Source: Calidithermus chliarophilus DSM 9957
GTDB taxonomy: Bacteria; Deinococcota; Deinococci; Deinococcales; Thermaceae
Assembly (NCBI RefSeq): GCF_000430045.1
Contig: NZ_KE387023.1
Location: 2,837,028 to 2,901,027 of the forward strand
Length of the DNA stretch: 64,000 nucleotides
Reading direction: 5' to 3'
A program made the translations under genes and the position numbers. Below the pieces are notes generated by a model that saw only the letters and a list, made by a program, of their open reading frames with translations, searched no databases and had not been told where the DNA came from. Positions 1-64,000 of this stretch are shown one piece after another (the first letter of the stretch is position 1; the number at the start of each line of letters is the position of its first letter).

Positions 1-1
1 C

Positions 2-895
2 GAGCGCCTGGGATCACTCGAGCAGGAAGCCGCCGCCCTGGGGCTCAGCGCCCTCGAGGCCGCCCTCCAGCAGGCCCGCCAGCGCGCCCGCACCCTGGCC
101 GAGGAGGAGAGCCGCCTGCTGGCCCGCACCAACGCCGTTCTGGGCGAGCTCGAGCAGGCCCGCATCAGCCTGGCCCGCCGCGAGAGCACCCAGGAGGCTC
201 TGCTGCTCGAGCTGGCCGAACTCCCTGAAGGTCCAACAGAGGAGGGCCACTCCCGCGCGCTGGCCCGCCGCCTCAGCGAGACCGAGGCCGCCCTGGAGGC
301 TCTGGGCGCCGTCAACCACCTGGCCGAGAGCGAGTACCAGGCCCTGGCCCAGGAAGCCGAGCAACTCGCCGGCGCGCTGGCCGAGGCCGAGGCAGGGGTG
401 GCGAAGCTCGAGGCCGAGCTCCGGCTGGTCGAGGGCGAGTACCGCGACCGCCTCCACGCCGCCTTCCACCGCTTCCGCGACCGCTTCCACGACTACGCCC
501 GCGCCCTGCTGGGCGCCGAGGCCCGCGTCGAGCACGACAAATCCGGCCTGCACCTCGTCCTGCAGCCCTCCGGCAAACGCACCATCGACCTGGGCCTGCT
601 CTCGATGGGCGAGCGCACCATGGGCGCGCTGGCCTTCCTCTTCGCCCTGGCGGGCACCGCCGAAGAGGGGAGGGGCCTGCCCATCGCCGTCCTCGACGAG
701 GTGGACGCCCCCCTCGACGAGGCCAACATCCTGCGCTTCACCGAGTTCCTCCAGCGCTTCAAGGGGGAGACCCAGTTCATCCTGATCACCCACCAAAAGC
801 GCACCATGGAAGCCTGCGACGCGCTGTACGGCGTCACCAGCGAGCGCGGGCTGAGCCGGGTGTACAGCATCCGCCGCGAGGACGCGCTGGCCTAG
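2..895 (+). CDS. smc: Chromosome segregation protein SMC, C-terminal part (5' truncated by window edge)
   Basis: The open frame runs from base 2, with no start in the window, to TAG at 893-895, giving 297 residues. The first ~190 residues are Glu/Ala/Leu/Arg-rich coiled coil, the returning arm of SMC. They are followed by the C-terminal half of the ABC head. The ABC signature reads LLSMGERTMGALAFLFAL and Walker B reads LPIAVLDEVDAPLDEAN, followed by the D-loop and the switch His in LITHQKRTME. SMC dimers with ScpAB organise the nucleoid and help origin segregation. The Walker A half lies upstream of the window. The signature is LSMGE rather than the usual LSGGE. Confidence 0.93.
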   Translation, partial: ERLGSLEQEAAALGLSALEAALQQARQRARTLAEEESRLLARTNAVLGELEQARISLARRESTQEALLLELAELPEGPTEEGHSRALARRLSETEAALEALGAVNHLAESEYQALAQEAEQLAGALAEAEAGVAKLEAELRLVEGEYRDRLHAAFHRFRDRFHDYARALLGAEARVEHDKSGLHLVLQPSGKRTIDLGLLSMGERTMGALAFLFALAGTAEEGRGLPIAVLDEVDAPLDEANILRFTEFLQRFKGETQFILITHQKRTMEACDALYGVTSERGLSRVYSIRREDALA

Positions 896-919
896 CGCTG
901 AGAGCCTGTGGCTCGAGGC

Positions 920-1255
920 CTAACCTGCCGGAAGCGAGGTCAGCATTATGATGCCTACCCCTAGCGTGGGGAGGAACAGCAGCGCGAAAAACACGCCCAG
1001 AATTGCGCGCCGCCTGCGCGATTTTTCCCTCCGCCAGCCCATCCAGGCTGCCCCGGGGGCAGCCCGGGAGAGGTAGAAGGCTACGTTCCCCAGGGTCAAC
1101 CACCGAGGCGCAGGCAGGATCACCGACCAGTAATAGGCTTCCCGGTGCTGGGCCTCGAGGGCCTCGAACTGAGGGCGCGAAAGCCAGGGCCACATCACCG
1201 CCGCGAAGGACCCCCAGGCCCCAGGAGTGCTAGCCCGATGGATAGCGCCCACCAC
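920..1255 (-). CDS. Small membrane protein, function unknown
   Basis: About 111 residues from GTG at 1255, or 91 from ATG at 1195; neither start has a strong ribosome-binding site. The C-terminal third has a basic stretch (WRREKSRRRR) followed by a clear transmembrane helix (ILGVFFALLFLPTLGVGIIML). An earlier amphipathic segment contains YYWSVILPAPRWLTLG. It lies 26 nt downstream of the recombinase gene on the same strand, so it may be co-transcribed. I do not recognise the family. A competing frame at 834-1193 has no membrane segment and looks like a shadow. Confidence 0.45.
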   Translation of the reverse strand: MVGAIHRASTPGAWGSFAAVMWPWLSRPQFEALEAQHREAYYWSVILPAPRWLTLGNVAFYLSRAAPGAAWMGWRREKSRRRRAILGVFFALLFLPTLGVGIIMLTSLPAG

Positions 1256-1281
1256 ACGCTGGCCGTAGACGGGCGCATCCC

Positions 1282-2313
1282 TCAGTCCCCCTCGTCGATG
1301 CGGTCCACGACCTCGAACAAGCCCTCGAGGTCCATCTTGGCGTAGATGGCGCTGGTGTTGAGGTTGGAGTGGCCCAACAGCCTCGCGGTGGCGTGCAGGT
1401 CGCGGCTGGCCTTGTAGAAGCGGGTCCCGGCGGTGTGGCGCAGCATGTGGGCGCCGCGGTAGCGTTCGGGGAAGCCCAGGGCCTGGTAGTGGGCGTTGAT
1501 GACCCCGCGCAGCATGCGGGCGGTCATGCCCCGGCCGCCGGCCTTGCGCCCGCCCATGTTGACGAGCAGGCGCATCTCGCCCGCCGCCGCGTAGGCCAGG
1601 CGGGTCCTGAGCCAGCGCTCGAGCTCGGCGCACAGCGAGTTGCTCAAGGGGATGGTGCGCTGCTTGGAGCCCTTGCCGCGCTTGACCTCGAGCAGCCGCT
1701 CCCGGGGGTGGACGTCGGACACCAATAAGTGAACCACTTCACTTATGCGCAGCCCGGCCTCGGCCATGAGCCGCACCGCCACCCGGTCGCGCTGCAGGGT
1801 GGGTTCGGAGGGGTCGAGGCGGGCCAGCAGTTCCTTGTAGAGGTTCAGCGGCAGGGCCGGGCGGCGCTCGTAGGCCGGGGTGGGGTCTCGAGGCGCCACC
1901 ACGCCCTGGGGCAACTGGGCGGCCCCGGCCCATTCCAGCGCCCGGTACAGCGCCCGCACGCTGGCCAGGTAGGTGGCGATGCTCGAGGGTTTGAGCGGCT
2001 GGCCCTCGAGGTGGCTGCCGCGGGTCTGCAAGTCGGCGACGTAGCGGTCGAGGTCGTCGGCCGTGGCCTTGAGCAGTTGCACCAGCGGGGCGGGCGAATC
2101 CGGCGGCCAGGCCCAGGCCAGGAAGTCGCGCACGCCGACCTCGTAGGTCTCGAGCGTCTTGGGGCTCAGCGTCGCGCGCTTGCGGCCCTTCAAGATCAGG
2201 TAGGTCTTGAGCAGCTCGAGCAAGGCCGCCTCGTCGCGTTCGTGGGCAGCCCGGACCGCCTCGAGCCTCCGCTTGCCGGGATCGTGCCAGTTGGCCAGGG
2301 AAACCAGCTCCAT
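1282..2313 (-). CDS. Tyrosine recombinase, Xer-like
   Basis: 343 residues. The N-terminal SAM-like core-binding domain spans ~25-135 and the catalytic domain ~150-335. All catalytic residues are visible: Arg189 in AGLRISEV, Lys214 or 217 in RGKGSKQR, His289 and Arg292 in HMLRHTAG, His315 in LLGHSNLN, and nucleophile Tyr324 in SAIYAKMD. Size and architecture fit XerC/XerD/XerA, which resolve chromosome dimers. There is no phage or integron context. A 28-bp dif-like palindrome lies 17 bp upstream of the ATG, inside the promoter, so this is probably the chromosomal Xer enzyme and may regulate itself. It has a leaderless-type start: TATGCT, 6 nt, ATG. An integrase of an old island is a less likely alternative. 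Confidence 0.9.
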   Translation of the reverse strand: MELVSLANWHDPGKRRLEAVRAAHERDEAALLELLKTYLILKGRKRATLSPKTLETYEVGVRDFLAWAWPPDSPAPLVQLLKATADDLDRYVADLQTRGSHLEGQPLKPSSIATYLASVRALYRALEWAGAAQLPQGVVAPRDPTPAYERRPALPLNLYKELLARLDPSEPTLQRDRVAVRLMAEAGLRISEVVHLLVSDVHPRERLLEVKRGKGSKQRTIPLSNSLCAELERWLRTRLAYAAAGEMRLLVNMGGRKAGGRGMTARMLRGVINAHYQALGFPERYRGAHMLRHTAGTRFYKASRDLHATARLLGHSNLNTSAIYAKMDLEGLFEVVDRIDEGD

Positions 2314-2319
2314 TTTCCC

Positions 2320-2325
2320 AGCATA
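2320..2325 (-). promoter_or_regulatory. -10 box of the xer-like gene (leaderless start)
   Basis: TATGCT on the minus strand lies exactly 6 nt before the ATG at 2313. The expected -35 position (about 2343-2348) falls in the middle of the dif-like palindrome, so recombinase binding there should block RNA polymerase. Confidence 0.6.
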
Positions 2326-2329
2326 CCAA

Positions 2330-2357
2330 ATTTCCCTTAATTTATCTTAGGGGAAAT
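2330..2357. other. dif-like Xer recombination site
   Basis: 28 bp with the classical 11-6-11 layout. The left arm is ATTTCCCTTAA (2330-2340), the centre TTTATC (2341-2346) and the right arm TTAGGGGAAAT (2347-2357). The right arm reverse-complemented is ATTTCCCCTAA, matching the left arm at 10 of 11 positions. The outer AAAT and inner TTA are typical of dif arms. The site is adjacent to a Xer-like gene, as in single-recombinase systems. Recombination at this site is inferred, not shown. Confidence 0.6.
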
Positions 2358-2500
2358 ACCCGCAATTCGGACCCTCGGGGGGCCGCCCGCCAGAGCCGGC
2401 AGGCCCCTCATCTCCGGTTAACCCGGCCATGCGGAGAAAGACGCTGCCAGAGGGCTTAACCTCGCGTTTAGTCACCGCACCGGCCCCGAGGCGCCCTGCT

Positions 2501-2506
2501 TATACT
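2501..2506 (+). promoter_or_regulatory. -10 box for the 2514 gene (leaderless start)
   Basis: TATACT is followed by 7 nt and the ATG at 2514, with no Shine-Dalgarno sequence. This is the TAnnnT arrangement seen repeatedly in this window. Confidence 0.6.
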
Positions 2507-2513
2507 TCAAGCT

Positions 2514-2873
2514 ATGACGCCTGAGGTTGCAGCTCCCATCGTTGTCGCCTCAACCGTGGTGATGGCCCTGCTCTTCGTCAGCTTCGTGGCCCCCAAGAGT
2601 GAGGAACGCAAGGCCTACGCGCGGGTCAGGGCGATCGGCCGGATGTCGCGGCTCGCCCGCAAGAACAACACCGTGCTGCGCTACCACAACGGCATGCCGT
2701 TCGTCATCACCTTCCACCGCCACGGCTACAGCTACGTCCTCGAGGGCCGCCAGGTCAGCCGCGAGCGCCTGGTGAAGGCGCTGGGCGTCGGGGCCGAGGC
2801 CGTGGTCGCCAAGGTCGAGAAGGAAGAGGCCATGGCCGCGCCCAACCCCACCTTCATCACCCTGCCCGGCTGA
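2514..2873 (+). CDS. Small membrane-anchored protein, function unknown
   Basis: 119 residues. An N-terminal transmembrane helix (~8-26, IVVASTVVMALLFVSFVA) is followed by a basic cytosolic region (~30-55) with RMSRLARKNN, then a compact alpha/beta-looking part (YHNGMPFVITFHRHGYSYVL) and a helix. I do not recognise the family. It is monocistronic, leaderless, and ends just before a strong hairpin shared with the convergent peptide-transporter operon. Confidence 0.7.
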   Translation: MTPEVAAPIVVASTVVMALLFVSFVAPKSEERKAYARVRAIGRMSRLARKNNTVLRYHNGMPFVITFHRHGYSYVLEGRQVSRERLVKALGVGAEAVVAKVEKEEAMAAPNPTFITLPG

Positions 2874-2895
2874 AGGTGCCCTCCCCCAACGCTGC

Positions 2896-2926
2896 AAAAA
2901 ACCTCCCGGGGATGCCCGGGAGGTTT
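2896..2926 (-). terminator. Bidirectional terminator hairpin
   Basis: A perfect 12-bp stem (2899-2910 with 2915-2926) has a GATG loop between two convergent genes. On the minus strand the stem ends in a run of T, giving an intrinsic terminator for the peptide ABC operon. On the plus strand the T run is shorter. Confidence 0.85.
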
Positions 2927-2940
2927 CGTTGGGGCAGAGT

Positions 2941-3981
2941 TTAGCGCTCGCGCGGGTCGAGGGCGTCGCGCAGGGCGTCGCCCAGCAGGTTCCAGCCCAG
3001 GCCGAAGAGGATGATGGTGAGGGCCGGGTAGAACGCCACGTACCAGTACTCGAGGCGGTTCTCCGCGGTGCCCTGGATCCAGGCCCGGGCGAAGCTGATG
3101 AGCTGGCCCCAGTCGGTGTAGCCCGTCGGCAGGCCGATGCCCAGGAACGACAGCGCGGCGGCCGAGAGCGGGATGGCGCCCAGGTCGAGCACCGCGATGA
3201 CGGTGATGGCGGTGAGCGAGTTGGGGATGACGTGGCGGAAGATGATGCGCCAGTCGCTCGCCCCCAGCGCGCGGGCCCCGTCGACGAACTCGAGCGAGCG
3301 CGTCTTGAGCACTTCCCCGCGCACGATGCGGGCGTATCCTGCCCAGCCCACCAGCACGAAGGCCAGGATGATGAAGTTCAGGCTCTTCCCCAGCAAGGAC
3401 GTGATCACGATCACCAGGATCAGGCTCGGGAAGGCGAAGATCACGTCGATGAGCCGCTGGATCACGTTGTCCACCCAGCCCCCGAAGTAGCCCGAGATCG
3501 CCCCGAGGGTGATCCCGATGAGGAGCTGGAAGAAGACCACGGTGATCGCCAGCTTCAGCGCGGTGCGCGTGCCCCAGATGATGCCGTACCACACGTCGTA
3601 GCCGTTGCTGGTGCCGAAGACCGGGCGCACCTCCCCGGCCTCGGTCGCGATGGGCTTGAGGGGCGGCGAGGGGACCTGGGTGAAGTTGATGCGGGCGATC
3701 TGGTAGCAGCTCGCCGGGGCGGCGAACATCAGCCGCCAGAAGCCGGAGTGGGTGGGGGTGAGGGCCTCGGCGGTGGTGGTCGCGCCCACGTCGCGCAGGC
3801 AGTTGTTGCCCACCGGGGGCGGGGGCGCGAGCAGGGGGGCGAACAGCGCCACCAGCAAGAACATGCACACCAGGAAGAAGCCGAAGACCGCCAGGCGGTT
3901 GCGGCGGAAGCGCCGCATCACCCTCGAGTTCCAGAAGGTGTCGCGCCGCGCGGCGCTTTGGGTAGCAGGCACGGCGCTCAT
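2941..3981 (-). CDS. Peptide/oligopeptide ABC transporter permease (DppC/OppC type)
   Basis: 346 residues. A first transmembrane helix (~30-50) is followed by a ~90-residue extracytoplasmic insert containing two Cys, then a block of five helices. The EAA loop GEVLKTRSLEFVDGARALGASDWRII contacts the ATPase. The start ATG at 3981 overlaps the TGA of the dppB-like gene (ATGA), indicating translational coupling. With the partner permease it forms the membrane channel for peptides delivered by the 5073-6797 binding protein. No ATPase gene follows, so DppD/DppF-type ATPases must be encoded elsewhere. The substrate is not evident. Confidence 0.9.
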   Translation of the reverse strand: MSAVPATQSAARRDTFWNSRVMRRFRRNRLAVFGFFLVCMFLLVALFAPLLAPPPPVGNNCLRDVGATTTAEALTPTHSGFWRLMFAAPASCYQIARINFTQVPSPPLKPIATEAGEVRPVFGTSNGYDVWYGIIWGTRTALKLAITVVFFQLLIGITLGAISGYFGGWVDNVIQRLIDVIFAFPSLILVIVITSLLGKSLNFIILAFVLVGWAGYARIVRGEVLKTRSLEFVDGARALGASDWRIIFRHVIPNSLTAITVIAVLDLGAIPLSAAALSFLGIGLPTGYTDWGQLISFARAWIQGTAENRLEYWYVAFYPALTIILFGLGWNLLGDALRDALDPRER

Positions 3982-5009
3982 CAGTCGAACCTCACTCTCG
4001 GGTCGATCAGGGCGTAGATGATGTCCACGGCCAGGTTGGCGAGCACGGTCAGGATGCCGCTGAGCAGGGCGAAGCCCAGCAGGCCCGGCACGTCGAAGCG
4101 GGTGGCGGTCTCGGCCCCCCAGCTCCCGATGCCCGGCCAGGCGAAGATGGTCTCGGTGAACAGCGCCCCCGAGAGCAGCCCCAGCACCACGAAGCCGCCG
4201 ATGGTGGCCACGGGGATGAGCGCGTTGCGGCGGGCGTGCTTGAGGTTGACGGTGCGCTCGGGCAGGCCCTTGGCCCGCGCGGTGCGCACGTAGTCCTGCG
4301 AGAGCACCTCGATGAGGCTCGAGCGCATCACCTTGATCATGCCCGCGGTGATCACGGTAGAAAGGGTGATCACCGGCAGGAACATGTGGTGCAGCACGTC
4401 CCAGAACACCGGCCAATTGCCCGCCAGCAGCGCGTCGATGCTGAGCATGCCGGTGACGCGGGGGACGGGGTTGATGATGAGGTTGACCTGGTTCTCCGGC
4501 GAGAGCTGCCCGGGGCCCGGGGCGACGCCCAGCAGGCCGTAGAAGATCACCAGCAGGATGATCCCGAGTACGAAGGTGGGGATGTTGTTGGTGACGACGG
4601 TGAAGACCCGGGTGAACTGGTCGATGAACCTGTCCTTGTTAAGGCCCGCCCTCGTCCCCAGCCAGATGCCGAAGCCCAGGATGGGCAGCAGCGAGAACAA
4701 GGTCAGCTCGACCGTCGCGGGGAAGCGCTCGATGATGGTGTCGATCACGGGCTTGTTCGAGGCCTTGGAAAAGCCGAGGTTCCCTTGCAGGACCTCCCGC
4801 AGCCAGTTCCAGTACTGGACGTGAAAAGGCTGATCGAGCCCTTTCTCCCGGATGATGGCCTCGAGGTTGCGCAATTGGTTCTCGTTGGTCACGAAAGCCG
4901 CGGCGCGCTCGGCCGGGGAGAGGGTCTGCATCAGCCCCACGATGGCCAGCGACAGGGCCAAAAGGACCAGCGGCAGGGCCATCAGGCGGCGAAGGATAAA
5001 AGCTGTCAT
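3981..5009 (-). CDS. Peptide/oligopeptide ABC transporter permease (DppB/OppB type)
   Basis: 342 residues. The N-terminal helix (FILRRLMALPLVLLALSLAIVGLM) is typical of DppB proteins, followed by a periplasmic loop and five further helices. The coupling loop has VLSQDYVRTARAKGLPERTV, the DppB form of the EAA motif. The C-terminus ends in YALIDPRVRFD, the usual end of this family. It is second in the operon, 63 nt after the binding-protein gene; an attenuating hairpin in that gap should lower permease expression relative to the binding protein. Confidence 0.92.
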   Translation of the reverse strand: MTAFILRRLMALPLVLLALSLAIVGLMQTLSPAERAAAFVTNENQLRNLEAIIREKGLDQPFHVQYWNWLREVLQGNLGFSKASNKPVIDTIIERFPATVELTLFSLLPILGFGIWLGTRAGLNKDRFIDQFTRVFTVVTNNIPTFVLGIILLVIFYGLLGVAPGPGQLSPENQVNLIINPVPRVTGMLSIDALLAGNWPVFWDVLHHMFLPVITLSTVITAGMIKVMRSSLIEVLSQDYVRTARAKGLPERTVNLKHARRNALIPVATIGGFVVLGLLSGALFTETIFAWPGIGSWGAETATRFDVPGLLGFALLSGILTVLANLAVDIIYALIDPRVRFD

Positions 5010-5027
5010 CCAATGTTCCTCAGTCTG

Positions 5028-5064
5028 AAAAAGGGGGCCCCGCGCCTACAGCGACGCGGGGCCC
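5028..5064 (-). terminator. Intra-operon attenuating terminator
   Basis: A 10-bp GC stem (5035-5044 with 5055-5064) with a 10-nt loop is followed on the minus strand by CC and a run of five T. It sits between the binding-protein gene and the permease genes, so it probably lets only part of transcription through. Confidence 0.7.
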
Positions 5065-5072
5065 AAAAACCT

Positions 5073-6797
<1,725 letters not shown>

Positions 6798-6904
6798 ATA
6801 AGCCTCCATTTGTAATGGATAGCAACAGGGATTAGCCGCTATCCGCTAAACGAACACCTGGACCCTAGCAGGTCCGTCTGCGTTTGGCATCCAGGCACGG
6901 GCTA

Positions 6905-6933
6905 AGCCTAACAGTAAGCTTGACCGAATGCAA
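6905..6933 (-). promoter_or_regulatory. Promoter of the peptide ABC operon
   Basis: The minus strand has TTGCAT, a 17-nt spacer and TAGGCT. Transcription would start near 6898, leaving a ~100-nt leader before the 6797 start. The rest of 6810-7070 shows only weak short hairpins. Confidence 0.6.
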
Positions 6934-7073
6934 TTTCCACCGTTTGGTGGATATACATCGGGATTAACCCGATCGGAACGGCTACTCGAAAATGAGATGG
7001 CGTCTTGAGCTGGCGGTAGGGTGCCTATCACCTCTTCCCCATCCGAGCCTCAAGGAAGCGATGGCGGCGGTGC

Positions 7074-7079
7074 TAGAAT
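7074..7079 (+). promoter_or_regulatory. Extended -10 box of hisS (leaderless start)
   Basis: TG-C-TAGAAT is an extended -10 with TAGAAT at 7074-7079, followed by 7 nt and ATG at 7087. No ribosome-binding site precedes the ATG. Confidence 0.6.
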
Positions 7080-7086
7080 GGCGCTC

Positions 7087-8379
7087 ATGCTGACTTCGGT
7101 TCCCGGCACCAACGACGTCTTCGCCCAGAGCAAGGAGTACCCCTTCCGCGAGCCCGTCTTCCGCTACATCACCCAGACGGCCGAGCAGGTGCTGCGCTCG
7201 AGCGGGGCCCAGATGATCCACACCCCCATCTTCGAGTACGCGGAGGTGCTGCAGAAGGGGGTCGGGGTGACTTCGGACATCGTGGTTAAGAAGGAGATGT
7301 ACACCTTCGAGGACCGGGGCGGGCGGGTGCTGGGGCTGCGGCCGGAGCCCACCGCCTCCATCGTGCGGGCCTACAACCAGCACGGCATGAAGGTCTGGCC
7401 CCAGCCGGTGCGGCTGTTCACCTGGGGGCCCATCTTCCGCGCCGAGCGCCACCAGAAGGGGCGCTACAAGCAATTCCACCAGGTCGACTACGAGGCGCTG
7501 GGCTCGGCCGACCCGCTCGTCGACGCCGAGGCCATCGCGCTGATGGTGCAGATCTACCGGGCGCTGGGGCTGAAGGGCCTCGAGGTCAAGCTGGGCTCGG
7601 TGGGCGACCCCGAGGACCGCGTGCGCTACAACGACTACCTGCGGGGGCTGTTCCGCCCCTACGCCCAGGGGCTCTCGGAGGACTCGAGGGTGCGGCTGGA
7701 GTCCAACCCCATGCGCATCCTCGACTCCAAGAGCGAGACCGACCAGCGCATCGTGGCCGAGGTGGGGGTCCGGCCGATGCTCGAATTCCTGGGGCTCGAG
7801 GCGCGGTCCTTCCACGAGAGCGTGGCGGGCTACCTGGAGAAGCTCGGGGTGCCCTTCACCGTCGACCCCTCCATCGTGCGCGGGCTCGACTACTACGTGC
7901 GCACCGCCTGGGAGGTACACCACAGCCGGATCGGGGCCAAGTCGGCCCTGGGCGGGGGCGGGCGCTACGACGGCCTGTCGGAGATGCTGGGCGGGCCGAG
8001 GGTGCCGGGCGTGGGCTGGGGCATCGGCATCGAGCGGGTGGCGATCGCGCTCGAGCAGGAAGGCGTGGAGATCCCCGCCGACCCCGCGCCCGACCTCTAC
8101 CTCGTGCCCCTCGACGAGGCGGCCAAGCTCGAGGCCCTGCAGATCGCCCAGCGGCTGCGCCCTGCCTTCCGGGTCGAGATGGCCTACGCGCCCAAGAGCC
8201 CGCGCAAGGGCCTGGAGGAAGCGCTCAAGCGGGAGGCCCGCTTCGTGGGCCTGCTGGGCGAGGCGGAGCGGGCCCGGGGCGTGGTCACGCTCAAGCACCT
8301 CGAGACGGGCGACCAGCGCGAGGTGAGCTGGGAAGCGCTCGGCGAGGCGCTGGGGCCGGTTCCCGGCGTGCGGCTGTGA
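7087..8379 (+). CDS. hisS: Histidyl-tRNA synthetase
   Basis: 430 residues, the normal length for bacterial HisRS, a class II enzyme that charges tRNA-His. Motif 2 is FRAERHQKGRYKQFHQ. The histidine-specific motifs are RGLDYYVRTAWE and ALGGGGRYDGL. Motif 3 is GVGWGIGIERV. The anticodon-binding domain follows from ~residue 335. The start is placed at 7087 (MLTSVPGTND) because a -10 box lies 7 nt upstream; an in-frame ATG at 7078 overlaps that box. aspS follows after ~220 nt, a common pairing in bacteria. Confidence 0.97.
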   Translation: MLTSVPGTNDVFAQSKEYPFREPVFRYITQTAEQVLRSSGAQMIHTPIFEYAEVLQKGVGVTSDIVVKKEMYTFEDRGGRVLGLRPEPTASIVRAYNQHGMKVWPQPVRLFTWGPIFRAERHQKGRYKQFHQVDYEALGSADPLVDAEAIALMVQIYRALGLKGLEVKLGSVGDPEDRVRYNDYLRGLFRPYAQGLSEDSRVRLESNPMRILDSKSETDQRIVAEVGVRPMLEFLGLEARSFHESVAGYLEKLGVPFTVDPSIVRGLDYYVRTAWEVHHSRIGAKSALGGGGRYDGLSEMLGGPRVPGVGWGIGIERVAIALEQEGVEIPADPAPDLYLVPLDEAAKLEALQIAQRLRPAFRVEMAYAPKSPRKGLEEALKREARFVGLLGEAERARGVVTLKHLETGDQREVSWEALGEALGPVPGVRL

Positions 8380-8415
8380 GCAGCGCGCGCCGGCAGGAAC
8401 AGAAATGGGGTGTAG

Positions 8416-8436
8416 GGCCGGGTTTTAGACCCGGCC
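8416..8436 (+). terminator. Hairpin downstream of hisS, possible terminator
   Basis: An 8-bp perfect stem (8416-8423 with 8429-8436) has loop TTTAG and lies 37 nt after the hisS stop. No T run follows, so termination may be inefficient or Rho-dependent. Confidence 0.4.
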
Positions 8437-8503
8437 GATCGCTTTAAAGCCGCTGCTTGAAACTGTTACGGGCGGCACTTCTCCCCTGCCCTGTCGCCGG
8501 ATG

Positions 8504-8542
8504 TTATTAAGTGAATATGTTCACGATAAATCTAGCTCGTGA
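8504..8542 (+). repeat. Intergenic element, copy 1 of 3 (upstream of aspS)
   Basis: It shares a core with elements at 18006-18043 and 29398-29434: TTAT, then GTGAA-N4-TTCAC, then TCACGA-N11-TCGTGA. This copy shows inverted arms TTCACGA (8520-8526) and TCGTGAA, ~47 bp upstream of the aspS -10 box. Confidence 0.6.
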
Positions 8543-8589
8543 AACTTTTGTTTGCCAGGGATCGGGGGTGCCACAAGCGCTTTGAACGG

Positions 8590-8595
8590 TAAACT
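8590..8595 (+). promoter_or_regulatory. -10 box of aspS (leaderless start)
   Basis: TAAACT is followed by 7 nt and ATG at 8603. Confidence 0.6.
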
Positions 8596-8602
8596 ATTCA
8601 CC

Positions 8603-10348
8603 ATGCGCCGGACGCACTACTGCGGCAACGTCAACACGTCGAACGTCAATGAGCAAGTGGTTCTCGAGGGCTGGGTCAACCGGCGCCGCGACCTGGGCGG
8701 CCTGATCTTCATCGACCTGCGCGACCGCGAAGGATTGGTACAGGTGGTGGTGCAGCCGGAAAGCCCGGCCTATGCCGAGGCCGACCGGGTGCGCTCGGAG
8801 TGGGTGGTGCGGGTCACGGGCACCGTGCGGGCCCGGCCCGCCGAGCAGGTGAACGCCAGGATCGCCTCCGGCGAGGTGGAGGTGGTGGCGGAGGGGCTCG
8901 AGGTGTTGGCCGAGGCCAAGACCCCCCCCTTCCCCGTCGACGCGGCCTGGCGGGGCGAGGAGGACCAGGCGGTCTCGGAGGACATCCGCATGCGCTACCG
9001 CGTGGTGGACCTGCGCCGCCGCGCCCTGCAGCGCAACCTGCGGCTGCGCCACAAGGTGGTGGCGGCCATCTACCGCTTCCTCGACCAGGAGGGCTTCATC
9101 AGCGTCGAGACCCCCTTCCTCACGCGCTCGACGCCGGAGGGGGCCCGCGACTTCCTGGTGCCCAGCCGCCTGCAGCCGGGGCAGTTCTACGCCCTGCCCC
9201 AGTCGCCCCAGCTCTTCAAGCAGATGCTGATGGTGGCGGGCTACGACCGCTACTTCCAGATCGCGCGCTGCTTCCGCGACGAGGACCTGCGCGCCGACCG
9301 CCAGCCCGACTTCACCCAGCTCGACCTCGAGATGTCCTTCGTGGACCAGGAGGACGTCTTAGAGCTCAACGAGCGGCTGGCGGCCTACGTGTTCGAGGAG
9401 GCATTGGGCGTCGAGCTGCCCATCCCCTTCCCCCGCATGACCTACGCCGAGGCCATGAACCGCTACGGCTCCGACAAGCCCGACCTGCGCTTCGGGCTGG
9501 AGATGCGGGACGTGACCGAGCGCTTCCGGGGCGGGGAGTTCCGGGCCTTCGCGGGCGCGGAGGTGGTCAAGGCGCTGGTGGCGCCGGCGGCGCTGTCGCG
9601 GCGGGAGATCGAGGAGCTCGAGGCCATCGCCAAGGGCAAGGGTGCGGCCGGGCTGGCCTGGAGCCGCTACGAGGGCGGGGCCTTCAGCGGGGGCATCGCC
9701 AAGTTCATCCCCGAGGGGCTGGCGCGGGAGCTGGGCGTGCAGGAGGGCCAGACCGCGCTGTTCGTGGCGGGGCCCTGGCGCAAGAGCGTCGAGAGCCTGG
9801 GCGCGGTGCGCCTGGAGTTGGGCAAGCGCCTGGGGCTGGCCGAGGAGGGCTTCAAGTTCTTGTGGGTGGTGGACTTCCCGCTGCTGGAGTGGGACGAGGA
9901 GAACGGGCGCTGGACCTACATGCACCACCCCTTCACCTCGCCCAACCTCGAGGATCTGGAGCTGCTCGAGCGCGACCCCGGCAAGGTGCGGGCCCGCGCC
10001 TACGACATGGTGATGAACGGCACGGAGGTGGGCGGGGGCTCGATCCGCATCCACCGCCGCGACCTGCAGGAGCGGATGTTCGCGCTCCTGGGGATCGGGC
10101 CCGAGGAGGCGCAGGAGAAGTTCGGCTTCCTGCTCGAGGCCCTCTCCTTCGGGGCGCCGCCCCACGGGGGCATCGCCTGGGGCCTCGACCGCTGGGTGGC
10201 CAACATGGCCGGCGAGGACTCCATCCGCGAGGTCATCGCCTTCCCCAAGAACAAGGAGGGCCGTGACCCGCTGACCGAAGCCCCCAGCCCGGTGGCCGAG
10301 GCCCAACTGGCCGAGCTGGGCATCGCCTTGAGGAAGTCCGATGGGTAA
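8603..10348 (+). CDS. aspS: Aspartyl-tRNA synthetase (bacterial type)
   Basis: 581 residues, the size of bacterial-type AspRS. An N-terminal OB-fold anticodon-binding domain (~1-105) precedes the class II core, which contains the bacterial GAD insertion (~280-420). Motif 2 is [18 protein letters not shown]. The flipping loop and active site include [13 protein letters not shown], and motif 3 is [11 protein letters not shown]. The start MRRTHYCG matches the family and has a leaderless -10 box 7 nt upstream. Whether the enzyme is discriminating or also makes Asp-tRNA-Asn cannot be told here. The 3' end overlaps the PhzF-like gene by 8 bp. Confidence 0.96.
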
Positions 10349-11246
10349 AGCAGGCCTCCCCTACTTACTGGTGGACGCCTTCGCCGAAGCGCCCGGAGGC
10401 GGCAACCGCATCGCGCTGGTGCTCGACGCCCGGGGCATGGACGCGGCCCAGATGCGGCAGGTGGCGCTCAAGCTCGACCAGCCGCAGGTGGCCTTCGTGA
10501 CCGACTGGGAGGGCCTGAGCTTCGAGGTGCGCTACTACACGCCCTCGGGCGAGGTGGAGTTCGCCGGGCACGCGGCGGTGGCGCTGGCCCTGACCCTGGC
10601 CCGCGAGGGCATGCTGCCCGAGGGCAGCAAGAAGCTCTACCTGCGCGCGGCGTCGGAGACGCTGCCGGTGGAGCTGGTCTATGAGGGCGACGCGCCGAGC
10701 AAGGCCGTGGTGCGCGGGCCGGCCCCGCGCTTCCGCGACCCGCCCTTGTGGCGGCAGGTGCAGGAGTTCACCGAAGCCCTAGGCGCCAACGAGCGTTACC
10801 TGCACCGGGGCCTGCCCTACGGGGTGGCCTTCACCGGCTTGTGGTCGCTGTTCCTGCCCTTCGTGGCGCCGGGTCTGCTGGATGACCTCGAGCCCGACAT
10901 GGAGCGCCTGAGCGAGCTGTGCGCCGGGCTGGAGATCGCCACCGTGCACCCCTACGCCCCGCTGGGCCCGCGCAGCTTCTACGCCCGCGACTTCGCCCCA
11001 CTGCTGGGCATCCCCGAAGACCCGGTGACCGGCGCGGCCAACGCCGCGCTGGGCGCGCTCCTGGCCCGGGCCGGAGTGGTGCCGCGCTGGGAGGAAGCCG
11101 TGAAGCTCACCGTGCTGCAGGGGCACAAGCTGGGGGTCCCCGGCCAGGTCGAGGTGCGGGTGGAGTACGCCCCCAGCGGCGAGTTGCAGCGGGTGTACTT
11201 CGGGGGCACGGCCGTACTGGCCGAGTCGGGGATCCTGGAGCTGTGA
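10341..11246 (+). CDS. PhzF family protein (isomerase/epimerase-like), with altered catalytic residue
   Basis: 301 residues with the two-lobed diaminopimelate-epimerase-like fold. Family hallmarks are [20 protein letters not shown] at the N-terminus, [20 protein letters not shown] in lobe 1 and [19 protein letters not shown] in lobe 2. In PhzF-type enzymes the catalytic Glu lies in a SET-x-FV motif; here the position reads LDQPQVAFV, so the acid is replaced by Gln. The protein may have another chemistry or be inactive. The gene overlaps aspS by 8 bp, so translation is probably coupled. Confidence 0.85.
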
Positions 11247-11330
11247 CGCCACAGGTCGCGCGTCAGGAGGCTCGCGGCGTGCGGGGGAAGCACCCGTTCT
11301 TGTCCCTCCCCGCCAGCGTCGAGGGCCGAG

Positions 11331-11449
11331 GCGTCTGGCGTTTGGCGTACGGCGTAGGACGTACGACGTACGACCCGCGTTTTGCGTTTTGCGTTTAGCT
11401 ATCGGCTATCAGCTATCGGCTATCGACCATCGACCATCGACCCACTTGG
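11331..11449. repeat. Degenerate 7-bp tandem array (17 units)
   Basis: Reading in 7-nt steps from 11331, the units drift smoothly: gcgtctg, gcgtttg, gcgtacg, acgtacg (twice), acccgcg, ttttgcg (twice), tttagct, atcggct, atcagct, atcggct, atcgacc (three times). It fills the gap between the PhzF-like and HAD genes. Confidence 0.85.
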
Positions 11450-11460
11450 AGGCGCTCAGG

Positions 11461-12291
11461 ATGATCGGGCTGGTACTCATCGACGTGGACGGCACCCTCT
11501 ACGGGCCCGGCGGCGTGCCGGAGTGCGCCTGGCAGGCCGCGGCGCGGGCGCGGGCGGCCGGGGTGCGGCTGGCGCTGTGCACGGGGCGGCCAGGGCGGGG
11601 GTTCGCCCTCGAGTACGCCCGGCGCCTCGACCCGGAGGGCTTTCACATCTTCGAGTCGGGGGCGGTGGTGGTGGCGGGGGACGGGCGGCCGGTGCACACC
11701 CGCTCGCTGGGGCTGGGGGCCTACCGGGCACTGCTGGGGCTGAGCCGGGCGCACCTCATCCCCTTCGAGGTGTACACCGCCGAGGGCGGGTTCTTCATCG
11801 AGCAAACCCACCCCGACCTCGAGACCCACCAGCTCATGCTGGGCTTCCCGGCGGAGGTCCGGCCGCTGGACGAGCCGCCCGGCACGGTGATCCGGGTGCA
11901 GTACGTGGCGCCGGTGGGGACGCTGTGGGACACGGTGCGCGCGGAGGTGCGGCAGGTGGCGGGGGCCGAGCTCCACGAGGCCACTAGCCCCGGGATGCCG
12001 GGGGTGATCTTCAGCTCGGTGACGGCGCAGGGGGTCTCCAAGCTCAGCGCGGCGGCCTGGGTGGCCGAGCGCTACGGGCTGGGCCTGGAGGGCTGCGCGA
12101 TGGTGGGCGACGGGGAGAACGACCTCGAGCTGATCCTGGCCGCGGGGCTGGGGGTCGCCATGGGCAACGCGCCCGACGCGGTCAAGCTCCGGGCCGACCG
12201 GGTGGTGGGCCGGGTCGAGGACTGCGGGCTGGCGGAGGCCCTCGAGGCCGCCCTCGCCACGCGGGCCGCGCCGGGCGAAGGGCCGCGATGA
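11461..12291 (+). CDS. HAD-superfamily hydrolase, Cof-like (first of a tandem pair)
   Basis: 276 residues from ATG at 11461, which is preceded by GGAGG; an upstream in-frame start lies inside the 7-bp repeat and is unlikely. Motif I is LIDVDGTLYG, the nucleophile and acid Asp pair. Motif II is CTGRP, and motifs III/IV are SKLSAAAW and MVGDGENDLELI. The C2-type cap spans ~85-190. Such proteins dephosphorylate sugar phosphates, nucleotides or FMN; the substrate cannot be assigned. It is followed by a paralogue whose ATG overlaps its TGA. Confidence 0.9.
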   Translation: MIGLVLIDVDGTLYGPGGVPECAWQAAARARAAGVRLALCTGRPGRGFALEYARRLDPEGFHIFESGAVVVAGDGRPVHTRSLGLGAYRALLGLSRAHLIPFEVYTAEGGFFIEQTHPDLETHQLMLGFPAEVRPLDEPPGTVIRVQYVAPVGTLWDTVRAEVRQVAGAELHEATSPGMPGVIFSSVTAQGVSKLSAAAWVAERYGLGLEGCAMVGDGENDLELILAAGLGVAMGNAPDAVKLRADRVVGRVEDCGLAEALEAALATRAAPGEGPR

Positions 12292-13094
12292 TTCGCCTCA
12301 TCGCCGTGGACCTCGACTGGACCCTCGTGCACCCGAGCCAGGGGGTCCCGGAGTCGGCCTGGCGGGCGGTGGAGGAAGCCCGCGCCGCCGGGGTGCGCTT
12401 GGCGGTGGCGACCGGGCGGCCCTTCGGGGGCTTCGGGCTGGAGTACGCCCTGCGGATGAACCCCGAGGGCTACCACGCCTTCAGCAACGGCAGCCTGATC
12501 GCCCGGGGCGCCGAACTGGTCCACCGCGTGGCGATGCCGGAGGCCACCTACCGCCGCATGGTGCTGCACTCGAGAGAACAGGGCCTGCCCTTCTACGTCT
12601 CGGGGGCCTCGGGGAGGCTCTACAGCGAGAACCCGCCCCGCGAACTGCACCGCTTCGCCCTGCGGATGGGGGTGGGCTACGAGCGCGTGGACCTGCTCGA
12701 GCTGCCCGAGCCCTGCGTGGGCGGGGTCTTCGTGATCACGGGCGGCCTGTGGGACAGCCTGCGCCCCTCGCTCACGGCGGTGGAGGGGCTCGACTGGCTG
12801 GAGTACGTGGTGGGCGAGGGCGAGGTGGTGGCGGTGGCCGACCCCAAGGGCGTCTCCAAGGCCAGCGCCCTGCGCTGGATGGCCGAGCGCTACGGGCTGG
12901 CGATGGAGGAGGTGGCGATGATCGGCGACAGCCTCAACGACCTCGAGGCCATCCGCCAGGTAGGCCTGGGCATCGCCATGGGCAACGCCGAGCCCGCCAT
13001 CCTGGAGGCGGCCGACGCGGTGGTGGGGCGCCTGGAGGAGGACGGCTTCGCCCAGGCGGTTAGACTGTGCCTGGAACCGTCCGAAGTGAGGTGA
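12288..13094 (+). CDS. HAD-superfamily hydrolase, Cof-like (second of a tandem pair)
   Basis: 268 residues, clearly paralogous to the preceding protein along the whole length. Motif I is VDLDWTLVH, with Trp where most members have Gly, but both Asp are kept. Motif II is ATGRP, and the others are SKASALRWM and MIGDSLNDLEAI. The start overlaps the upstream stop (ATGA). It is probably a recent tandem duplicate with a changed cap and substrate. A serine hydrolase gene follows after 3 nt. Confidence 0.9.
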   Translation: MIRLIAVDLDWTLVHPSQGVPESAWRAVEEARAAGVRLAVATGRPFGGFGLEYALRMNPEGYHAFSNGSLIARGAELVHRVAMPEATYRRMVLHSREQGLPFYVSGASGRLYSENPPRELHRFALRMGVGYERVDLLELPEPCVGGVFVITGGLWDSLRPSLTAVEGLDWLEYVVGEGEVVAVADPKGVSKASALRWMAERYGLAMEEVAMIGDSLNDLEAIRQVGLGIAMGNAEPAILEAADAVVGRLEEDGFAQAVRLCLEPSEVR

Positions 13095-13097
13095 GCC

Positions 13098-13925
13098 ATG
13101 CCTGCGATGTGGGCCGAGATCCAAGAGCTTATTAACCGCTTCCCCGGCAAGGTGGGCGTGTGGCTGGAGAACCTCCACAGCCACGAGCAGTACGCCCACA
13201 ACCCCGACTGGAAGGTCTACGCCGCGAGCACCATCAAGCTGCCCATGCTGTGCTACGCGCTGAGCACCGGCGCCGACCTGCGCCAGGCGGTGCCGGTCAA
13301 GCCCGAGACGGTGGCGGGGGGCTCGGGGGTGCTCAAGGACCTCTCGCCGGGGCTCTCCTTGCCCCTGCTCGACCTGCTCACGCTGATGATCGTCGTCAGC
13401 GACAACACCGCCACCAACGTGGTGCTCGACTTCTTCGGCCACAAGGAGCCCTTCAACGCCTACTACCAGGCCCAGGGCTGGCGCAGCACCTACAGCGCCG
13501 GGATGCTCTCCCTGCCCGACGACCGCCCCGACCCCCGGCGGGCGAAGGGCGAGGCCTCCACGGCGAGCGCCGAGGACCTGGGCCTGCTGCTCAAGCAGCT
13601 CTGGACCGGCCAGCTCCTCCCCCCCGAGGCCACCCAGACCGCGCTGTCGATCCTCTCGAGGCAGCAGTTCACCTTCTTCCTGCGCTACCTCCCCGCCGAC
13701 CTCGACGACCTCGAGGAGGGCACCGCCCCGCTGCGGCTGTACGCCAAGTCGGGCGAGATCCGCAAGTGCCGCCACGACGCGGGCATCCTGGCGCGGGAGG
13801 GCGCGGCCTACTCGCTGGTGGTGCTCACCGAGACCGACGCCGACCCGCGCTTCCACCCCGACCACCCGGCGGTGCTGCTCATCGGCAAGATCGCCTCGGT
13901 GCTCTACCAGCACCGGCTGAGCTGA
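13098..13925 (+). CDS. Serine hydrolase of the class A beta-lactamase fold, without signal peptide
   Basis: 275 residues. The class A motifs are present: nucleophile STIK (residues ~44-47), SDN in VVSDNTATN, and KSG in YAKSGEIRKC in place of KTG. The segment ASTASAEDLGLLL matches the conserved helix after the omega loop. There is no signal peptide or lipobox, unlike secreted beta-lactamases, so the protein should be cytosolic; its role may be esterase or amidase-like rather than antibiotic resistance. GAGGTGAGCC gives a ribosome site overlapping the HAD stop. A MITE-like element begins directly after the TGA. Confidence 0.8.
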   Translation: MPAMWAEIQELINRFPGKVGVWLENLHSHEQYAHNPDWKVYAASTIKLPMLCYALSTGADLRQAVPVKPETVAGGSGVLKDLSPGLSLPLLDLLTLMIVVSDNTATNVVLDFFGHKEPFNAYYQAQGWRSTYSAGMLSLPDDRPDPRRAKGEASTASAEDLGLLLKQLWTGQLLPPEATQTALSILSRQQFTFFLRYLPADLDDLEEGTAPLRLYAKSGEIRKCRHDAGILAREGAAYSLVVLTETDADPRFHPDHPAVLLIGKIASVLYQHRLS

Positions 13926-13978
13926 TGCCCGATTCGGTCGGTCCGGCGCCGGACCGACCCGGCCGATTGAACCCGGTA
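13926..13978. mobile_element. MITE-like element, short copy
   Basis: 53 bp flanked by TGA direct repeats (13923-13925, which is the stop codon of the upstream gene, and 13979-13981). It contains a perfect 24-bp palindrome at 13936-13959 with arms GGTCGGTCCGGC and GCCGGACCGACC. It ends in GAACCCGGTA like the longer copies but lacks most of the second palindrome, so it is an internal deletion derivative. Confidence 0.7.
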
Positions 13979-14002
13979 TGAAGGCGCTCTGGCCCAAAAC
14001 GA

Positions 14003-14028
14003 CGCCCTCCCCGTTGCCGGGGAGGGCG
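14003..14028. terminator. Terminator hairpin between convergent genes
   Basis: A 10-bp stem CGCCCTCCCC / GGGGAGGGCG has a 6-nt loop. On the minus strand, serving the amino-acid transporter genes, it is followed by TCGTTTT. Confidence 0.7.
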
Positions 14029-14053
14029 ATGAGCACCGGTACCTCGAGCCCGC

Positions 14054-14797
<744 letters not shown>

Positions 14798-14813
14798 AGT
14801 CTGGCGAGGCCCC

Positions 14814-15917
14814 TCAGCCGCGCGTGCGGCGCTTCTCCTGCTCGAGCAGCCGGTCGACGAAGCGGGTCTGGGGGATGGTGATGAGCATGAACAGCAGGGC
14901 CACCGTGGTCACGGCGGAGAGGTTGAACTTGTTGGAGGCGATGATCTTGGCCTGGTTGAAGCCGTCGATCACGCCCACCACGTTGACGAGCGCGGTGTCC
15001 TTCTGCAGGGCGATGAAGTCGTTGAGCAGGGGCGGGATGATGCGGCGCACCGCCTGGGGGATGATCACGAAGCGCAGGGTCTGGCCGAAGCTCAGGCCCA
15101 GGCTGCGGGCGGCGGACCACTGGCTGGGGTGGATGCTGTCGAGGCCCGCGCGGTAGACCTCGGCCACGTAGGCCCCGTAGCTGATGGTGAGGGCCAGGAT
15201 CGCCAGCCACTCCGGCGGCCAGTCCCGCACCACCGGCACGTTGGCCAGGGGCAGCCCCAGCGCGATGAGGTAGATGCTGATGATGGTGGGCAGCCCGCGG
15301 AAGACGTCGGTGTAGAGCGTGGCGAGGAAGCGGATGGGCTGCCCGGCGCGGCCCGGGATCATGCGGGCCACCGCGATGACCAGGCCCCAGACGAGGATGA
15401 AGACCTCGGCGACGCAGAACATCCACACGTTCTTCCAGAACGCCTGCAGCACTAAGCCGAAGGAGCTTCGGATGAGCTCGAGGCGGAAGAAGGTCGCGCC
15501 CACCGCCCCGTCGTTGGCCAGGAGGAACTGCACGCCCAGGAACACCAGCAGCACGGCGGCCCCGTAGCCGATGGCGTACTGGGCCCACTCCCGCGACTCG
15601 GCGGTCTTGACCCGGGCGGTGATGAGGTCTTTGAGGGCCAGCCCGGCCCGGGCCTGCCCCGCGGCCCGCAGCGAGCGCAGCACCGGCACCAGCAGCAGCA
15701 GGGGCAGCAGCCCCACCCCCACCAGCGCGGCGTCGAGCAGGGTCCCGCCGAGCTGGTTGCGCTCGAGGATGCGCTCTAGGCCCAGCAGCACCCACCACGC
15801 GGCCAGGACCACCAACCCGCACACCGCCAGCGCCACCAGGGCCAGCGGGGTGGGGTCTTTCGGAATTGAAGGGGCGCTCGAGCGCCCCCGGTTCGGGTCA
15901 ACTGGGTTCACGGCCAA
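14814..15917 (-). CDS. Amino-acid ABC transporter permease (HisM/GlnP type)
   Basis: 367 residues, longer than the usual ~220 because of an N-terminal extension with two extra helices (~28-48 and ~60-80) and a linker, as in the long GltK/AapM-like permeases. The conserved transport core begins near residue 150. The EAA loop is WSAARSLGLSFGQTLRFVIIPQAVRRIIPP. Only one permease gene is present, so the channel is probably a homodimer. The start is 13 nt downstream of the binding-protein stop. Confidence 0.92.
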   Translation of the reverse strand: MAVNPVDPNRGRSSAPSIPKDPTPLALVALAVCGLVVLAAWWVLLGLERILERNQLGGTLLDAALVGVGLLPLLLLVPVLRSLRAAGQARAGLALKDLITARVKTAESREWAQYAIGYGAAVLLVFLGVQFLLANDGAVGATFFRLELIRSSFGLVLQAFWKNVWMFCVAEVFILVWGLVIAVARMIPGRAGQPIRFLATLYTDVFRGLPTIISIYLIALGLPLANVPVVRDWPPEWLAILALTISYGAYVAEVYRAGLDSIHPSQWSAARSLGLSFGQTLRFVIIPQAVRRIIPPLLNDFIALQKDTALVNVVGVIDGFNQAKIIASNKFNLSAVTTVALLFMLITIPQTRFVDRLLEQEKRRTRG

Positions 15918-15930
15918 GGCCTTAAGGCTT

Positions 15931-16788
15931 TCAGGGCTTGAGGTAGGGGATGGCGGTGGGGTCGCCGCCGAACTCCTTGGAGAGGTAAGCCTGCGAGAGC
16001 TTCTTGAAGGTGCCGTCGGCGGCCATGGTCTTGAAGATTTGGTCGAGGACGGCCTTGTTGGCCGAGCCCTTGGGGTAGATGGCCCCGTACTCCTCGCCGG
16101 TCTTGTACTGCCCGACGACCTCGAGCGCCCCGTTGGACTGCCGGGCCTGCACCAGCACGATGGCGGTGTCGAGCATCACCACGTCGACCTGGCGGGCCTG
16201 CAGGGCGGTGAACATGTTGGGGGTGTCGGGGAAGACACGCACGTTGTTGGCCGGCACCTTGAGCACGTCCTTCACGAAGTCCACGGCCGTGGTGCCCTGC
16301 TGCACGCCGATGCGCAGCGTCTTGATGTTGGAGGCGTCGACCTTGGTGCCCTTGCGCACCAAGAGCCCCTGGTCGGAGGAGAAGTAGGCGGGCGAGAAGT
16401 CGACGACCTTCTTGCGCTCGGCGGTGATGGTGACCTGCGAGAGGGCGAGGTCGAAGGCCTTGGTCTGCCCGGCCACCAGCGCGTCGAAGGAGACGTTGAC
16501 GATCTTGACCTGGTTCAGCCCGGCACGGTGGGCGATGTTGGCCGCCAGGCAGTACTCGTAGCCGCTCTTGATGGTCTCGGGGGTGTCGCCGTTCCACCAG
16601 CCCGGGGCGGGCAGGTTGGTCTGGACGGTGAGGACGCCGGGAGTCACCGGGTTGAGCTTGAACTCCCCGCGCTTGCCGTAGAGCTCACAATCGCCGATCT
16701 TGACGGTGTTGGTCTGGGCCTGCACACCGAACAGGGCCACCGCCCCGACCGCCACCAATCCCACGAGCGCGTACCAGCGTTTAGCCAT
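15931..16788 (-). CDS. Amino-acid ABC transporter substrate-binding protein (family 3)
   Basis: 285 residues from ATG at 16788, with GGAGGAAAGG just upstream. A signal peptide (MAKRWYALVGLVAVGAVALFGVQAQ) precedes the family 3 domain: FDLALSQVTITAERKKVVDFS matches the SBP_bac_3 signature, and RIGVQQGTTAVDFV and DVVMLDTAIVLVQ follow. Two Cys near the N-terminus could form a disulfide. It delivers a polar amino acid to the downstream permease; the specificity is not visible. Confidence 0.92.
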   Translation of the reverse strand: MAKRWYALVGLVAVGAVALFGVQAQTNTVKIGDCELYGKRGEFKLNPVTPGVLTVQTNLPAPGWWNGDTPETIKSGYEYCLAANIAHRAGLNQVKIVNVSFDALVAGQTKAFDLALSQVTITAERKKVVDFSPAYFSSDQGLLVRKGTKVDASNIKTLRIGVQQGTTAVDFVKDVLKVPANNVRVFPDTPNMFTALQARQVDVVMLDTAIVLVQARQSNGALEVVGQYKTGEEYGAIYPKGSANKAVLDQIFKTMAADGTFKKLSQAYLSKEFGGDPTAIPYLKP

Positions 16789-16816
16789 ACCTTTCCTCCA
16801 TGTAGAACTCGCCGCC

Positions 16817-16845
16817 ACAATACCGAAGCTTCACGGCAGCGTCAA
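16817..16845 (-). promoter_or_regulatory. Promoter of the amino-acid ABC operon
   Basis: The minus strand has TTGACG, 17 nt, TATTGT. The start would be near 16810, giving a ~20-nt leader with a good ribosome-binding site. Confidence 0.75.
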
Positions 16846-16858
16846 GCAAGGGCGGGAC

Positions 16859-17962
16859 TTAAGCCCCACCCTCTAGGGCCTGCGCCAGCAGGCGGTGGAA
16901 GTGGTGGACCCCCTGCTCACGCTTGACGCTGAAGCGGCCCCGGTCGTAGAAGCGCGACTTCACCCCCTTCTGCACGGCCTCGACCACCACCTCGTCCTCG
17001 CGCTCCACGCGGTCGAGGGCCGCGCCCGCGCCCTGCTCGAGCTTGCCGGCGTCCCAGACGTAGGGCAGGAAGGAGACCTTGGTGAGCTCGGGGCCCAGAG
17101 GCCGCACCACGTTGACGGAAAGCCCCCAGGGGTAGAAGTTGAACATGAGGTTGGGGAACACCCAGTAGTAGTAGGCCCCCACGCGCTTGCCGTAGTCGGG
17201 GGAGTCCTTGGGCAACTCGAAGGCGGCCTCGCCGTCGGCGGCCACGCCCAGTTGCAGGTTGCACCAGTCGTAAAGCTCGGAGGTGTAGCTGCCGTAGTCG
17301 ATGGCGCTGTTGAGCGAGGCGTGGATGTAGGGGATGTGGAAGCCCTCGAGGTAGTTGTCGCAGTAGAGCACCCAGTTGGCCCGCACCAGGTAGTCCCGCG
17401 CGCGGCTGGGGTCGAAGTAGAACTGCCGGAAGGGCATCCAGCCCACCCGCTCCTGGATGGGCCTGAGGACCTCCTCGAGCGCGTGCTGGGGCTCGAGCGA
17501 GACGAAGAGCCACTTGTCCTGGCCCCACAGGCCGAAGGGGATCTTGGGCAGGTGGTCCTTCTCGCTGGGGAAGCCCTTGACGCCGTCGAACTCGGGCATG
17601 GCCTGGAAGCAGCCGTCCATGCCGAAGCGGCGGCCGTGGTAGCGGCAGCGCAGGTAGCGGGCGTTCTGGTCGCCGCTCTCCGCCACCAGCATGCCGCGGT
17701 GGGTGCAGACGTTGGAGAGCACGTGCAGCCGGTCGTCGTAGTCGCGGGTGATGACGAGGGGCTCGTCGAGGCAGCCCTCGAGCAGCGTCAGCGGCTTGAC
17801 GGTGCCGGGTGCCTTGAGCTCGTCGGTGTCCCCTACCCACTGCCAGCTACGGGCGAAGACCTTATCCTTGCTGGCTTCGTAGAACTCCTGGCTCTTGTAG
17901 AAGGCGGCAGGGAGCGTGGAGGCCTCGGCGGTGTCGGCGGCGACGTCGAGTTTGGGCTTCAT
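16859..17962 (-). CDS. Rieske non-heme iron oxygenase, alpha subunit-like
   Basis: 367 residues. The Rieske [2Fe-2S] ligands are Cys86 and His88 (NVCTHRG) and Cys106 and His109 (LRCRYHG). The C-terminal catalytic domain carries the mononuclear iron site: His209 and His214 in NYLEGFHIPYIHASL, with Asp323 a plausible third ligand. The N-terminal WQWVGDTDEL segment and overall layout resemble the choline/glycine-betaine/carnitine monooxygenase branch rather than classical aromatic dioxygenases. No reductase or beta subunit lies nearby. It is upstream of an amino-acid importer on the same strand, but that operon has its own promoter. The substrate is unknown. Confidence 0.88.
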   Translation of the reverse strand: MKPKLDVAADTAEASTLPAAFYKSQEFYEASKDKVFARSWQWVGDTDELKAPGTVKPLTLLEGCLDEPLVITRDYDDRLHVLSNVCTHRGMLVAESGDQNARYLRCRYHGRRFGMDGCFQAMPEFDGVKGFPSEKDHLPKIPFGLWGQDKWLFVSLEPQHALEEVLRPIQERVGWMPFRQFYFDPSRARDYLVRANWVLYCDNYLEGFHIPYIHASLNSAIDYGSYTSELYDWCNLQLGVAADGEAAFELPKDSPDYGKRVGAYYYWVFPNLMFNFYPWGLSVNVVRPLGPELTKVSFLPYVWDAGKLEQGAGAALDRVEREDEVVVEAVQKGVKSRFYDRGRFSVKREQGVHHFHRLLAQALEGGA

Positions 17963-17969
17963 AGCCCAG

Positions 17970-17975
17970 AGTCTA
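17970..17975 (-). promoter_or_regulatory. -10 box of the Rieske gene (leaderless start)
   Basis: TAGACT on the minus strand is followed by 7 nt and ATG at 17962. The shared 38-bp element lies ~30 bp further upstream. Confidence 0.6.
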
Positions 17976-18005
17976 CCGCCTGGGAGAGGGCGTGCCGAGC
18001 ACGGG

Positions 18006-18043
18006 TATTATGTGAACAGATTCACGATAAATTTAGCTCGTGA
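18006..18043 (+). repeat. Intergenic element, copy 2 of 3 (upstream of Rieske gene, over pdxT stop)
   Basis: It is nearly identical in its core to the aspS copy: GTGAA-N4-TTCAC followed by TCACGATAAATTTAGCTCG and TGA. It overlaps the last codons of pdxT and precedes the Rieske promoter. Relative to that gene the orientation is opposite to copies 1 and 3. Confidence 0.6.
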
Positions 18044-18617
18044 CAAGATTATTCGCTAAATCGAGGAAGAGCCGGTGAAGGCGGAAGTCGCCGGTGAGCT
18101 CGGGGTGGAAGCTCGAGGCCAGCAGCCTGCCCTGGCGCGCGAGCACGACGTCCTTGCCGTGGTAGGCCAGGACCTCGACGCCCGGCCCCACCCGCGTGAT
18201 GGCCGGAGCCCGGATGAAGACCGCGTGGAAGGGCTTGTCCAGGCCCTTGACCTCGAGGTCCTCCTCGAAACTCGCCACCTGCCGCCCGAAGGCGTTGCGC
18301 TCGACGGCGATGTCCATGAGGCCCAGCCGGGGCTGCTCGGGGTAATGGGGGATCTCCCGCGCCAGCCAGATGGCCCCGGCGCAGGTGCCCCACACCGCCA
18401 GGTCCCCCGCCTCGACCCGCCGCGCCACCGCGGCGTCGATGCCGTACTCCCGGGCTAGCTTGCCGATGGTGGTGGACTCCCCGCCCGGCACGATCAGGCC
18501 CTGGAGCCCGGCTAAGTGCTCGGGCTTACGCACCTCGACGGCCTCGGCGCCCAGGCGCTCGAGCATCTGCTTGTGTTCCCTGAAGGCCCCTTGCAGGGCG
18601 AGCACGCCGATTTTCAC
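18033..18617 (-). CDS. pdxT: Glutaminase subunit of PLP synthase
   Basis: 194 residues from GTG at 18617 ([15 protein letters not shown]), the family's usual N-terminus; the longer frame upstream adds a non-conserved stretch. This class I glutamine amidotransferase has its Cys nucleophile in [11 protein letters not shown] and the His-Glu pair in SSFHPELT, plus the GGESTT loop. It supplies ammonia to PdxS for pyridoxal 5'-phosphate synthesis. pdxS lies upstream on the same strand, but 276 bp of composite repeat separates the two genes, which are normally adjacent. A TTGACC box lies on the minus strand near 18650. Confidence 0.95.
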
Positions 18618-18695
18618 AGGTCCATGCTGGGCAAGGAAGTGGTACGGGTCAAGAGCCAATAGCGCGGCTTGGAGAGCGTACCAATTGGGGCTTTC

Positions 18696-18892
18696 AGCGG
18701 TCGGCGATCAGCGAAGAGCGGAAGGCCCGTGGCGTGTGGCTCGTGGTGGAAAGGAACCCCTCCCTGCGCGCGGGGAGGGTTTATCCCCCCTGGCCCCCCT
18801 TGTTAAGGGGGGCGGAGAAAGGGCGTTTAGCGTTCGGCTATCGGCTATCAGCGTTTAGCTATCGGCGTACGGCGTACGACCCGCGCCCAGCG
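18696..18892. repeat. Composite repeat: 7-bp arrays flanking two GC-rich palindromes
   Basis: An array of ~8 heptads (from 18696: gcggtcg, gcgatca, gcgaaga, gcggaag, gcccgtg, gcgtgtg, gctcgtg) is followed by a palindrome around CTCCCTGCGCGCGGGGAG, then CCCCCCTT-GTT-AAGGGGGG, then a second array of 10 heptads (18823-18892). It occupies the pdxS-pdxT gap. Confidence 0.8.
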
Positions 18893-18893
18893 C

Positions 18894-19775
<882 letters not shown>

Positions 19776-19784
19776 AGCAAGACG

Positions 19785-19790
19785 AGTCTA
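19785..19790 (-). promoter_or_regulatory. -10 box of pdxS
   Basis: TAGACT on the minus strand is followed by 9 nt and the ATG at 19775, so the leader would be a few nt at most. A weak TTTCAC lies 17 nt upstream. Confidence 0.5.
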
Positions 19791-19828
19791 GCCCCCGCTT
19801 TGGCCCGGTGAAAGCGCCAATGGGGCTC

Positions 19829-19857
19829 GAAAAAACCCAGACCAATCGGCCTGGGTG
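19829..19857 (-). terminator. Intrinsic terminator of the LysM/M23 gene
   Basis: On the minus strand a 9-bp stem (ACCCAGGCC / GGTCTGGGT, one G-U pair) with loop GATT is followed by six T. It ends the transcript of the 19879-21114 gene and lies just upstream of the pdxS promoter. Confidence 0.9.
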
Positions 19858-19878
19858 AATGTATGGGGAGAGCAGGAA

Positions 19879-21114
19879 TCAGGGCAGGTAGGCCAGGGGG
19901 TTGCGGGGCGAGCCGCCCACGCGGACCTCGAAGTGGAGGTGGGGGCCGGTGGACCAGCCGGTCGAGCCGACGTAGCCGATGAGCTGGCCGCGCTCGACCC
20001 ACTCGCCCGCGCTCACCACGAAGCGGGACATGTGGCCGTAGAGGGTGTCCACGCCGCCGCCGTGGTCGATGACCACGTGGTAGCCGTAGCCCCAGGTGCT
20101 CCAGCCGGCCACCTGCACCTGGCCGCTGCGGGCGGCGTAGATGGGGGTGCCGTGGGGGGCGGCGAAGTCCACGCCGGTGTGGTAGCGCTGGTAGGCGCCC
20201 CGGCGGCCGAAGTAGGTGGTGATGACGTAGCTCTTGACCGGGTAGGTGTAGCCGCCCTCGCTCACGAAGTTGGAGCGGCGCACGGTGGCGGATTGGGCGA
20301 CCTGCCGCCGGGCCTGGGTCTGGGCCTGCGCCTGGCGCTGGGCGGCGAGGCGGGCCTGGCGCTTGGCCTCGGCCTCCCGGCGGGCGGCCTCCTCGCGGCG
20401 GCGCTGCTCGGCGAGGCGGGCGGCCTCCTCACGGGCCTTGCGCTCGGCCTCGAGGCGGGCCTGCCGCTCGGCTTCGCGCTTGGCGAGCAGGTTGTCGTAG
20501 GTGGTGCGGGCGAGGATGCCGGGGATGAGGATCAGGTCGCCCTCGGCGACCTCGGCGGGGTTGTCGATGCCGTTGACCTTGGCGAGCTTGAGCAGCGAGA
20601 CGCCGAAGCGGCCGGAGAGGTCGAGGAGGGTCTGGCCCTTGCTCAGCCGCACCAGCAGGCCCTTCTGCCCGGTGGGGATGTGGAGGACGGCGCCCTCGGT
20701 GAGGCGGTCGAGGCTGGGGATCCAGGGGTTGGCGGTGATGAGCTCGAGCTCGCTCACGCCGAAACGCGCCGCGATCCCCTTGAGGGTGTCGCGGCTGCGG
20801 ACGGTGTAGGGCTCGACGCCCGGCGGGACCCGGGGCTCACGGTCGGACTGGCCGGCAGTGAGGGGGATGCGCAGTCGCTGGCCCGGCTTGAGCTTGATGC
20901 CCTCGAGGCCGCTGGAGTACATGATGGCCTTGGGGTCAACCCGGTAGCGGCTGGCGATGCCGATCAGCGTGTCGCCGCTCTGCACCGTGTAGAGCACCCA
21001 GCCTTTGTTGGCGGGGGGCTCGAGCACCACTTCGGTTCCGTCGTTTTGGACGAGCGTCGCGAGGGGCGAGTGCAGGGCAGCGCCAGCGACAACAGCTTTG
21101 AGCAACGCTTCCAA
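19879..21114 (-). CDS. LysM-domain M23 peptidase (murein hydrolase or activator)
   Basis: 411 residues from TTG at 21114, preceded by GAGGAGG 9 nt upstream. A weak hydrophobic N-terminus is followed by three LysM repeats (~40-90, 100-150 and 153-200; first repeat YTVQSGDTLIGIASRYRV), a charged Ala/Glu/Arg/Gln-rich coiled coil (~210-275) and a C-terminal M23 domain. Zinc ligands are visible in YHTGVDFAAPHGTPIYA and GPHLHFEVR. The arrangement resembles EnvC/NlpD-type cell-division hydrolases and is probably periplasmic. It lies 54 nt after rho and may be read with it. The short signal sequence makes the export route uncertain. Confidence 0.9.
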   Translation of the reverse strand: MEALLKAVVAGAALHSPLATLVQNDGTEVVLEPPANKGWVLYTVQSGDTLIGIASRYRVDPKAIMYSSGLEGIKLKPGQRLRIPLTAGQSDREPRVPPGVEPYTVRSRDTLKGIAARFGVSELELITANPWIPSLDRLTEGAVLHIPTGQKGLLVRLSKGQTLLDLSGRFGVSLLKLAKVNGIDNPAEVAEGDLILIPGILARTTYDNLLAKREAERQARLEAERKAREEAARLAEQRRREEAARREAEAKRQARLAAQRQAQAQTQARRQVAQSATVRRSNFVSEGGYTYPVKSYVITTYFGRRGAYQRYHTGVDFAAPHGTPIYAARSGQVQVAGWSTWGYGYHVVIDHGGGVDTLYGHMSRFVVSAGEWVERGQLIGYVGSTGWSTGPHLHFEVRVGGSPRNPLAYLP

Positions 21115-21168
21115 GAGCGATTCCTCCTCGGCGATGAAACGCCGCCTGAAACTCTCGCGGGATTATAA

Positions 21169-22449
21169 CTACTTCGCCGCCAGAGTTGCAAGGAACTCTT
21201 TGTTGGTTTTGGTACGGGAGAGCCTCGCCAACAGCATTTCCATGGCTTCGGCGGGGTCCATGTCGGCCAATACCTTGCGAAGCAGCCACATCTTGTGGAT
21301 GACCTCTTCGCCCAACAGCAGTTCTTCGCGACGGGTGCCGGACTTGAGGATGTCGATCGCGGGGAAAATCCGCCGCTCTTCCAGGCGGCGCGAGAGGTGG
21401 AGCTCCATGTTGCCGGTGCCCTTGAACTCCTCGAAGATCACGTCGTCCATGCGGCTGCCGGTCTCGACCAGGGCGGTGGCCAGGATCGTCAAGGATCCGC
21501 CGCCCCGGATGTTGCGGGCAGCCCCCAGGAAGCGCTTGGGGAAGTGCAGGGCTGCCGAATCCAAGCCGCCCGACAGGGTTCGGCCCGTCGGCGGCGTAAC
21601 CAGGTTGTTAGCCCGCGCTAGGCGGGTGATGGAGTCGAGCAGGATCAGCACGTGGCCGCCCTCCTCGACGATGCGGCGGCTGCGTTCGTGCACGAACTCG
21701 GCCACGCGGATGTGGTTTTGGGGGGGTTCGTCGAAGGTCGAGGCGATGACCTCGGCGCCGTCGACCGACTCGCGGAAGTCGGTGACCTCCTCGGGGCGCT
21801 CGTCGATGAGCAGGACGATGACCTTGATGTCGGGCTCGTTGCGCAGCACGGCCCGGGCGACCTTCTTGAGCAGGGTGGTCTTACCGGCCTTGGGCGGGGC
21901 GACGATCAGGCCGCGCTGCCCGCGGCCGATGGGAGCCAGCAGGTCGATGACGCGGTTGGAGGACTCCTCGCCGGTGGTCTCGAGGATGATCTGGCGGTCG
22001 GGGAACTGCGGGATGAGGTCGTCGAACTTGGGGCGCTTGGCGGCGGCCTCGGGGTCGAGGTTGTTGACCGCCTCGACCTTCATGAGGGTGCCGTAGCGCT
22101 CGTTCTCACGGGGCGGCCGGGCCTTGCCCACGACGTAGTCGCCGGTGCGGAGCTGGTACTGCTTGATGAGGCCGGCGCTGACGATGACCGAGCGGGACTC
22201 GAGGGCGTAGAGGTTCTCCTGCAAGAAGCCGTAGCCGTCGGAGCTGATCTCGAGGTAGCCCTTGGCGAGGTTTAAGCCCTCGTCGGTGGCCTCCTGGCCC
22301 AGCAGGGCCATGACCAGCTCGTCCTTGCGCATTTTCTTGTAGTCTTCGATCCCCGCCTTGGCCGCCAGCAGGTGCAGCTCGGGCAGAATCTTGGCCGAGA
22401 GTTCCTGAAAACCCAGCGGCGTTTCAGCGGCGGTGCTCTTTTTTCTCAT
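21169..22449 (-). CDS. rho: Transcription termination factor Rho
   Basis: 426 residues from ATG at 22449, whose A is shared with the transaldolase stop (TAATG). The N-terminal helical and cold-shock-type RNA-binding domain (~1-130) includes GYLEISSDGYGFLQ. The ATPase domain has Walker A APPKAGKTTLL and Walker B HVLILLDSITRLARA, the Q-loop PPTGRTLSGGLD and the R-loop KGTGNMELHL. Hexameric Rho terminates untranslated RNA. Translational coupling to a transaldolase gene is the local peculiarity. Confidence 0.97.
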   Translation of the reverse strand: MRKKSTAAETPLGFQELSAKILPELHLLAAKAGIEDYKKMRKDELVMALLGQEATDEGLNLAKGYLEISSDGYGFLQENLYALESRSVIVSAGLIKQYQLRTGDYVVGKARPPRENERYGTLMKVEAVNNLDPEAAAKRPKFDDLIPQFPDRQIILETTGEESSNRVIDLLAPIGRGQRGLIVAPPKAGKTTLLKKVARAVLRNEPDIKVIVLLIDERPEEVTDFRESVDGAEVIASTFDEPPQNHIRVAEFVHERSRRIVEEGGHVLILLDSITRLARANNLVTPPTGRTLSGGLDSAALHFPKRFLGAARNIRGGGSLTILATALVETGSRMDDVIFEEFKGTGNMELHLSRRLEERRIFPAIDILKSGTRREELLLGEEVIHKMWLLRKVLADMDPAEAMEMLLARLSRTKTNKEFLATLAAK

Positions 22450-23093
22450 TAGGGGTTCACCTTGGCCCAGTCGTCCATGAACTTCTTCAGACCGATGTCG
22501 GTCAGGGGGTGCTGGATGAGCATCTTGAACACGCTCTGCGGCATGGTGGCGATGTCGGCGCCGGCCAGCGCGGCGTCGGTGACGTGGCGGGGGTGGCGGA
22601 TGGAGGCGGCGAGGACCTTGGTGGGGAGGTTTTGCACGGCGAAGAGGTCGGCGATCTCGCGCACGAGGTCCATGCCCTCCCAGGAGATGTCGTCGACGCG
22701 GCCCAGGAAGGGCGAGACGCACCAGGCCCCGGCCCGGGCAGCCAGCAGGGCCTGGTTGGCCGAGAAGACGAGGGTCATGTTGACGCGGACGCCCTCGGAG
22801 CTGAGCACCTTGCAGGCCTTGAGCCCCTCGATGGTGGTGGGCAGCTTGACGACGACGTAGTCGTCGATCTTGGCCAGGCGGCGGCCCTCGGCGATCATCT
22901 CGGGGTGGGCCAGGCTGGTGACCTCGGCCGAGACGGGTCCCTGGACCACTTCGCAGATCTCTTTGATGGTCGGTTCAAAGGGGCGGCCCGACTTGAGGAT
23001 CAGGCTGGGGTTGGTGGTGACGCCGGAGAGCACCCCCCAGGAGGCCACTTCCTTGATTTCTTCGATCACGGCAGTATCCAGGTACAGTTCCAT
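22449..23093 (-). CDS. tal: Transaldolase, short (TalC/fructose-6-phosphate aldolase-like) type
   Basis: 214 residues from ATG at 23093 (MELYLDTA); a GTG nine bases earlier is possible but crowds the ribosome site GAGGGAG. The short decameric transaldolase family has SGVTTNPSLI at the N-terminus, the Schiff-base Lys in YVVVKLPTT, MTLVFSANQALLAARAGA and SPFLGRVDD. It transfers dihydroxyacetone units in the pentose phosphate pathway. It has its own promoter and is followed without a gap by rho. Confidence 0.95.
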   Translation of the reverse strand: MELYLDTAVIEEIKEVASWGVLSGVTTNPSLILKSGRPFEPTIKEICEVVQGPVSAEVTSLAHPEMIAEGRRLAKIDDYVVVKLPTTIEGLKACKVLSSEGVRVNMTLVFSANQALLAARAGAWCVSPFLGRVDDISWEGMDLVREIADLFAVQNLPTKVLAASIRHPRHVTDAALAGADIATMPQSVFKMLIQHPLTDIGLKKFMDDWAKVNP

Positions 23094-23139
23094 AAAAGGC
23101 ACACTCCCTCAGGTTGTCGACGCTTTGGGCTTAGGCCCA

Positions 23140-23169
23140 AGTCTAACCCCCAGCACAGCACCGCTGCAA
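23140..23169 (-). promoter_or_regulatory. Promoter of tal-rho
   Basis: The minus strand has TTGCAG, 18 nt, TAGACT, with a start near 23133. A small hairpin (TTGGGC-CTAA-GCCCAA) spans the predicted start. Confidence 0.6.
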
Positions 23170-23180
23170 GGTTTTAGCGT

Positions 23181-23209
23181 TTGACATCCTGTTTGGGGGT
23201 AGCTAGCAT
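23181..23209 (+). promoter_or_regulatory. Promoter of the ileS leader
   Basis: A consensus -35 TTGACA (23181-23186), 17 nt, TAGCAT (23204-23209). It lies ~430 nt upstream of ileS, which fits the long structured leader that follows. Confidence 0.8.
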
Positions 23210-23229
23210 AAGCTTTACCCTATGGCAGC

Positions 23230-23640
23230 CGCATAGGAGTATAGGCCATGCTGCCGGGGTTGTAAAGCAAGGGCGGGGACGAGTAAGCGCCGATGCCCAC
23301 GCAGCGAGCCGGGGAGAGTGCGAGCCCGACGGCAACTTCGCCGCTGAAAATCACCCCGCTGCCGTCGGGAAGAACGGAAGGCTCGGGTCTTAATCGATGC
23401 TTGAGCCATCCCAGTAGACCCCGCGGGTGCGCCCGAGACAGCGCGCAAGAGTGCCTGGATGAAGGCCGATAGCCGGTAGCCAAAAAGCTAGGGCCATCAG
23501 TTATCCGCGTCATTCAGGAAGTGCGGTGGTACCGCGAGAGAAGCCAGAGAGGCGACTTTCGTCCGCACCTGAGCTGTTTCCGAGCAGCGGCCCGGGTGCG
23601 GGCGTTGCTTTTGGGGCGGCCAGAAGGAGACCAGATCGCG
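23230..23640 (+). promoter_or_regulatory. T-box riboswitch leader of ileS
   Basis: The conserved T-box sequence appears as GGTGGTACCGCG (23525-23536), where the free CCA end of uncharged tRNA would pair. It is enclosed by GTGCGG / CCGCAC (23521-23526 with 23563-23568). Upstream a long stem I region contains GAGAGTGCGAGC and a candidate Ile specifier ATC at 23350-23352 in an A-rich loop. A competing pairing CCGCACC (23563-23569) with the downstream GGTGCGG would give the alternative hairpin before the ribosome site AAGGAGA at 23624-23630. It is not clear whether control is transcriptional or translational; only a short T run follows the alternative hairpin. A few repeat-like heptads lie near 23464. 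Confidence 0.8.
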
Positions 23641-26922
<3,282 letters not shown>

Positions 26923-27119
26923 TGCCCGATTCGGTTGGTCCCCCGCCGAGCGGCGGCGGACCAACCCGGCCGAAGTTATCCCCGTAGCGGAGGGCGATAG
27001 CGCCCCTTTGGAAGGGATACGCTTGCTTCGCCGACCGCCAGGGAGGGGTGTGCTCTGGGATTCGAAAAGATGGCCCCTGACTTTTTCTGTCGAATGAGAT
27101 TATCTTTTCGAATCCGGCA
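26923..27119. mobile_element. MITE-like element, long copy
   Basis: 197 bp flanked by TGA (26920-26922, the ileS stop) and TGA (27120-27122). The ends TGCCCGATTC and GAATCCGGCA are inverted repeats (9 of 10). The first palindrome is GGTTGGTCC...GGACCAACC and the second GGATTCGAAAAGAT...ATCTTTTCGAATCC. The second carries A-T to G-C changes on both arms relative to other copies, keeping the pairing. Confidence 0.75.
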
Positions 27120-27240
27120 TGAGCGCTCCTTTAGATTGGCCAGCGCCGCCAGGCGGCGATCTTGAGCCCCAGCAGCGAGGCCGGTACAGCCGGTCGCGTC
27201 CTGGACCGCATCAGGCGCGAGTGAAGAGCATGATGAGCAG

Positions 27241-27271
27241 CCCTCCCCGTCGCTCGGGGAGGGGTTTTTTT
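27241..27271 (+). terminator. Intrinsic terminator downstream of ileS
   Basis: A 9-bp stem CCCTCCCCG / CGGGGAGGG with loop TCGCT is followed by seven T. It lies between ileS (and its MITE) and the diguanylate cyclase gene. Confidence 0.9.
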
Positions 27272-27342
27272 CCCTTTCCCTCCCCTCGGTTATGGTGTAA
27301 ACTTCGAACCTACTGAAGGGCTACCTGGAGGCGAGGAACACC

Positions 27343-29274
27343 GTGTCGGACGTTCATTCAAAGCTCCCCGAAGCCGAGTTGCTGGCGGCCGTGCTCGAGC
27401 CGATGGTGATGCTGGATGGACACAGCCGGGTGCTGGCCTGGAACCCGGCGGCCGAGCGGGCTTTCGGCTACAGCCCGGCCGAGGCCCTGGGCCAGCCGCT
27501 GGGCCAGCTCCTGGGGGTGAGCCTGTCGGCGGAGCAGCTCTGCGCGGCGGCTTCAGAGGCGGAGGCCAGCCGGACAGTGGAGGCCCGCAGCGCCGACGGG
27601 CAGATCCACCTGCTCGAGCTCTCCCTGCGGCCCTACCCCAAAGACGGGCAGACCCTGTACCTGGCCTGCCTGCGCGACCAGACGCCCCTGCGCCGGGCCC
27701 AGCAGGAGGTGCGGGCGCTCCAGGCCGAGACCGAGCGGCTGGCGGCCCAGCGCACCACGCTCGAGGCCAGCCTGCGCGAGAGCGCCTACCTCGCGGCGCT
27801 CACGGGGGCCCTCGAGCGCTACGAGGACCTGCAGCCCCTGGCCGGAGAGGTGGTGCGCCGCCTGCGGCCGCTGGTGGGCGCCGACTGGATCGCGGTGCTG
27901 GTGGGGAACCCCAAGGAGGGCTTCCAGCCCGTCGCCTTCGACGGCTACGCCCCCGCGCTGCTGCGCTCCTTCACCGAGCGCTCGGCCCTGCTGGGCCAGG
28001 ACGACGCCCTCACGCCCGAGCTCACCCAGGCCCAGCCCCAGTTCGTCGACGACTACGGTGGCCTGGCCCGGACGCACCCCGCCCACCTGGCCGCCGGGGT
28101 GGCCTCGGTGGCCTGGGTCCCCTTCGGGCAGCCGGAGCAGGAATTCGGGCTGCTGGGGGCCTTCCGCCTGGGCACGCCCCGCCCCTGGCGCCTGGAGGAG
28201 CAGGGGTTGCTCGAGGTCACCGCCGACGCGCTCTCCATCTCGGCCCAGCGGGTCACGCGGGCGCGGCAGTTGCGCGAGGCGGCGCAGTACTCCGAGGTGC
28301 TGCTGCAGATCTCGCGCCTGACCGAGACGGCGCTCGAGGTCGAGGAGGTGGCCGCCGAGGTCATCCGCACCATCGCCAACGTGGCCGACGTGGACTGGAT
28401 CGGGCTGGCCGTGGTGCGCGGCAACTCGGTGGGCCTGCGCAAGGTCTGGGACAGCCCCATGTCAATCCCCACCGCCGACATGCACAAGGAGATCAGCCCG
28501 GTGTGGGAGGCCATCGAGGCCGGCAACCCGGTCTATATCGACGACTACCCCAACCACCCCCGGGCGATGGCGGCCTTGCTCGAGGTGGGCGTGCAGACGG
28601 TGGCGATCATCCCCCTGACGCTCGGCGAACGGGGCATGGCGATCTTCGCGGCCAAGTTCGGCCCCGACCGCCCGTGGACCCAGAAGGACCGTAGCCTCTT
28701 CGAGGCCGCCGCCCGCAGCGTGCGCACCGCGCAGGAGCACCGCGACTACCTGCGCGCGGTGGAGGCCGCCGCCTTCACCGACGCCCTCACCGGGCTGAGC
28801 AACCGCCGGGCCTTCGACCGCGACCTCGACGCCGCGCTCAACAGCGCCCGCCGCCACGGCTACTCCGTGAGCCTGCTCATGCTCGACCTCGACGGGCTCA
28901 AGCAGGTCAACGACACCCAGGGCCACGAGCGGGGCGACGCGCTGCTGCGGGGCTTCGCGCACGCCCTGCACTCGACCCTGCGCCGCGAGGACCGCATCTA
29001 CCGCCTCGGCGGCGACGAGTACGCGGCGATCCTCGAGCACACCCCCTCGGGCCAGAGCACCCTCGCCGCCATCCGGGCGCGGGTGGACCAGGCCATCGCG
29101 GTGCTGCGGTCCGGCGGCTTCCCCGAGGCCGACGTGAGCGCCGGCCTCGCCGCCTACCCTGCCGACACCACCGACTTGCAGGAGCTCGTGCGCCTGGCCG
29201 ACGAGCGCATGTACGAGGAGAAGGCCATCCACCGCGCCCGCCGGGCCCGCCCCAACGGGGGCGAACGCGGATAG
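27343..29274 (+). CDS. Diguanylate cyclase with PAS and two GAF domains
   Basis: 643 residues from GTG, with CTGGAGGCGAGG upstream and a -10 TAAACT at 27298-27303. PAS at ~12-118 (VLAWNPAAERAFGYSPAEALGQ), a short coiled coil, GAF at ~150-305, a second GAF at ~315-470, and GGDEF at ~475-635. The active motif is RLGGDEYAAI (about residue 556), with Tyr in place of Phe, which is common. DALTGLSNRRAFDRDL precedes it. An RxxD inhibitory site (RRED) lies five residues before GGDEY, so product inhibition by c-di-GMP is likely. There are no transmembrane segments, so it is a cytosolic sensor. The ligands of the PAS/GAF domains are unknown. Confidence 0.93.
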   Translation: MSDVHSKLPEAELLAAVLEPMVMLDGHSRVLAWNPAAERAFGYSPAEALGQPLGQLLGVSLSAEQLCAAASEAEASRTVEARSADGQIHLLELSLRPYPKDGQTLYLACLRDQTPLRRAQQEVRALQAETERLAAQRTTLEASLRESAYLAALTGALERYEDLQPLAGEVVRRLRPLVGADWIAVLVGNPKEGFQPVAFDGYAPALLRSFTERSALLGQDDALTPELTQAQPQFVDDYGGLARTHPAHLAAGVASVAWVPFGQPEQEFGLLGAFRLGTPRPWRLEEQGLLEVTADALSISAQRVTRARQLREAAQYSEVLLQISRLTETALEVEEVAAEVIRTIANVADVDWIGLAVVRGNSVGLRKVWDSPMSIPTADMHKEISPVWEAIEAGNPVYIDDYPNHPRAMAALLEVGVQTVAIIPLTLGERGMAIFAAKFGPDRPWTQKDRSLFEAAARSVRTAQEHRDYLRAVEAAAFTDALTGLSNRRAFDRDLDAALNSARRHGYSVSLLMLDLDGLKQVNDTQGHERGDALLRGFAHALHSTLRREDRIYRLGGDEYAAILEHTPSGQSTLAAIRARVDQAIAVLRSGGFPEADVSAGLAAYPADTTDLQELVRLADERMYEEKAIHRARRARPNGGERG

Positions 29275-29397
29275 CCCATAACTGCGTCACACAGTAAGGC
29301 CGGGGAAACGCCCCATGCCCTTTCCAAGGGAATCGCGCAGGGCACATGGCGTACGACGCCGGACGTATGGCCCTGCTGCCGGCGACCTCCATGGGTG

Positions 29398-29434
29398 ATT
29401 ATGTGCTTATTTTCACGATACTTTCTGCTCGTGA
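29398..29434 (+). repeat. Intergenic element, copy 3 of 3 (upstream of M24 peptidase)
   Basis: TTATGTG...TTTTCACGATA...GCTCGTGA: the most divergent copy, but the TCACGA / TCGTGA arms and their spacing are intact. It ends 23 bp upstream of the -10 box at 29458. Confidence 0.5.
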
Positions 29435-29457
29435 GTGATTTCCTCGCTTTTGCGTGT

Positions 29458-29463
29458 TAGACT
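29458..29463 (+). promoter_or_regulatory. -10 box of the M24 peptidase operon (leaderless GTG)
   Basis: TAGACT is followed by 6 nt and GTG at 29470. There is no Shine-Dalgarno sequence. Confidence 0.6.
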
Positions 29464-29469
29464 TTTGCG

Positions 29470-30513
29470 GTGCATCCCCTGAGTAAAGTGCTCGAGGACG
29501 CCGGTCTGGACGCCCTGATGGTCACCCAGCCGGAGAACGTCCGCTACCTCTCCGGCTTTACCAGCCCCAAGGACGGCTGGGTCGTCGTCTACCGCGAGGG
29601 CATGGTGCTCGTCACCGACCCGCGCTACACCGTGCAGGCCGAGCAGGAGTCGCGCATCCCGCACCGCATCGTGCCGCGGGAGAAGGCCGCCGAGGTCACG
29701 GCCGAACTGCTCAAGGGCCGGGTAGGCTTCGAGGCCAACCACCTCGCCTTCGGGCGGCTCGAGGCCCTGCGCGAGCAGGTCCCCGCGGAGTGGGTGCCCA
29801 CCCAGGACCTGGTGGAGAAGCTGCGCCTGACCAAGACCCCCGAGGAGCTCAAGCACATCCGGGCCGCCGCCAAGCTCGCCGACGAGGGCTTCGGGCACAT
29901 CCTGCCCTTCCTGCGGCCGGGCTCGAGCGAGCTCGACATCGCGCTGGAGCTGGAGTTCTACCTGCGCAAGCGCGGCTCGGAGGGCATCGCCTTCGAGATC
30001 ATCGTGGCCTCGGGCGAGCGCAGCGCCATGCCCCACGGGGCGGCGAGCGCCAAGAAGCTGCTGCCGGGTGAGCTGGTCACCCTCGACTTCGGCGCGGTGG
30101 TGGAGGGCTACCGCTCGGACATGACCCGCACCGTGGCCCTCGGGGAGGTCTCGCGGGAGCTGCGGGCCATTTACGACGCGGTGCTCGAAGCCCAGCAGCG
30201 CGCGCTCGAGGCCGTGCGCCCCGGCAAGCTGGGCAAGGAGATCGACGGCGTGGCCCGGCAGGTGCTGGCCGAGCGGGGCTACGGGGAGTACTTCGCCCAC
30301 GGCCTGGGGCACGGGGTGGGCCTGGCGATCCACGAGGGCCCCAGCCTCGGCCGCCTCTCCGAGCACGTGCTCGAGCCCGGCATGGTGGTGACCGTCGAGC
30401 CCGGGGTGTACGTGCCGGGGGTCGGCGGCTGCCGCATCGAGGACCTGGTGCTGGTCACGCCGACGGGCTACGAGGTGCTCTCGCACAGCTCCAAGGCGTT
30501 CACGAGCCTATGA
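29470..30513 (+). CDS. M24 family Xaa-Pro peptidase (aminopeptidase P/prolidase-like)
   Basis: 347 residues. The N-terminal creatinase-like domain (~1-120, with [18 protein letters not shown]) precedes the pita-bread catalytic domain. Metal ligands are visible: Asp in [19 protein letters not shown] (two), His in [18 protein letters not shown], Glu in [14 protein letters not shown] and Glu in [10 protein letters not shown]. It removes N-terminal residues before proline or splits Xaa-Pro dipeptides; which one is not resolvable. It is first gene of a tightly overlapping three-gene operon with rlpA and nfo. Confidence 0.93.
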
Positions 30514-31028
30514 AACGCGGCTGGCTGGTCGGCCTCGCGGTGTGCCTGAGCCTGGCGCTGGCCCAGGGCTACCGCGTGCAGAAGGGCGACACCCTCTACT
30601 CCATCGCCCGCCGCTACGGCACCACGGTGGAGGCCCTCAAGGCCCTCAACGGCCTGAGCGGCGACGTGATCAGGGTGGGCCAGGTGCTCCAGGTCTCGGG
30701 TACCCCCGCCGCCCGCCCCGCCGCCACGAACCGCGACTGGCGCTTCTACCAGCAAGGCCGCGCGGCCTGGTACGGCCCCGGCTTCCAGGGCCGGCGCACC
30801 GCCAGCGGCGAGCGCTTCGACACCTACGGCTTCACCGCCGCCCACCGCACGCTGCCCTTCGGCACGCAGGTGCGGGTGACCAACCTGCGCAACGGGCGCA
30901 GCGTGATCGTGCGCATCAACGACCGGGGGCCCTACACCCGCGGCTACGTCATTGACCTCTCCTACGCCGCGGCCCGGGCCATCGGGATGTCGGGGAGTGC
31001 CACGGTGCGCATCGAAGTCTTGCGATGA
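30510..31028 (+). CDS. rlpA: LysM plus RlpA-like double-psi beta-barrel protein
   Basis: 172 residues. A signal peptide ([19 protein letters not shown]) is followed by one LysM domain (~20-63, YRVQKGDTLYSIARRYGT) and an RlpA-type barrel (~80-172) with GRAAWYGPGFQGRRTASGERFD, LPFGTQVRVTNLRNGRSV and RINDRGPYTRG. RlpA proteins bind or cleave denuded peptidoglycan glycans at the septum; the conserved Asp of the DRGP motif is present. There is no lipobox and no SPOR domain; LysM replaces SPOR as the wall anchor. The ATG overlaps the peptidase stop and its own TGA overlaps the nfo ATG. Confidence 0.93.
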   Translation: MKRGWLVGLAVCLSLALAQGYRVQKGDTLYSIARRYGTTVEALKALNGLSGDVIRVGQVLQVSGTPAARPAATNRDWRFYQQGRAAWYGPGFQGRRTASGERFDTYGFTAAHRTLPFGTQVRVTNLRNGRSVIVRINDRGPYTRGYVIDLSYAAARAIGMSGSATVRIEVLR

Positions 31029-31837
31029 TCCGGTACGGCCTCCACCTTTCGATCACGGGCAAGGAGGGCCGGGCGGGGGCGGTGCGGGAGGCCGAGCTTC
31101 TGGGGCTTCGCGCCTTCCAGATCTACGCCAAGAGCCCCCGCACCTGGAAGACCCGCCCCCTCTCCCCCGGCGAGACCGAAGACTTCCGCGCCCGGCGGGA
31201 GAACCTGGGGGCCATCCCGGCCGTCATCCACGCCTCGCCCCTGGTGGACCTGGGGGCCAAGGGCGACGTGTGGGAGAAGAGCGTGTTCAGCCTGGCCGAC
31301 GACCTGATGAAGGCGCAGGCCCTGGGGGTGGGCTACGTGGTGGTGCACCCGGGCTCGAGCGACCCCGAACGCGCCCGCGAAGGCGCGCTGAAGGCCCGCG
31401 AGCTGGCAGCTCTGGGGAGCAACGGCCCCAAGCTGCTGCTGGAGAACACCGCCGGGGGCAAGGAGCACCTGGGCTGCGACCTGCGCGACCTGGCCCGCCT
31501 GGTCGAGGGCACCCCCTTGCAGGTGTGCTTCGACACCTGCCACGCCTTCGCCGCCGGCTACCGCCTCCACGAGGACCCCCGCGGCGTCCTGGACGCTCTG
31601 GACGAGGTGATCGGCCTGGGGCGCGTGCCGCTGATCCACCTCAACGACTCCCGCCACGACTTCGCCAGCCAGAAGGACCAGCACGCCAACCTGCTCGAGG
31701 GCCACATCGGCCCCGCCCTGGCCGACTTCCTCACCGACGCGCGCCTCTCGAGCAAGGTGGTGATCCTCGAGACGCCGAGGAGCGTGCAGGAGGACGCGCA
31801 CAACCTGCGGGTGTTGCGGGAGTGGCTGGGGGAGTGA
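31025..31837 (+). CDS. nfo: Endonuclease IV (AP endonuclease)
   Basis: 270 residues, TIM-barrel AP endonuclease of base-excision repair. Zinc and catalytic residues are recognisable: His in IGLHLSI-type start (YGLHLSITGK), VIHASPLVDLGAK, VVVHPGSS, LLENTAGGKEHLGCD, VCFDTCHAFAAGY, LIHLNDSRHDF and VILETPR. It cleaves 5' of abasic sites. It is co-translated with the upstream rlpA through a 4-bp overlap, an unusual pairing of cell-wall and repair functions. A 7-bp repeat array follows the stop. Confidence 0.95.
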   Translation: MIRYGLHLSITGKEGRAGAVREAELLGLRAFQIYAKSPRTWKTRPLSPGETEDFRARRENLGAIPAVIHASPLVDLGAKGDVWEKSVFSLADDLMKAQALGVGYVVVHPGSSDPERAREGALKARELAALGSNGPKLLLENTAGGKEHLGCDLRDLARLVEGTPLQVCFDTCHAFAAGYRLHEDPRGVLDALDEVIGLGRVPLIHLNDSRHDFASQKDQHANLLEGHIGPALADFLTDARLSSKVVILETPRSVQEDAHNLRVLREWLGE

Positions 31838-31851
31838 GGGTGGGGGGGTAC

Positions 31852-31951
31852 GCGTCTTGCGGCATACGCCGGGAGACGTCGATAGTCGATAGCTGATAGC
31901 TGATAGCTGATAGCTGATAGCTGATAGCCGATAGCCAAACGCGAGACGCCT
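31852..31951. repeat. Degenerate 7-bp tandem array
   Basis: Units include gcgtctt, gcggcat, acgccgg, then from 31875 gacgtcg, atagtcg, atagctg (five in a row), atagccg, atagcca, aacgcga, gacgcct. It occupies most of the gap to the next gene; further weaker heptads (gtttact, acgagct, actggcc, acaggcc, acgagcc) lie at 31994-32028. Confidence 0.85.
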
Positions 31952-32033
31952 TGGTTCTCGACCCTCGACGCCGGCCGGGAGGGCTGGTGTGGGGTTTACT
32001 ACGAGCTACTGGCCACAGGCCACGAGCCTTCCT

Positions 32034-32672
32034 TCACCCCAGCGTGAGCTTGAAGAACTCGCTCTGCACCCAGCGGATGAGCTGGCCCACCGGGGCGCGT
32101 AGGACGGTGAGGAAGAGCAGGAGCATGATGATGGCGTAGTTGGGGTTGGCCTCGAGGCGCCAGATGAAGGGGTGCCAGCGCAACGGGAGCACGCTCTGCA
32201 CAATCTTGGAGCCGTCGAGCGGGGGTACGGGCAGGAGGTTGAAGACCGCCAGGGTGATGTTGATGGCGGCGGCGTAGAGCACGGCGTCGGTGAGGGTGCC
32301 GTAGGTGGCGGCGAGCCCCAGCGAGTCGAGGCCGCGCAGCAGCAGCACGCACAGCAGGGCGATGCCCAGGTTGACCACGATCCCCGCGATGGAGACGACG
32401 AACAGGCCCACGCGGTAATTGCGGAAGTTGCGCGGGTCGATGGGCACCGGCCTGGCCCAGCCGAAGCCCGCGAACAGGAGCAGCAGGGTTCCCCAGGGGT
32501 CGAGGTGCTTGAGGGGGTTGAGGGTGATGCGGCCCATCAGGCGGGCGGTGGGGTCGCCCGACCACAGGGCGCTCACCGCGTGCCCCAGCTCGTGCAAAAC
32601 GAGCGAGAACAGCAAAATGCCCGCCACCAGCAGGAAGGTGAGCGGCTCGTCGCGCAGCAGTTCGATCAGCAT
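32034..32672 (-). CDS. M50 site-2-protease family membrane protein, catalytic motif intact
   Basis: 212 residues with 5-6 transmembrane segments. The zinc motif HELGH is in [12 protein letters not shown] (helix 1) and the third ligand region [12 protein letters not shown] is in a late helix. This is the short Rv2869-unlike, PDZ-lacking M50B type common in Thermus and Firmicutes, sometimes called the YwhC/Peptidase_M50-like group. The gene lies 2 nt downstream of a paralogue that has lost the zinc ligands. The substrate is unknown. Confidence 0.88.
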
Positions 32673-32674
32673 GG

Positions 32675-33301
32675 CTAAAGGCCGATCAGGCGGAAGAGGC
32701 TGTCGAGGAAGGTGCCCAGCACCCCCCGTACCGCCGAGGTGATCCCGGTGTAGCTGAGGATCAGGAAGATGATGAAGAAGCCGATGGGGCCGTAGCTGGA
32801 GAGCTGGTCCATGAAGCGGCGGGCCTCGGTGCCGCCCAGGGCGTAGACCACCTTGGCCCCGTCGAGGGGGGGCACGGGGAAGAGATAGATCGCGGCGTGA
32901 ACGAGCATCAGGCCGGAGGCCACCTCGAGGCCCCCCGCGATGCTCGCCATGCTGCTCCCGACCCGGAGGAGCAGGCGGGCCAGCAGCCCGAACAGAAGTG
33001 CGGCGACGAAGAAGCCCAGCGGCCCCATCAGCGCGACCTGGGCGTCTTTACGGCCGTAGAGGCGGTAGGGCACCGGGCGGGGGAAGCCGAAGCCGATGAG
33101 GGCCAGGAAGACAAGGCCGATGAGGTCGAGGTGGACGCGGGGTTCGACGCTGAGGAATCCGAAGCGCCGGGGCCCGCCGTCCTTGTAGCGGTCGGCCAGC
33201 CAGGCCTGGAAGAGGTTGTGCATGACCAGGCCGAAGGCGGCAGCGGCGAAAGCCACTAAATACGCGAGGGGGTTGGTAGTGAGAAGCGAGAAGAAGAACA
33301 T
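32675..33301 (-). CDS. M50-like membrane protein lacking the HExxH motif
   Basis: 208 residues, collinear with the following gene: same length, same helix pattern, and the same [10 protein letters not shown] motif before the C-terminal helices. The segment that should carry HExxH reads [14 protein letters not shown], so Glu is Asn and the second His is Gln. It should therefore be proteolytically inactive and may be a structural or regulatory partner of the active paralogue encoded 2 nt downstream. The -10 box TAAACT lies 8 nt before the ATG. Confidence 0.82.
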
Positions 33302-33309
33302 CGCTCACC

Positions 33310-33324
33310 AGTTTACGGGTAAAC
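33310..33324 (-). promoter_or_regulatory. -10 box and palindrome upstream of the M50 pair
   Basis: The minus strand has TAAACT (33315-33310), 8 nt, then ATG at 33301. The box is the right arm of a 14-bp palindrome GTTTAC-GG-GTAAAC (33311-33324), a possible operator. Confidence 0.45.
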
Positions 33325-33353
33325 GCAGGGCCGATTGCATCTTCACGCCGACT

Positions 33354-33923
33354 TCATTGTCGGCCCTGCTCGAGCAGCCACAGCCTCGCCCGCAGCACCG
33401 CGGCGACGGTGAGCGAGTCGGTGATCTCGCCCCCCAGCACCCGGCGGTAGACCTCCTCGAGCGGCACCTTCTGCACCCGGAGGTCTTCGGTGTCCTCGGG
33501 GCTGGCCTCGCCCTGGTGCAGGCCCCGCGCCAGGTAGATCAGGCCCACCTCGTCGGTGACGGAGTTGGAGAGGTGCAGCGTGAGCAGCAGCTCCCAGCGG
33601 TCGGCGCGCAGGCCGGTCTCCTCGAGCAGCTCACGCTTGGCGGCCTCGAGGGGCTCCTCGTCGAGGGGACCCCCGCCCTCGGGGATCTCCCAGGAGTAGC
33701 GCTGCAGGGTATAGCGATACTGGCCCACCAGATAGGTGTTGCCTTCCTCGTCGAGCGGCAGCACCCCGATGGCCCGGTTCTTGAAGTGCACCACCCCGTA
33801 GATGCCGGGGTTTCCGCTGGGGTTGACCACCCGGCGGTGGGTCACCGCGATCCAGCGGTTCTCGTAGACCAGCTCGGAGGAGAGGGTCTGCCAGGGGGAG
33901 GGTTCAGGGTCGAGTAGGGGCAT
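33354..33923 (-). CDS. Nudix hydrolase, ADP-ribose pyrophosphatase-like
   Basis: 189 residues. The Nudix box reads GGGPLDEEPLEAAKRELLEETGL, with the REL-x-EE metal-binding core intact. The upstream segment (VVHFKNRAIGVLPLDEEGNTYLVGQYRYTLQRYSWEIPEGG) is characteristic of ADP-ribose pyrophosphatases. It would hydrolyse ADP-ribose to AMP and ribose 5-phosphate. It is single gene; the 430 bp upstream is filled by two MITE-like elements. Confidence 0.9.
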   Translation of the reverse strand: MPLLDPEPSPWQTLSSELVYENRWIAVTHRRVVNPSGNPGIYGVVHFKNRAIGVLPLDEEGNTYLVGQYRYTLQRYSWEIPEGGGPLDEEPLEAAKRELLEETGLRADRWELLLTLHLSNSVTDEVGLIYLARGLHQGEASPEDTEDLRVQKVPLEEVYRRVLGGEITDSLTVAAVLRARLWLLEQGRQ

Positions 33924-33959
33924 AGTCGAGGGCTAAGCTTCTCCAGGGCGGCTTTGTTA

Positions 33960-34117
33960 TACCAGATTCGGTCAGTTCGTTCCCGAATGGGGACGGACTG
34001 ACCCGACCGAAGGGATACGCTTTCTTCGCCGACCGTCAGGGAGGGGTGTGCTCTAGGATTCAAAAAGATAGCCTCTGAAGGTCTTTGGTTTGGGTGATTA
34101 TCTTTTTGAATCCGGTA
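33960..34117. mobile_element. MITE-like element, 158 bp copy
   Basis: Flanked by TTA (33957-33959) and TTA (34118-34120). The ends TACCAGATTC and GAATCCGGTA form imperfect inverted repeats. The first palindrome core is at 33971-34002 and the second at ~34056-34113 (GGATTCAAAAAGATA / TATCTTTTTGAATCC). It is nearly identical to the copy at 58537-58694 except that the first palindrome core is inverted. Confidence 0.8.
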
Positions 34118-34120
34118 TTA

Positions 34121-34246
34121 TACCAGATTCGGTTAGTCCGGCGCCGGATGGCGGCGGACTAACCCGACCGAAGGGAGTGCTCTAGGATTCAAAAAGATAG
34201 CCTCTGGAAGTCTTTGGATTGGGTGACTATCTTTTTGAATCCGGTA
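34121..34246. mobile_element. MITE-like element, 126 bp copy in tandem
   Basis: It shares the TTA at 34118-34120 with the preceding copy and has TTA at 34247-34249. It lacks ~30 bp between the two palindromes. The first palindrome has GGTTAGTCC / GGACTAACC where others have GGTCAGT / ACTGACC, a compensated change. Confidence 0.8.
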
Positions 34247-34279
34247 TTAGAAGTCACCCCGACCGAAGGGAGGACGAGG

Positions 34280-34329
34280 GCTCCGGCGGGAGTTTGTCGG
34301 AGGGCAGTGTAACAAACTCCCGCCGGAGC
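34280..34329. repeat. Long perfect inverted repeat (18-bp arms, 14-nt loop)
   Basis: GCTCCGGCGGGAGTTTGT (34280-34297) pairs perfectly with ACAAACTCCCGCCGGAGC (34312-34329). It lies between the MITE pair and accC. No T run follows on either strand. It may be the remnant of another element, a strong RNA hairpin downstream of accC, or a cruciform. Nothing gene-like lies in 34330-34424, only a few repeat-like heptads. Confidence 0.7.
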
Positions 34330-34424
34330 TACTTAAGGAGAGCCGGTGGCTCGCGGTTATAAGGCCTTTCCCACGGGCCACCGGCCCCTGCTTTTCGAGG
34401 CCGGCTGAGGGCTGGCCGCCTTCC

Positions 34425-35768
<1,344 letters not shown>

Positions 35769-35848
35769 GACTTCCTCCGTCGCAGGTCAGGCCTCGAGCC
35801 TCGAGCGCGAGAGGCTGGGCTCGAGGTCGGGCGTCAGACCCGGTGCGT

Positions 35849-36367
35849 TCATGCAGCCTCGATGATGAAGAGGACCTGGCCGTACTCGACCGGCTCGCCG
35901 TTGTTGACCAGGATCTTGCGCACCACCCCGGCGACTTCCGACTCGATCTCGTTCATCAGCTTCATAGCCTCGATGATGCACAGCACCTGGCCCTTCTTGA
36001 CCGTGTCGCCCTCCTTGACGAAGGGCTCGGCGTCGGGCGAGGGGGCCCGGTAGAAGGTGCCCACGATGGGGGCCTTGACCTCAACGCCCTTGACGGCGGG
36101 CTCTTCGGCCTTGGGGGCGGGCGCGGGAGCCGGGGCGGGCTCGGCGGCAGGGGCCGGCTGGGAGGCCGCGGCCACGGGGGCCGGGGCGGGGGCGGGGTTC
36201 GGGACGGCGACGTGGGCCACCGGGGGCGGTGAGGCCACGTAGGTCACCGCCGGGTTTGAGCCGCCGCGCTTGACGGTGAGTTTGTAGTCGGGGGTCTCGA
36301 GGCTGAGTTCGGAAACCTCGTTTTCAACCAAGGCTTGCAGGATGAGCTTCAGTTCCTTCGCGTTCAT
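35849..36367 (-). CDS. accB: Biotin carboxyl carrier protein of acetyl-CoA carboxylase
   Basis: 172 residues from ATG at 36367 with GAGGTGA just upstream. The N-terminal domain ([21 protein letters not shown]) is followed by a long Ala/Pro linker (~50-92) and the biotinyl domain, whose target Lys is in [12 protein letters not shown]. The thumb segment and [20 protein letters not shown] mark the AccB rather than the pyruvate-carboxylase type. It is first gene of the accBC operon. Confidence 0.97.
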
Positions 36368-36395
36368 ATTCACCTCGGGCGATCCGAACGCCCCA

Positions 36396-36401
36396 AGTAT
36401 A
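36396..36401 (-). promoter_or_regulatory. -10 box of accBC
   Basis: TATACT on the minus strand lies ~29 nt before the accB ATG; no convincing -35 is present. Confidence 0.5.
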
Positions 36402-36495
36402 CCTAGAGCGCTGTTCACAGGGCTCGAGCCGGGCAGTGGGCCGAAGGCTGGCGCCAGGGCGGGAGTCGCCGCGCTCCGGGGGTGCGATCGGCATG

Positions 36496-36526
36496 AAAAC
36501 AGGGGCGACTTCGGAGATCGCCCCTG
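36496..36526 (-). terminator. Intrinsic terminator of efp
   Basis: A 9-bp stem CAGGGGCGA / TCGCCCCTG with a 9-nt loop is followed on the minus strand by TTTT. It lies 15 nt after the efp stop and before the accBC promoter. Confidence 0.8.
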
Positions 36527-36540
36527 GCCCCCGGCCCCGC

Positions 36541-37095
36541 TCAGGCCCGGCTGATGTACGTGCCCGTGCGGGTGTCGACCTTGATGACCTCGCCGGTCTC
36601 CACGAACAGCGGCACCTGCACCACGGCGCCGGTCTCGAGCGTCGCCGGCTTGGTGCCGCCCGAGACGGTGTCGCCGCGCACGCCGGGCGGGGTGTCGACG
36701 ATCTTGAGCTCGACGGTGAAGGGCGGGGTGATGTCGAGCGGGCGCCCGTTGTACATCGAGCCCTGCACGGTCATGCCCTCCTTGAGGAAGATGGCCGCGT
36801 CGGTGATGTCCTTGGGCACGTGGAACTGCTCGTAGGTCTCGAGGTCCATCAGCACGAGCTCGTCGCCCTCGGGGTAGAGGTACTGCAGGTCCTTGACCTC
36901 GACGTAGATGTCCTCGAGCTTCTCCCCCGAGTTGAAGGAGCGCTCCACGGTGACGCCGGTCTCGAGGTTCTTGAACTTGGCGACCACCTTGGCCCCGCCG
37001 CGCCCGATCTTCTGGTGCTGGTAGTCCACGCACATCCACAGGCCGCCGTCCATTTTCACTTTGGTGCCGTTGCGCAAATCGGTCACGCTGATCAT
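36541..37095 (-). CDS. efp: Translation elongation factor P
   Basis: 184 residues, three beta-barrel domains (KOW-like, then two OB folds), the normal length. It relieves ribosome stalling at polyproline. The tip residue of the loop is Arg32 in KIGRGGAKV, the Arg type rather than the Lys34 lysylated type; no EarP rhamnosyltransferase gene is adjacent. The C-terminal signature is [26 protein letters not shown]. The start has AAGGAG six nt upstream. It is monocistronic, with its own promoter and terminator. Confidence 0.97.
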
Positions 37096-37136
37096 GCAAA
37101 ACTCCTTTAGCCCGAGGAGGGCTTTTCCAAAGCGTG

Positions 37137-37165
37137 ATTGTACATGGCGCGAAGGCTTTACTCAA
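37137..37165 (-). promoter_or_regulatory. Promoter of efp
   Basis: The minus strand has TTGAGT, 17 nt, TACAAT. The start would be near 37130, with a ~35-nt leader containing an AGCCC/GGGCT hairpin. Confidence 0.75.
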
Positions 37166-37182
37166 TTTCGCGGCGCCCGGCT

Positions 37183-38085
37183 CTACGAGAGCTCGGTGAC
37201 CTGCGGCTTGAGGCCGAGCTTTTCGATGTACTCGAGGTACTCCCCCTCGCTCAAGGGGTGCTTCCCGGCCAGCGCCACGATGAAGGCCTCCATGACGTTG
37301 GTGCCGAAGCTGCGGCCCGAGATGCGCGGGGTGGTGGTGACGAGGGTCTTGACGCCCCTGGCGCGCATGAATTCCAGGTCTTCCTCGGTGGTGGTGTTGG
37401 TGAGGATGATCTTCCCCCGCATGTCCGGGGGCATGTAGCGGCGCATGAAGTGCCAGTCCCCCGCGATCACGTCGGCCCACTGGAAGTACTTCTGCCGCCA
37501 GTCGAGGATCTGCTTCTCCTGCTTCTCCCCGGTGGGGTAGAGCCACTTGAAGGGCAGTTGGGTGATGACGGGCATCAGGATGTAGGCGCACAGCCGCAGC
37601 ACCGCGAGCTGGCGGATAGGAAAGGGCAGGCCCAGCGCGTAGATGAAGTCGCCGTAGATCACCTCGGCCCCCGCCTCGTCCAGGGCCTCGGCCAGGCCGA
37701 AGCGGTCTAGGGCGCTGGGGACGAGCACCTTCTTCCCTTTCCACTGAATTTGCGGGTCGAGCAGGCGCACGGCGTTGCGCTCGAGGGTGTGCTTGAGGCC
37801 CGAGCCGTCGAGCATGGGGCTCTTCTTCGCGGCGGCGGCCATGCGGGCCGAGTCGCGGAAGGTGTAGCGGCGTTTGCCCGCCCACACGTACAGGTCGGCC
37901 CCGCCCAGGCCGAAGGCGTCCACCTGCCCGTCGAGCTCCCGCACCAGCCCGATGGCCTTCTCCCAGCTCCCGTCGGTGCCGATGCGCTCGAGCACGAAGG
38001 TGTCGGGCAGGCCCGGGAGGCTGACCTCGGCCTTGGAATTGCGCTTGGATGAGCCGATGGAGACGCTGACGATGCGCTTGGGCAT
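37183..38085 (-). CDS. Conserved protein of unknown function
   Basis: 300 residues from ATG at 38085, placed by TAGGAT 7 nt upstream. The N-terminus [14 protein letters not shown] suggests a nucleotide or phosphate-binding strand-loop. A middle segment [28 protein letters not shown] looks Rossmann-like, and [18 protein letters not shown] is distinctive. Similar proteins in related bacteria are, as I recall, sometimes labelled quinate 5-dehydrogenase, but I see no shikimate-dehydrogenase catalytic motif, so I leave the function open. Confidence 0.75.
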
Positions 38086-38092
38086 GGCCTCC

Positions 38093-38098
38093 ATCCTA
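38093..38098 (-). promoter_or_regulatory. -10 box of the 37183-38085 gene
   Basis: TAGGAT on the minus strand, 7 nt before ATG at 38085. The intervening GGAGG could also act as a ribosome-binding site. Confidence 0.5.
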
Positions 38099-38272
38099 CC
38101 GCGTCAGCCCCGCTATCAGCAGCACCAGGGCGAGGCCCCAGAACCCGTACGCCAGCCAGCGGGGAGCCGCTTTCTGCGCCGAAAAAGCCATCACCAGGCC
38201 GCCTACCAGCGCGGCGCCCAGGGCGAGCGTGAACAACAGGGGACGGGGGTTGCCGAGCACCTCTTCGAACAT
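38096..38272 (-). CDS. Small two-helix membrane protein, function unknown
   Basis: 58 residues (MFEEVLGNPRPLLFTLALGA at the start). Two hydrophobic helices are visible: ~12-29 and ~40-56 (LAYGFWGLALVLLIAGL), separated by a short basic loop. The ATG at 38272 follows CATAAT by 9 nt, a nearly leaderless start. The upstream extension of this frame lies in repeat sequence and is not coding. It ends just before the -10 box of the next gene. Confidence 0.6.
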   Translation of the reverse strand: MFEEVLGNPRPLLFTLALGAALVGGLVMAFSAQKAAPRWLAYGFWGLALVLLIAGLTR

Positions 38273-38292
38273 GGCAGGGCCATTATGAGGGG

Positions 38293-38540
38293 TCGATAGT
38301 CGATAGTCGATAGTCGATAGTCGATAGCCGATAGCCGATAGCTGATGGCTGGTAGCCGGGCGCGGGTCGTACGTCGTACGTCGTACGTCCTGCGTCGTAC
38401 GCAAAACGCAAAACGCGAGACGCAAGACGCGAGACGCAAGACGCCTTGTTCCCCCCTTAGCAAGGGGGGCTAGGGGGGATATTCCTTCCCCGCGCGCGGG
38501 GGGTTTACCACGGGCCACGAGCCGCTGACGGCTGAGGGCT
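38293..38540. repeat. Composite repeat: long 7-bp array plus GC palindromes (minus orientation)
   Basis: 22 consecutive heptads at 38293-38446: tcgatag five times, ccgatag twice, ctgatgg, ctggtag, ccgggcg, cgggtcg, tacgtcg twice, tacgtcc, tgcgtcg, tacgcaa, aacgcaa, aacgcga, gacgcaa, gacgcga, gacgcaa, gacgcct. Then come CCCCCCTT-AGC-AAGGGGGG, a CCCGCGCGCGGGG palindrome and more heptads up to ~38540. It fills the gap upstream of the tkt stop; no gene is visible here. Confidence 0.85.
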
Positions 38541-38575
38541 TACTGCTCACCCTCTCTCCTACCCTCCCCCGTGCC

Positions 38576-40543
<1,968 letters not shown>

Positions 40544-40550
40544 ACGCGCC

Positions 40551-40556
40551 ATATTA
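40551..40556 (-). promoter_or_regulatory. -10 box of tkt (leaderless start)
   Basis: TAATAT on the minus strand is followed by 7 nt and ATG at 40543. A CTGACA lies 15 nt upstream. Confidence 0.6.
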
Positions 40557-40651
40557 CCCCACCCCCACGTTTGTCAGGCCGGGCGCACGGGTTGTGTGAG
40601 GCCCGGGGACCGGTCCGGCTAGGGACATTGTTCCTTGGGACACTTGTACTC

Positions 40652-40664
40652 ATTAAGCCTTAAT
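40652..40664. promoter_or_regulatory. Palindrome in the cba operon promoter region
   Basis: ATTAAG-C-CTTAAT, 24 nt upstream of the cbaD ATG and overlapping a candidate -10 (TACACT at 40664-40669). It could be an operator for the oxidase operon. A similar ATTAAG...CTTAAT pair with a 6-nt gap occurs at 63549-63566. Confidence 0.4.
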
Positions 40665-40687
40665 ACACTCCCTGCGAGGGAGGACTC

Positions 40688-40804
40688 ATGGAAAAGCCGA
40701 GAGATCATCGACCTTGGGGCGCACTGCTGGTGGTCGGGGTGCTGACCGTCTTCATTCTCACGTTCTGGCTGTTCTACTTCTTCACCTTCCTGGGGAGGAG
40801 CTAG
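40688..40804 (+). CDS. cbaD: ba3-type cytochrome c oxidase subunit IIa
   Basis: 38 residues (MEKPRDHRPWGALLVVGVLT at the start), a single transmembrane helix flanked by short polar ends. Its position directly before subunit II, its size and its character match CbaD, the third subunit of Thermus ba3 oxidase. GGGAGGACTC gives a good ribosome site before ATG at 40688. The stop at 40804 is 2 nt before the cbaB ATG. It is easy to miss because of its size. Confidence 0.85.
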   Translation: MEKPRDHRPWGALLVVGVLTVFILTFWLFYFFTFLGRS

Positions 40805-40806
40805 GC

Positions 40807-41292
40807 ATGAACCACGAGGAACACGCGGTGATCGAGCGCTTCGAGCGCGGCTGGTTGATCTTTGGCGTCGGGATGATCGTGGTGTTCGTGGTGCTCATCG
40901 CCTACACCATGGCCAACTTCGGCGGCAGCATCCCCGTGGGCACCGAGCGCGTGGACGCGACCAAGGTGCGCACCGAGGGGCAGTTCGCCAACCCGCGCCT
41001 CGAGCAGGTGGGCAACGAGTACGTGGCCTACGTGCAGGCCTTCGCCTTCGGCTACTCCCCGAGCGAGATGCGGGTAAAGCGGGGCCGCAAGGTGACCTTC
41101 TACGTCACCAGCCCCGACGTGCAGCACGGCTTCATGATCGAGCGCACCAACATCAACGTGCAGGTCATCCCCGGCGAGGTGGCCCGGGTTAGCCACACCT
41201 TCAAGGAAGCAGGCGAGTACACCATCATCTGCAACGAATACTGCGGCCTGGGCCACGCCGGCATGATCAGCAAGATCGTGGTCGAAGAGTGA
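40807..41292 (+). CDS. cbaB: ba3-type cytochrome c oxidase subunit II
   Basis: 161 residues. One N-terminal transmembrane helix (~18-38, LIFGVGMIVVFVVLIAYTMA) anchors a periplasmic cupredoxin domain carrying the binuclear CuA site: His in SPDVQHGFMI and the ligands in CNEYCGLGHAGM (two Cys, His, Met). Electrons enter here from cytochrome c552. The short single-helix form is diagnostic of the B-type (ba3) oxidases. It is second gene of the operon. Confidence 0.96.
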   Translation: MNHEEHAVIERFERGWLIFGVGMIVVFVVLIAYTMANFGGSIPVGTERVDATKVRTEGQFANPRLEQVGNEYVAYVQAFAFGYSPSEMRVKRGRKVTFYVTSPDVQHGFMIERTNINVQVIPGEVARVSHTFKEAGEYTIICNEYCGLGHAGMISKIVVEE

Positions 41293-41314
41293 TACGCCTG
41301 AGGAGGCAACGCCA

Positions 41315-42997
<1,683 letters not shown>

Positions 42998-43032
42998 GCG
43001 GTCGGCTGATGGTTGATGGCTGAACGTCGTGG

Positions 43033-43054
43033 GGGCGGGCCCCAGGGCCCGCCC
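43033..43054 (+). terminator. Hairpin at the end of the cba operon
   Basis: A 10-bp self-complementary stem GGGCGGGCCC / GGGCCCGCCC with a 2-nt gap, followed by TT. A plausible terminator, with a weak U tract. Confidence 0.55.
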
Positions 43055-43079
43055 TTCCCGTTACCCGTTGGCCGGACGA

Positions 43080-43085
43080 TAGACT
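43080..43085 (+). promoter_or_regulatory. -10 box of the MFS gene (leaderless start)
   Basis: TAGACT is followed by 6 nt and ATG at 43092. Confidence 0.6.
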
Positions 43086-43091
43086 CTCACC

Positions 43092-44255
43092 ATGCCCCGT
43101 CTGCCTCGAGCGGTCTATACGCTGGGTTGGGTCAGCCTGCTGATGGATGTGGCCTCGGAGATGGTGTACCCGCTGCTGCCGCTGTTCATGACCGGCAGCC
43201 TGGGGCTGGGCAAGGAGGTCGTGGGGCTGGTGGAGGGGGTGGCCGAGGCCACCTCGAGCCTGTTCAAGGTGGCGGGGGGCCGCATCTCCGACCGCATCTC
43301 CGCCCGCAAGCCGCTGCTGCTGCTGGGCTACGGCTTCCCGGCCCTGCTGCGCCCGATCCTGGCGCTGGCCACCTCCCCCTGGCACGTCCTGAGCTACCGC
43401 TTCCTGGACCGCGTGGGCAAGGGGCTGCGCACGGCGCCTCGAGACGCCCTGCTGGCCGAGGCCACCCCCCAGGCGCAGTACGGGCGGGCCTACGGGCTGC
43501 ACCGGGCCATGGACTCGGTAGGGGCCACCATCGGGCCGCTGCTGGCCTTCGCCCTGCTGCCCTTGGTGGGCTTCCGGGGGGTGTTCTGGCTCTCGGCCAT
43601 CCCGGCGGGGCTGGCGGTGCTGACCATCCTCTTCCTGGTGCGGGAGAAGCGAGGCATCCCCAAGCCCCTGCCGCCCCTGCGCCTGTCGAGCTTTTCGCCC
43701 CAATACCGCCGCTTCTTGCTGGTGACGGGGATCTTTACGCTGGGCCTGTCCTCCAACGCCTTCCTGATCCTGCGCCTCAAGGACTTCGGGCTCAGCGACG
43801 CGCAGGTGACGCTGGCCTACACCGGCTACAACCTGCTCTACGCGGTGGCTTCGTACCCGCTGGGGATGCTGGCCGACCGCTTCGGGCTGCGGCGCATGGT
43901 GGCGGCGGGCTTCGCGGTCTACGCGCTGGTGTACCTGGGCTTCGGGCTCTCGAGCCAACCCTGGCAGGGAGTCGCACTCTTCGCCCTTTACGCGCTCTAC
44001 AGCGCCGCCTTCGAGGGCAGCAGCCGCGCCTACCTCGCCACCCTGATCCCGCCCACCGAGAAGGCCAGCGCCATCGGGCTCTACCACACGCTGGTGGGGC
44101 TGCTGCTCTTCCCCGCGAGCCTGCTGTTCGGCTTTCTTTGGGAGGGCCTCGGGGCTTCTCACGCCTTCTTCTTCGGCAGCGCCATGGCCGCGCTCGCGCT
44201 GGCGGTCTTCGTGCAAGGTTCAACAAGGCACACTCGGCCCGGTGGCTTGCCTTAG
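43092..44255 (+). CDS. Major facilitator superfamily transporter
   Basis: 387 residues, 11-12 transmembrane helices. The loop 2-3 motif is GGRISDRISARKPLLLLGY and a second copy at loop 8-9 reads LGMLADRFGLRRMVAAG. LDRVGKGLRTAPRDALLAEAT and VGATIGPLLA resemble the group of MFS proteins often found beside metal or drug-resistance genes. The substrate is not evident. The next gene, a MerC-like protein, starts 14 nt downstream, so the two may form a unit. Confidence 0.9.
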   Translation: MPRLPRAVYTLGWVSLLMDVASEMVYPLLPLFMTGSLGLGKEVVGLVEGVAEATSSLFKVAGGRISDRISARKPLLLLGYGFPALLRPILALATSPWHVLSYRFLDRVGKGLRTAPRDALLAEATPQAQYGRAYGLHRAMDSVGATIGPLLAFALLPLVGFRGVFWLSAIPAGLAVLTILFLVREKRGIPKPLPPLRLSSFSPQYRRFLLVTGIFTLGLSSNAFLILRLKDFGLSDAQVTLAYTGYNLLYAVASYPLGMLADRFGLRRMVAAGFAVYALVYLGFGLSSQPWQGVALFALYALYSAAFEGSSRAYLATLIPPTEKASAIGLYHTLVGLLLFPASLLFGFLWEGLGASHAFFFGSAMAALALAVFVQGSTRHTRPGGLP

Positions 44256-44269
44256 ACTGACTCGAGTCT

Positions 44270-44650
44270 ATGGTGCGCCAGCGGCTGAGTTGGGATCATT
44301 TGGCGATGGGGCTGGGCGGGCTGTGCTTCGCGCACTGCCTGCTGACCCCCGTGGTGCTGGCCCTGTTCCCCCTGCTGGCCCAGGGCGTGCTGGGCAGCGA
44401 GTCGCTGCACACTGCGCTCTTGTGGCTCACCATCCCGGTCAGCGGGCTGGGGCTGTGGCTGGGCTGCCGCAGGCACAAGGACCGGGCGGTACTGGCCTTC
44501 GGGGTGCTGGGGATGGTTTTCCTGGTGGCGGCCAGGGGTTTCGAGGAGTCGCCGCCGGAGACCTGGCTCACCGTGGCCGGGAGCCTGACCCTGATCGGCG
44601 CGCACCTGCGCAACTTCCGCCTGTGCCGCGCCGACCGCTGCGAGCACTGA
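44270..44650 (+). CDS. MerC-like membrane protein
   Basis: 126 residues with four hydrophobic helices. The first contains GGLCFAHCLLTPVVLALFPLL, resembling the Cys-x-x-His-Cys...Pro helix of MerC, and the end HLRNFRLCRADRCEH resembles the family's C-terminus. MerC members take up Hg2+ in mer operons, but chromosomal homologues without MerA are widespread and of unknown role; no merR or merA is nearby. A TAGACT lies 11 nt before the ATG. A MITE-like element begins right after the TGA. Confidence 0.7.
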   Translation: MVRQRLSWDHLAMGLGGLCFAHCLLTPVVLALFPLLAQGVLGSESLHTALLWLTIPVSGLGLWLGCRRHKDRAVLAFGVLGMVFLVAARGFEESPPETWLTVAGSLTLIGAHLRNFRLCRADRCEH

Positions 44651-44766
44651 TACCGGGTTCAAAAAGATAATCACCCAAACCAAAAACCTCCAGAAGCTAT
44701 CTTTTTGAACCCTAGAGCAGTCCTTTCGGCCCTGTCAGCCCGGCGCCGAACTGACCGAATCGGGTA
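44651..44766. mobile_element. MITE-like element, inverted copy
   Basis: 116 bp flanked by TGA (44648-44650, stop codon of the MerC-like gene) and TGA (44767-44769). It is inserted opposite to the other copies. The second palindrome reads GGGTTCAAAAAGATA / TATCTTTTTGAACCC, with paired A-T to G-C changes relative to other copies. Between its end and 44859 I see no gene. Confidence 0.8.
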
Positions 44767-44859
44767 TGAAAACTCCGCCGTAACGCGGGCGTAACCCCGG
44801 ATGGCCTAAGCTCAGGGGGCTTTTCATTCGTGGAGGGCCTCGAGGGGCAGGGGGATGCT

Positions 44860-46272
44860 ATGGCGCAGATAAAGCTGACGGGCCGGGTGGTCTACCCCGG
44901 GGATTTCGGCTGGGACGACGCCCGCAAGGGCTTCAACCAGCGCTTCGACGTGCAGCCGAAGGCGGTGGTGTTCTGCCAGAACGCCCGCGACGTCGCCAAC
45001 GCCGTCCTGTGGGCCCGCGAGAACGGCGTGCCCTTTCGGGCCCGCAGCGGGCGGCACAGCTACGAGGGCTACTCGCTGGTCCAGGACGGGCTCGTCATCG
45101 ACCTCAGCGACCTCGACAACGTCAGCGTCAACCGCGAGCAGCGCATCGCCCAGATCGGGGCGGGGATCCACATGCTCGAGCTCTCCGAGTGGCTGGGGCA
45201 GGTGAACGTGACCATCCCGCTGGCGACCGGCCCCACCGTGGGGCTGGCCGGGCTGACGCTGGGCGGGGGCTTCGGCCTGACCTCGCGCAAGTACGGCCTG
45301 ACCTGCGACAACCTCATCGGGCTCGAGCTCGTCGACGCCGAGGGCCGGGTGCGCATCGCCAGCGAGTTCCGCCACCCCGACCTCTTCTGGGCCTGCAAGG
45401 GCGGCGGGGGCGGCAACTTCGGGATCGTGACCCGCTTCTTCTTCCGGGTGCACCCCGTCTCCTTCGCGGTGGCCTTCATGGCGCAGTGGGACTGGAGCCA
45501 GTTCGAGGCGGTGGTGGCGGCCTGGCAGGACTGGGCCTGGGGCGTAGACAACGACGTCTCCACCGCGCTCCAGCTCACCGTGACCAAGACCGTCAAGCTC
45601 TACGGCCTCTACACCCCCGACGACCCCGCCGACCTCCCTAAGGCCCAGCAACTGCTGGCCCCGCTGCTGCAGGCGGTGCCCCCGCCCAGCCTCCCCGGCA
45701 ACCCCACCGTCCAGCCGCTGCCCTTCAACGTCGCCACCCGGCTCTTCTACGGCGAGGGCGGAAAGACCGTCAACCCGGAGGACCCGGTGTGGGACGTGAT
45801 CGTCCACGACGACCAGCAGATCTACAAGAGCACCTCGGCGGCGGCGCTGGAGCCCTTCAGCGCCGAGGCCATCGGCATCCTCAAGCACTACCTCGAGAAC
45901 GTCCCCCCGCTCGAGCAGCCCCCCGTGCAGCCGTCGATGGTGCAACTGCTGGGCGGCGGGGGCCGGGCGGCGCAAACTGACCCGGCCTCGAGCGCCGTCC
46001 ACCTGCGCCAGGCCCGCTTCATCGTGCAGTACGACGGCTTCTGGGCCGCCGACGCCGACGGGCAGGAGACCATCGACTGGATCCGCGACTTCCGCAACGC
46101 CCTGCTGCCGCACACCGCGGGGGCCTACGTCAACTACGTCGACAGCAACATCCCCGACCCCCTCCAGGCCTACTACGGCCCCAACCTGCCCCGGCTGGTG
46201 GAGGTCAAGCGCAAGTATGACCCCCACAACGTCTTCAACTTCCCCCAGAGCATCCCGGTCAGCCTCCCCTAG
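44860..46272 (+). CDS. FAD-linked oxidoreductase, berberine-bridge-enzyme-like
   Basis: 470 residues from ATG at 44860 (GAGGGGCAGGGGG upstream). The PCMH-type FAD domain has PFRARSGRHSYEGYS, whose His can carry the covalent 8-alpha flavin link. Where bicovalent members have the Cys of a G-x-CPTVG motif, this protein has ATGPTVGLAGLTLGGGFG, so a single covalent bond is expected. CKGGGGGNFGIVTRF follows. The C-terminal BBE tail is YYGPNLPRLVEVKRKYDPHNVFNFPQSI. Such enzymes oxidise sugars or alcohols; the substrate is unknown. There is no signal peptide. Confidence 0.9.
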   Translation: MAQIKLTGRVVYPGDFGWDDARKGFNQRFDVQPKAVVFCQNARDVANAVLWARENGVPFRARSGRHSYEGYSLVQDGLVIDLSDLDNVSVNREQRIAQIGAGIHMLELSEWLGQVNVTIPLATGPTVGLAGLTLGGGFGLTSRKYGLTCDNLIGLELVDAEGRVRIASEFRHPDLFWACKGGGGGNFGIVTRFFFRVHPVSFAVAFMAQWDWSQFEAVVAAWQDWAWGVDNDVSTALQLTVTKTVKLYGLYTPDDPADLPKAQQLLAPLLQAVPPPSLPGNPTVQPLPFNVATRLFYGEGGKTVNPEDPVWDVIVHDDQQIYKSTSAAALEPFSAEAIGILKHYLENVPPLEQPPVQPSMVQLLGGGGRAAQTDPASSAVHLRQARFIVQYDGFWAADADGQETIDWIRDFRNALLPHTAGAYVNYVDSNIPDPLQAYYGPNLPRLVEVKRKYDPHNVFNFPQSIPVSLP

Positions 46273-46290
46273 GTGGAGGCCGGGAGCGCC

Positions 46291-46839
46291 CTAATCCAGC
46301 CACCACTCGAGCCGCGCCTCCGGGAAGGCCGCGGGAGCCACGGCGGTCCCGGCCTTGAAGGTCAGCCGGGTGCCGTACTCCCTTCGCTCGGGCAAGGGGT
46401 CGCGGTAGACCTCGAGGGTGTTGGTGCCGGCGTCCATGATCCACAATTCAGGGATGGAGGCTTCGGCGTACAGCGGCAGCTCGACCGCGCGACCGGTCTT
46501 GAGGGTGGTGTCGGCCACCTCTATGACCAAGTAGGCATCCTGAGGTTCGGGGAGGCGCCGGGCGTAGCGGCTGTCCGGAGGCATCAGAACGGCGATATCC
46601 GGCTCGGGCTCGGAGATCTCCGACAGCCGGAAAGAGCTTTGCACGGACATGAAGGCCTCCTCGCCCAAAGCGCGGATCAAGGCAGCGTTCAACCGCCCCA
46701 CGGCGCGAAGGTGTTGAGGACCAATAGGGCTCCTGCGGTACAGCTCTCCCTCGAGCAACTCGACGCGCTCGTCCCCACCGATGAGACCAGCTTCGGCCAT
46801 CTTGTGATAGGCCTCGGCGGTGATCCGGTAGCGCATCAT
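46291..46839 (-). CDS. Uma2 family (DUF820) endonuclease-like protein
   Basis: 182 residues from ATG at 46839, with TACACT 6 nt upstream (leaderless). It has the PD-(D/E)xK-like core: RVELLEGELYRRSP, EPEPDIAVL with the acidic residue, and DAYLVIEVADTTLKTGRAVELPLYAEASIPELWIMD, matching the E-V-x-D...K pattern of Uma2. The family is very abundant in cyanobacteria and Thermales; its function is unproved. It ends tail to tail with the flavoprotein gene. Confidence 0.9.
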   Translation of the reverse strand: MMRYRITAEAYHKMAEAGLIGGDERVELLEGELYRRSPIGPQHLRAVGRLNAALIRALGEEAFMSVQSSFRLSEISEPEPDIAVLMPPDSRYARRLPEPQDAYLVIEVADTTLKTGRAVELPLYAEASIPELWIMDAGTNTLEVYRDPLPERREYGTRLTFKAGTAVAPAAFPEARLEWWLD

Positions 46840-46845
46840 GCTTAG

Positions 46846-46851
46846 AGTGTA
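46846..46851 (-). promoter_or_regulatory. -10 box of the Uma2 gene (leaderless start)
   Basis: TACACT on the minus strand, 6 nt before ATG at 46839, divergent from the rpsO promoter. Confidence 0.6.
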
Positions 46852-46879
46852 ATGCAGGGCGGGAGGCCAAAGCTCCGTA

Positions 46880-46908
46880 TTGACTCGCCAGCGCCCAGCC
46901 GCTACACT
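46880..46908 (+). promoter_or_regulatory. Promoter of rpsO
   Basis: TTGACT, 17 nt, TACACT, with a start near 46915 and a ~90-nt structured leader. Confidence 0.8.
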
Positions 46909-46919
46909 CACAAAGGTTT

Positions 46920-46971
46920 GGCCGGGCGTGCCCGGCCTACGAGGGGGGAGAGGCCGAGCCGGCGACGGCTC
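46920..46971 (+). promoter_or_regulatory. Structured leader of rpsO, candidate S15 autoregulatory site
   Basis: Two hairpins: GGCCGGGC / GCCCGGCC (46920-46937) and GAGCCG-GCGA-CGGCTC (46956-46971), the latter with a GNRA tetraloop. S15 is known to repress its own mRNA through 5'-leader structures in several bacteria, including Thermus; binding here is inferred. Confidence 0.5.
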
Positions 46972-47005
46972 AATCCCAGCGTCTCCCTTCCTGACGGAGG
47001 AAGTC

Positions 47006-47275
47006 ATGGCCCTTACGAAGGAAATCAAGTCGAGCATCATCAGCACCCACGCCAAGGCCGCCGGCGACACCGGCTCCACCGAGGTGCAGGTGGCCCTGCT
47101 CACCGAGCGCATCAACCGCCTCTCCGAGCACCTGGCCAAGAACCGCAACGACCACAACTCCCACCGGGGGCTGCTGGTGCTCGTGGGCAAGCGTCGCCGC
47201 CTGCTGAAGTACCTCGAGAAGTCCGACAAGGAAGCCTACCGCGCGCTCATCGAGAAGCTTGGGCTGCGTAAGTAA
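47006..47275 (+). CDS. rpsO: 30S ribosomal protein S15
   Basis: 89 residues, the standard length. [36 protein letters not shown] and [23 protein letters not shown] are diagnostic; the latter contacts the 16S rRNA three-way junction. CGGAGGAAGTC precedes the ATG at 47006, so longer in-frame versions upstream are leader. pnp follows, as in most bacteria. Confidence 0.98.
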
Positions 47276-47353
47276 AGCCGACCATCGGGCTACAGCGCCC
47301 GGTTTCGCCCAAGGCACACGCCTGGGCACCCGTTCGATCCTTCGAAATGAGAC

Positions 47354-47378
47354 ACGGAACCGGTAACCCCGGTTCCGT
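47354..47378 (+). terminator. Hairpin between rpsO and pnp
   Basis: A 10-bp stem ACGGAACCGG / CCGGTTCCGT with a 5-nt loop is followed by TGTCCGTT. It may be a partial terminator or an RNA-processing hairpin of the type that controls pnp. Confidence 0.6.
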
Positions 47379-47416
47379 TGTCCGTTAAGCTAGTACTTGG
47401 ACAAAAGGTAGAGATT

Positions 47417-49561
47417 ATGGGATCAAGCGCCAATACCCCCTCCCCCAAGGTCTACAGCCTCGAGCTCGCGGGCCGCACCCTCAGCATCGAAACCGGCAAG
47501 TACGCCAAGCAGGTTTCGGGCTCGGTGTGGGTGCGCTACGGCAACACCATCGTGATGGCCACGGCTCAGGCCTCCGACCAGCCCATTGAGGCCGATTTCC
47601 TGCCCCTGACGGTGGAATTCGAGGAACGCCATTACGCCGTGGGCAAGATCCCCGGCTCCTTCATGCGCCGCGAGGGCCGGCCGGGCGAGAAGGCCATCCT
47701 CTCGGCCCGCCTCACCGACCGCCCGATCCGGCCGCTCTTCCCCAAGGGCTTCCGCCACGAGGTGCAGGTCATCCTGACCGTGCTCTCCGCCGACCAGGAG
47801 AACACCCCCGACATCCTGGGCCCCATCGCCGCCAGCGCCGCGCTCACGCTCTCCGACATCCCCTGGGCGGGCCCCATCGCCTGCGTGCGGGTGGGCCTGC
47901 AGGACGGGCGCTTCGTGCTCAACCCCACCGCCACCGAGGACGGGCAGCTCGACCTGGTGGTGGCGGGCTCCAAGGACGCGATCATCATGGTCGAGGCCGG
48001 GGCTAAGGAGATCCCCGACGACCGGATGGTGCAGGCCCTCGAGTTCGCCCACCGCGCCATGCAGCCCATCATCGCCCTGCAGGAGCAGATGCGCGCCGAG
48101 CTGGGCAAGCCCAAGTTCAGCGTGGCCGAGCCCGAGAAGCTCGGCGAGGAGGAGGCCGCCGCCCTGCGGGCGCTGGCGCTGGAGCGGGGGCTTTCGGGCG
48201 TGCTCCAGACCGCCTCGAAGGGCGAGCGCTCCGCGGCGCTCGAGGCCTTCGAGAACGAGCTGGTCGAGGCCTTCGTGCCCGCCCTGCCCGACGGCACCGT
48301 GGACGAGGCCCGGCGCAAGCTCGCCCGCAAGGCCTTCGACGACGTGGTGAAGAAGGAGCTGCGCCGGCTGATCCTCGAGGAGGGCAAGCGCGCCGACGGC
48401 CGTGGGCCCAAGGACGTGCGCAACATCTGGATCGAGACCGACGTGCTGCCCCGCGCCCACGGCTCGGCCATCTTCACCCGCGGCGAGACCCAGGTGCTCG
48501 GCACCGTCACCCTGGGCACCGGGCGCGACGCGCAGCTCGTCGACGACCTGGGCCTCGACACCGAGGACCCCTTCTTGGTGCACTACAACTTCCCGCCCTA
48601 CTCCACCGGCGAGGTCAAGCGCCTGCGCGGGGTGAGCCGCCGCGAGGTGGGCCACGGCAACCTGGCCAAGCGCGCCCTCAAGGCCGTGCTGCCCAGCCAG
48701 GAGGAGTTCCCCTACACCATCCGCGTGGTGGGCGACGTGCTCGAGTCCAACGGCTCGAGCTCGATGGCGACCGCCTGCGCGGGCTGCCTGGCGCTGATGG
48801 ACGCGGGCGTGCCCCTCAGGCGCCCGGTGGCGGGCGTGGCGATGGGCCTGGTGAAGGAGGGCGAGCAGGCCGTGGTGCTCACCGACATCCTGGGCCTGGA
48901 GGACGCCCTGGGCGACATGGACTTCAAGGTGACCGGCACCACCGAGGGCATCACCGCCTTGCAGATGGACATCAAGATCTCCGGGCTCTCCCCCGAGCTC
49001 ATGCGCGCCGCGCTCCAGCAGTCCCGGGAGGCCCGCCTGCACATCCTGGGCAAGATGGCCGAGGTGCTCCCCGCGCCGCGCAGCGAGCTCAAGCCCCAGG
49101 TGCCGCGCATCCTGAGCATCAAGATCTCGCCCGACAAGATCGGCGCGGTGATCGGCCCCGGCGGCAAGAACGTGCGGGCGCTCGAGGAGCTCGGCGTCGA
49201 GGTGGACATCGAGCAGGACGGCACCGTGCGCATCTTCTCCGCCAACGCCGAGGCCGCTAAGGAGGCCCTGCGCCGCATCCAGGGCATGACCCAGGAGGTC
49301 AAGATCGGCGAGATCTACGACGCCACGGTGAGCCGCATCACCACCTTCGGCGCCTTCGTGACCCTCTTCCCCGGCACCGACGGCCTGCTGCACATCAGCC
49401 AGATCGCCGAAGGCCGCGTGGAGCGTGTGGAGGACCACCTCAAGATGGGCGACACCATCCGGGTCAAGGTCCACACCATCGACGAGAAAGGCCGCGTGGA
49501 CGTGATCCGGCCCGAGCTCGAGGGCAAGATCCCCCCGCGCAAGCCCCCGGTCAAGCGCTGA
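47417..49561 (+). CDS. pnp: Polyribonucleotide nucleotidyltransferase (PNPase)
   Basis: 714 residues from ATG at 47417 (AGGTAGAG upstream). Two RNase PH domains are separated by the all-helical linker (~230-330): the first starts with [20 protein letters not shown], and the second contains [19 protein letters not shown] and [29 protein letters not shown]. The KH domain (~560-620, [18 protein letters not shown]) and S1 domain (~630-700, [20 protein letters not shown]) follow. It degrades RNA phosphorolytically 3' to 5'. Confidence 0.98.
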
Positions 49562-49599
49562 ACGCACGGCATGGAGCGTCAGGCCCTGTTGCGACAGGT

Positions 49600-49742
49600 C
49601 GCCGGCGCCGTCCTGCCGAGTCCAACCGCCGCTACGCCGAGGGCCAGAAGCTCTACCTCAGCGAGTGCAACCCAAAGCCCACGCCAGCGCGGTGATCAAC
49701 AACAAGAACCTGACCGACCCGTACTTCGTGGCCGGAGACTGA
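49600..49742 (+). pseudogene. Degraded cytochrome-c-like gene remnant
   Basis: Two frames join into one recognisable piece. ESNRRYAEGQKLYLSECNPK (from 49618) runs into a stop. A second frame from 49680 reads HASAVINNKNLTDPYFVAGD then TGA at 49742. EGQKLY...C resembles the helix before a class I cytochrome c heme site, but the CxxCH itself is destroyed (CNPK then a shifted PHA). It lies directly after pnp, and repeats follow. Only a tail survives, so the identity is tentative. Confidence 0.35.
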
Positions 49743-49744
49743 AG

Positions 49745-49906
49745 GCTAATGGCGTGTGGTTTACCCCACCCCAACCCTCCCCGCGCGCGGGGAGGGGGTA
49801 TCCCCCCCAGCCCCCCTTGCTAAGGGGGGTGACAAAGCATTCGGCATTCGGCGTTCGGCATTCGGCGTTCGGCGTCTTGCGTTTGGCTATCGACCATCGA
49901 CCCCAG
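49745..49906. repeat. Composite repeat: GC palindromes plus 7-bp array
   Basis: A CCCTCCCCGCGCGCGGGGAG palindrome and CCCCCCTT-GCT-AAGGGGGG are followed by heptads at 49837-49906: gcattcg twice, gcgttcg, gcattcg, gcgttcg, gcgtctt, gcgtttg, gctatcg, accatcg, accccag. Confidence 0.85.
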
Positions 49907-49923
49907 AGCGTAACCCCCGCTAT

Positions 49924-49951
49924 TTCACATCGCCTTCGAATCTGCTAATCT
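49924..49951 (+). promoter_or_regulatory. Promoter of the RNase J gene
   Basis: TTCACA, 16 nt, TAATCT, giving a leader of ~90 nt before the 50047 start. Confidence 0.6.
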
Positions 49952-50046
49952 CTGCTTGGGAGCCTCGGTCATGAGGCACATTTAGCGTTGAGCAATGACG
50001 TGACGGGCGGAAGCGATGCCTGCCACGCGCATCAATGGAGTTTTTC

Positions 50047-51786
<1,740 letters not shown>

Positions 51787-51802
51787 GCGATACGGTATCG
51801 TA

Positions 51803-51827
51803 GGGGCGCACGCCGGTGCGCCCCTTT
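51803..51827 (+). terminator. Terminator of the RNase J gene
   Basis: A 9-bp stem GGGGCGCAC / GTGCGCCCC with loop GCCG and TTT after it, 17 nt past the stop and 8 nt before the next gene. Confidence 0.75.
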
Positions 51828-51834
51828 CGCGTCT

Positions 51835-52728
51835 ATGAGCGCCCTGCTGAACACCGTCCTCCCCGTCGCCCTGATCGTGGTGCTGGGCTACGTGATCGGG
51901 CGCCGCTTCGAGCTCGACGGCCCCACCCTCTCGCGCATCATCCTGAACCTGCTGGTCCCGGCGCTGATCTTCGACGCCATGTACAACGCGCGCCTGGGCA
52001 GCGGCAGCGTGGTGGGCATCACGCTGGGCTTCGCGCTGGCCTACGCCGCCCTGGCCCTGCTGAGCTGGCTGATCGGGCGGGCTACCCGGCTCCCCGGGCC
52101 CACCGCCAAGACGCTGGTGACCACCGCGCTCTCCCCCAACTCGGGCAACATGGGGCTCTCGATGGCGCTGTTCGCGCTGGGGCAGGAGGGCTTGGAGCGG
52201 GCCGTGGTCTACTTCATCGCCAGCAGCGTGCTGATGTTCGGCGTCATCCCGGCCTTCCTGCGCGGGGGGAACCCCGTGCAGAGCCTGGTGTTCACGCTCA
52301 AGCTGCCGATGTTCTGGGCGCTGGCCGGGGGCCTGGCCTTCAAGGCGCTGGGGATCGAGTTCCCGTTCAACCTCGAGGCCGGGATCCACCTGGTGGGCCA
52401 GGCCTGCATCCCGCTGATGCTGCTGACGCTGGGCATACAGATCGCCAAGAACCCCGTCCAGGTCGGGGGGTTCGAGCTGCTGGCCTCGAGCCTGCGGCTG
52501 CTGGCGGCCCCGGCGCTGGCGGTGGGGGCGGGGTACTTGCTGGGGCTCGAGCGCCTCGACGTCCAGGTGCTCGCCCTGCAAAGCGCCATGCCCATCGCGG
52601 TCAACGCCTTCATGGTGGTGGCCGAGTTCGGCGGCGACGCGCCGAGGGCCGCCCGGAGCGTGGTGCTCTCGAGCGTTCTGGCCTTCCTCACAATCCCGCT
52701 GATTCTTCTGGCGGTGGGGGTGGGCTAG
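51835..52728 (+). CDS. AEC family transporter (auxin efflux carrier-like permease)
   Basis: 297 residues with 10 predicted transmembrane helices in two halves. The first half has LVPALIFDAMYNARLG and the LSPNSGNMGLSMALFALG motif with the conserved Asn-Ser-Gly-Asn; the second half has QACIPLMLLTLGIQIA. Bacterial members export or exchange carboxylic acids such as malate or malonate; the substrate is unknown. It starts 8 nt after the RNase J terminator. Its last 41 bp overlap the end of the convergent lipoprotein gene. Confidence 0.88.
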   Translation: MSALLNTVLPVALIVVLGYVIGRRFELDGPTLSRIILNLLVPALIFDAMYNARLGSGSVVGITLGFALAYAALALLSWLIGRATRLPGPTAKTLVTTALSPNSGNMGLSMALFALGQEGLERAVVYFIASSVLMFGVIPAFLRGGNPVQSLVFTLKLPMFWALAGGLAFKALGIEFPFNLEAGIHLVGQACIPLMLLTLGIQIAKNPVQVGGFELLASSLRLLAAPALAVGAGYLLGLERLDVQVLALQSAMPIAVNAFMVVAEFGGDAPRAARSVVLSSVLAFLTIPLILLAVGVG

Positions 52729-53083
52729 GCAGGCTGGGCGTGCCGAGGTCGAGCTGCAAGAGCGGGGCGTTCTCGAGCAGCACGATCAGGCGGTAGTAGC
52801 CCTCCTGGGGCCGTGGGAGCTCGAACCGGAATTTCCGGGGGCCCTCCGCCCACAGCGACCGCTCGGCCAGGACCGTCTCCTCGAGGTACCACCTGACCTC
52901 GATGTACCCGGGCTTGGGCATCCGCCGCACCTCGAGCTGCGCCAGCACCGTCTTCTCCCGCTCGGTGAGCGTCCCGGTAAGGCTGGGCCGCGCCGGAAAA
53001 GGCACCCGCTCGGGCTCGAGGGGCAAGAAGGTATAAGTGCAGCCGCTCAGGAAGAACACCAACAGCAGCAGCCAGCCGTGCAT
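52688..53083 (-). CDS. Small lipoprotein, function unknown
   Basis: 131 residues from ATG at 53083 (MHGWLLLLVFFLSGCTYTFL): a lipoprotein signal peptide with lipobox LSGC, so acylated at Cys14. The mature part is one beta-rich domain (GYIEVRWYLEETVLAERSLW, KFRFELPRPQEGYYRLIVLL) and a Pro-rich tail. TAAACT lies 7 nt before the ATG. It is convergent with, and overlapping by 41 bp, the AEC gene. I do not recognise the family. Confidence 0.75.
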   Translation of the reverse strand: MHGWLLLLVFFLSGCTYTFLPLEPERVPFPARPSLTGTLTEREKTVLAQLEVRRMPKPGYIEVRWYLEETVLAERSLWAEGPRKFRFELPRPQEGYYRLIVLLENAPLLQLDLGTPSLPSPPPPPEESAGL

Positions 53084-53090
53084 GGTTCTG

Positions 53091-53096
53091 AGTTTA
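53091..53096 (-). promoter_or_regulatory. -10 box of the lipoprotein gene (leaderless start)
   Basis: TAAACT on the minus strand, 7 nt before ATG at 53083. Confidence 0.6.
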
Positions 53097-53130
53097 GGGG
53101 GTGAAGTTAGGAGGGGCATGAGGTGAAGTG

Positions 53131-53363
53131 GGAAGCGGTCAACCGTCAGCCCTCAGCCCTCAGTAGAAGGCCTGTGGCTCGTGGTTTACCCCTTCCCGCG
53201 CGCGGGGAGGGTGTATCCCCCCTAGCCCCCCTTGCTAAGGGGGGGAACAAGGCGTTTGGCGTTTGGCGTCTTGCGTACGGCGTACGGCGTACGACGCACG
53301 ACCCGCGTTTAGCGTTTTGCGTTTTGCGTTTGGCTATGGGCTATCAGCTATCGGCATATCAGC
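53131..53363. repeat. Composite repeat: 7-bp arrays flanking two GC-rich palindromes
   Basis: Heptads (gtcaacc, gtcagcc, ctcagcc, ctcagta, gaaggcc, tgtggct, cgtggtt), then CTTCCCGCGCGCGGGGAG, CCCCCCTT-GCT-AAGGGGGG, then 16 heptads at 53252-53363 from gcgtttg through gcgtacg, ttttgcg and tttggct to atcagct and atcggca. The 53084-53380 gap holds nothing else except the promoter of the lipoprotein gene. Confidence 0.85.
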
Positions 53364-53380
53364 ACCCGCCCGGTGCTCCC

Positions 53381-54079
53381 TCACAACCCCTCCCCCGCCG
53401 TCACCAGCGCGAGCAGGGCCAGCGGAGCGGTTTCGGCCCGGAGGATGCGGCGGCCGAGGGTGACGGGGCGGAAGCCGCGGCCGGTGAGGAATTCGACCTC
53501 CTGGGGGCTGAAGCCGCCTTCGGGGCCGGTGGCGAGGCTTACGGGCTTGTCGGTCTCGAGCACGTCCCGCACCCGCAGCTCGGCGCCGACGTGGGCCACG
53601 AAGCCCTGTTCGACCTCGGGGACCTGCTTGAGGGGGATGGGGTCGGCCACCGCCGGCACCACCGTGCGGCCCGACTGCTTGGCGGCCTCCACGGCCACGC
53701 GGCGCAGGCGCTCGAGCTTGTTGGCGCCGATCTCCTTGGCTACGGAGTGGACGGTGACGACGGGGACGACGCGGGTCACGCCGAGCTCGGTGGCCGCCCG
53801 CACCACGTCGGCCAGGGCGTCGCCCTTGAGCAAGGCCACGTAGAGCTCGACCGGAACCCCGGCCTCGCGGCCGGCTTCCCAGGTCTGCTCGAGCCGCAGC
53901 CGCAGGATGCCCGCCTCTGCCCACTCGACCACGGCGCGGCCTTCCAGGCCCTTCCCGTCGAAGACCGTCACGAAATCGCCGGGGCGGGCGCGCAGGACCT
54001 CGAGCAGGTGGTGGGCCTCGCGGCCCCGCAGCTCGATCTCGGGGCTCAGGTGGGGGACCAGGGCACGGTGGGGGCGCAT
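53381..54079 (-). CDS. rsmE: 16S rRNA m3U1498 methyltransferase
   Basis: 232 residues from ATG at 54079 (MRPHRALVPHL). The N-terminal PUA-like domain includes HHLLEVLRARPGDFVTVFDG. The SPOUT (trefoil knot) domain has the SAM-site motifs ATGPEGGFSPQEVEFL and LGRRILRAETAPLALLA. It methylates U1498 of 16S rRNA. It follows prmA by 64 nt on the same strand, a common pair of ribosome modification genes. Confidence 0.95.
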   Translation of the reverse strand: MRPHRALVPHLSPEIELRGREAHHLLEVLRARPGDFVTVFDGKGLEGRAVVEWAEAGILRLRLEQTWEAGREAGVPVELYVALLKGDALADVVRAATELGVTRVVPVVTVHSVAKEIGANKLERLRRVAVEAAKQSGRTVVPAVADPIPLKQVPEVEQGFVAHVGAELRVRDVLETDKPVSLATGPEGGFSPQEVEFLTGRGFRPVTLGRRILRAETAPLALLALVTAGEGL

Positions 54080-54143
54080 GGCTACAGGCTGAAGGCCCAA
54101 CGCCGAGCGCTCGAGGCCGGAGGGAGGTTGGATGGCATACGGT

Positions 54144-54902
54144 TCACCTCGTGTAGGCCAGCAGCACCCATTCGCCCTCCTGGCGGCGCTGTCGGGGCGC
54201 GAAGCCCTCGGCCTCGAGGGCCTTCCGCACCACGGGCTCGCGCTCGGCGAGGATGCCGGTGAGGATGAGCGTCCCGCCGGGCTCGAGCGCCTTGGCGTAG
54301 TCGGGGGCGAGCCAGGCGTGCAGCTCGGCGTAGAGGTTGGCGACCACGAGGGCGTAAGGCCCGGCGACGCTCTCGAGCGTGCCCTCGGCCAGGCGGGGGC
54401 TCACGCCGTTGATGCGGGCGTTCTCGAGGGCGTGCGGGATCACCGCGGCGTCGATGTCCACCCCCTCGGCCTCGGCGCCGAGCTTGGCCGCCGCGATGGC
54501 CAGGATGCCCGACCCGGTGCCCAAATCCAGCACCCGCATCCTTGGCCGCACGCGCTCGGCCAGTGCCTCCAGGGCCATGCGGGTGGTCTCGTGGTGGCCG
54601 GTGCCGAAGGCCATGCCGGGCTCGAGCACGATGCGCTGCTCGTCCCCCGCCCACTCGTGCCAGGGGGCCAGCACCACGAAGGGCCCGGCCTTCACGGGCT
54701 TCAGGTCGCGGCGCCAGGCCTCGAGCCAGTCGGTGTCGGGCAGCTCGAGCCACTCCCCGGGGAGGGGCAGCTCGAGGCGGTCGGGGAAGTAGGCCCAGAC
54801 CTCGCCGGGCTTCTCCTCGAGGCCCCTGGCCCCCAGGTCGAAGAGCAGCGGCGTGTACGCGTCGAGGGTTTCGAAGTCGCCTTTCAGGCAGAAAACGTGC
54901 AC
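54144..54902 (-). CDS. prmA: Ribosomal protein L11 methyltransferase
   Basis: 252 residues from GTG at 54902, which lies 6 nt after TAAACT (leaderless). The short N-terminal L11-recognition domain (~1-60) is followed by the class I methyltransferase domain: the PrmA signature PGMAFGTGHHETTRMALE, motif I VLDLGTGSGILAIAAAKLG, and VVANLYAELHAWLAP in place of an NPPY motif. It trimethylates Lys and the N-terminus of L11. It is transcribed with rsmE. Confidence 0.95.
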   Translation of the reverse strand: MHVFCLKGDFETLDAYTPLLFDLGARGLEEKPGEVWAYFPDRLELPLPGEWLELPDTDWLEAWRRDLKPVKAGPFVVLAPWHEWAGDEQRIVLEPGMAFGTGHHETTRMALEALAERVRPRMRVLDLGTGSGILAIAAAKLGAEAEGVDIDAAVIPHALENARINGVSPRLAEGTLESVAGPYALVVANLYAELHAWLAPDYAKALEPGGTLILTGILAEREPVVRKALEAEGFAPRQRRQEGEWVLLAYTR

Positions 54903-54908
54903 CTCGAC

Positions 54909-54914
54909 AGTTTA
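54909..54914 (-). promoter_or_regulatory. -10 box of prmA-rsmE (leaderless GTG)
   Basis: TAAACT on the minus strand, 6 nt before GTG at 54902. Confidence 0.6.
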
Positions 54915-54936
54915 ACGCCAAGCGCGGCCGCGGCGG

Positions 54937-55965
54937 TCAGTTCAGCCGGATGAAGGCCAGCCCGTTGTTGGCGTTCATGGGGATCACGAGCTGGTTCGCG
55001 CCGGCGTCGTAGCACATGGAGGCCGCGCTCGGGATGTTCTGGGCGATGAGCTCGGCGGTGCCGCCGGGGCGGATGCGGGAGACGCCCCCGAGGGTGACGC
55101 TGCTGACGTACTTGGTGCCGTCCGGCATGATCACCAGGCCGTCGCTGCCCGCCTGCGCCGCGTTCTCGGTCTTGAGCAACTGGCCGCTCGGGGAGAAGGT
55201 GAGCACCGCGTTGTCGCCGATGTTGACGACGACGATGTTGCCCTGCGGGTCGATGGCGATGCCGTTGGGCTGGCGCAGCGGGGCGCCCTGGACGAGGATG
55301 GAGGCGTTGCCGTCGGGGGTGATCTTCCACACCTGCCAGCTCATCGGGTCGGGGTTCTGGCCGCCGGTGCCGGTCTGGGTCGCGTAGATCGTGCCGTCGT
55401 CGGCGACCTCGATGTCGTTGAAGCCGGTGGAGCGGTCCACCTTGACCTCGCCGGCCGGGGCGCCCGTCTTCATGTCGAAGCGGCGGACGACGGCCACGGA
55501 GGGGTCGTTGGGGCCCGTCCCGCCGTCGCGGTCGGCCACGTAGAGCATCCCGCGCGCGATGTCACTGCCGAAGGGCTCGTTGAGGACCAGCGGCGGCGTG
55601 AGGTTGGCCCGCTGCTCGGGGGTCTGGACGCCGATCCACCGCGCGGTATGGACCGAGCCGTCGTGGTTGATGAACGACACCCAGGCGTTGTTGGTCTGCA
55701 CGGCCTGCCCCACGCCGCGGTTCGGCACGACGATGAGGCCACGGTCGGGGTCGTAGGAACAGCTTTCGGCCGAGTAGACGGCGCCGTACACCTTCACGTT
55801 CGAGGACATCGGCGCGAAGGTCCCGTCGGCGGCCGGGTTGACCGGCAGGCCGAGCGGGTTGCCGACGAAGAAGGGCTGAGGCCCCTGCTGCTGGGCCAAC
55901 AAGACGCCCGAGACGACCCCGACCAACAGCATCGCAGCACCGATCTTCACGTTGATCCGGTCCAT
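54937..55965 (-). CDS. Secreted beta-propeller protein (SMP-30/NHL-like)
   Basis: 342 residues. A signal peptide (AAMLLVGVVSGVLLAQQQG) is followed by a six-bladed propeller pattern of repeated D-G/P-x-G-N strands: VDRSTGFNDIEVADDGTIYAT, LRQPNGIAIDPQGNIVVVN, GSDGLVIMPDGTKYVSSVTLGG. This resembles SMP-30/gluconolactonase or NHL propellers. No catalytic acid can be assigned with confidence, so an enzyme role is uncertain. GGAGGGGAAG precedes the ATG. Confidence 0.85.
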   Translation of the reverse strand: MDRINVKIGAAMLLVGVVSGVLLAQQQGPQPFFVGNPLGLPVNPAADGTFAPMSSNVKVYGAVYSAESCSYDPDRGLIVVPNRGVGQAVQTNNAWVSFINHDGSVHTARWIGVQTPEQRANLTPPLVLNEPFGSDIARGMLYVADRDGGTGPNDPSVAVVRRFDMKTGAPAGEVKVDRSTGFNDIEVADDGTIYATQTGTGGQNPDPMSWQVWKITPDGNASILVQGAPLRQPNGIAIDPQGNIVVVNIGDNAVLTFSPSGQLLKTENAAQAGSDGLVIMPDGTKYVSSVTLGGVSRIRPGGTAELIAQNIPSAASMCYDAGANQLVIPMNANNGLAFIRLN

Positions 55966-56156
55966 GAATCTTCCCCTCCAATCTTGGCGGTGCCCCCAAC
56001 CGGCCGCTGGCGCGGCTAGCAGGTGGGCGTGCGCTGCATACCTTCGGAATTCCGGACAATAAACCCTTCGCTGAAGTCGCTGGTCGATAATCCAGGGCCG
56101 ATAACCCTGCAGGGAACGACAACCTAAGGTGGTCCACGAACTTTCGTAAGAGGTTT

Positions 56157-56162
56157 ATTATA
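56157..56162 (-). promoter_or_regulatory. Consensus -10 box for the beta-propeller gene
   Basis: A perfect TATAAT on the minus strand, ~190 nt upstream of the 55965 start. No clear -35 is seen. The 55966-56243 gap otherwise shows nothing recognisable. Confidence 0.45.
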
Positions 56163-56243
56163 CCGCCGCTCGCCCTGAAGGAGGCCTCGAGACCGCAGCC
56201 GGCCCCCGGCCGCGTCCACAGGATTGGCCGCAGGGCGGAGGCC

Positions 56244-57422
56244 TCACTCCTCCTCCCGGTCCTCCTTCGGCAGCGCCCACGAGGTGTCCCGGCCGCCCAG
56301 CTTGCGCTCGCCGGGGCTGGGCCAGCGGCGCTCGACGTGGGCGTAGGCTCCCGTGCCGCGCAGCAGGTAGGCCGCGATCAGGGTGGTGAGGGGCACGGCC
56401 AGGATGAGGCCGGTCGAGCCCACGAGCATGCTCACGATCTCGGCGGCGAAGACCTCGAGGTTGATCAGGTAGCGCACGGGGGTGCCGCTCTGCTGGATGA
56501 GCAGCATCGCGGGGAGCAGCCCGGCGCTGTAGGCCAGCACCAGCGTGTTGACCAGCGAGCCGATGTGGTCGAAGCCCACCGACATGGCCCGGCGGTAGAG
56601 CTCGAGCACCCCGTAGCGCGGGTTGGCCTGGAGCAAAGCCTGCACCACGGCCGCCTGGGTCACGGTCACGTCGTTCATGGCGCCCAGCGCCCCGATGACC
56701 ACGCTCGCCAGGTAGAGCGAGACCAGGTCGAGGCCCTGGATGCTGCGGTAGGCGTAGAAGGCCTCCTCAGAGACCAGCCCGGTGAAGCCGAGCAACCGGG
56801 TGAACAGCGCGGCCAGCACCAGGGCCAGCAGCGTCGCCAAGGAGGTGCCGATCAGGGCCGCGGTGGTCTTGCGGTTGACGCCGTGGACGAGGTAGATGGA
56901 AAAAACCAGGATGCCGAAGGCGCCGATGAAGGTCACGAGCAGGGGGTTTACGCCCGCGTTGATCTGGGGGACGACGTAGAAGACCAGGGCCAGCAGGCTC
57001 ACGGCGGTGCCCAGCAGCCCCCGCAGGCCCCGGCCGCGGCCGAAGACCAGGGCGCAGACGCAGAAAACGCCCAGCAGGATGAGCAGGTAGGGGATGCGCA
57101 GCGGCTCGGTGACGGTGACGTAGGTCTGCTGCTGGCCGCCCGCAGTGGTCACGGTGGTGCGGTAGAGCACCACGTCCGTCCCGACCCGCACCCAGCGGGG
57201 GAACCTGGCGGTGCTCGCCCCCGGCCCGATCTCCTCGATGGGCAGGTCAGCGCTTACCACGCTCCCGTCGCGCAGGCGCACCACGGCCTTGCCCCCGGCC
57301 AGCGCCTCGATGCGCCCCTCGAGGTAGCTCGACTCGCTCACCTCGCCCGGCTGCGGGGCGGGGCCGGGTTGGGCCAGGACCGGCAGGACGAAGAGCAGAA
57401 GCAGGGCCAGAACACGGATCAC
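56244..57422 (-). CDS. YibE/F family membrane protein
   Basis: 392 residues from GTG at 57422. A signal-like first helix (VLALLLLFVLPVLAQ) is followed by a ~90-residue extracytoplasmic beta domain (YLEGRIEALAGGKAVVRLRDGSVV) and about eight transmembrane helices. GALGAMNDVTVTQAAVV is the family's conserved segment. The C-terminal tail is charged. Function is unknown in this family; some members are linked to transport. TAAGCT lies 6 nt before the GTG. It is followed convergently by nothing on the plus strand; the CobW gene lies upstream on the same strand. Confidence 0.88.
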   Translation of the reverse strand: MIRVLALLLLFVLPVLAQPGPAPQPGEVSESSYLEGRIEALAGGKAVVRLRDGSVVSADLPIEEIGPGASTARFPRWVRVGTDVVLYRTTVTTAGGQQQTYVTVTEPLRIPYLLILLGVFCVCALVFGRGRGLRGLLGTAVSLLALVFYVVPQINAGVNPLLVTFIGAFGILVFSIYLVHGVNRKTTAALIGTSLATLLALVLAALFTRLLGFTGLVSEEAFYAYRSIQGLDLVSLYLASVVIGALGAMNDVTVTQAAVVQALLQANPRYGVLELYRRAMSVGFDHIGSLVNTLVLAYSAGLLPAMLLIQQSGTPVRYLINLEVFAAEIVSMLVGSTGLILAVPLTTLIAAYLLRGTGAYAHVERRWPSPGERKLGGRDTSWALPKEDREEE

Positions 57423-57428
57423 CAGGCT

Positions 57429-57434
57429 AGCTTA
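57429..57434 (-). promoter_or_regulatory. -10 box of the YibE/F gene (leaderless GTG)
   Basis: TAAGCT on the minus strand, 6 nt before GTG at 57422. Confidence 0.5.
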
Positions 57435-57483
57435 TACCGCGGCTTGAGGGCTCCGTTAAAAAAGCGGCGGGTTTAAAGCGACG

Positions 57484-58503
<1,020 letters not shown>

Positions 58504-58536
58504 GGTTCCTCAGGCGATGGTGCAAACAGATGGTTA

Positions 58537-58694
58537 TACCAGATTCGGTCAGTTCGTCCCCATTCGGGAACGAACTGACCCGACCGAAGGGATACGCTTT
58601 CTTCGCCGACCGTCAGGGAGGGGTGTGCTCTAGGATTCAAAAAGATAGCCTCTGAAGGTCTTTGGTTTGGGTGATTATCTTTTTGAATCCGGTA
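58537..58694. mobile_element. MITE-like element, 158 bp copy
   Basis: Flanked by TTA (58534-58536) and TTA (58695-58697). It is nearly identical to 33960-34117. Its first palindrome core (58548-58579) is the reverse complement of the corresponding 32 bp in that copy, with one mismatch. Confidence 0.8.
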
Positions 58695-58712
58695 TTACAG
58701 GATGGCCGGTGC

Positions 58713-60017
58713 CTAGGCGCTCGAGCGCGCCGCGCCGGCCCAGCGGAGCGACAGGAAGTACAGCGGCACCCCGGCCAGGACCAGCAGCCAGCCGGCCCCG
58801 AAGACGAAGGGGCCCCAGGCGGCGCCGCCCAGCAGCAAGACCGCGGCGTTGAGCACGAACAAGAAGGCGACGAGGGCGCGCTCGAGGCCCCCCGCCCGCC
58901 GCCCGGAGCGCTGCTCGTGGAGCGCGTAGGCCACCGGCAGCAGCACGAAGACGAGCATGTACCCCACGTTGGCCACGGCCAGGATCTCGACGAGGCGGGC
59001 CTGGAAGGCCAGCAGCAGGCCGGCGTTGAGGAGGAGGTCGAGCACCAGCGAGCCCTGGGGCGTGCCGTAGCGGTTGACGGTGGCGAAGTAGGGCGGCAGC
59101 AGCCCGTCGCGGCTCATCTGGTAGACGGTGCGGGTGCTGGGGACCAGGATGGCGAGGGCGCTGTAGAGCAGGGCGGCCACCAGGAACAAGGTCAGGATCA
59201 GGGCCCCGCCCTCGCCCAGGTGGCGCACGAACAGCGGGCGCAGGCTGGCGAAGGGGTCGCTCGAGAGCGTGTCCCAGTCGGTGAGCAGGGCCAGCAGGAG
59301 CGGGATGCCCACGAAGGCCAGCACGCTCCACAGCGAGGCCCAGGCGAACATGGGCCGCGCGCGGTCCCCCCGGGTCTCGGCCACCACCGAGGAGATCATC
59401 TCGAGGCCGTAGCCGGTCCAGGCAATCACGAAGAACCACTTGAGCAGGCTCAGCCAGCCGGGGGCCTGCGCGAAGTCGAGGGTCAGGGCCAGCTTCTCGG
59501 GCGTCACGCTCTGGAAGGCCAGCCAGACCAGCACCCCCAGCGGCACGAAGACCAGCAGGGCGAGCACGTAGGACGAGACGACCACCCGCGAAAGCCCGAA
59601 CCAGTTGAGCGCGTACAGCAACGCCAGGATGCCCAGCGCGAGAGGGACGGGCTCGAGCGCGGTCCCCAGGACCGACTCGAGCAGGCTGGCGCACAGGTAG
59701 CTGTTGAGCACGGTGGCCGGGGTCCAGGCGACCCAGTACCCCCAGCCCGAAAGGAAGGCCAGCACGCGGCCGCGGCCCCGGAAGAGCTCGAGCGCGTAGG
59801 TCGCGGTCCCCCCGGCCTTGTGGGGGAAGGCCCGGGCGAGGCGGTAGAGCAGCCAGGCCTGCAGCAGCCCCACCAGCACCACCGCACCCCAAACCAGCAG
59901 CGACCAGCTCCCGATCTCGCTGAGGGCCCATCCGGTTTGGTACACGCTGACGAAAAAGGCCCCACAGATCAGCAGCAGGCCTTGAAACCAATGGAGTGAC
60001 GGAGGAAGCCGGTTCAT
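58713..60017 (-). CDS. APC family amino acid permease
   Basis: 434 residues from ATG at 60017, about 12 transmembrane helices. The N-terminus lacks a signal. Helix 1 has GLLLICGAFFVSVYQTGWAL, and the family pattern FPHKAGGTATYALELFRGRGRVLAFLSGWGYW follows (the G-G-x-x-Y pattern of APC helix 3). STRTVYQMSRDGLLPPYFATVNRYGTP is the conserved loop 8 segment. The substrate is probably an amino acid or amine. It is single gene; a 7-bp array lies upstream. Confidence 0.88.
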   Translation of the reverse strand: MNRLPPSLHWFQGLLLICGAFFVSVYQTGWALSEIGSWSLLVWGAVVLVGLLQAWLLYRLARAFPHKAGGTATYALELFRGRGRVLAFLSGWGYWVAWTPATVLNSYLCASLLESVLGTALEPVPLALGILALLYALNWFGLSRVVVSSYVLALLVFVPLGVLVWLAFQSVTPEKLALTLDFAQAPGWLSLLKWFFVIAWTGYGLEMISSVVAETRGDRARPMFAWASLWSVLAFVGIPLLLALLTDWDTLSSDPFASLRPLFVRHLGEGGALILTLFLVAALLYSALAILVPSTRTVYQMSRDGLLPPYFATVNRYGTPQGSLVLDLLLNAGLLLAFQARLVEILAVANVGYMLVFVLLPVAYALHEQRSGRRAGGLERALVAFLFVLNAAVLLLGGAAWGPFVFGAGWLLVLAGVPLYFLSLRWAGAARSSA

Positions 60018-60040
60018 AGAACAGTTCGGGAAGTATGGGA

Positions 60041-60124
60041 TCGTACGTCCTACACCGAATGCCGAACGCCGAGAGCAGCCATCCACCAGCCCCCAGCCCT
60101 TGACTATCGACTATCGACTATCGA
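60041..60124. repeat. Degenerate 7-bp tandem array
   Basis: Twelve heptads: tcgtacg, tcctaca, ccgaatg, ccgaacg, ccgagag, cagccat, ccaccag, cccccag, cccttga, ctatcga three times. It lies between the APC permease and flavoprotein genes. Confidence 0.8.
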
Positions 60125-60144
60125 CGGGCTTCCTGCGGAAGCCC

Positions 60145-61242
60145 CTAACACGCGCAACGGCTGGTGCAGCAAGCGGCCAGGTCGTCGGCCCACATGCCCC
60201 GCTTGCGGTAGACCTCGAGCGCCCCCTCGTCGAGCCCCATGCGCCGGGCGATGGCCTGCGCCACCACGGGGAAGCGGGCGCGGAACTTATAGATGAAGCA
60301 GAAGGCGGTGTTCAGGTGGTTGACCTTGGGACCGCACAGGAAGAGCCCCGGCGTGAGCGTGGACTCGTCCTGCTCGGTGAGCAGGGGCTTAGGGCCGTCG
60401 AAGGCGAAGAGGCCCCCCACCTTCTCGAGCCCCCCGCCGAAGCCGGTGGCGAGGACGGGCGGGTGGGCCACCCGGAAGCTGCCCCCCTCGTGGAGCACCT
60501 CGTAGTGGCCGTCCACGGCGCGGATCCCCTCCACTTTAAGGCGCGACAGCCGGACCCGGCCACTCTGGAGGGCGGCCTCGAGGCGCTCGTGGGTGTAGGG
60601 CGAGAGGTCGACGCTGGGCTCCCCGGTGCTCGACTCCCAGGGGGCGGCGGGGTCGGCCACCACCACCTTCTTCCCGGCCATCGCCAGGTTGTAGGCCGCG
60701 TCGATCCCCGACTCGTAACCCCCGACGACGAGGCGCTCCTCGCCCTCGAGGTCGGCCCACGAGCGCACCCGGCCGTAGTGCAGGCCGTTCCTGGCCCCCC
60801 TGAGCGATGCCTTGGGGAACTGGAACTCCCCCACCGCCCAGACCACGAAGCGGGCCTCGATGGGGCCCTGGCTGGTGTGGACCCGGAAGCCCTCGGCCAG
60901 GGGCTCGACCCGCCCGACGGCTGTCTTGGTAGCCACGGGCAGCTCGTAGTGCTTGACCAGCGCGGCGAGGTAGCGGGCGTAGTCCACGCCCGAGAGGTGC
61001 TCCTTGCCCAGGCTGTAGGCCGGGGAGGTGTCGGGGGTGAGGGCGTTGAGGTCGGGGAGGTTGAAGGCGTTGGAGGTGAAGGAGGGGGTGATGAAGCGGG
61101 TCTCCTTGGGCCAGCGGCGGAAGGAAGCCCCCACGCCGTAGCGGTCCACCAGCCCCACCCGCAGGTCCAGCTTCTGCAAGGCGATGCCAACCCCCACCCC
61201 GGCGGCTCCCGCGCCCACGACCAGCACGTCTACTCGTTCCAC
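60145..61242 (-). CDS. FAD/NAD(P)-binding oxidoreductase with Cys-rich C-terminus
   Basis: 365 residues from GTG at 61242, with GGAGG 5 nt upstream. The N-terminal FAD site VDVLVVGAGAAGVGVGIAL and the second dinucleotide site RLVVGGYESGIDAAYNLAMAG follow the two-dinucleotide flavoprotein pattern, with VVWAVGEFQFP between them. No redox CxxC of thioredoxin reductases is seen. The C-terminus ends CCTSRCAC, five Cys in the last nine residues, a likely metal-binding or redox tail. It is between znuA and the permease genes on the same strand as znuA. The substrate is unknown. Confidence 0.85.
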   Translation of the reverse strand: MERVDVLVVGAGAAGVGVGIALQKLDLRVGLVDRYGVGASFRRWPKETRFITPSFTSNAFNLPDLNALTPDTSPAYSLGKEHLSGVDYARYLAALVKHYELPVATKTAVGRVEPLAEGFRVHTSQGPIEARFVVWAVGEFQFPKASLRGARNGLHYGRVRSWADLEGEERLVVGGYESGIDAAYNLAMAGKKVVVADPAAPWESSTGEPSVDLSPYTHERLEAALQSGRVRLSRLKVEGIRAVDGHYEVLHEGGSFRVAHPPVLATGFGGGLEKVGGLFAFDGPKPLLTEQDESTLTPGLFLCGPKVNHLNTAFCFIYKFRARFPVVAQAIARRMGLDEGALEVYRKRGMWADDLAACCTSRCAC

Positions 61243-61349
61243 GATTCCTCCGTGAATGTAGGGGCTCGCGGCCCCGGCCAACGTTTCGACCAGCCTACCG
61301 CTCCGGGCCCTGCACCACCGAGCCTACGCTTTCAGTGCCGGAGACCGGC

Positions 61350-62243
61350 TCAGCGGAAGGCTTCGCACACCGCCTTGCCGTTGGCGCGGATGAGCTTCAG
61401 GTAGGTGTTGACGGCGGCGTCGAAGGCGTCGGAGTAGATCAGCTTGACCCTGGCCCCGGTGGCCTCGGCCAGCGCGCGGGCTTCGGCCTGGGAGAACTGG
61501 GGCTCGGCGAAGACCACCTTCACGCCCTGCTTCTTCATCTCCTGGGCCAGCTTGGCGAAGCGCTGGGGGCCGCGCTCCTGGCCCGCGAAGTCGGCGATGG
61601 ACCCTACGCTGGTGATCCGGTAGCGGCGCAGGAAATAGCCCAGCGCCTCGTGCTGCGAGACCAGCTTGCGCCGGGCAAGGGGGATGGGCTCGAGGCAGGC
61701 CACCACCTCGGCGTCGGCCTTGCGGATCTCGGCGACGTAGCGGCTGGCGTTGGCGGCGTAGGTGGCCTTGCCGGCGGGGTCGGCCTGGCTGAGGGCGTCG
61801 CGGATCTTCTCCACGTAGCGCACGCCGTAGGTGGGGTCGAGCCAGAGGTGGGGGTCGTAGGCGCCGTGGGCGTGGTCCTCCCCCTTCCCCTCCTCCCCGG
61901 CGTGCTCCTCGCCCTCGAGCAGGCCCGGCATCCCCTCGGCCAGTTCGACCACGCGGGCGGTCTTGGGGAGTTGGGCCTCGAGCTTCTCGAAGAAGGGCTC
62001 GAGCCCCAGGCCGTTGGCGAACAAGAGCTTCGCGTTCGCGACCTCCCGGACTACCGAGGGTTTGGGCTCGAAGCTGTGGGGGTCGGCAGCGTTGGGCACT
62101 ACCTGCACCACCCGGACCCGCTGACCGCCCACGTTCTGCACCATGTCGGCGATGAAGCCGAGGGTGGCGGCCACCCTGACCTGGGCCGAGGCCAAGCCCA
62201 GCCCGGCCACCGTGAGTATGAGAATGAGTTGGATCATGCGCAT
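61350..62243 (-). CDS. znuA: Zinc (or manganese) ABC transporter substrate-binding protein, ZnuA-like
   Basis: 297 residues from ATG at 62243 with GGAGGAACCC upstream. A signal peptide (MRMIQLILILTVAGLGLASA) precedes the cluster A-I fold. Metal ligands: His in NAADPHSFEP, His in AYDPHLWLDP, His in VSQHEALGYF, and an acidic residue in the C-terminal lobe (YSDAFD). A flexible His/Glu-rich loop (HAGEEGKGEDHAHG) just before DPHLW is typical of zinc-specific ZnuA. No permease or ATPase gene is adjacent, so the rest of the transporter is elsewhere. It is regulated from a Fur-type box in its promoter. Confidence 0.92.
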   Translation of the reverse strand: MRMIQLILILTVAGLGLASAQVRVAATLGFIADMVQNVGGQRVRVVQVVPNAADPHSFEPKPSVVREVANAKLLFANGLGLEPFFEKLEAQLPKTARVVELAEGMPGLLEGEEHAGEEGKGEDHAHGAYDPHLWLDPTYGVRYVEKIRDALSQADPAGKATYAANASRYVAEIRKADAEVVACLEPIPLARRKLVSQHEALGYFLRRYRITSVGSIADFAGQERGPQRFAKLAQEMKKQGVKVVFAEPQFSQAEARALAEATGARVKLIYSDAFDAAVNTYLKLIRANGKAVCEAFR

Positions 62244-62276
62244 GGGTTCCTCCCGAGTCCGCTGCAACGCTCTATA

Positions 62277-62302
62277 TTGATAATGAGTTATCATTCTTGT
62301 CA
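62277..62302 (-). promoter_or_regulatory. Fur/Zur-type operator and znuA promoter
   Basis: The palindrome TGATAA-TGAG-TTATCA (62278-62293) lies just downstream of a minus-strand TTGACA-type -35 (62304-62299), in the spacer of the znuA promoter, with AT-rich -10 candidates at ~62272-62282. It is also ~25 bp upstream of the -10 of the divergent fur-family gene. The box resembles GATAATGATAATCATTATC-like Fur sites. Confidence 0.7.
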
Positions 62303-62316
62303 AGTCGTGGCTCTGC

Positions 62317-62322
62317 TATGCT
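62317..62322 (+). promoter_or_regulatory. -10 box of the fur-family gene (leaderless start)
   Basis: TATGCT, 6 nt, then ATG at 62329. Confidence 0.6.
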
Positions 62323-62328
62323 GGGGCC

Positions 62329-62703
62329 ATGGAGCGCTCCACCCGGCAACGGCAGGCCATCCGGGACACCCTGCGCGAAGCCGACCGGCCGCTGTCCCCC
62401 GGGGAGATCCTCGAGCACGCCCGCCAGCAGGTGCCGGGCCTGGGCATCGCCACCGTCTACCGCACCATCAACGCCCTGGTGGAAGAAGGCAGCGTGGTGG
62501 TCGTGGACCTGCCCGGCGAGGCCGCCCGCTACGAGATGGCCGGCAAGCAGCACCACCACCACTTCCACTGCACCTCCTGCGGCAAGGTCTTCGAGCTCAT
62601 GGCCTGCCCCGGCGACCTCTCCTGGCTCGCCCCGCCCGGCTTCCGCGCCGAGCGGCACGAGATCGTGCTCTACGGCAATTGCCCGGATTGCCCGGCGTCT
62701 TAG
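62329..62703 (+). CDS. Fur-family transcriptional repressor (probably Zur-like)
   Basis: 124 residues. The winged helix is at ~1-75 (TRQRQAIRDTLREADRPLSPGEI and GIATVYRTINALVEEG, the recognition helix). The metal sensory segment is GKQHHHHFHCTSCGKVFEL, and the structural zinc site is formed by CTSC and CPDC near the C-terminus. The protein is a little shorter than typical Fur (~140). It is divergent from znuA with a shared operator, so it most likely represses znuA when zinc is sufficient; iron or manganese cannot be excluded. Confidence 0.93.
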   Translation: MERSTRQRQAIRDTLREADRPLSPGEILEHARQQVPGLGIATVYRTINALVEEGSVVVVDLPGEAARYEMAGKQHHHHFHCTSCGKVFELMACPGDLSWLAPPGFRAERHEIVLYGNCPDCPAS

Positions 62704-62787
62704 GTTCTGCGTCTGGACCGTCGCATCGGGGCCGGTCAGGCCTTGGCAAGGCCTCCTGGCTAGAGTCGGGAACGTAGGAGGCAAGCC

Positions 62788-63549
62788 ATGTTGAGGCAAT
62801 TTTATTTCCCCGATAGATTCAGCGACTTATTGGACGAGCTCGAGACGCGCCTGGCCCAGGCCCAGGACCCCCGGCTACAGACCCTCGCGAAGGAGCTGCG
62901 CGGCCTAGCCACGAGCTTTTGGGACCTCTCGGACGAGCCCGGCCAGGGCGAGAGCCTGCTCGAGCTGCGCTTTCTGGGGCAGTCCAAGGTGCTGTTGGGG
63001 CAAAAGCTGGCCCCGCTGCGGCTGCGCTTCGCCGAGCTGCTCACCGCGCTGGCCCTGTACCCCGAGGGCTGCACCTGCGAGCAGCTGACCCTGCTGGTCT
63101 ACGGCGAGGGCGGCAACCCCAATTGCTGCAAGACCGAGCTGTGCCGCCTGCGCGACCAGATGCCCATCGGCAGCCGCCCCTACCGCCTGGAGATCCCCTT
63201 CCGCGCCGACTTCCTCGAGCTGCGCGACCTGCTGGCGGCGGGCCGGGTCGAGGAGGCGGTGGCGCTGTACCAGGGGCCGCTGCTGCCCAACTCCGAGGCC
63301 CCGGTGGTGGTGGAGCTGCGGGAGACCCTCGAGGAGGCCCTGCGCCAGGCGGTGCTGGTGTGCGGCCGGGTGGACGCGCTGTGGAAGCTGGCCGGGCGGC
63401 TGCGCGACGACCTCGAGCTGTGGGAGTCGGCGCTGCGCCGCCTCAGCCGCCGCGACCCCCGCTGGGCCATCGCCTACGCGCACAACGCCCGGCTCTCGCA
63501 CGACTTCGGGGTGGCTCGAGGCGGCACCCCCTTACGGGTTAAGCATTGA
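62788..63549 (+). CDS. SARP-like transcriptional regulator (winged helix plus BTAD)
   Basis: 253 residues. After an N-terminal helical part, LLGQKLAPLRLRFAELLTALALYPEGCTCEQLTLLVYGEGG looks like an OmpR-type winged helix (~68-140). It is followed by a bacterial transcriptional activation domain (~145-215): FLELRDLLAAGRVEEAVALYQGPLLP, then ETLEEALRQAVLVCG. There is no receiver domain or ATPase. GGAGGCAAGCC precedes the ATG. The next gene encodes a probable peptidase and may be its target. Two Cys pairs (GCTC and NCCKTELC) could bind metal or respond to redox; this is speculative. Confidence 0.7.
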   Translation: MLRQFYFPDRFSDLLDELETRLAQAQDPRLQTLAKELRGLATSFWDLSDEPGQGESLLELRFLGQSKVLLGQKLAPLRLRFAELLTALALYPEGCTCEQLTLLVYGEGGNPNCCKTELCRLRDQMPIGSRPYRLEIPFRADFLELRDLLAAGRVEEAVALYQGPLLPNSEAPVVVELRETLEEALRQAVLVCGRVDALWKLAGRLRDDLELWESALRRLSRRDPRWAIAYAHNARLSHDFGVARGGTPLRVKH

Positions 63550-63573
63550 TTAAGTGAAACCTTAATGTAACCT
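63546..63573 (+). promoter_or_regulatory. Candidate promoter upstream of the peptidase gene
   Basis: TTGATT, 16 nt, TAACCT, with an inverted ATTAAG / CTTAAT pair (63549-63566) across the spacer, which may be an operator. It overlaps the stop of the regulator gene and leaves a ~200-nt leader; the rest of 63574-63779 shows no gene. Confidence 0.4.
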
Positions 63574-63779
63574 TCCGCGTGGTGAAATACAGCGATGTAG
63601 GTGTCTTGCGCACCGGAGCATTTCCCGACCGGGTTTTTCTTCCTGCATCGCCAGATAGACCGCGCTCTTCCCCGCGTTGCTCCCGTCCGGGGACGCAACC
63701 GTGCCGACTTCTACGCCAAGCCTCGCCGCCCCAACCGGCTCGAGCCCGTGGTGAAGAACGCTCGAGGGAGGTGTGAATT

Positions 63780-64000
63780 ATGGCCGATGGACGCGAATTA
63801 GAGAGCTTACAGGCAGCATTGGCGAAGGAGGGCGCCCCCTGGCAGGCCGGGATCACCTCGGTCTCCGAGCTCCCGCAGAGTGAGAAGCAGCGGCTCCTGG
63901 GGGTTCCGCTCCCCGAGGGCAAGACTGAGGCCGACATCGAGCGGGAGATCGAGGCCAACCGCAGCGCCATGCGCGCGCTGGCCGCCACGGCCATCGGGGC
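63780..64000 (+). CDS. Probable papain-like (C1) peptidase, N-terminal fragment
   Basis: 73 codons before the window ends, starting MADGRELESLQAALAKEGAP at ATG 63780 with GGGAGGTGTG upstream. The segment WQAGITSVSELPQSEKQRLLGVPLPEG resembles the short propeptide-like N-terminus of bacterial C1A peptidases, which often read W-x-A-x-x-T-S-x-S-x-L and R-x-x-LG. The catalytic part is outside the window, so the assignment is tentative. There is no signal peptide. Confidence 0.5.
   Translation, partial: MADGRELESLQAALAKEGAPWQAGITSVSELPQSEKQRLLGVPLPEGKTEADIEREIEANRSAMRALAATAIG

Follow-up and report, generated by a model that had tools for sequence, protein, structure and literature searches.

What role does a palindrome with the layout of a dif site play in the promoter of a recombinase gene? 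The window that we analyzed, a stretch of 64,000 nucleotides from Calidithermus chliarophilus DSM 9957, raises this question at 2330-2357, where a 28-bp sequence, ATTTCCCTTAA-TTTATC-TTAGGGGAAAT, precedes an Xer-type gene (hereafter xer; Table 1). An earlier note on this DNA had described a 28-bp, dif-like palindrome of 11-6-11 symmetry, and we confirmed it at these positions, with 10 of the 11 arm positions complementary; the layout is dif-like in that the sequence is 11-6-11, A+T-rich and intergenic. The gap between the palindrome and the -10 box of the recombinase gene had been given as 5 bp and measures 4 bp. Relatives carry a TA-rich hexamer at the same distance as the -10 box TATGCT. A sigma-70 scan of the recombinase promoter gave no full match, so the promoter was called from the conserved -10 box only. 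Leaderless promoters of this type are common in this phylum. Next to xer lies a gene for a 119-aa protein without a Pfam match (2514-2873, plus strand), whose homologs of about 115 aa adjoin xer in genomes G007 and G004 too (loci L013 and L014). An SMC-like ATPase, represented in the window by its C-terminal part (2-895, plus strand), ends beside xer; an SMC-like neighbor is apparently present in G007 as well (L013).

Table 1. The recombinase gene, its promoter and the dif-like site, in coordinates of the window.
Feature	Position	Strand	Remarks
Tyrosine recombinase gene	1282-2313	minus	343 aa, Xer-type; from ORF, Pfam, NCBIfam and alignment
-10 box TATGCT	2320-2325	minus	ATG 6 nt further on; leaderless promoter
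Arm 1 of dif-like site, ATTTCCCTTAA	2330-2340		gene-proximal arm; changes in arm 2 compensate
6-bp center TTTATC	2341-2346		presumed strand-exchange region
Arm 2 of dif-like site, TTAGGGGAAAT	2347-2357		changes in arm 1 compensate

The product of xer matches the Pfam family Phage_integrase (E=3e-27) and has the full set of catalytic residues (R189, K214, H289, R292, H315 and Y324), which are invariant in an alignment with 17 relatives. NCBIfam models place it near XerC, XerD and XerS, yet under every curated cut-off: with TIGR02224 and TIGR02225 (XerC/XerD) its scores fall far below, and with the XerS model NF003462 it reaches 79.7 bits against a cut-off of 267 and so does not pass. The solved structure chains nearest to it are those of XerA, XerH and XerD. 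Following the suggestion of the earlier note to look for other Xer genes, we searched with the XerC/XerD family model NF001399, which no protein in 50 genomes exceeded and which five control genomes did, and thus found no XerC/XerD pair in the 50. Other tyrosine recombinases do exist in the genome of the window (G000). Two of them, L022 and L023, were considered as the terminus Xer and rejected, as neither has a good palindrome. L023 (G000:C3:272521) is an Xer-like protein of 255 aa that lacks most of the N-terminal domain and has a weak palindrome (8/11) upstream.

The quality of the palindrome is not by itself remarkable in this GC-rich genome. The window contains seven palindromes in which 10 or 11 of the 11 arm positions pair, when about two are expected under a first-order Markov model, and 1.66 Mb sampled from the chromosome contig contain about 157, mostly GC-rich and terminator-like. 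We therefore dropped palindrome statistics alone as evidence for dif, since the GC-rich palindromes are too numerous. An A+T content of at least 68% was found in just three of the approximately 157, and two of these three are members of the dif-like site family. Elsewhere in the genome, at G000:C3:1316162-1316189, we observed a perfect 28-bp A+T-rich palindrome, ATGATGACCATAATATTATGGTCATCAT, whose sequence is unrelated to the dif arms and which is possibly an operator. Given that perfect 28-bp palindromes are frequent in the genome, one could suppose that the sites bind an unrelated regulator whose regulon is scattered, or that they are chance or terminator-like sequences. This is highly improbable, as the sites are A+T-rich, occupy one conserved place across genera, and change arm type from clade to clade along with the recombinase.

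That conserved place was established by comparing the promoters of related recombinases, which we found in 22 genomes from the Meiothermus/Calidithermus part of the family, plus a single Thermus. We inspected 31 distinct relative loci at the gene start (five further rows were the same loci in a second collection), and in 27 of these an 11-6-11 palindrome with at least seven arm pairs lies immediately 5' of the -10 box. The expectation that orthologs in the Thermaceae would carry the palindrome was thus borne out at these loci and failed at four diverged ones, in G006 and three Thermaceae MAGs; nor was a palindrome found upstream of the recombinases of Deinococcales relatives, which are about 40% identical. 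The arms diverge strongly among clades (ATTTCCCYTAA, ATTTCGCATAA, AAGCGCACTTA, AAGTGCGTTTA and ATTCCCGTTAA), and 90.2% of the arm pairs are complementary across relatives; at 8 of the 11 positions both arms have changed. None of 500 shuffles matched the observed pairing, compensating cells or covariation; the shuffles of arms ignore kinship, and relatedness is accounted for by a control in which the arms were slid, which left 25-46% of the pairs complementary. Compensating changes are what is predicted if one protein binds both arms, as the earlier note had proposed. Alternatively, dif could be served by two recombinases, one per arm, the second being for example the 255-aa protein at C3:272521, which occurs in several Meiothermus and Calidithermus-type genomes with its own weak palindrome. 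We regard this as quite unlikely: near-mirror arms that change together are a better fit to one protein than to two, the match of the 255-aa protein to the Xer profile does not begin until about position 98 of 300, and its gene lies at about 0.16-0.18 from the origin, off the terminus.

If the 28-mer is a dif site, it should mark the replication terminus, and this prediction of the earlier note held in the three genomes in which we located a switch in strand asymmetry. In G000, dnaA lies at C3:754,648 and the dif-like site at 0.677 of the way around the 3.08-Mb chromosome contig C3, which we assumed to be circular. Plain GC skew tracks gene direction in this genome and yielded no terminus; we therefore used the T/A skew at third codon positions, comparing genes of both strands over 54% of the contig. 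The asymmetry switches at 0.67 (bootstrap 0.64-0.72; none of 300 permutations gave an equally strong switch); the effect on individual genes is small and accounts for about 3% of the variance. In G007 the site lies at 0.632 from dnaA and the switch at 0.59-0.63, and in G009 the site is at 0.513 and the switch at 0.52-0.54; another solution, at 0.66-0.68, is almost as good. As the sites of G000 and G007 do not lie exactly opposite dnaA, their placement at the terminus leans on a weak asymmetry signal. The site of G031 lies at 0.524 from dnaA. All six genomes tested encode an FtsK with a gamma domain.

A comparable arrangement was found with a different enzyme. With a single exception, the Thermus genomes searched have no Meiothermus-type xer and carry a different Xer-type protein, 29% identical to the Meiothermus-type one over 237 residues. 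Its gene lies opposite dnaA, at 0.507 (G036), 0.476 (G068) and 0.515 (G028) from dnaA, and its promoter contains the palindrome TTCGCGAAA-GGTACA-TTTCGCGCAT, nearly identical in most of the genus. The exception, G067, is the sole Thermus searched with a Meiothermus-type xer and has neither a close match to the Thermus-type xer nor a Thermus-type site, which suggests that one Xer system was replaced by the other. A third example comes from a plasmid-type contig of G000, where an Xer of the Thermus type that shares 58% identity with the Thermus protein (G000:C5:4645-5475, L024) is immediately preceded by the palindrome TTTTATGGAAA-TCGGCA-TTTCCATAAAC. As the Meiothermus-type, the Thermus-type and the C5 recombinases each have a palindrome ahead of the gene, the placement of dif within the promoter recurs with at least three recombinases.

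The earlier note had expected a single copy of the 28-mer. The exact sequence does occur once in the genome; sites with the same arms and other centers are present elsewhere. On the 261-kb contig C5, the site at C5:243922 has identical arms around another center, and two prophage sites on the chromosome contig (C3:1420992 and C3:1851528) have one or two arm changes and, again, other centers, so that TTTATC differs from the centers at all other sites of the genome. Several relatives likewise have further sites with the same arms and other centers. On large plasmid-like contigs, whose site contexts were taken from 3-kb loci, the sites are intergenic and no recombinase gene lies beside them. Sites with Meiothermus ruber-type arms were found in Meiothermus genomes only, and sites with Thermus arms almost only in Thermus, the exceptions being two hits with 2 mismatches; the three arm searches read backward as a control gave 0, 1 and 0 hits. 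In a viral collection three arm patterns gave 0, 0 and 1 hits, the single one probably by chance. Non-host arms, of the Calidithermus type, occur at prophage or small-contig sites of three Meiothermus genomes (G021, G023 and G029). The arm type thus generally matches the host, and centers are conserved within each replicon lineage: the chromosomal center GGTACA is kept in most Thermus genomes, and in this genus one non-chromosomal center repeats across several species (e.g., GAGAGC, CGTAGC). The simplest reading is that the arms would address the host recombinase and the centers would limit recombination to identical replicons. Differing centers within a genome are also what chance predicts; their conservation within replicon lineages argues for constraint. 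On small contigs of G022 (C2 and C5) and G018 (C1) we also observed two identical dif-like sites 9-10 kb apart, and these contigs look like small plasmids assembled as head-to-tail dimers.

Prophage sites have a context of their own. At ten prophage loci the site ends 28-41 nt ahead of the ATG of a gene for a protein of 70-90 aa, for which no family match was found among the small genes tested, and in the loci where the next gene was read, a phage-type integrase follows directly. The integrase gene abuts a tRNA gene (Phe, Val, Met) in all three prophages in which this could be checked, which makes the tRNA gene the probable att site, with the 28-mer inside the element; as att sites, the 28-mers of these three were accordingly rejected. 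In elements integrated at tRNA genes, the sites are usually of the host arm type. The prophage sites could serve the dimer resolution of excised circles, or they could place the integrase promoter under the control of the host Xer. One form of the latter, that the host Xer represses first the gene that encodes it and, beyond that, integrase operons of foreign elements, with the site at the promoter of the small gene and the integrase keeping the integrase off, we put forward only tentatively. Two loci, L012 and L279, have the same small gene and promoter with different arm types, and the corollary that arms are swapped between versions of the element is just as doubtful.

Sites at promoters also lend themselves to another explanation, in which the palindrome is solely an operator, for the recombinase or for another regulator, and has no part in dimer resolution. 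The overlap with the promoter at a fixed spacing would fit such a role, as would the similar prophage sites at the promoters of integrase operons. We consider it unlikely, because several genomes, with one or the other of two non-orthologous recombinases, have the site at the terminus, because its arms are spaced by 6 bp as in dif, and because large plasmid-like contigs carry intergenic sites with no recombinase gene beside them. By its layout, its conservation with compensating arms, its location at the terminus and the secondary sites with mostly host-matched arms, all of which emerged from the tests described, the 28-mer very probably functions as dif in an Xer system with just one recombinase. 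The full proposal, in which a chromosomal dif and a single Xer provide dimer resolution and negative autoregulation and sites elsewhere have private centers, appears to us probable.

From sequence and geometry we infer binding, recombination, repression, activation by FtsK and the role of the center as follows. In a chromosome dimer, where dif is present twice, one and the same recombinase would occupy both arms of each copy at the terminus, presumably activated by FtsK, and strand exchange within the 6-bp center would resolve the dimer. The site covers the DNA that adjoins the -10 box on its upstream side, so a recombinase bound there would be expected to keep RNA polymerase off, and this occlusion of the promoter would amount to negative autoregulation. 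The geometry makes it plausible that autorepression and recombination are combined at one site. As plasmid and prophage sites share the arms and have private centers, the host enzyme would be able to process each replicon and still leave it separate from the chromosome.

Single-recombinase systems are known from other bacteria. Like the system proposed here, XerS/difSL of streptococci and lactococci consists of a single tyrosine recombinase and a site that adjoins its gene at the terminus (PMC5357621, PMC2731167); unlike difSL, which has 31 bp, an 11-bp center and asymmetric arms, the site described here has 28 bp, a 6-bp center and near-perfect symmetry. In Helicobacter and Campylobacter, XerH is likewise a single recombinase with a site, difH, that is often linked to the gene and near the terminus (PMC2731167), and a solved XerH chain is among the structures nearest to our protein; arms and spacing differ, however, and the linkage of XerH genes to the site is not universal. 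It has been suggested that the amount of XerH is possibly under tight control (PMC3325230), and in the literature searched we found no description of promoter overlap or autoregulation for XerH/difH. XerL of the Legionellales is a divergent single-recombinase system missed by homology searches, with a related dif on a Coxiella plasmid and a mobile element carrying a dif mimic (PMC9765430). The parallels to the system proposed here are a divergent single recombinase and dif-like copies on plasmids and mobile elements; unlike there, the elements described here are integrated at tRNA genes and not at dif, and in the text consulted we found no report of a dif within the xerL promoter (PMC9765430). 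XerCD/dif shares the 28-bp 11-6-11 site at the terminus and differs in having two recombinases, unlike arms and unlinked genes, whereas no protein here exceeds the XerC/XerD cut-offs; plasmids and phages borrow the host XerCD through sites with altered centers, such as cer, psi, dif1 and the attP of Vibrio phages (PMC5357621). The main text of a genome-wide dif survey does not mention Thermus or Deinococcus (PMC3025954), and in the literature searched we found no description of dif or of chromosome dimer resolution for Thermus or Meiothermus. Nor did we find, in the open-access literature, a report of a recombinase gene that has its own dif as operator.

Concrete dif sites and recombinases can now be proposed for the Thermaceae, in which two non-orthologous enzymes, 29% identical, share the placement of dif within the promoter. 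Such a placement points to dif as a possible operator for the recombinase that acts on it, which would be a simple means of keeping Xer at a steady level, and in this way the amount of enzyme and the resolution of chromosome dimers may be linked. Finally, given the mostly host-matched arms and the replicon-specific centers, it can be tested directly whether arms address the enzyme and centers the partner, and Thermus thermophilus offers a host with good genetics for doing so.
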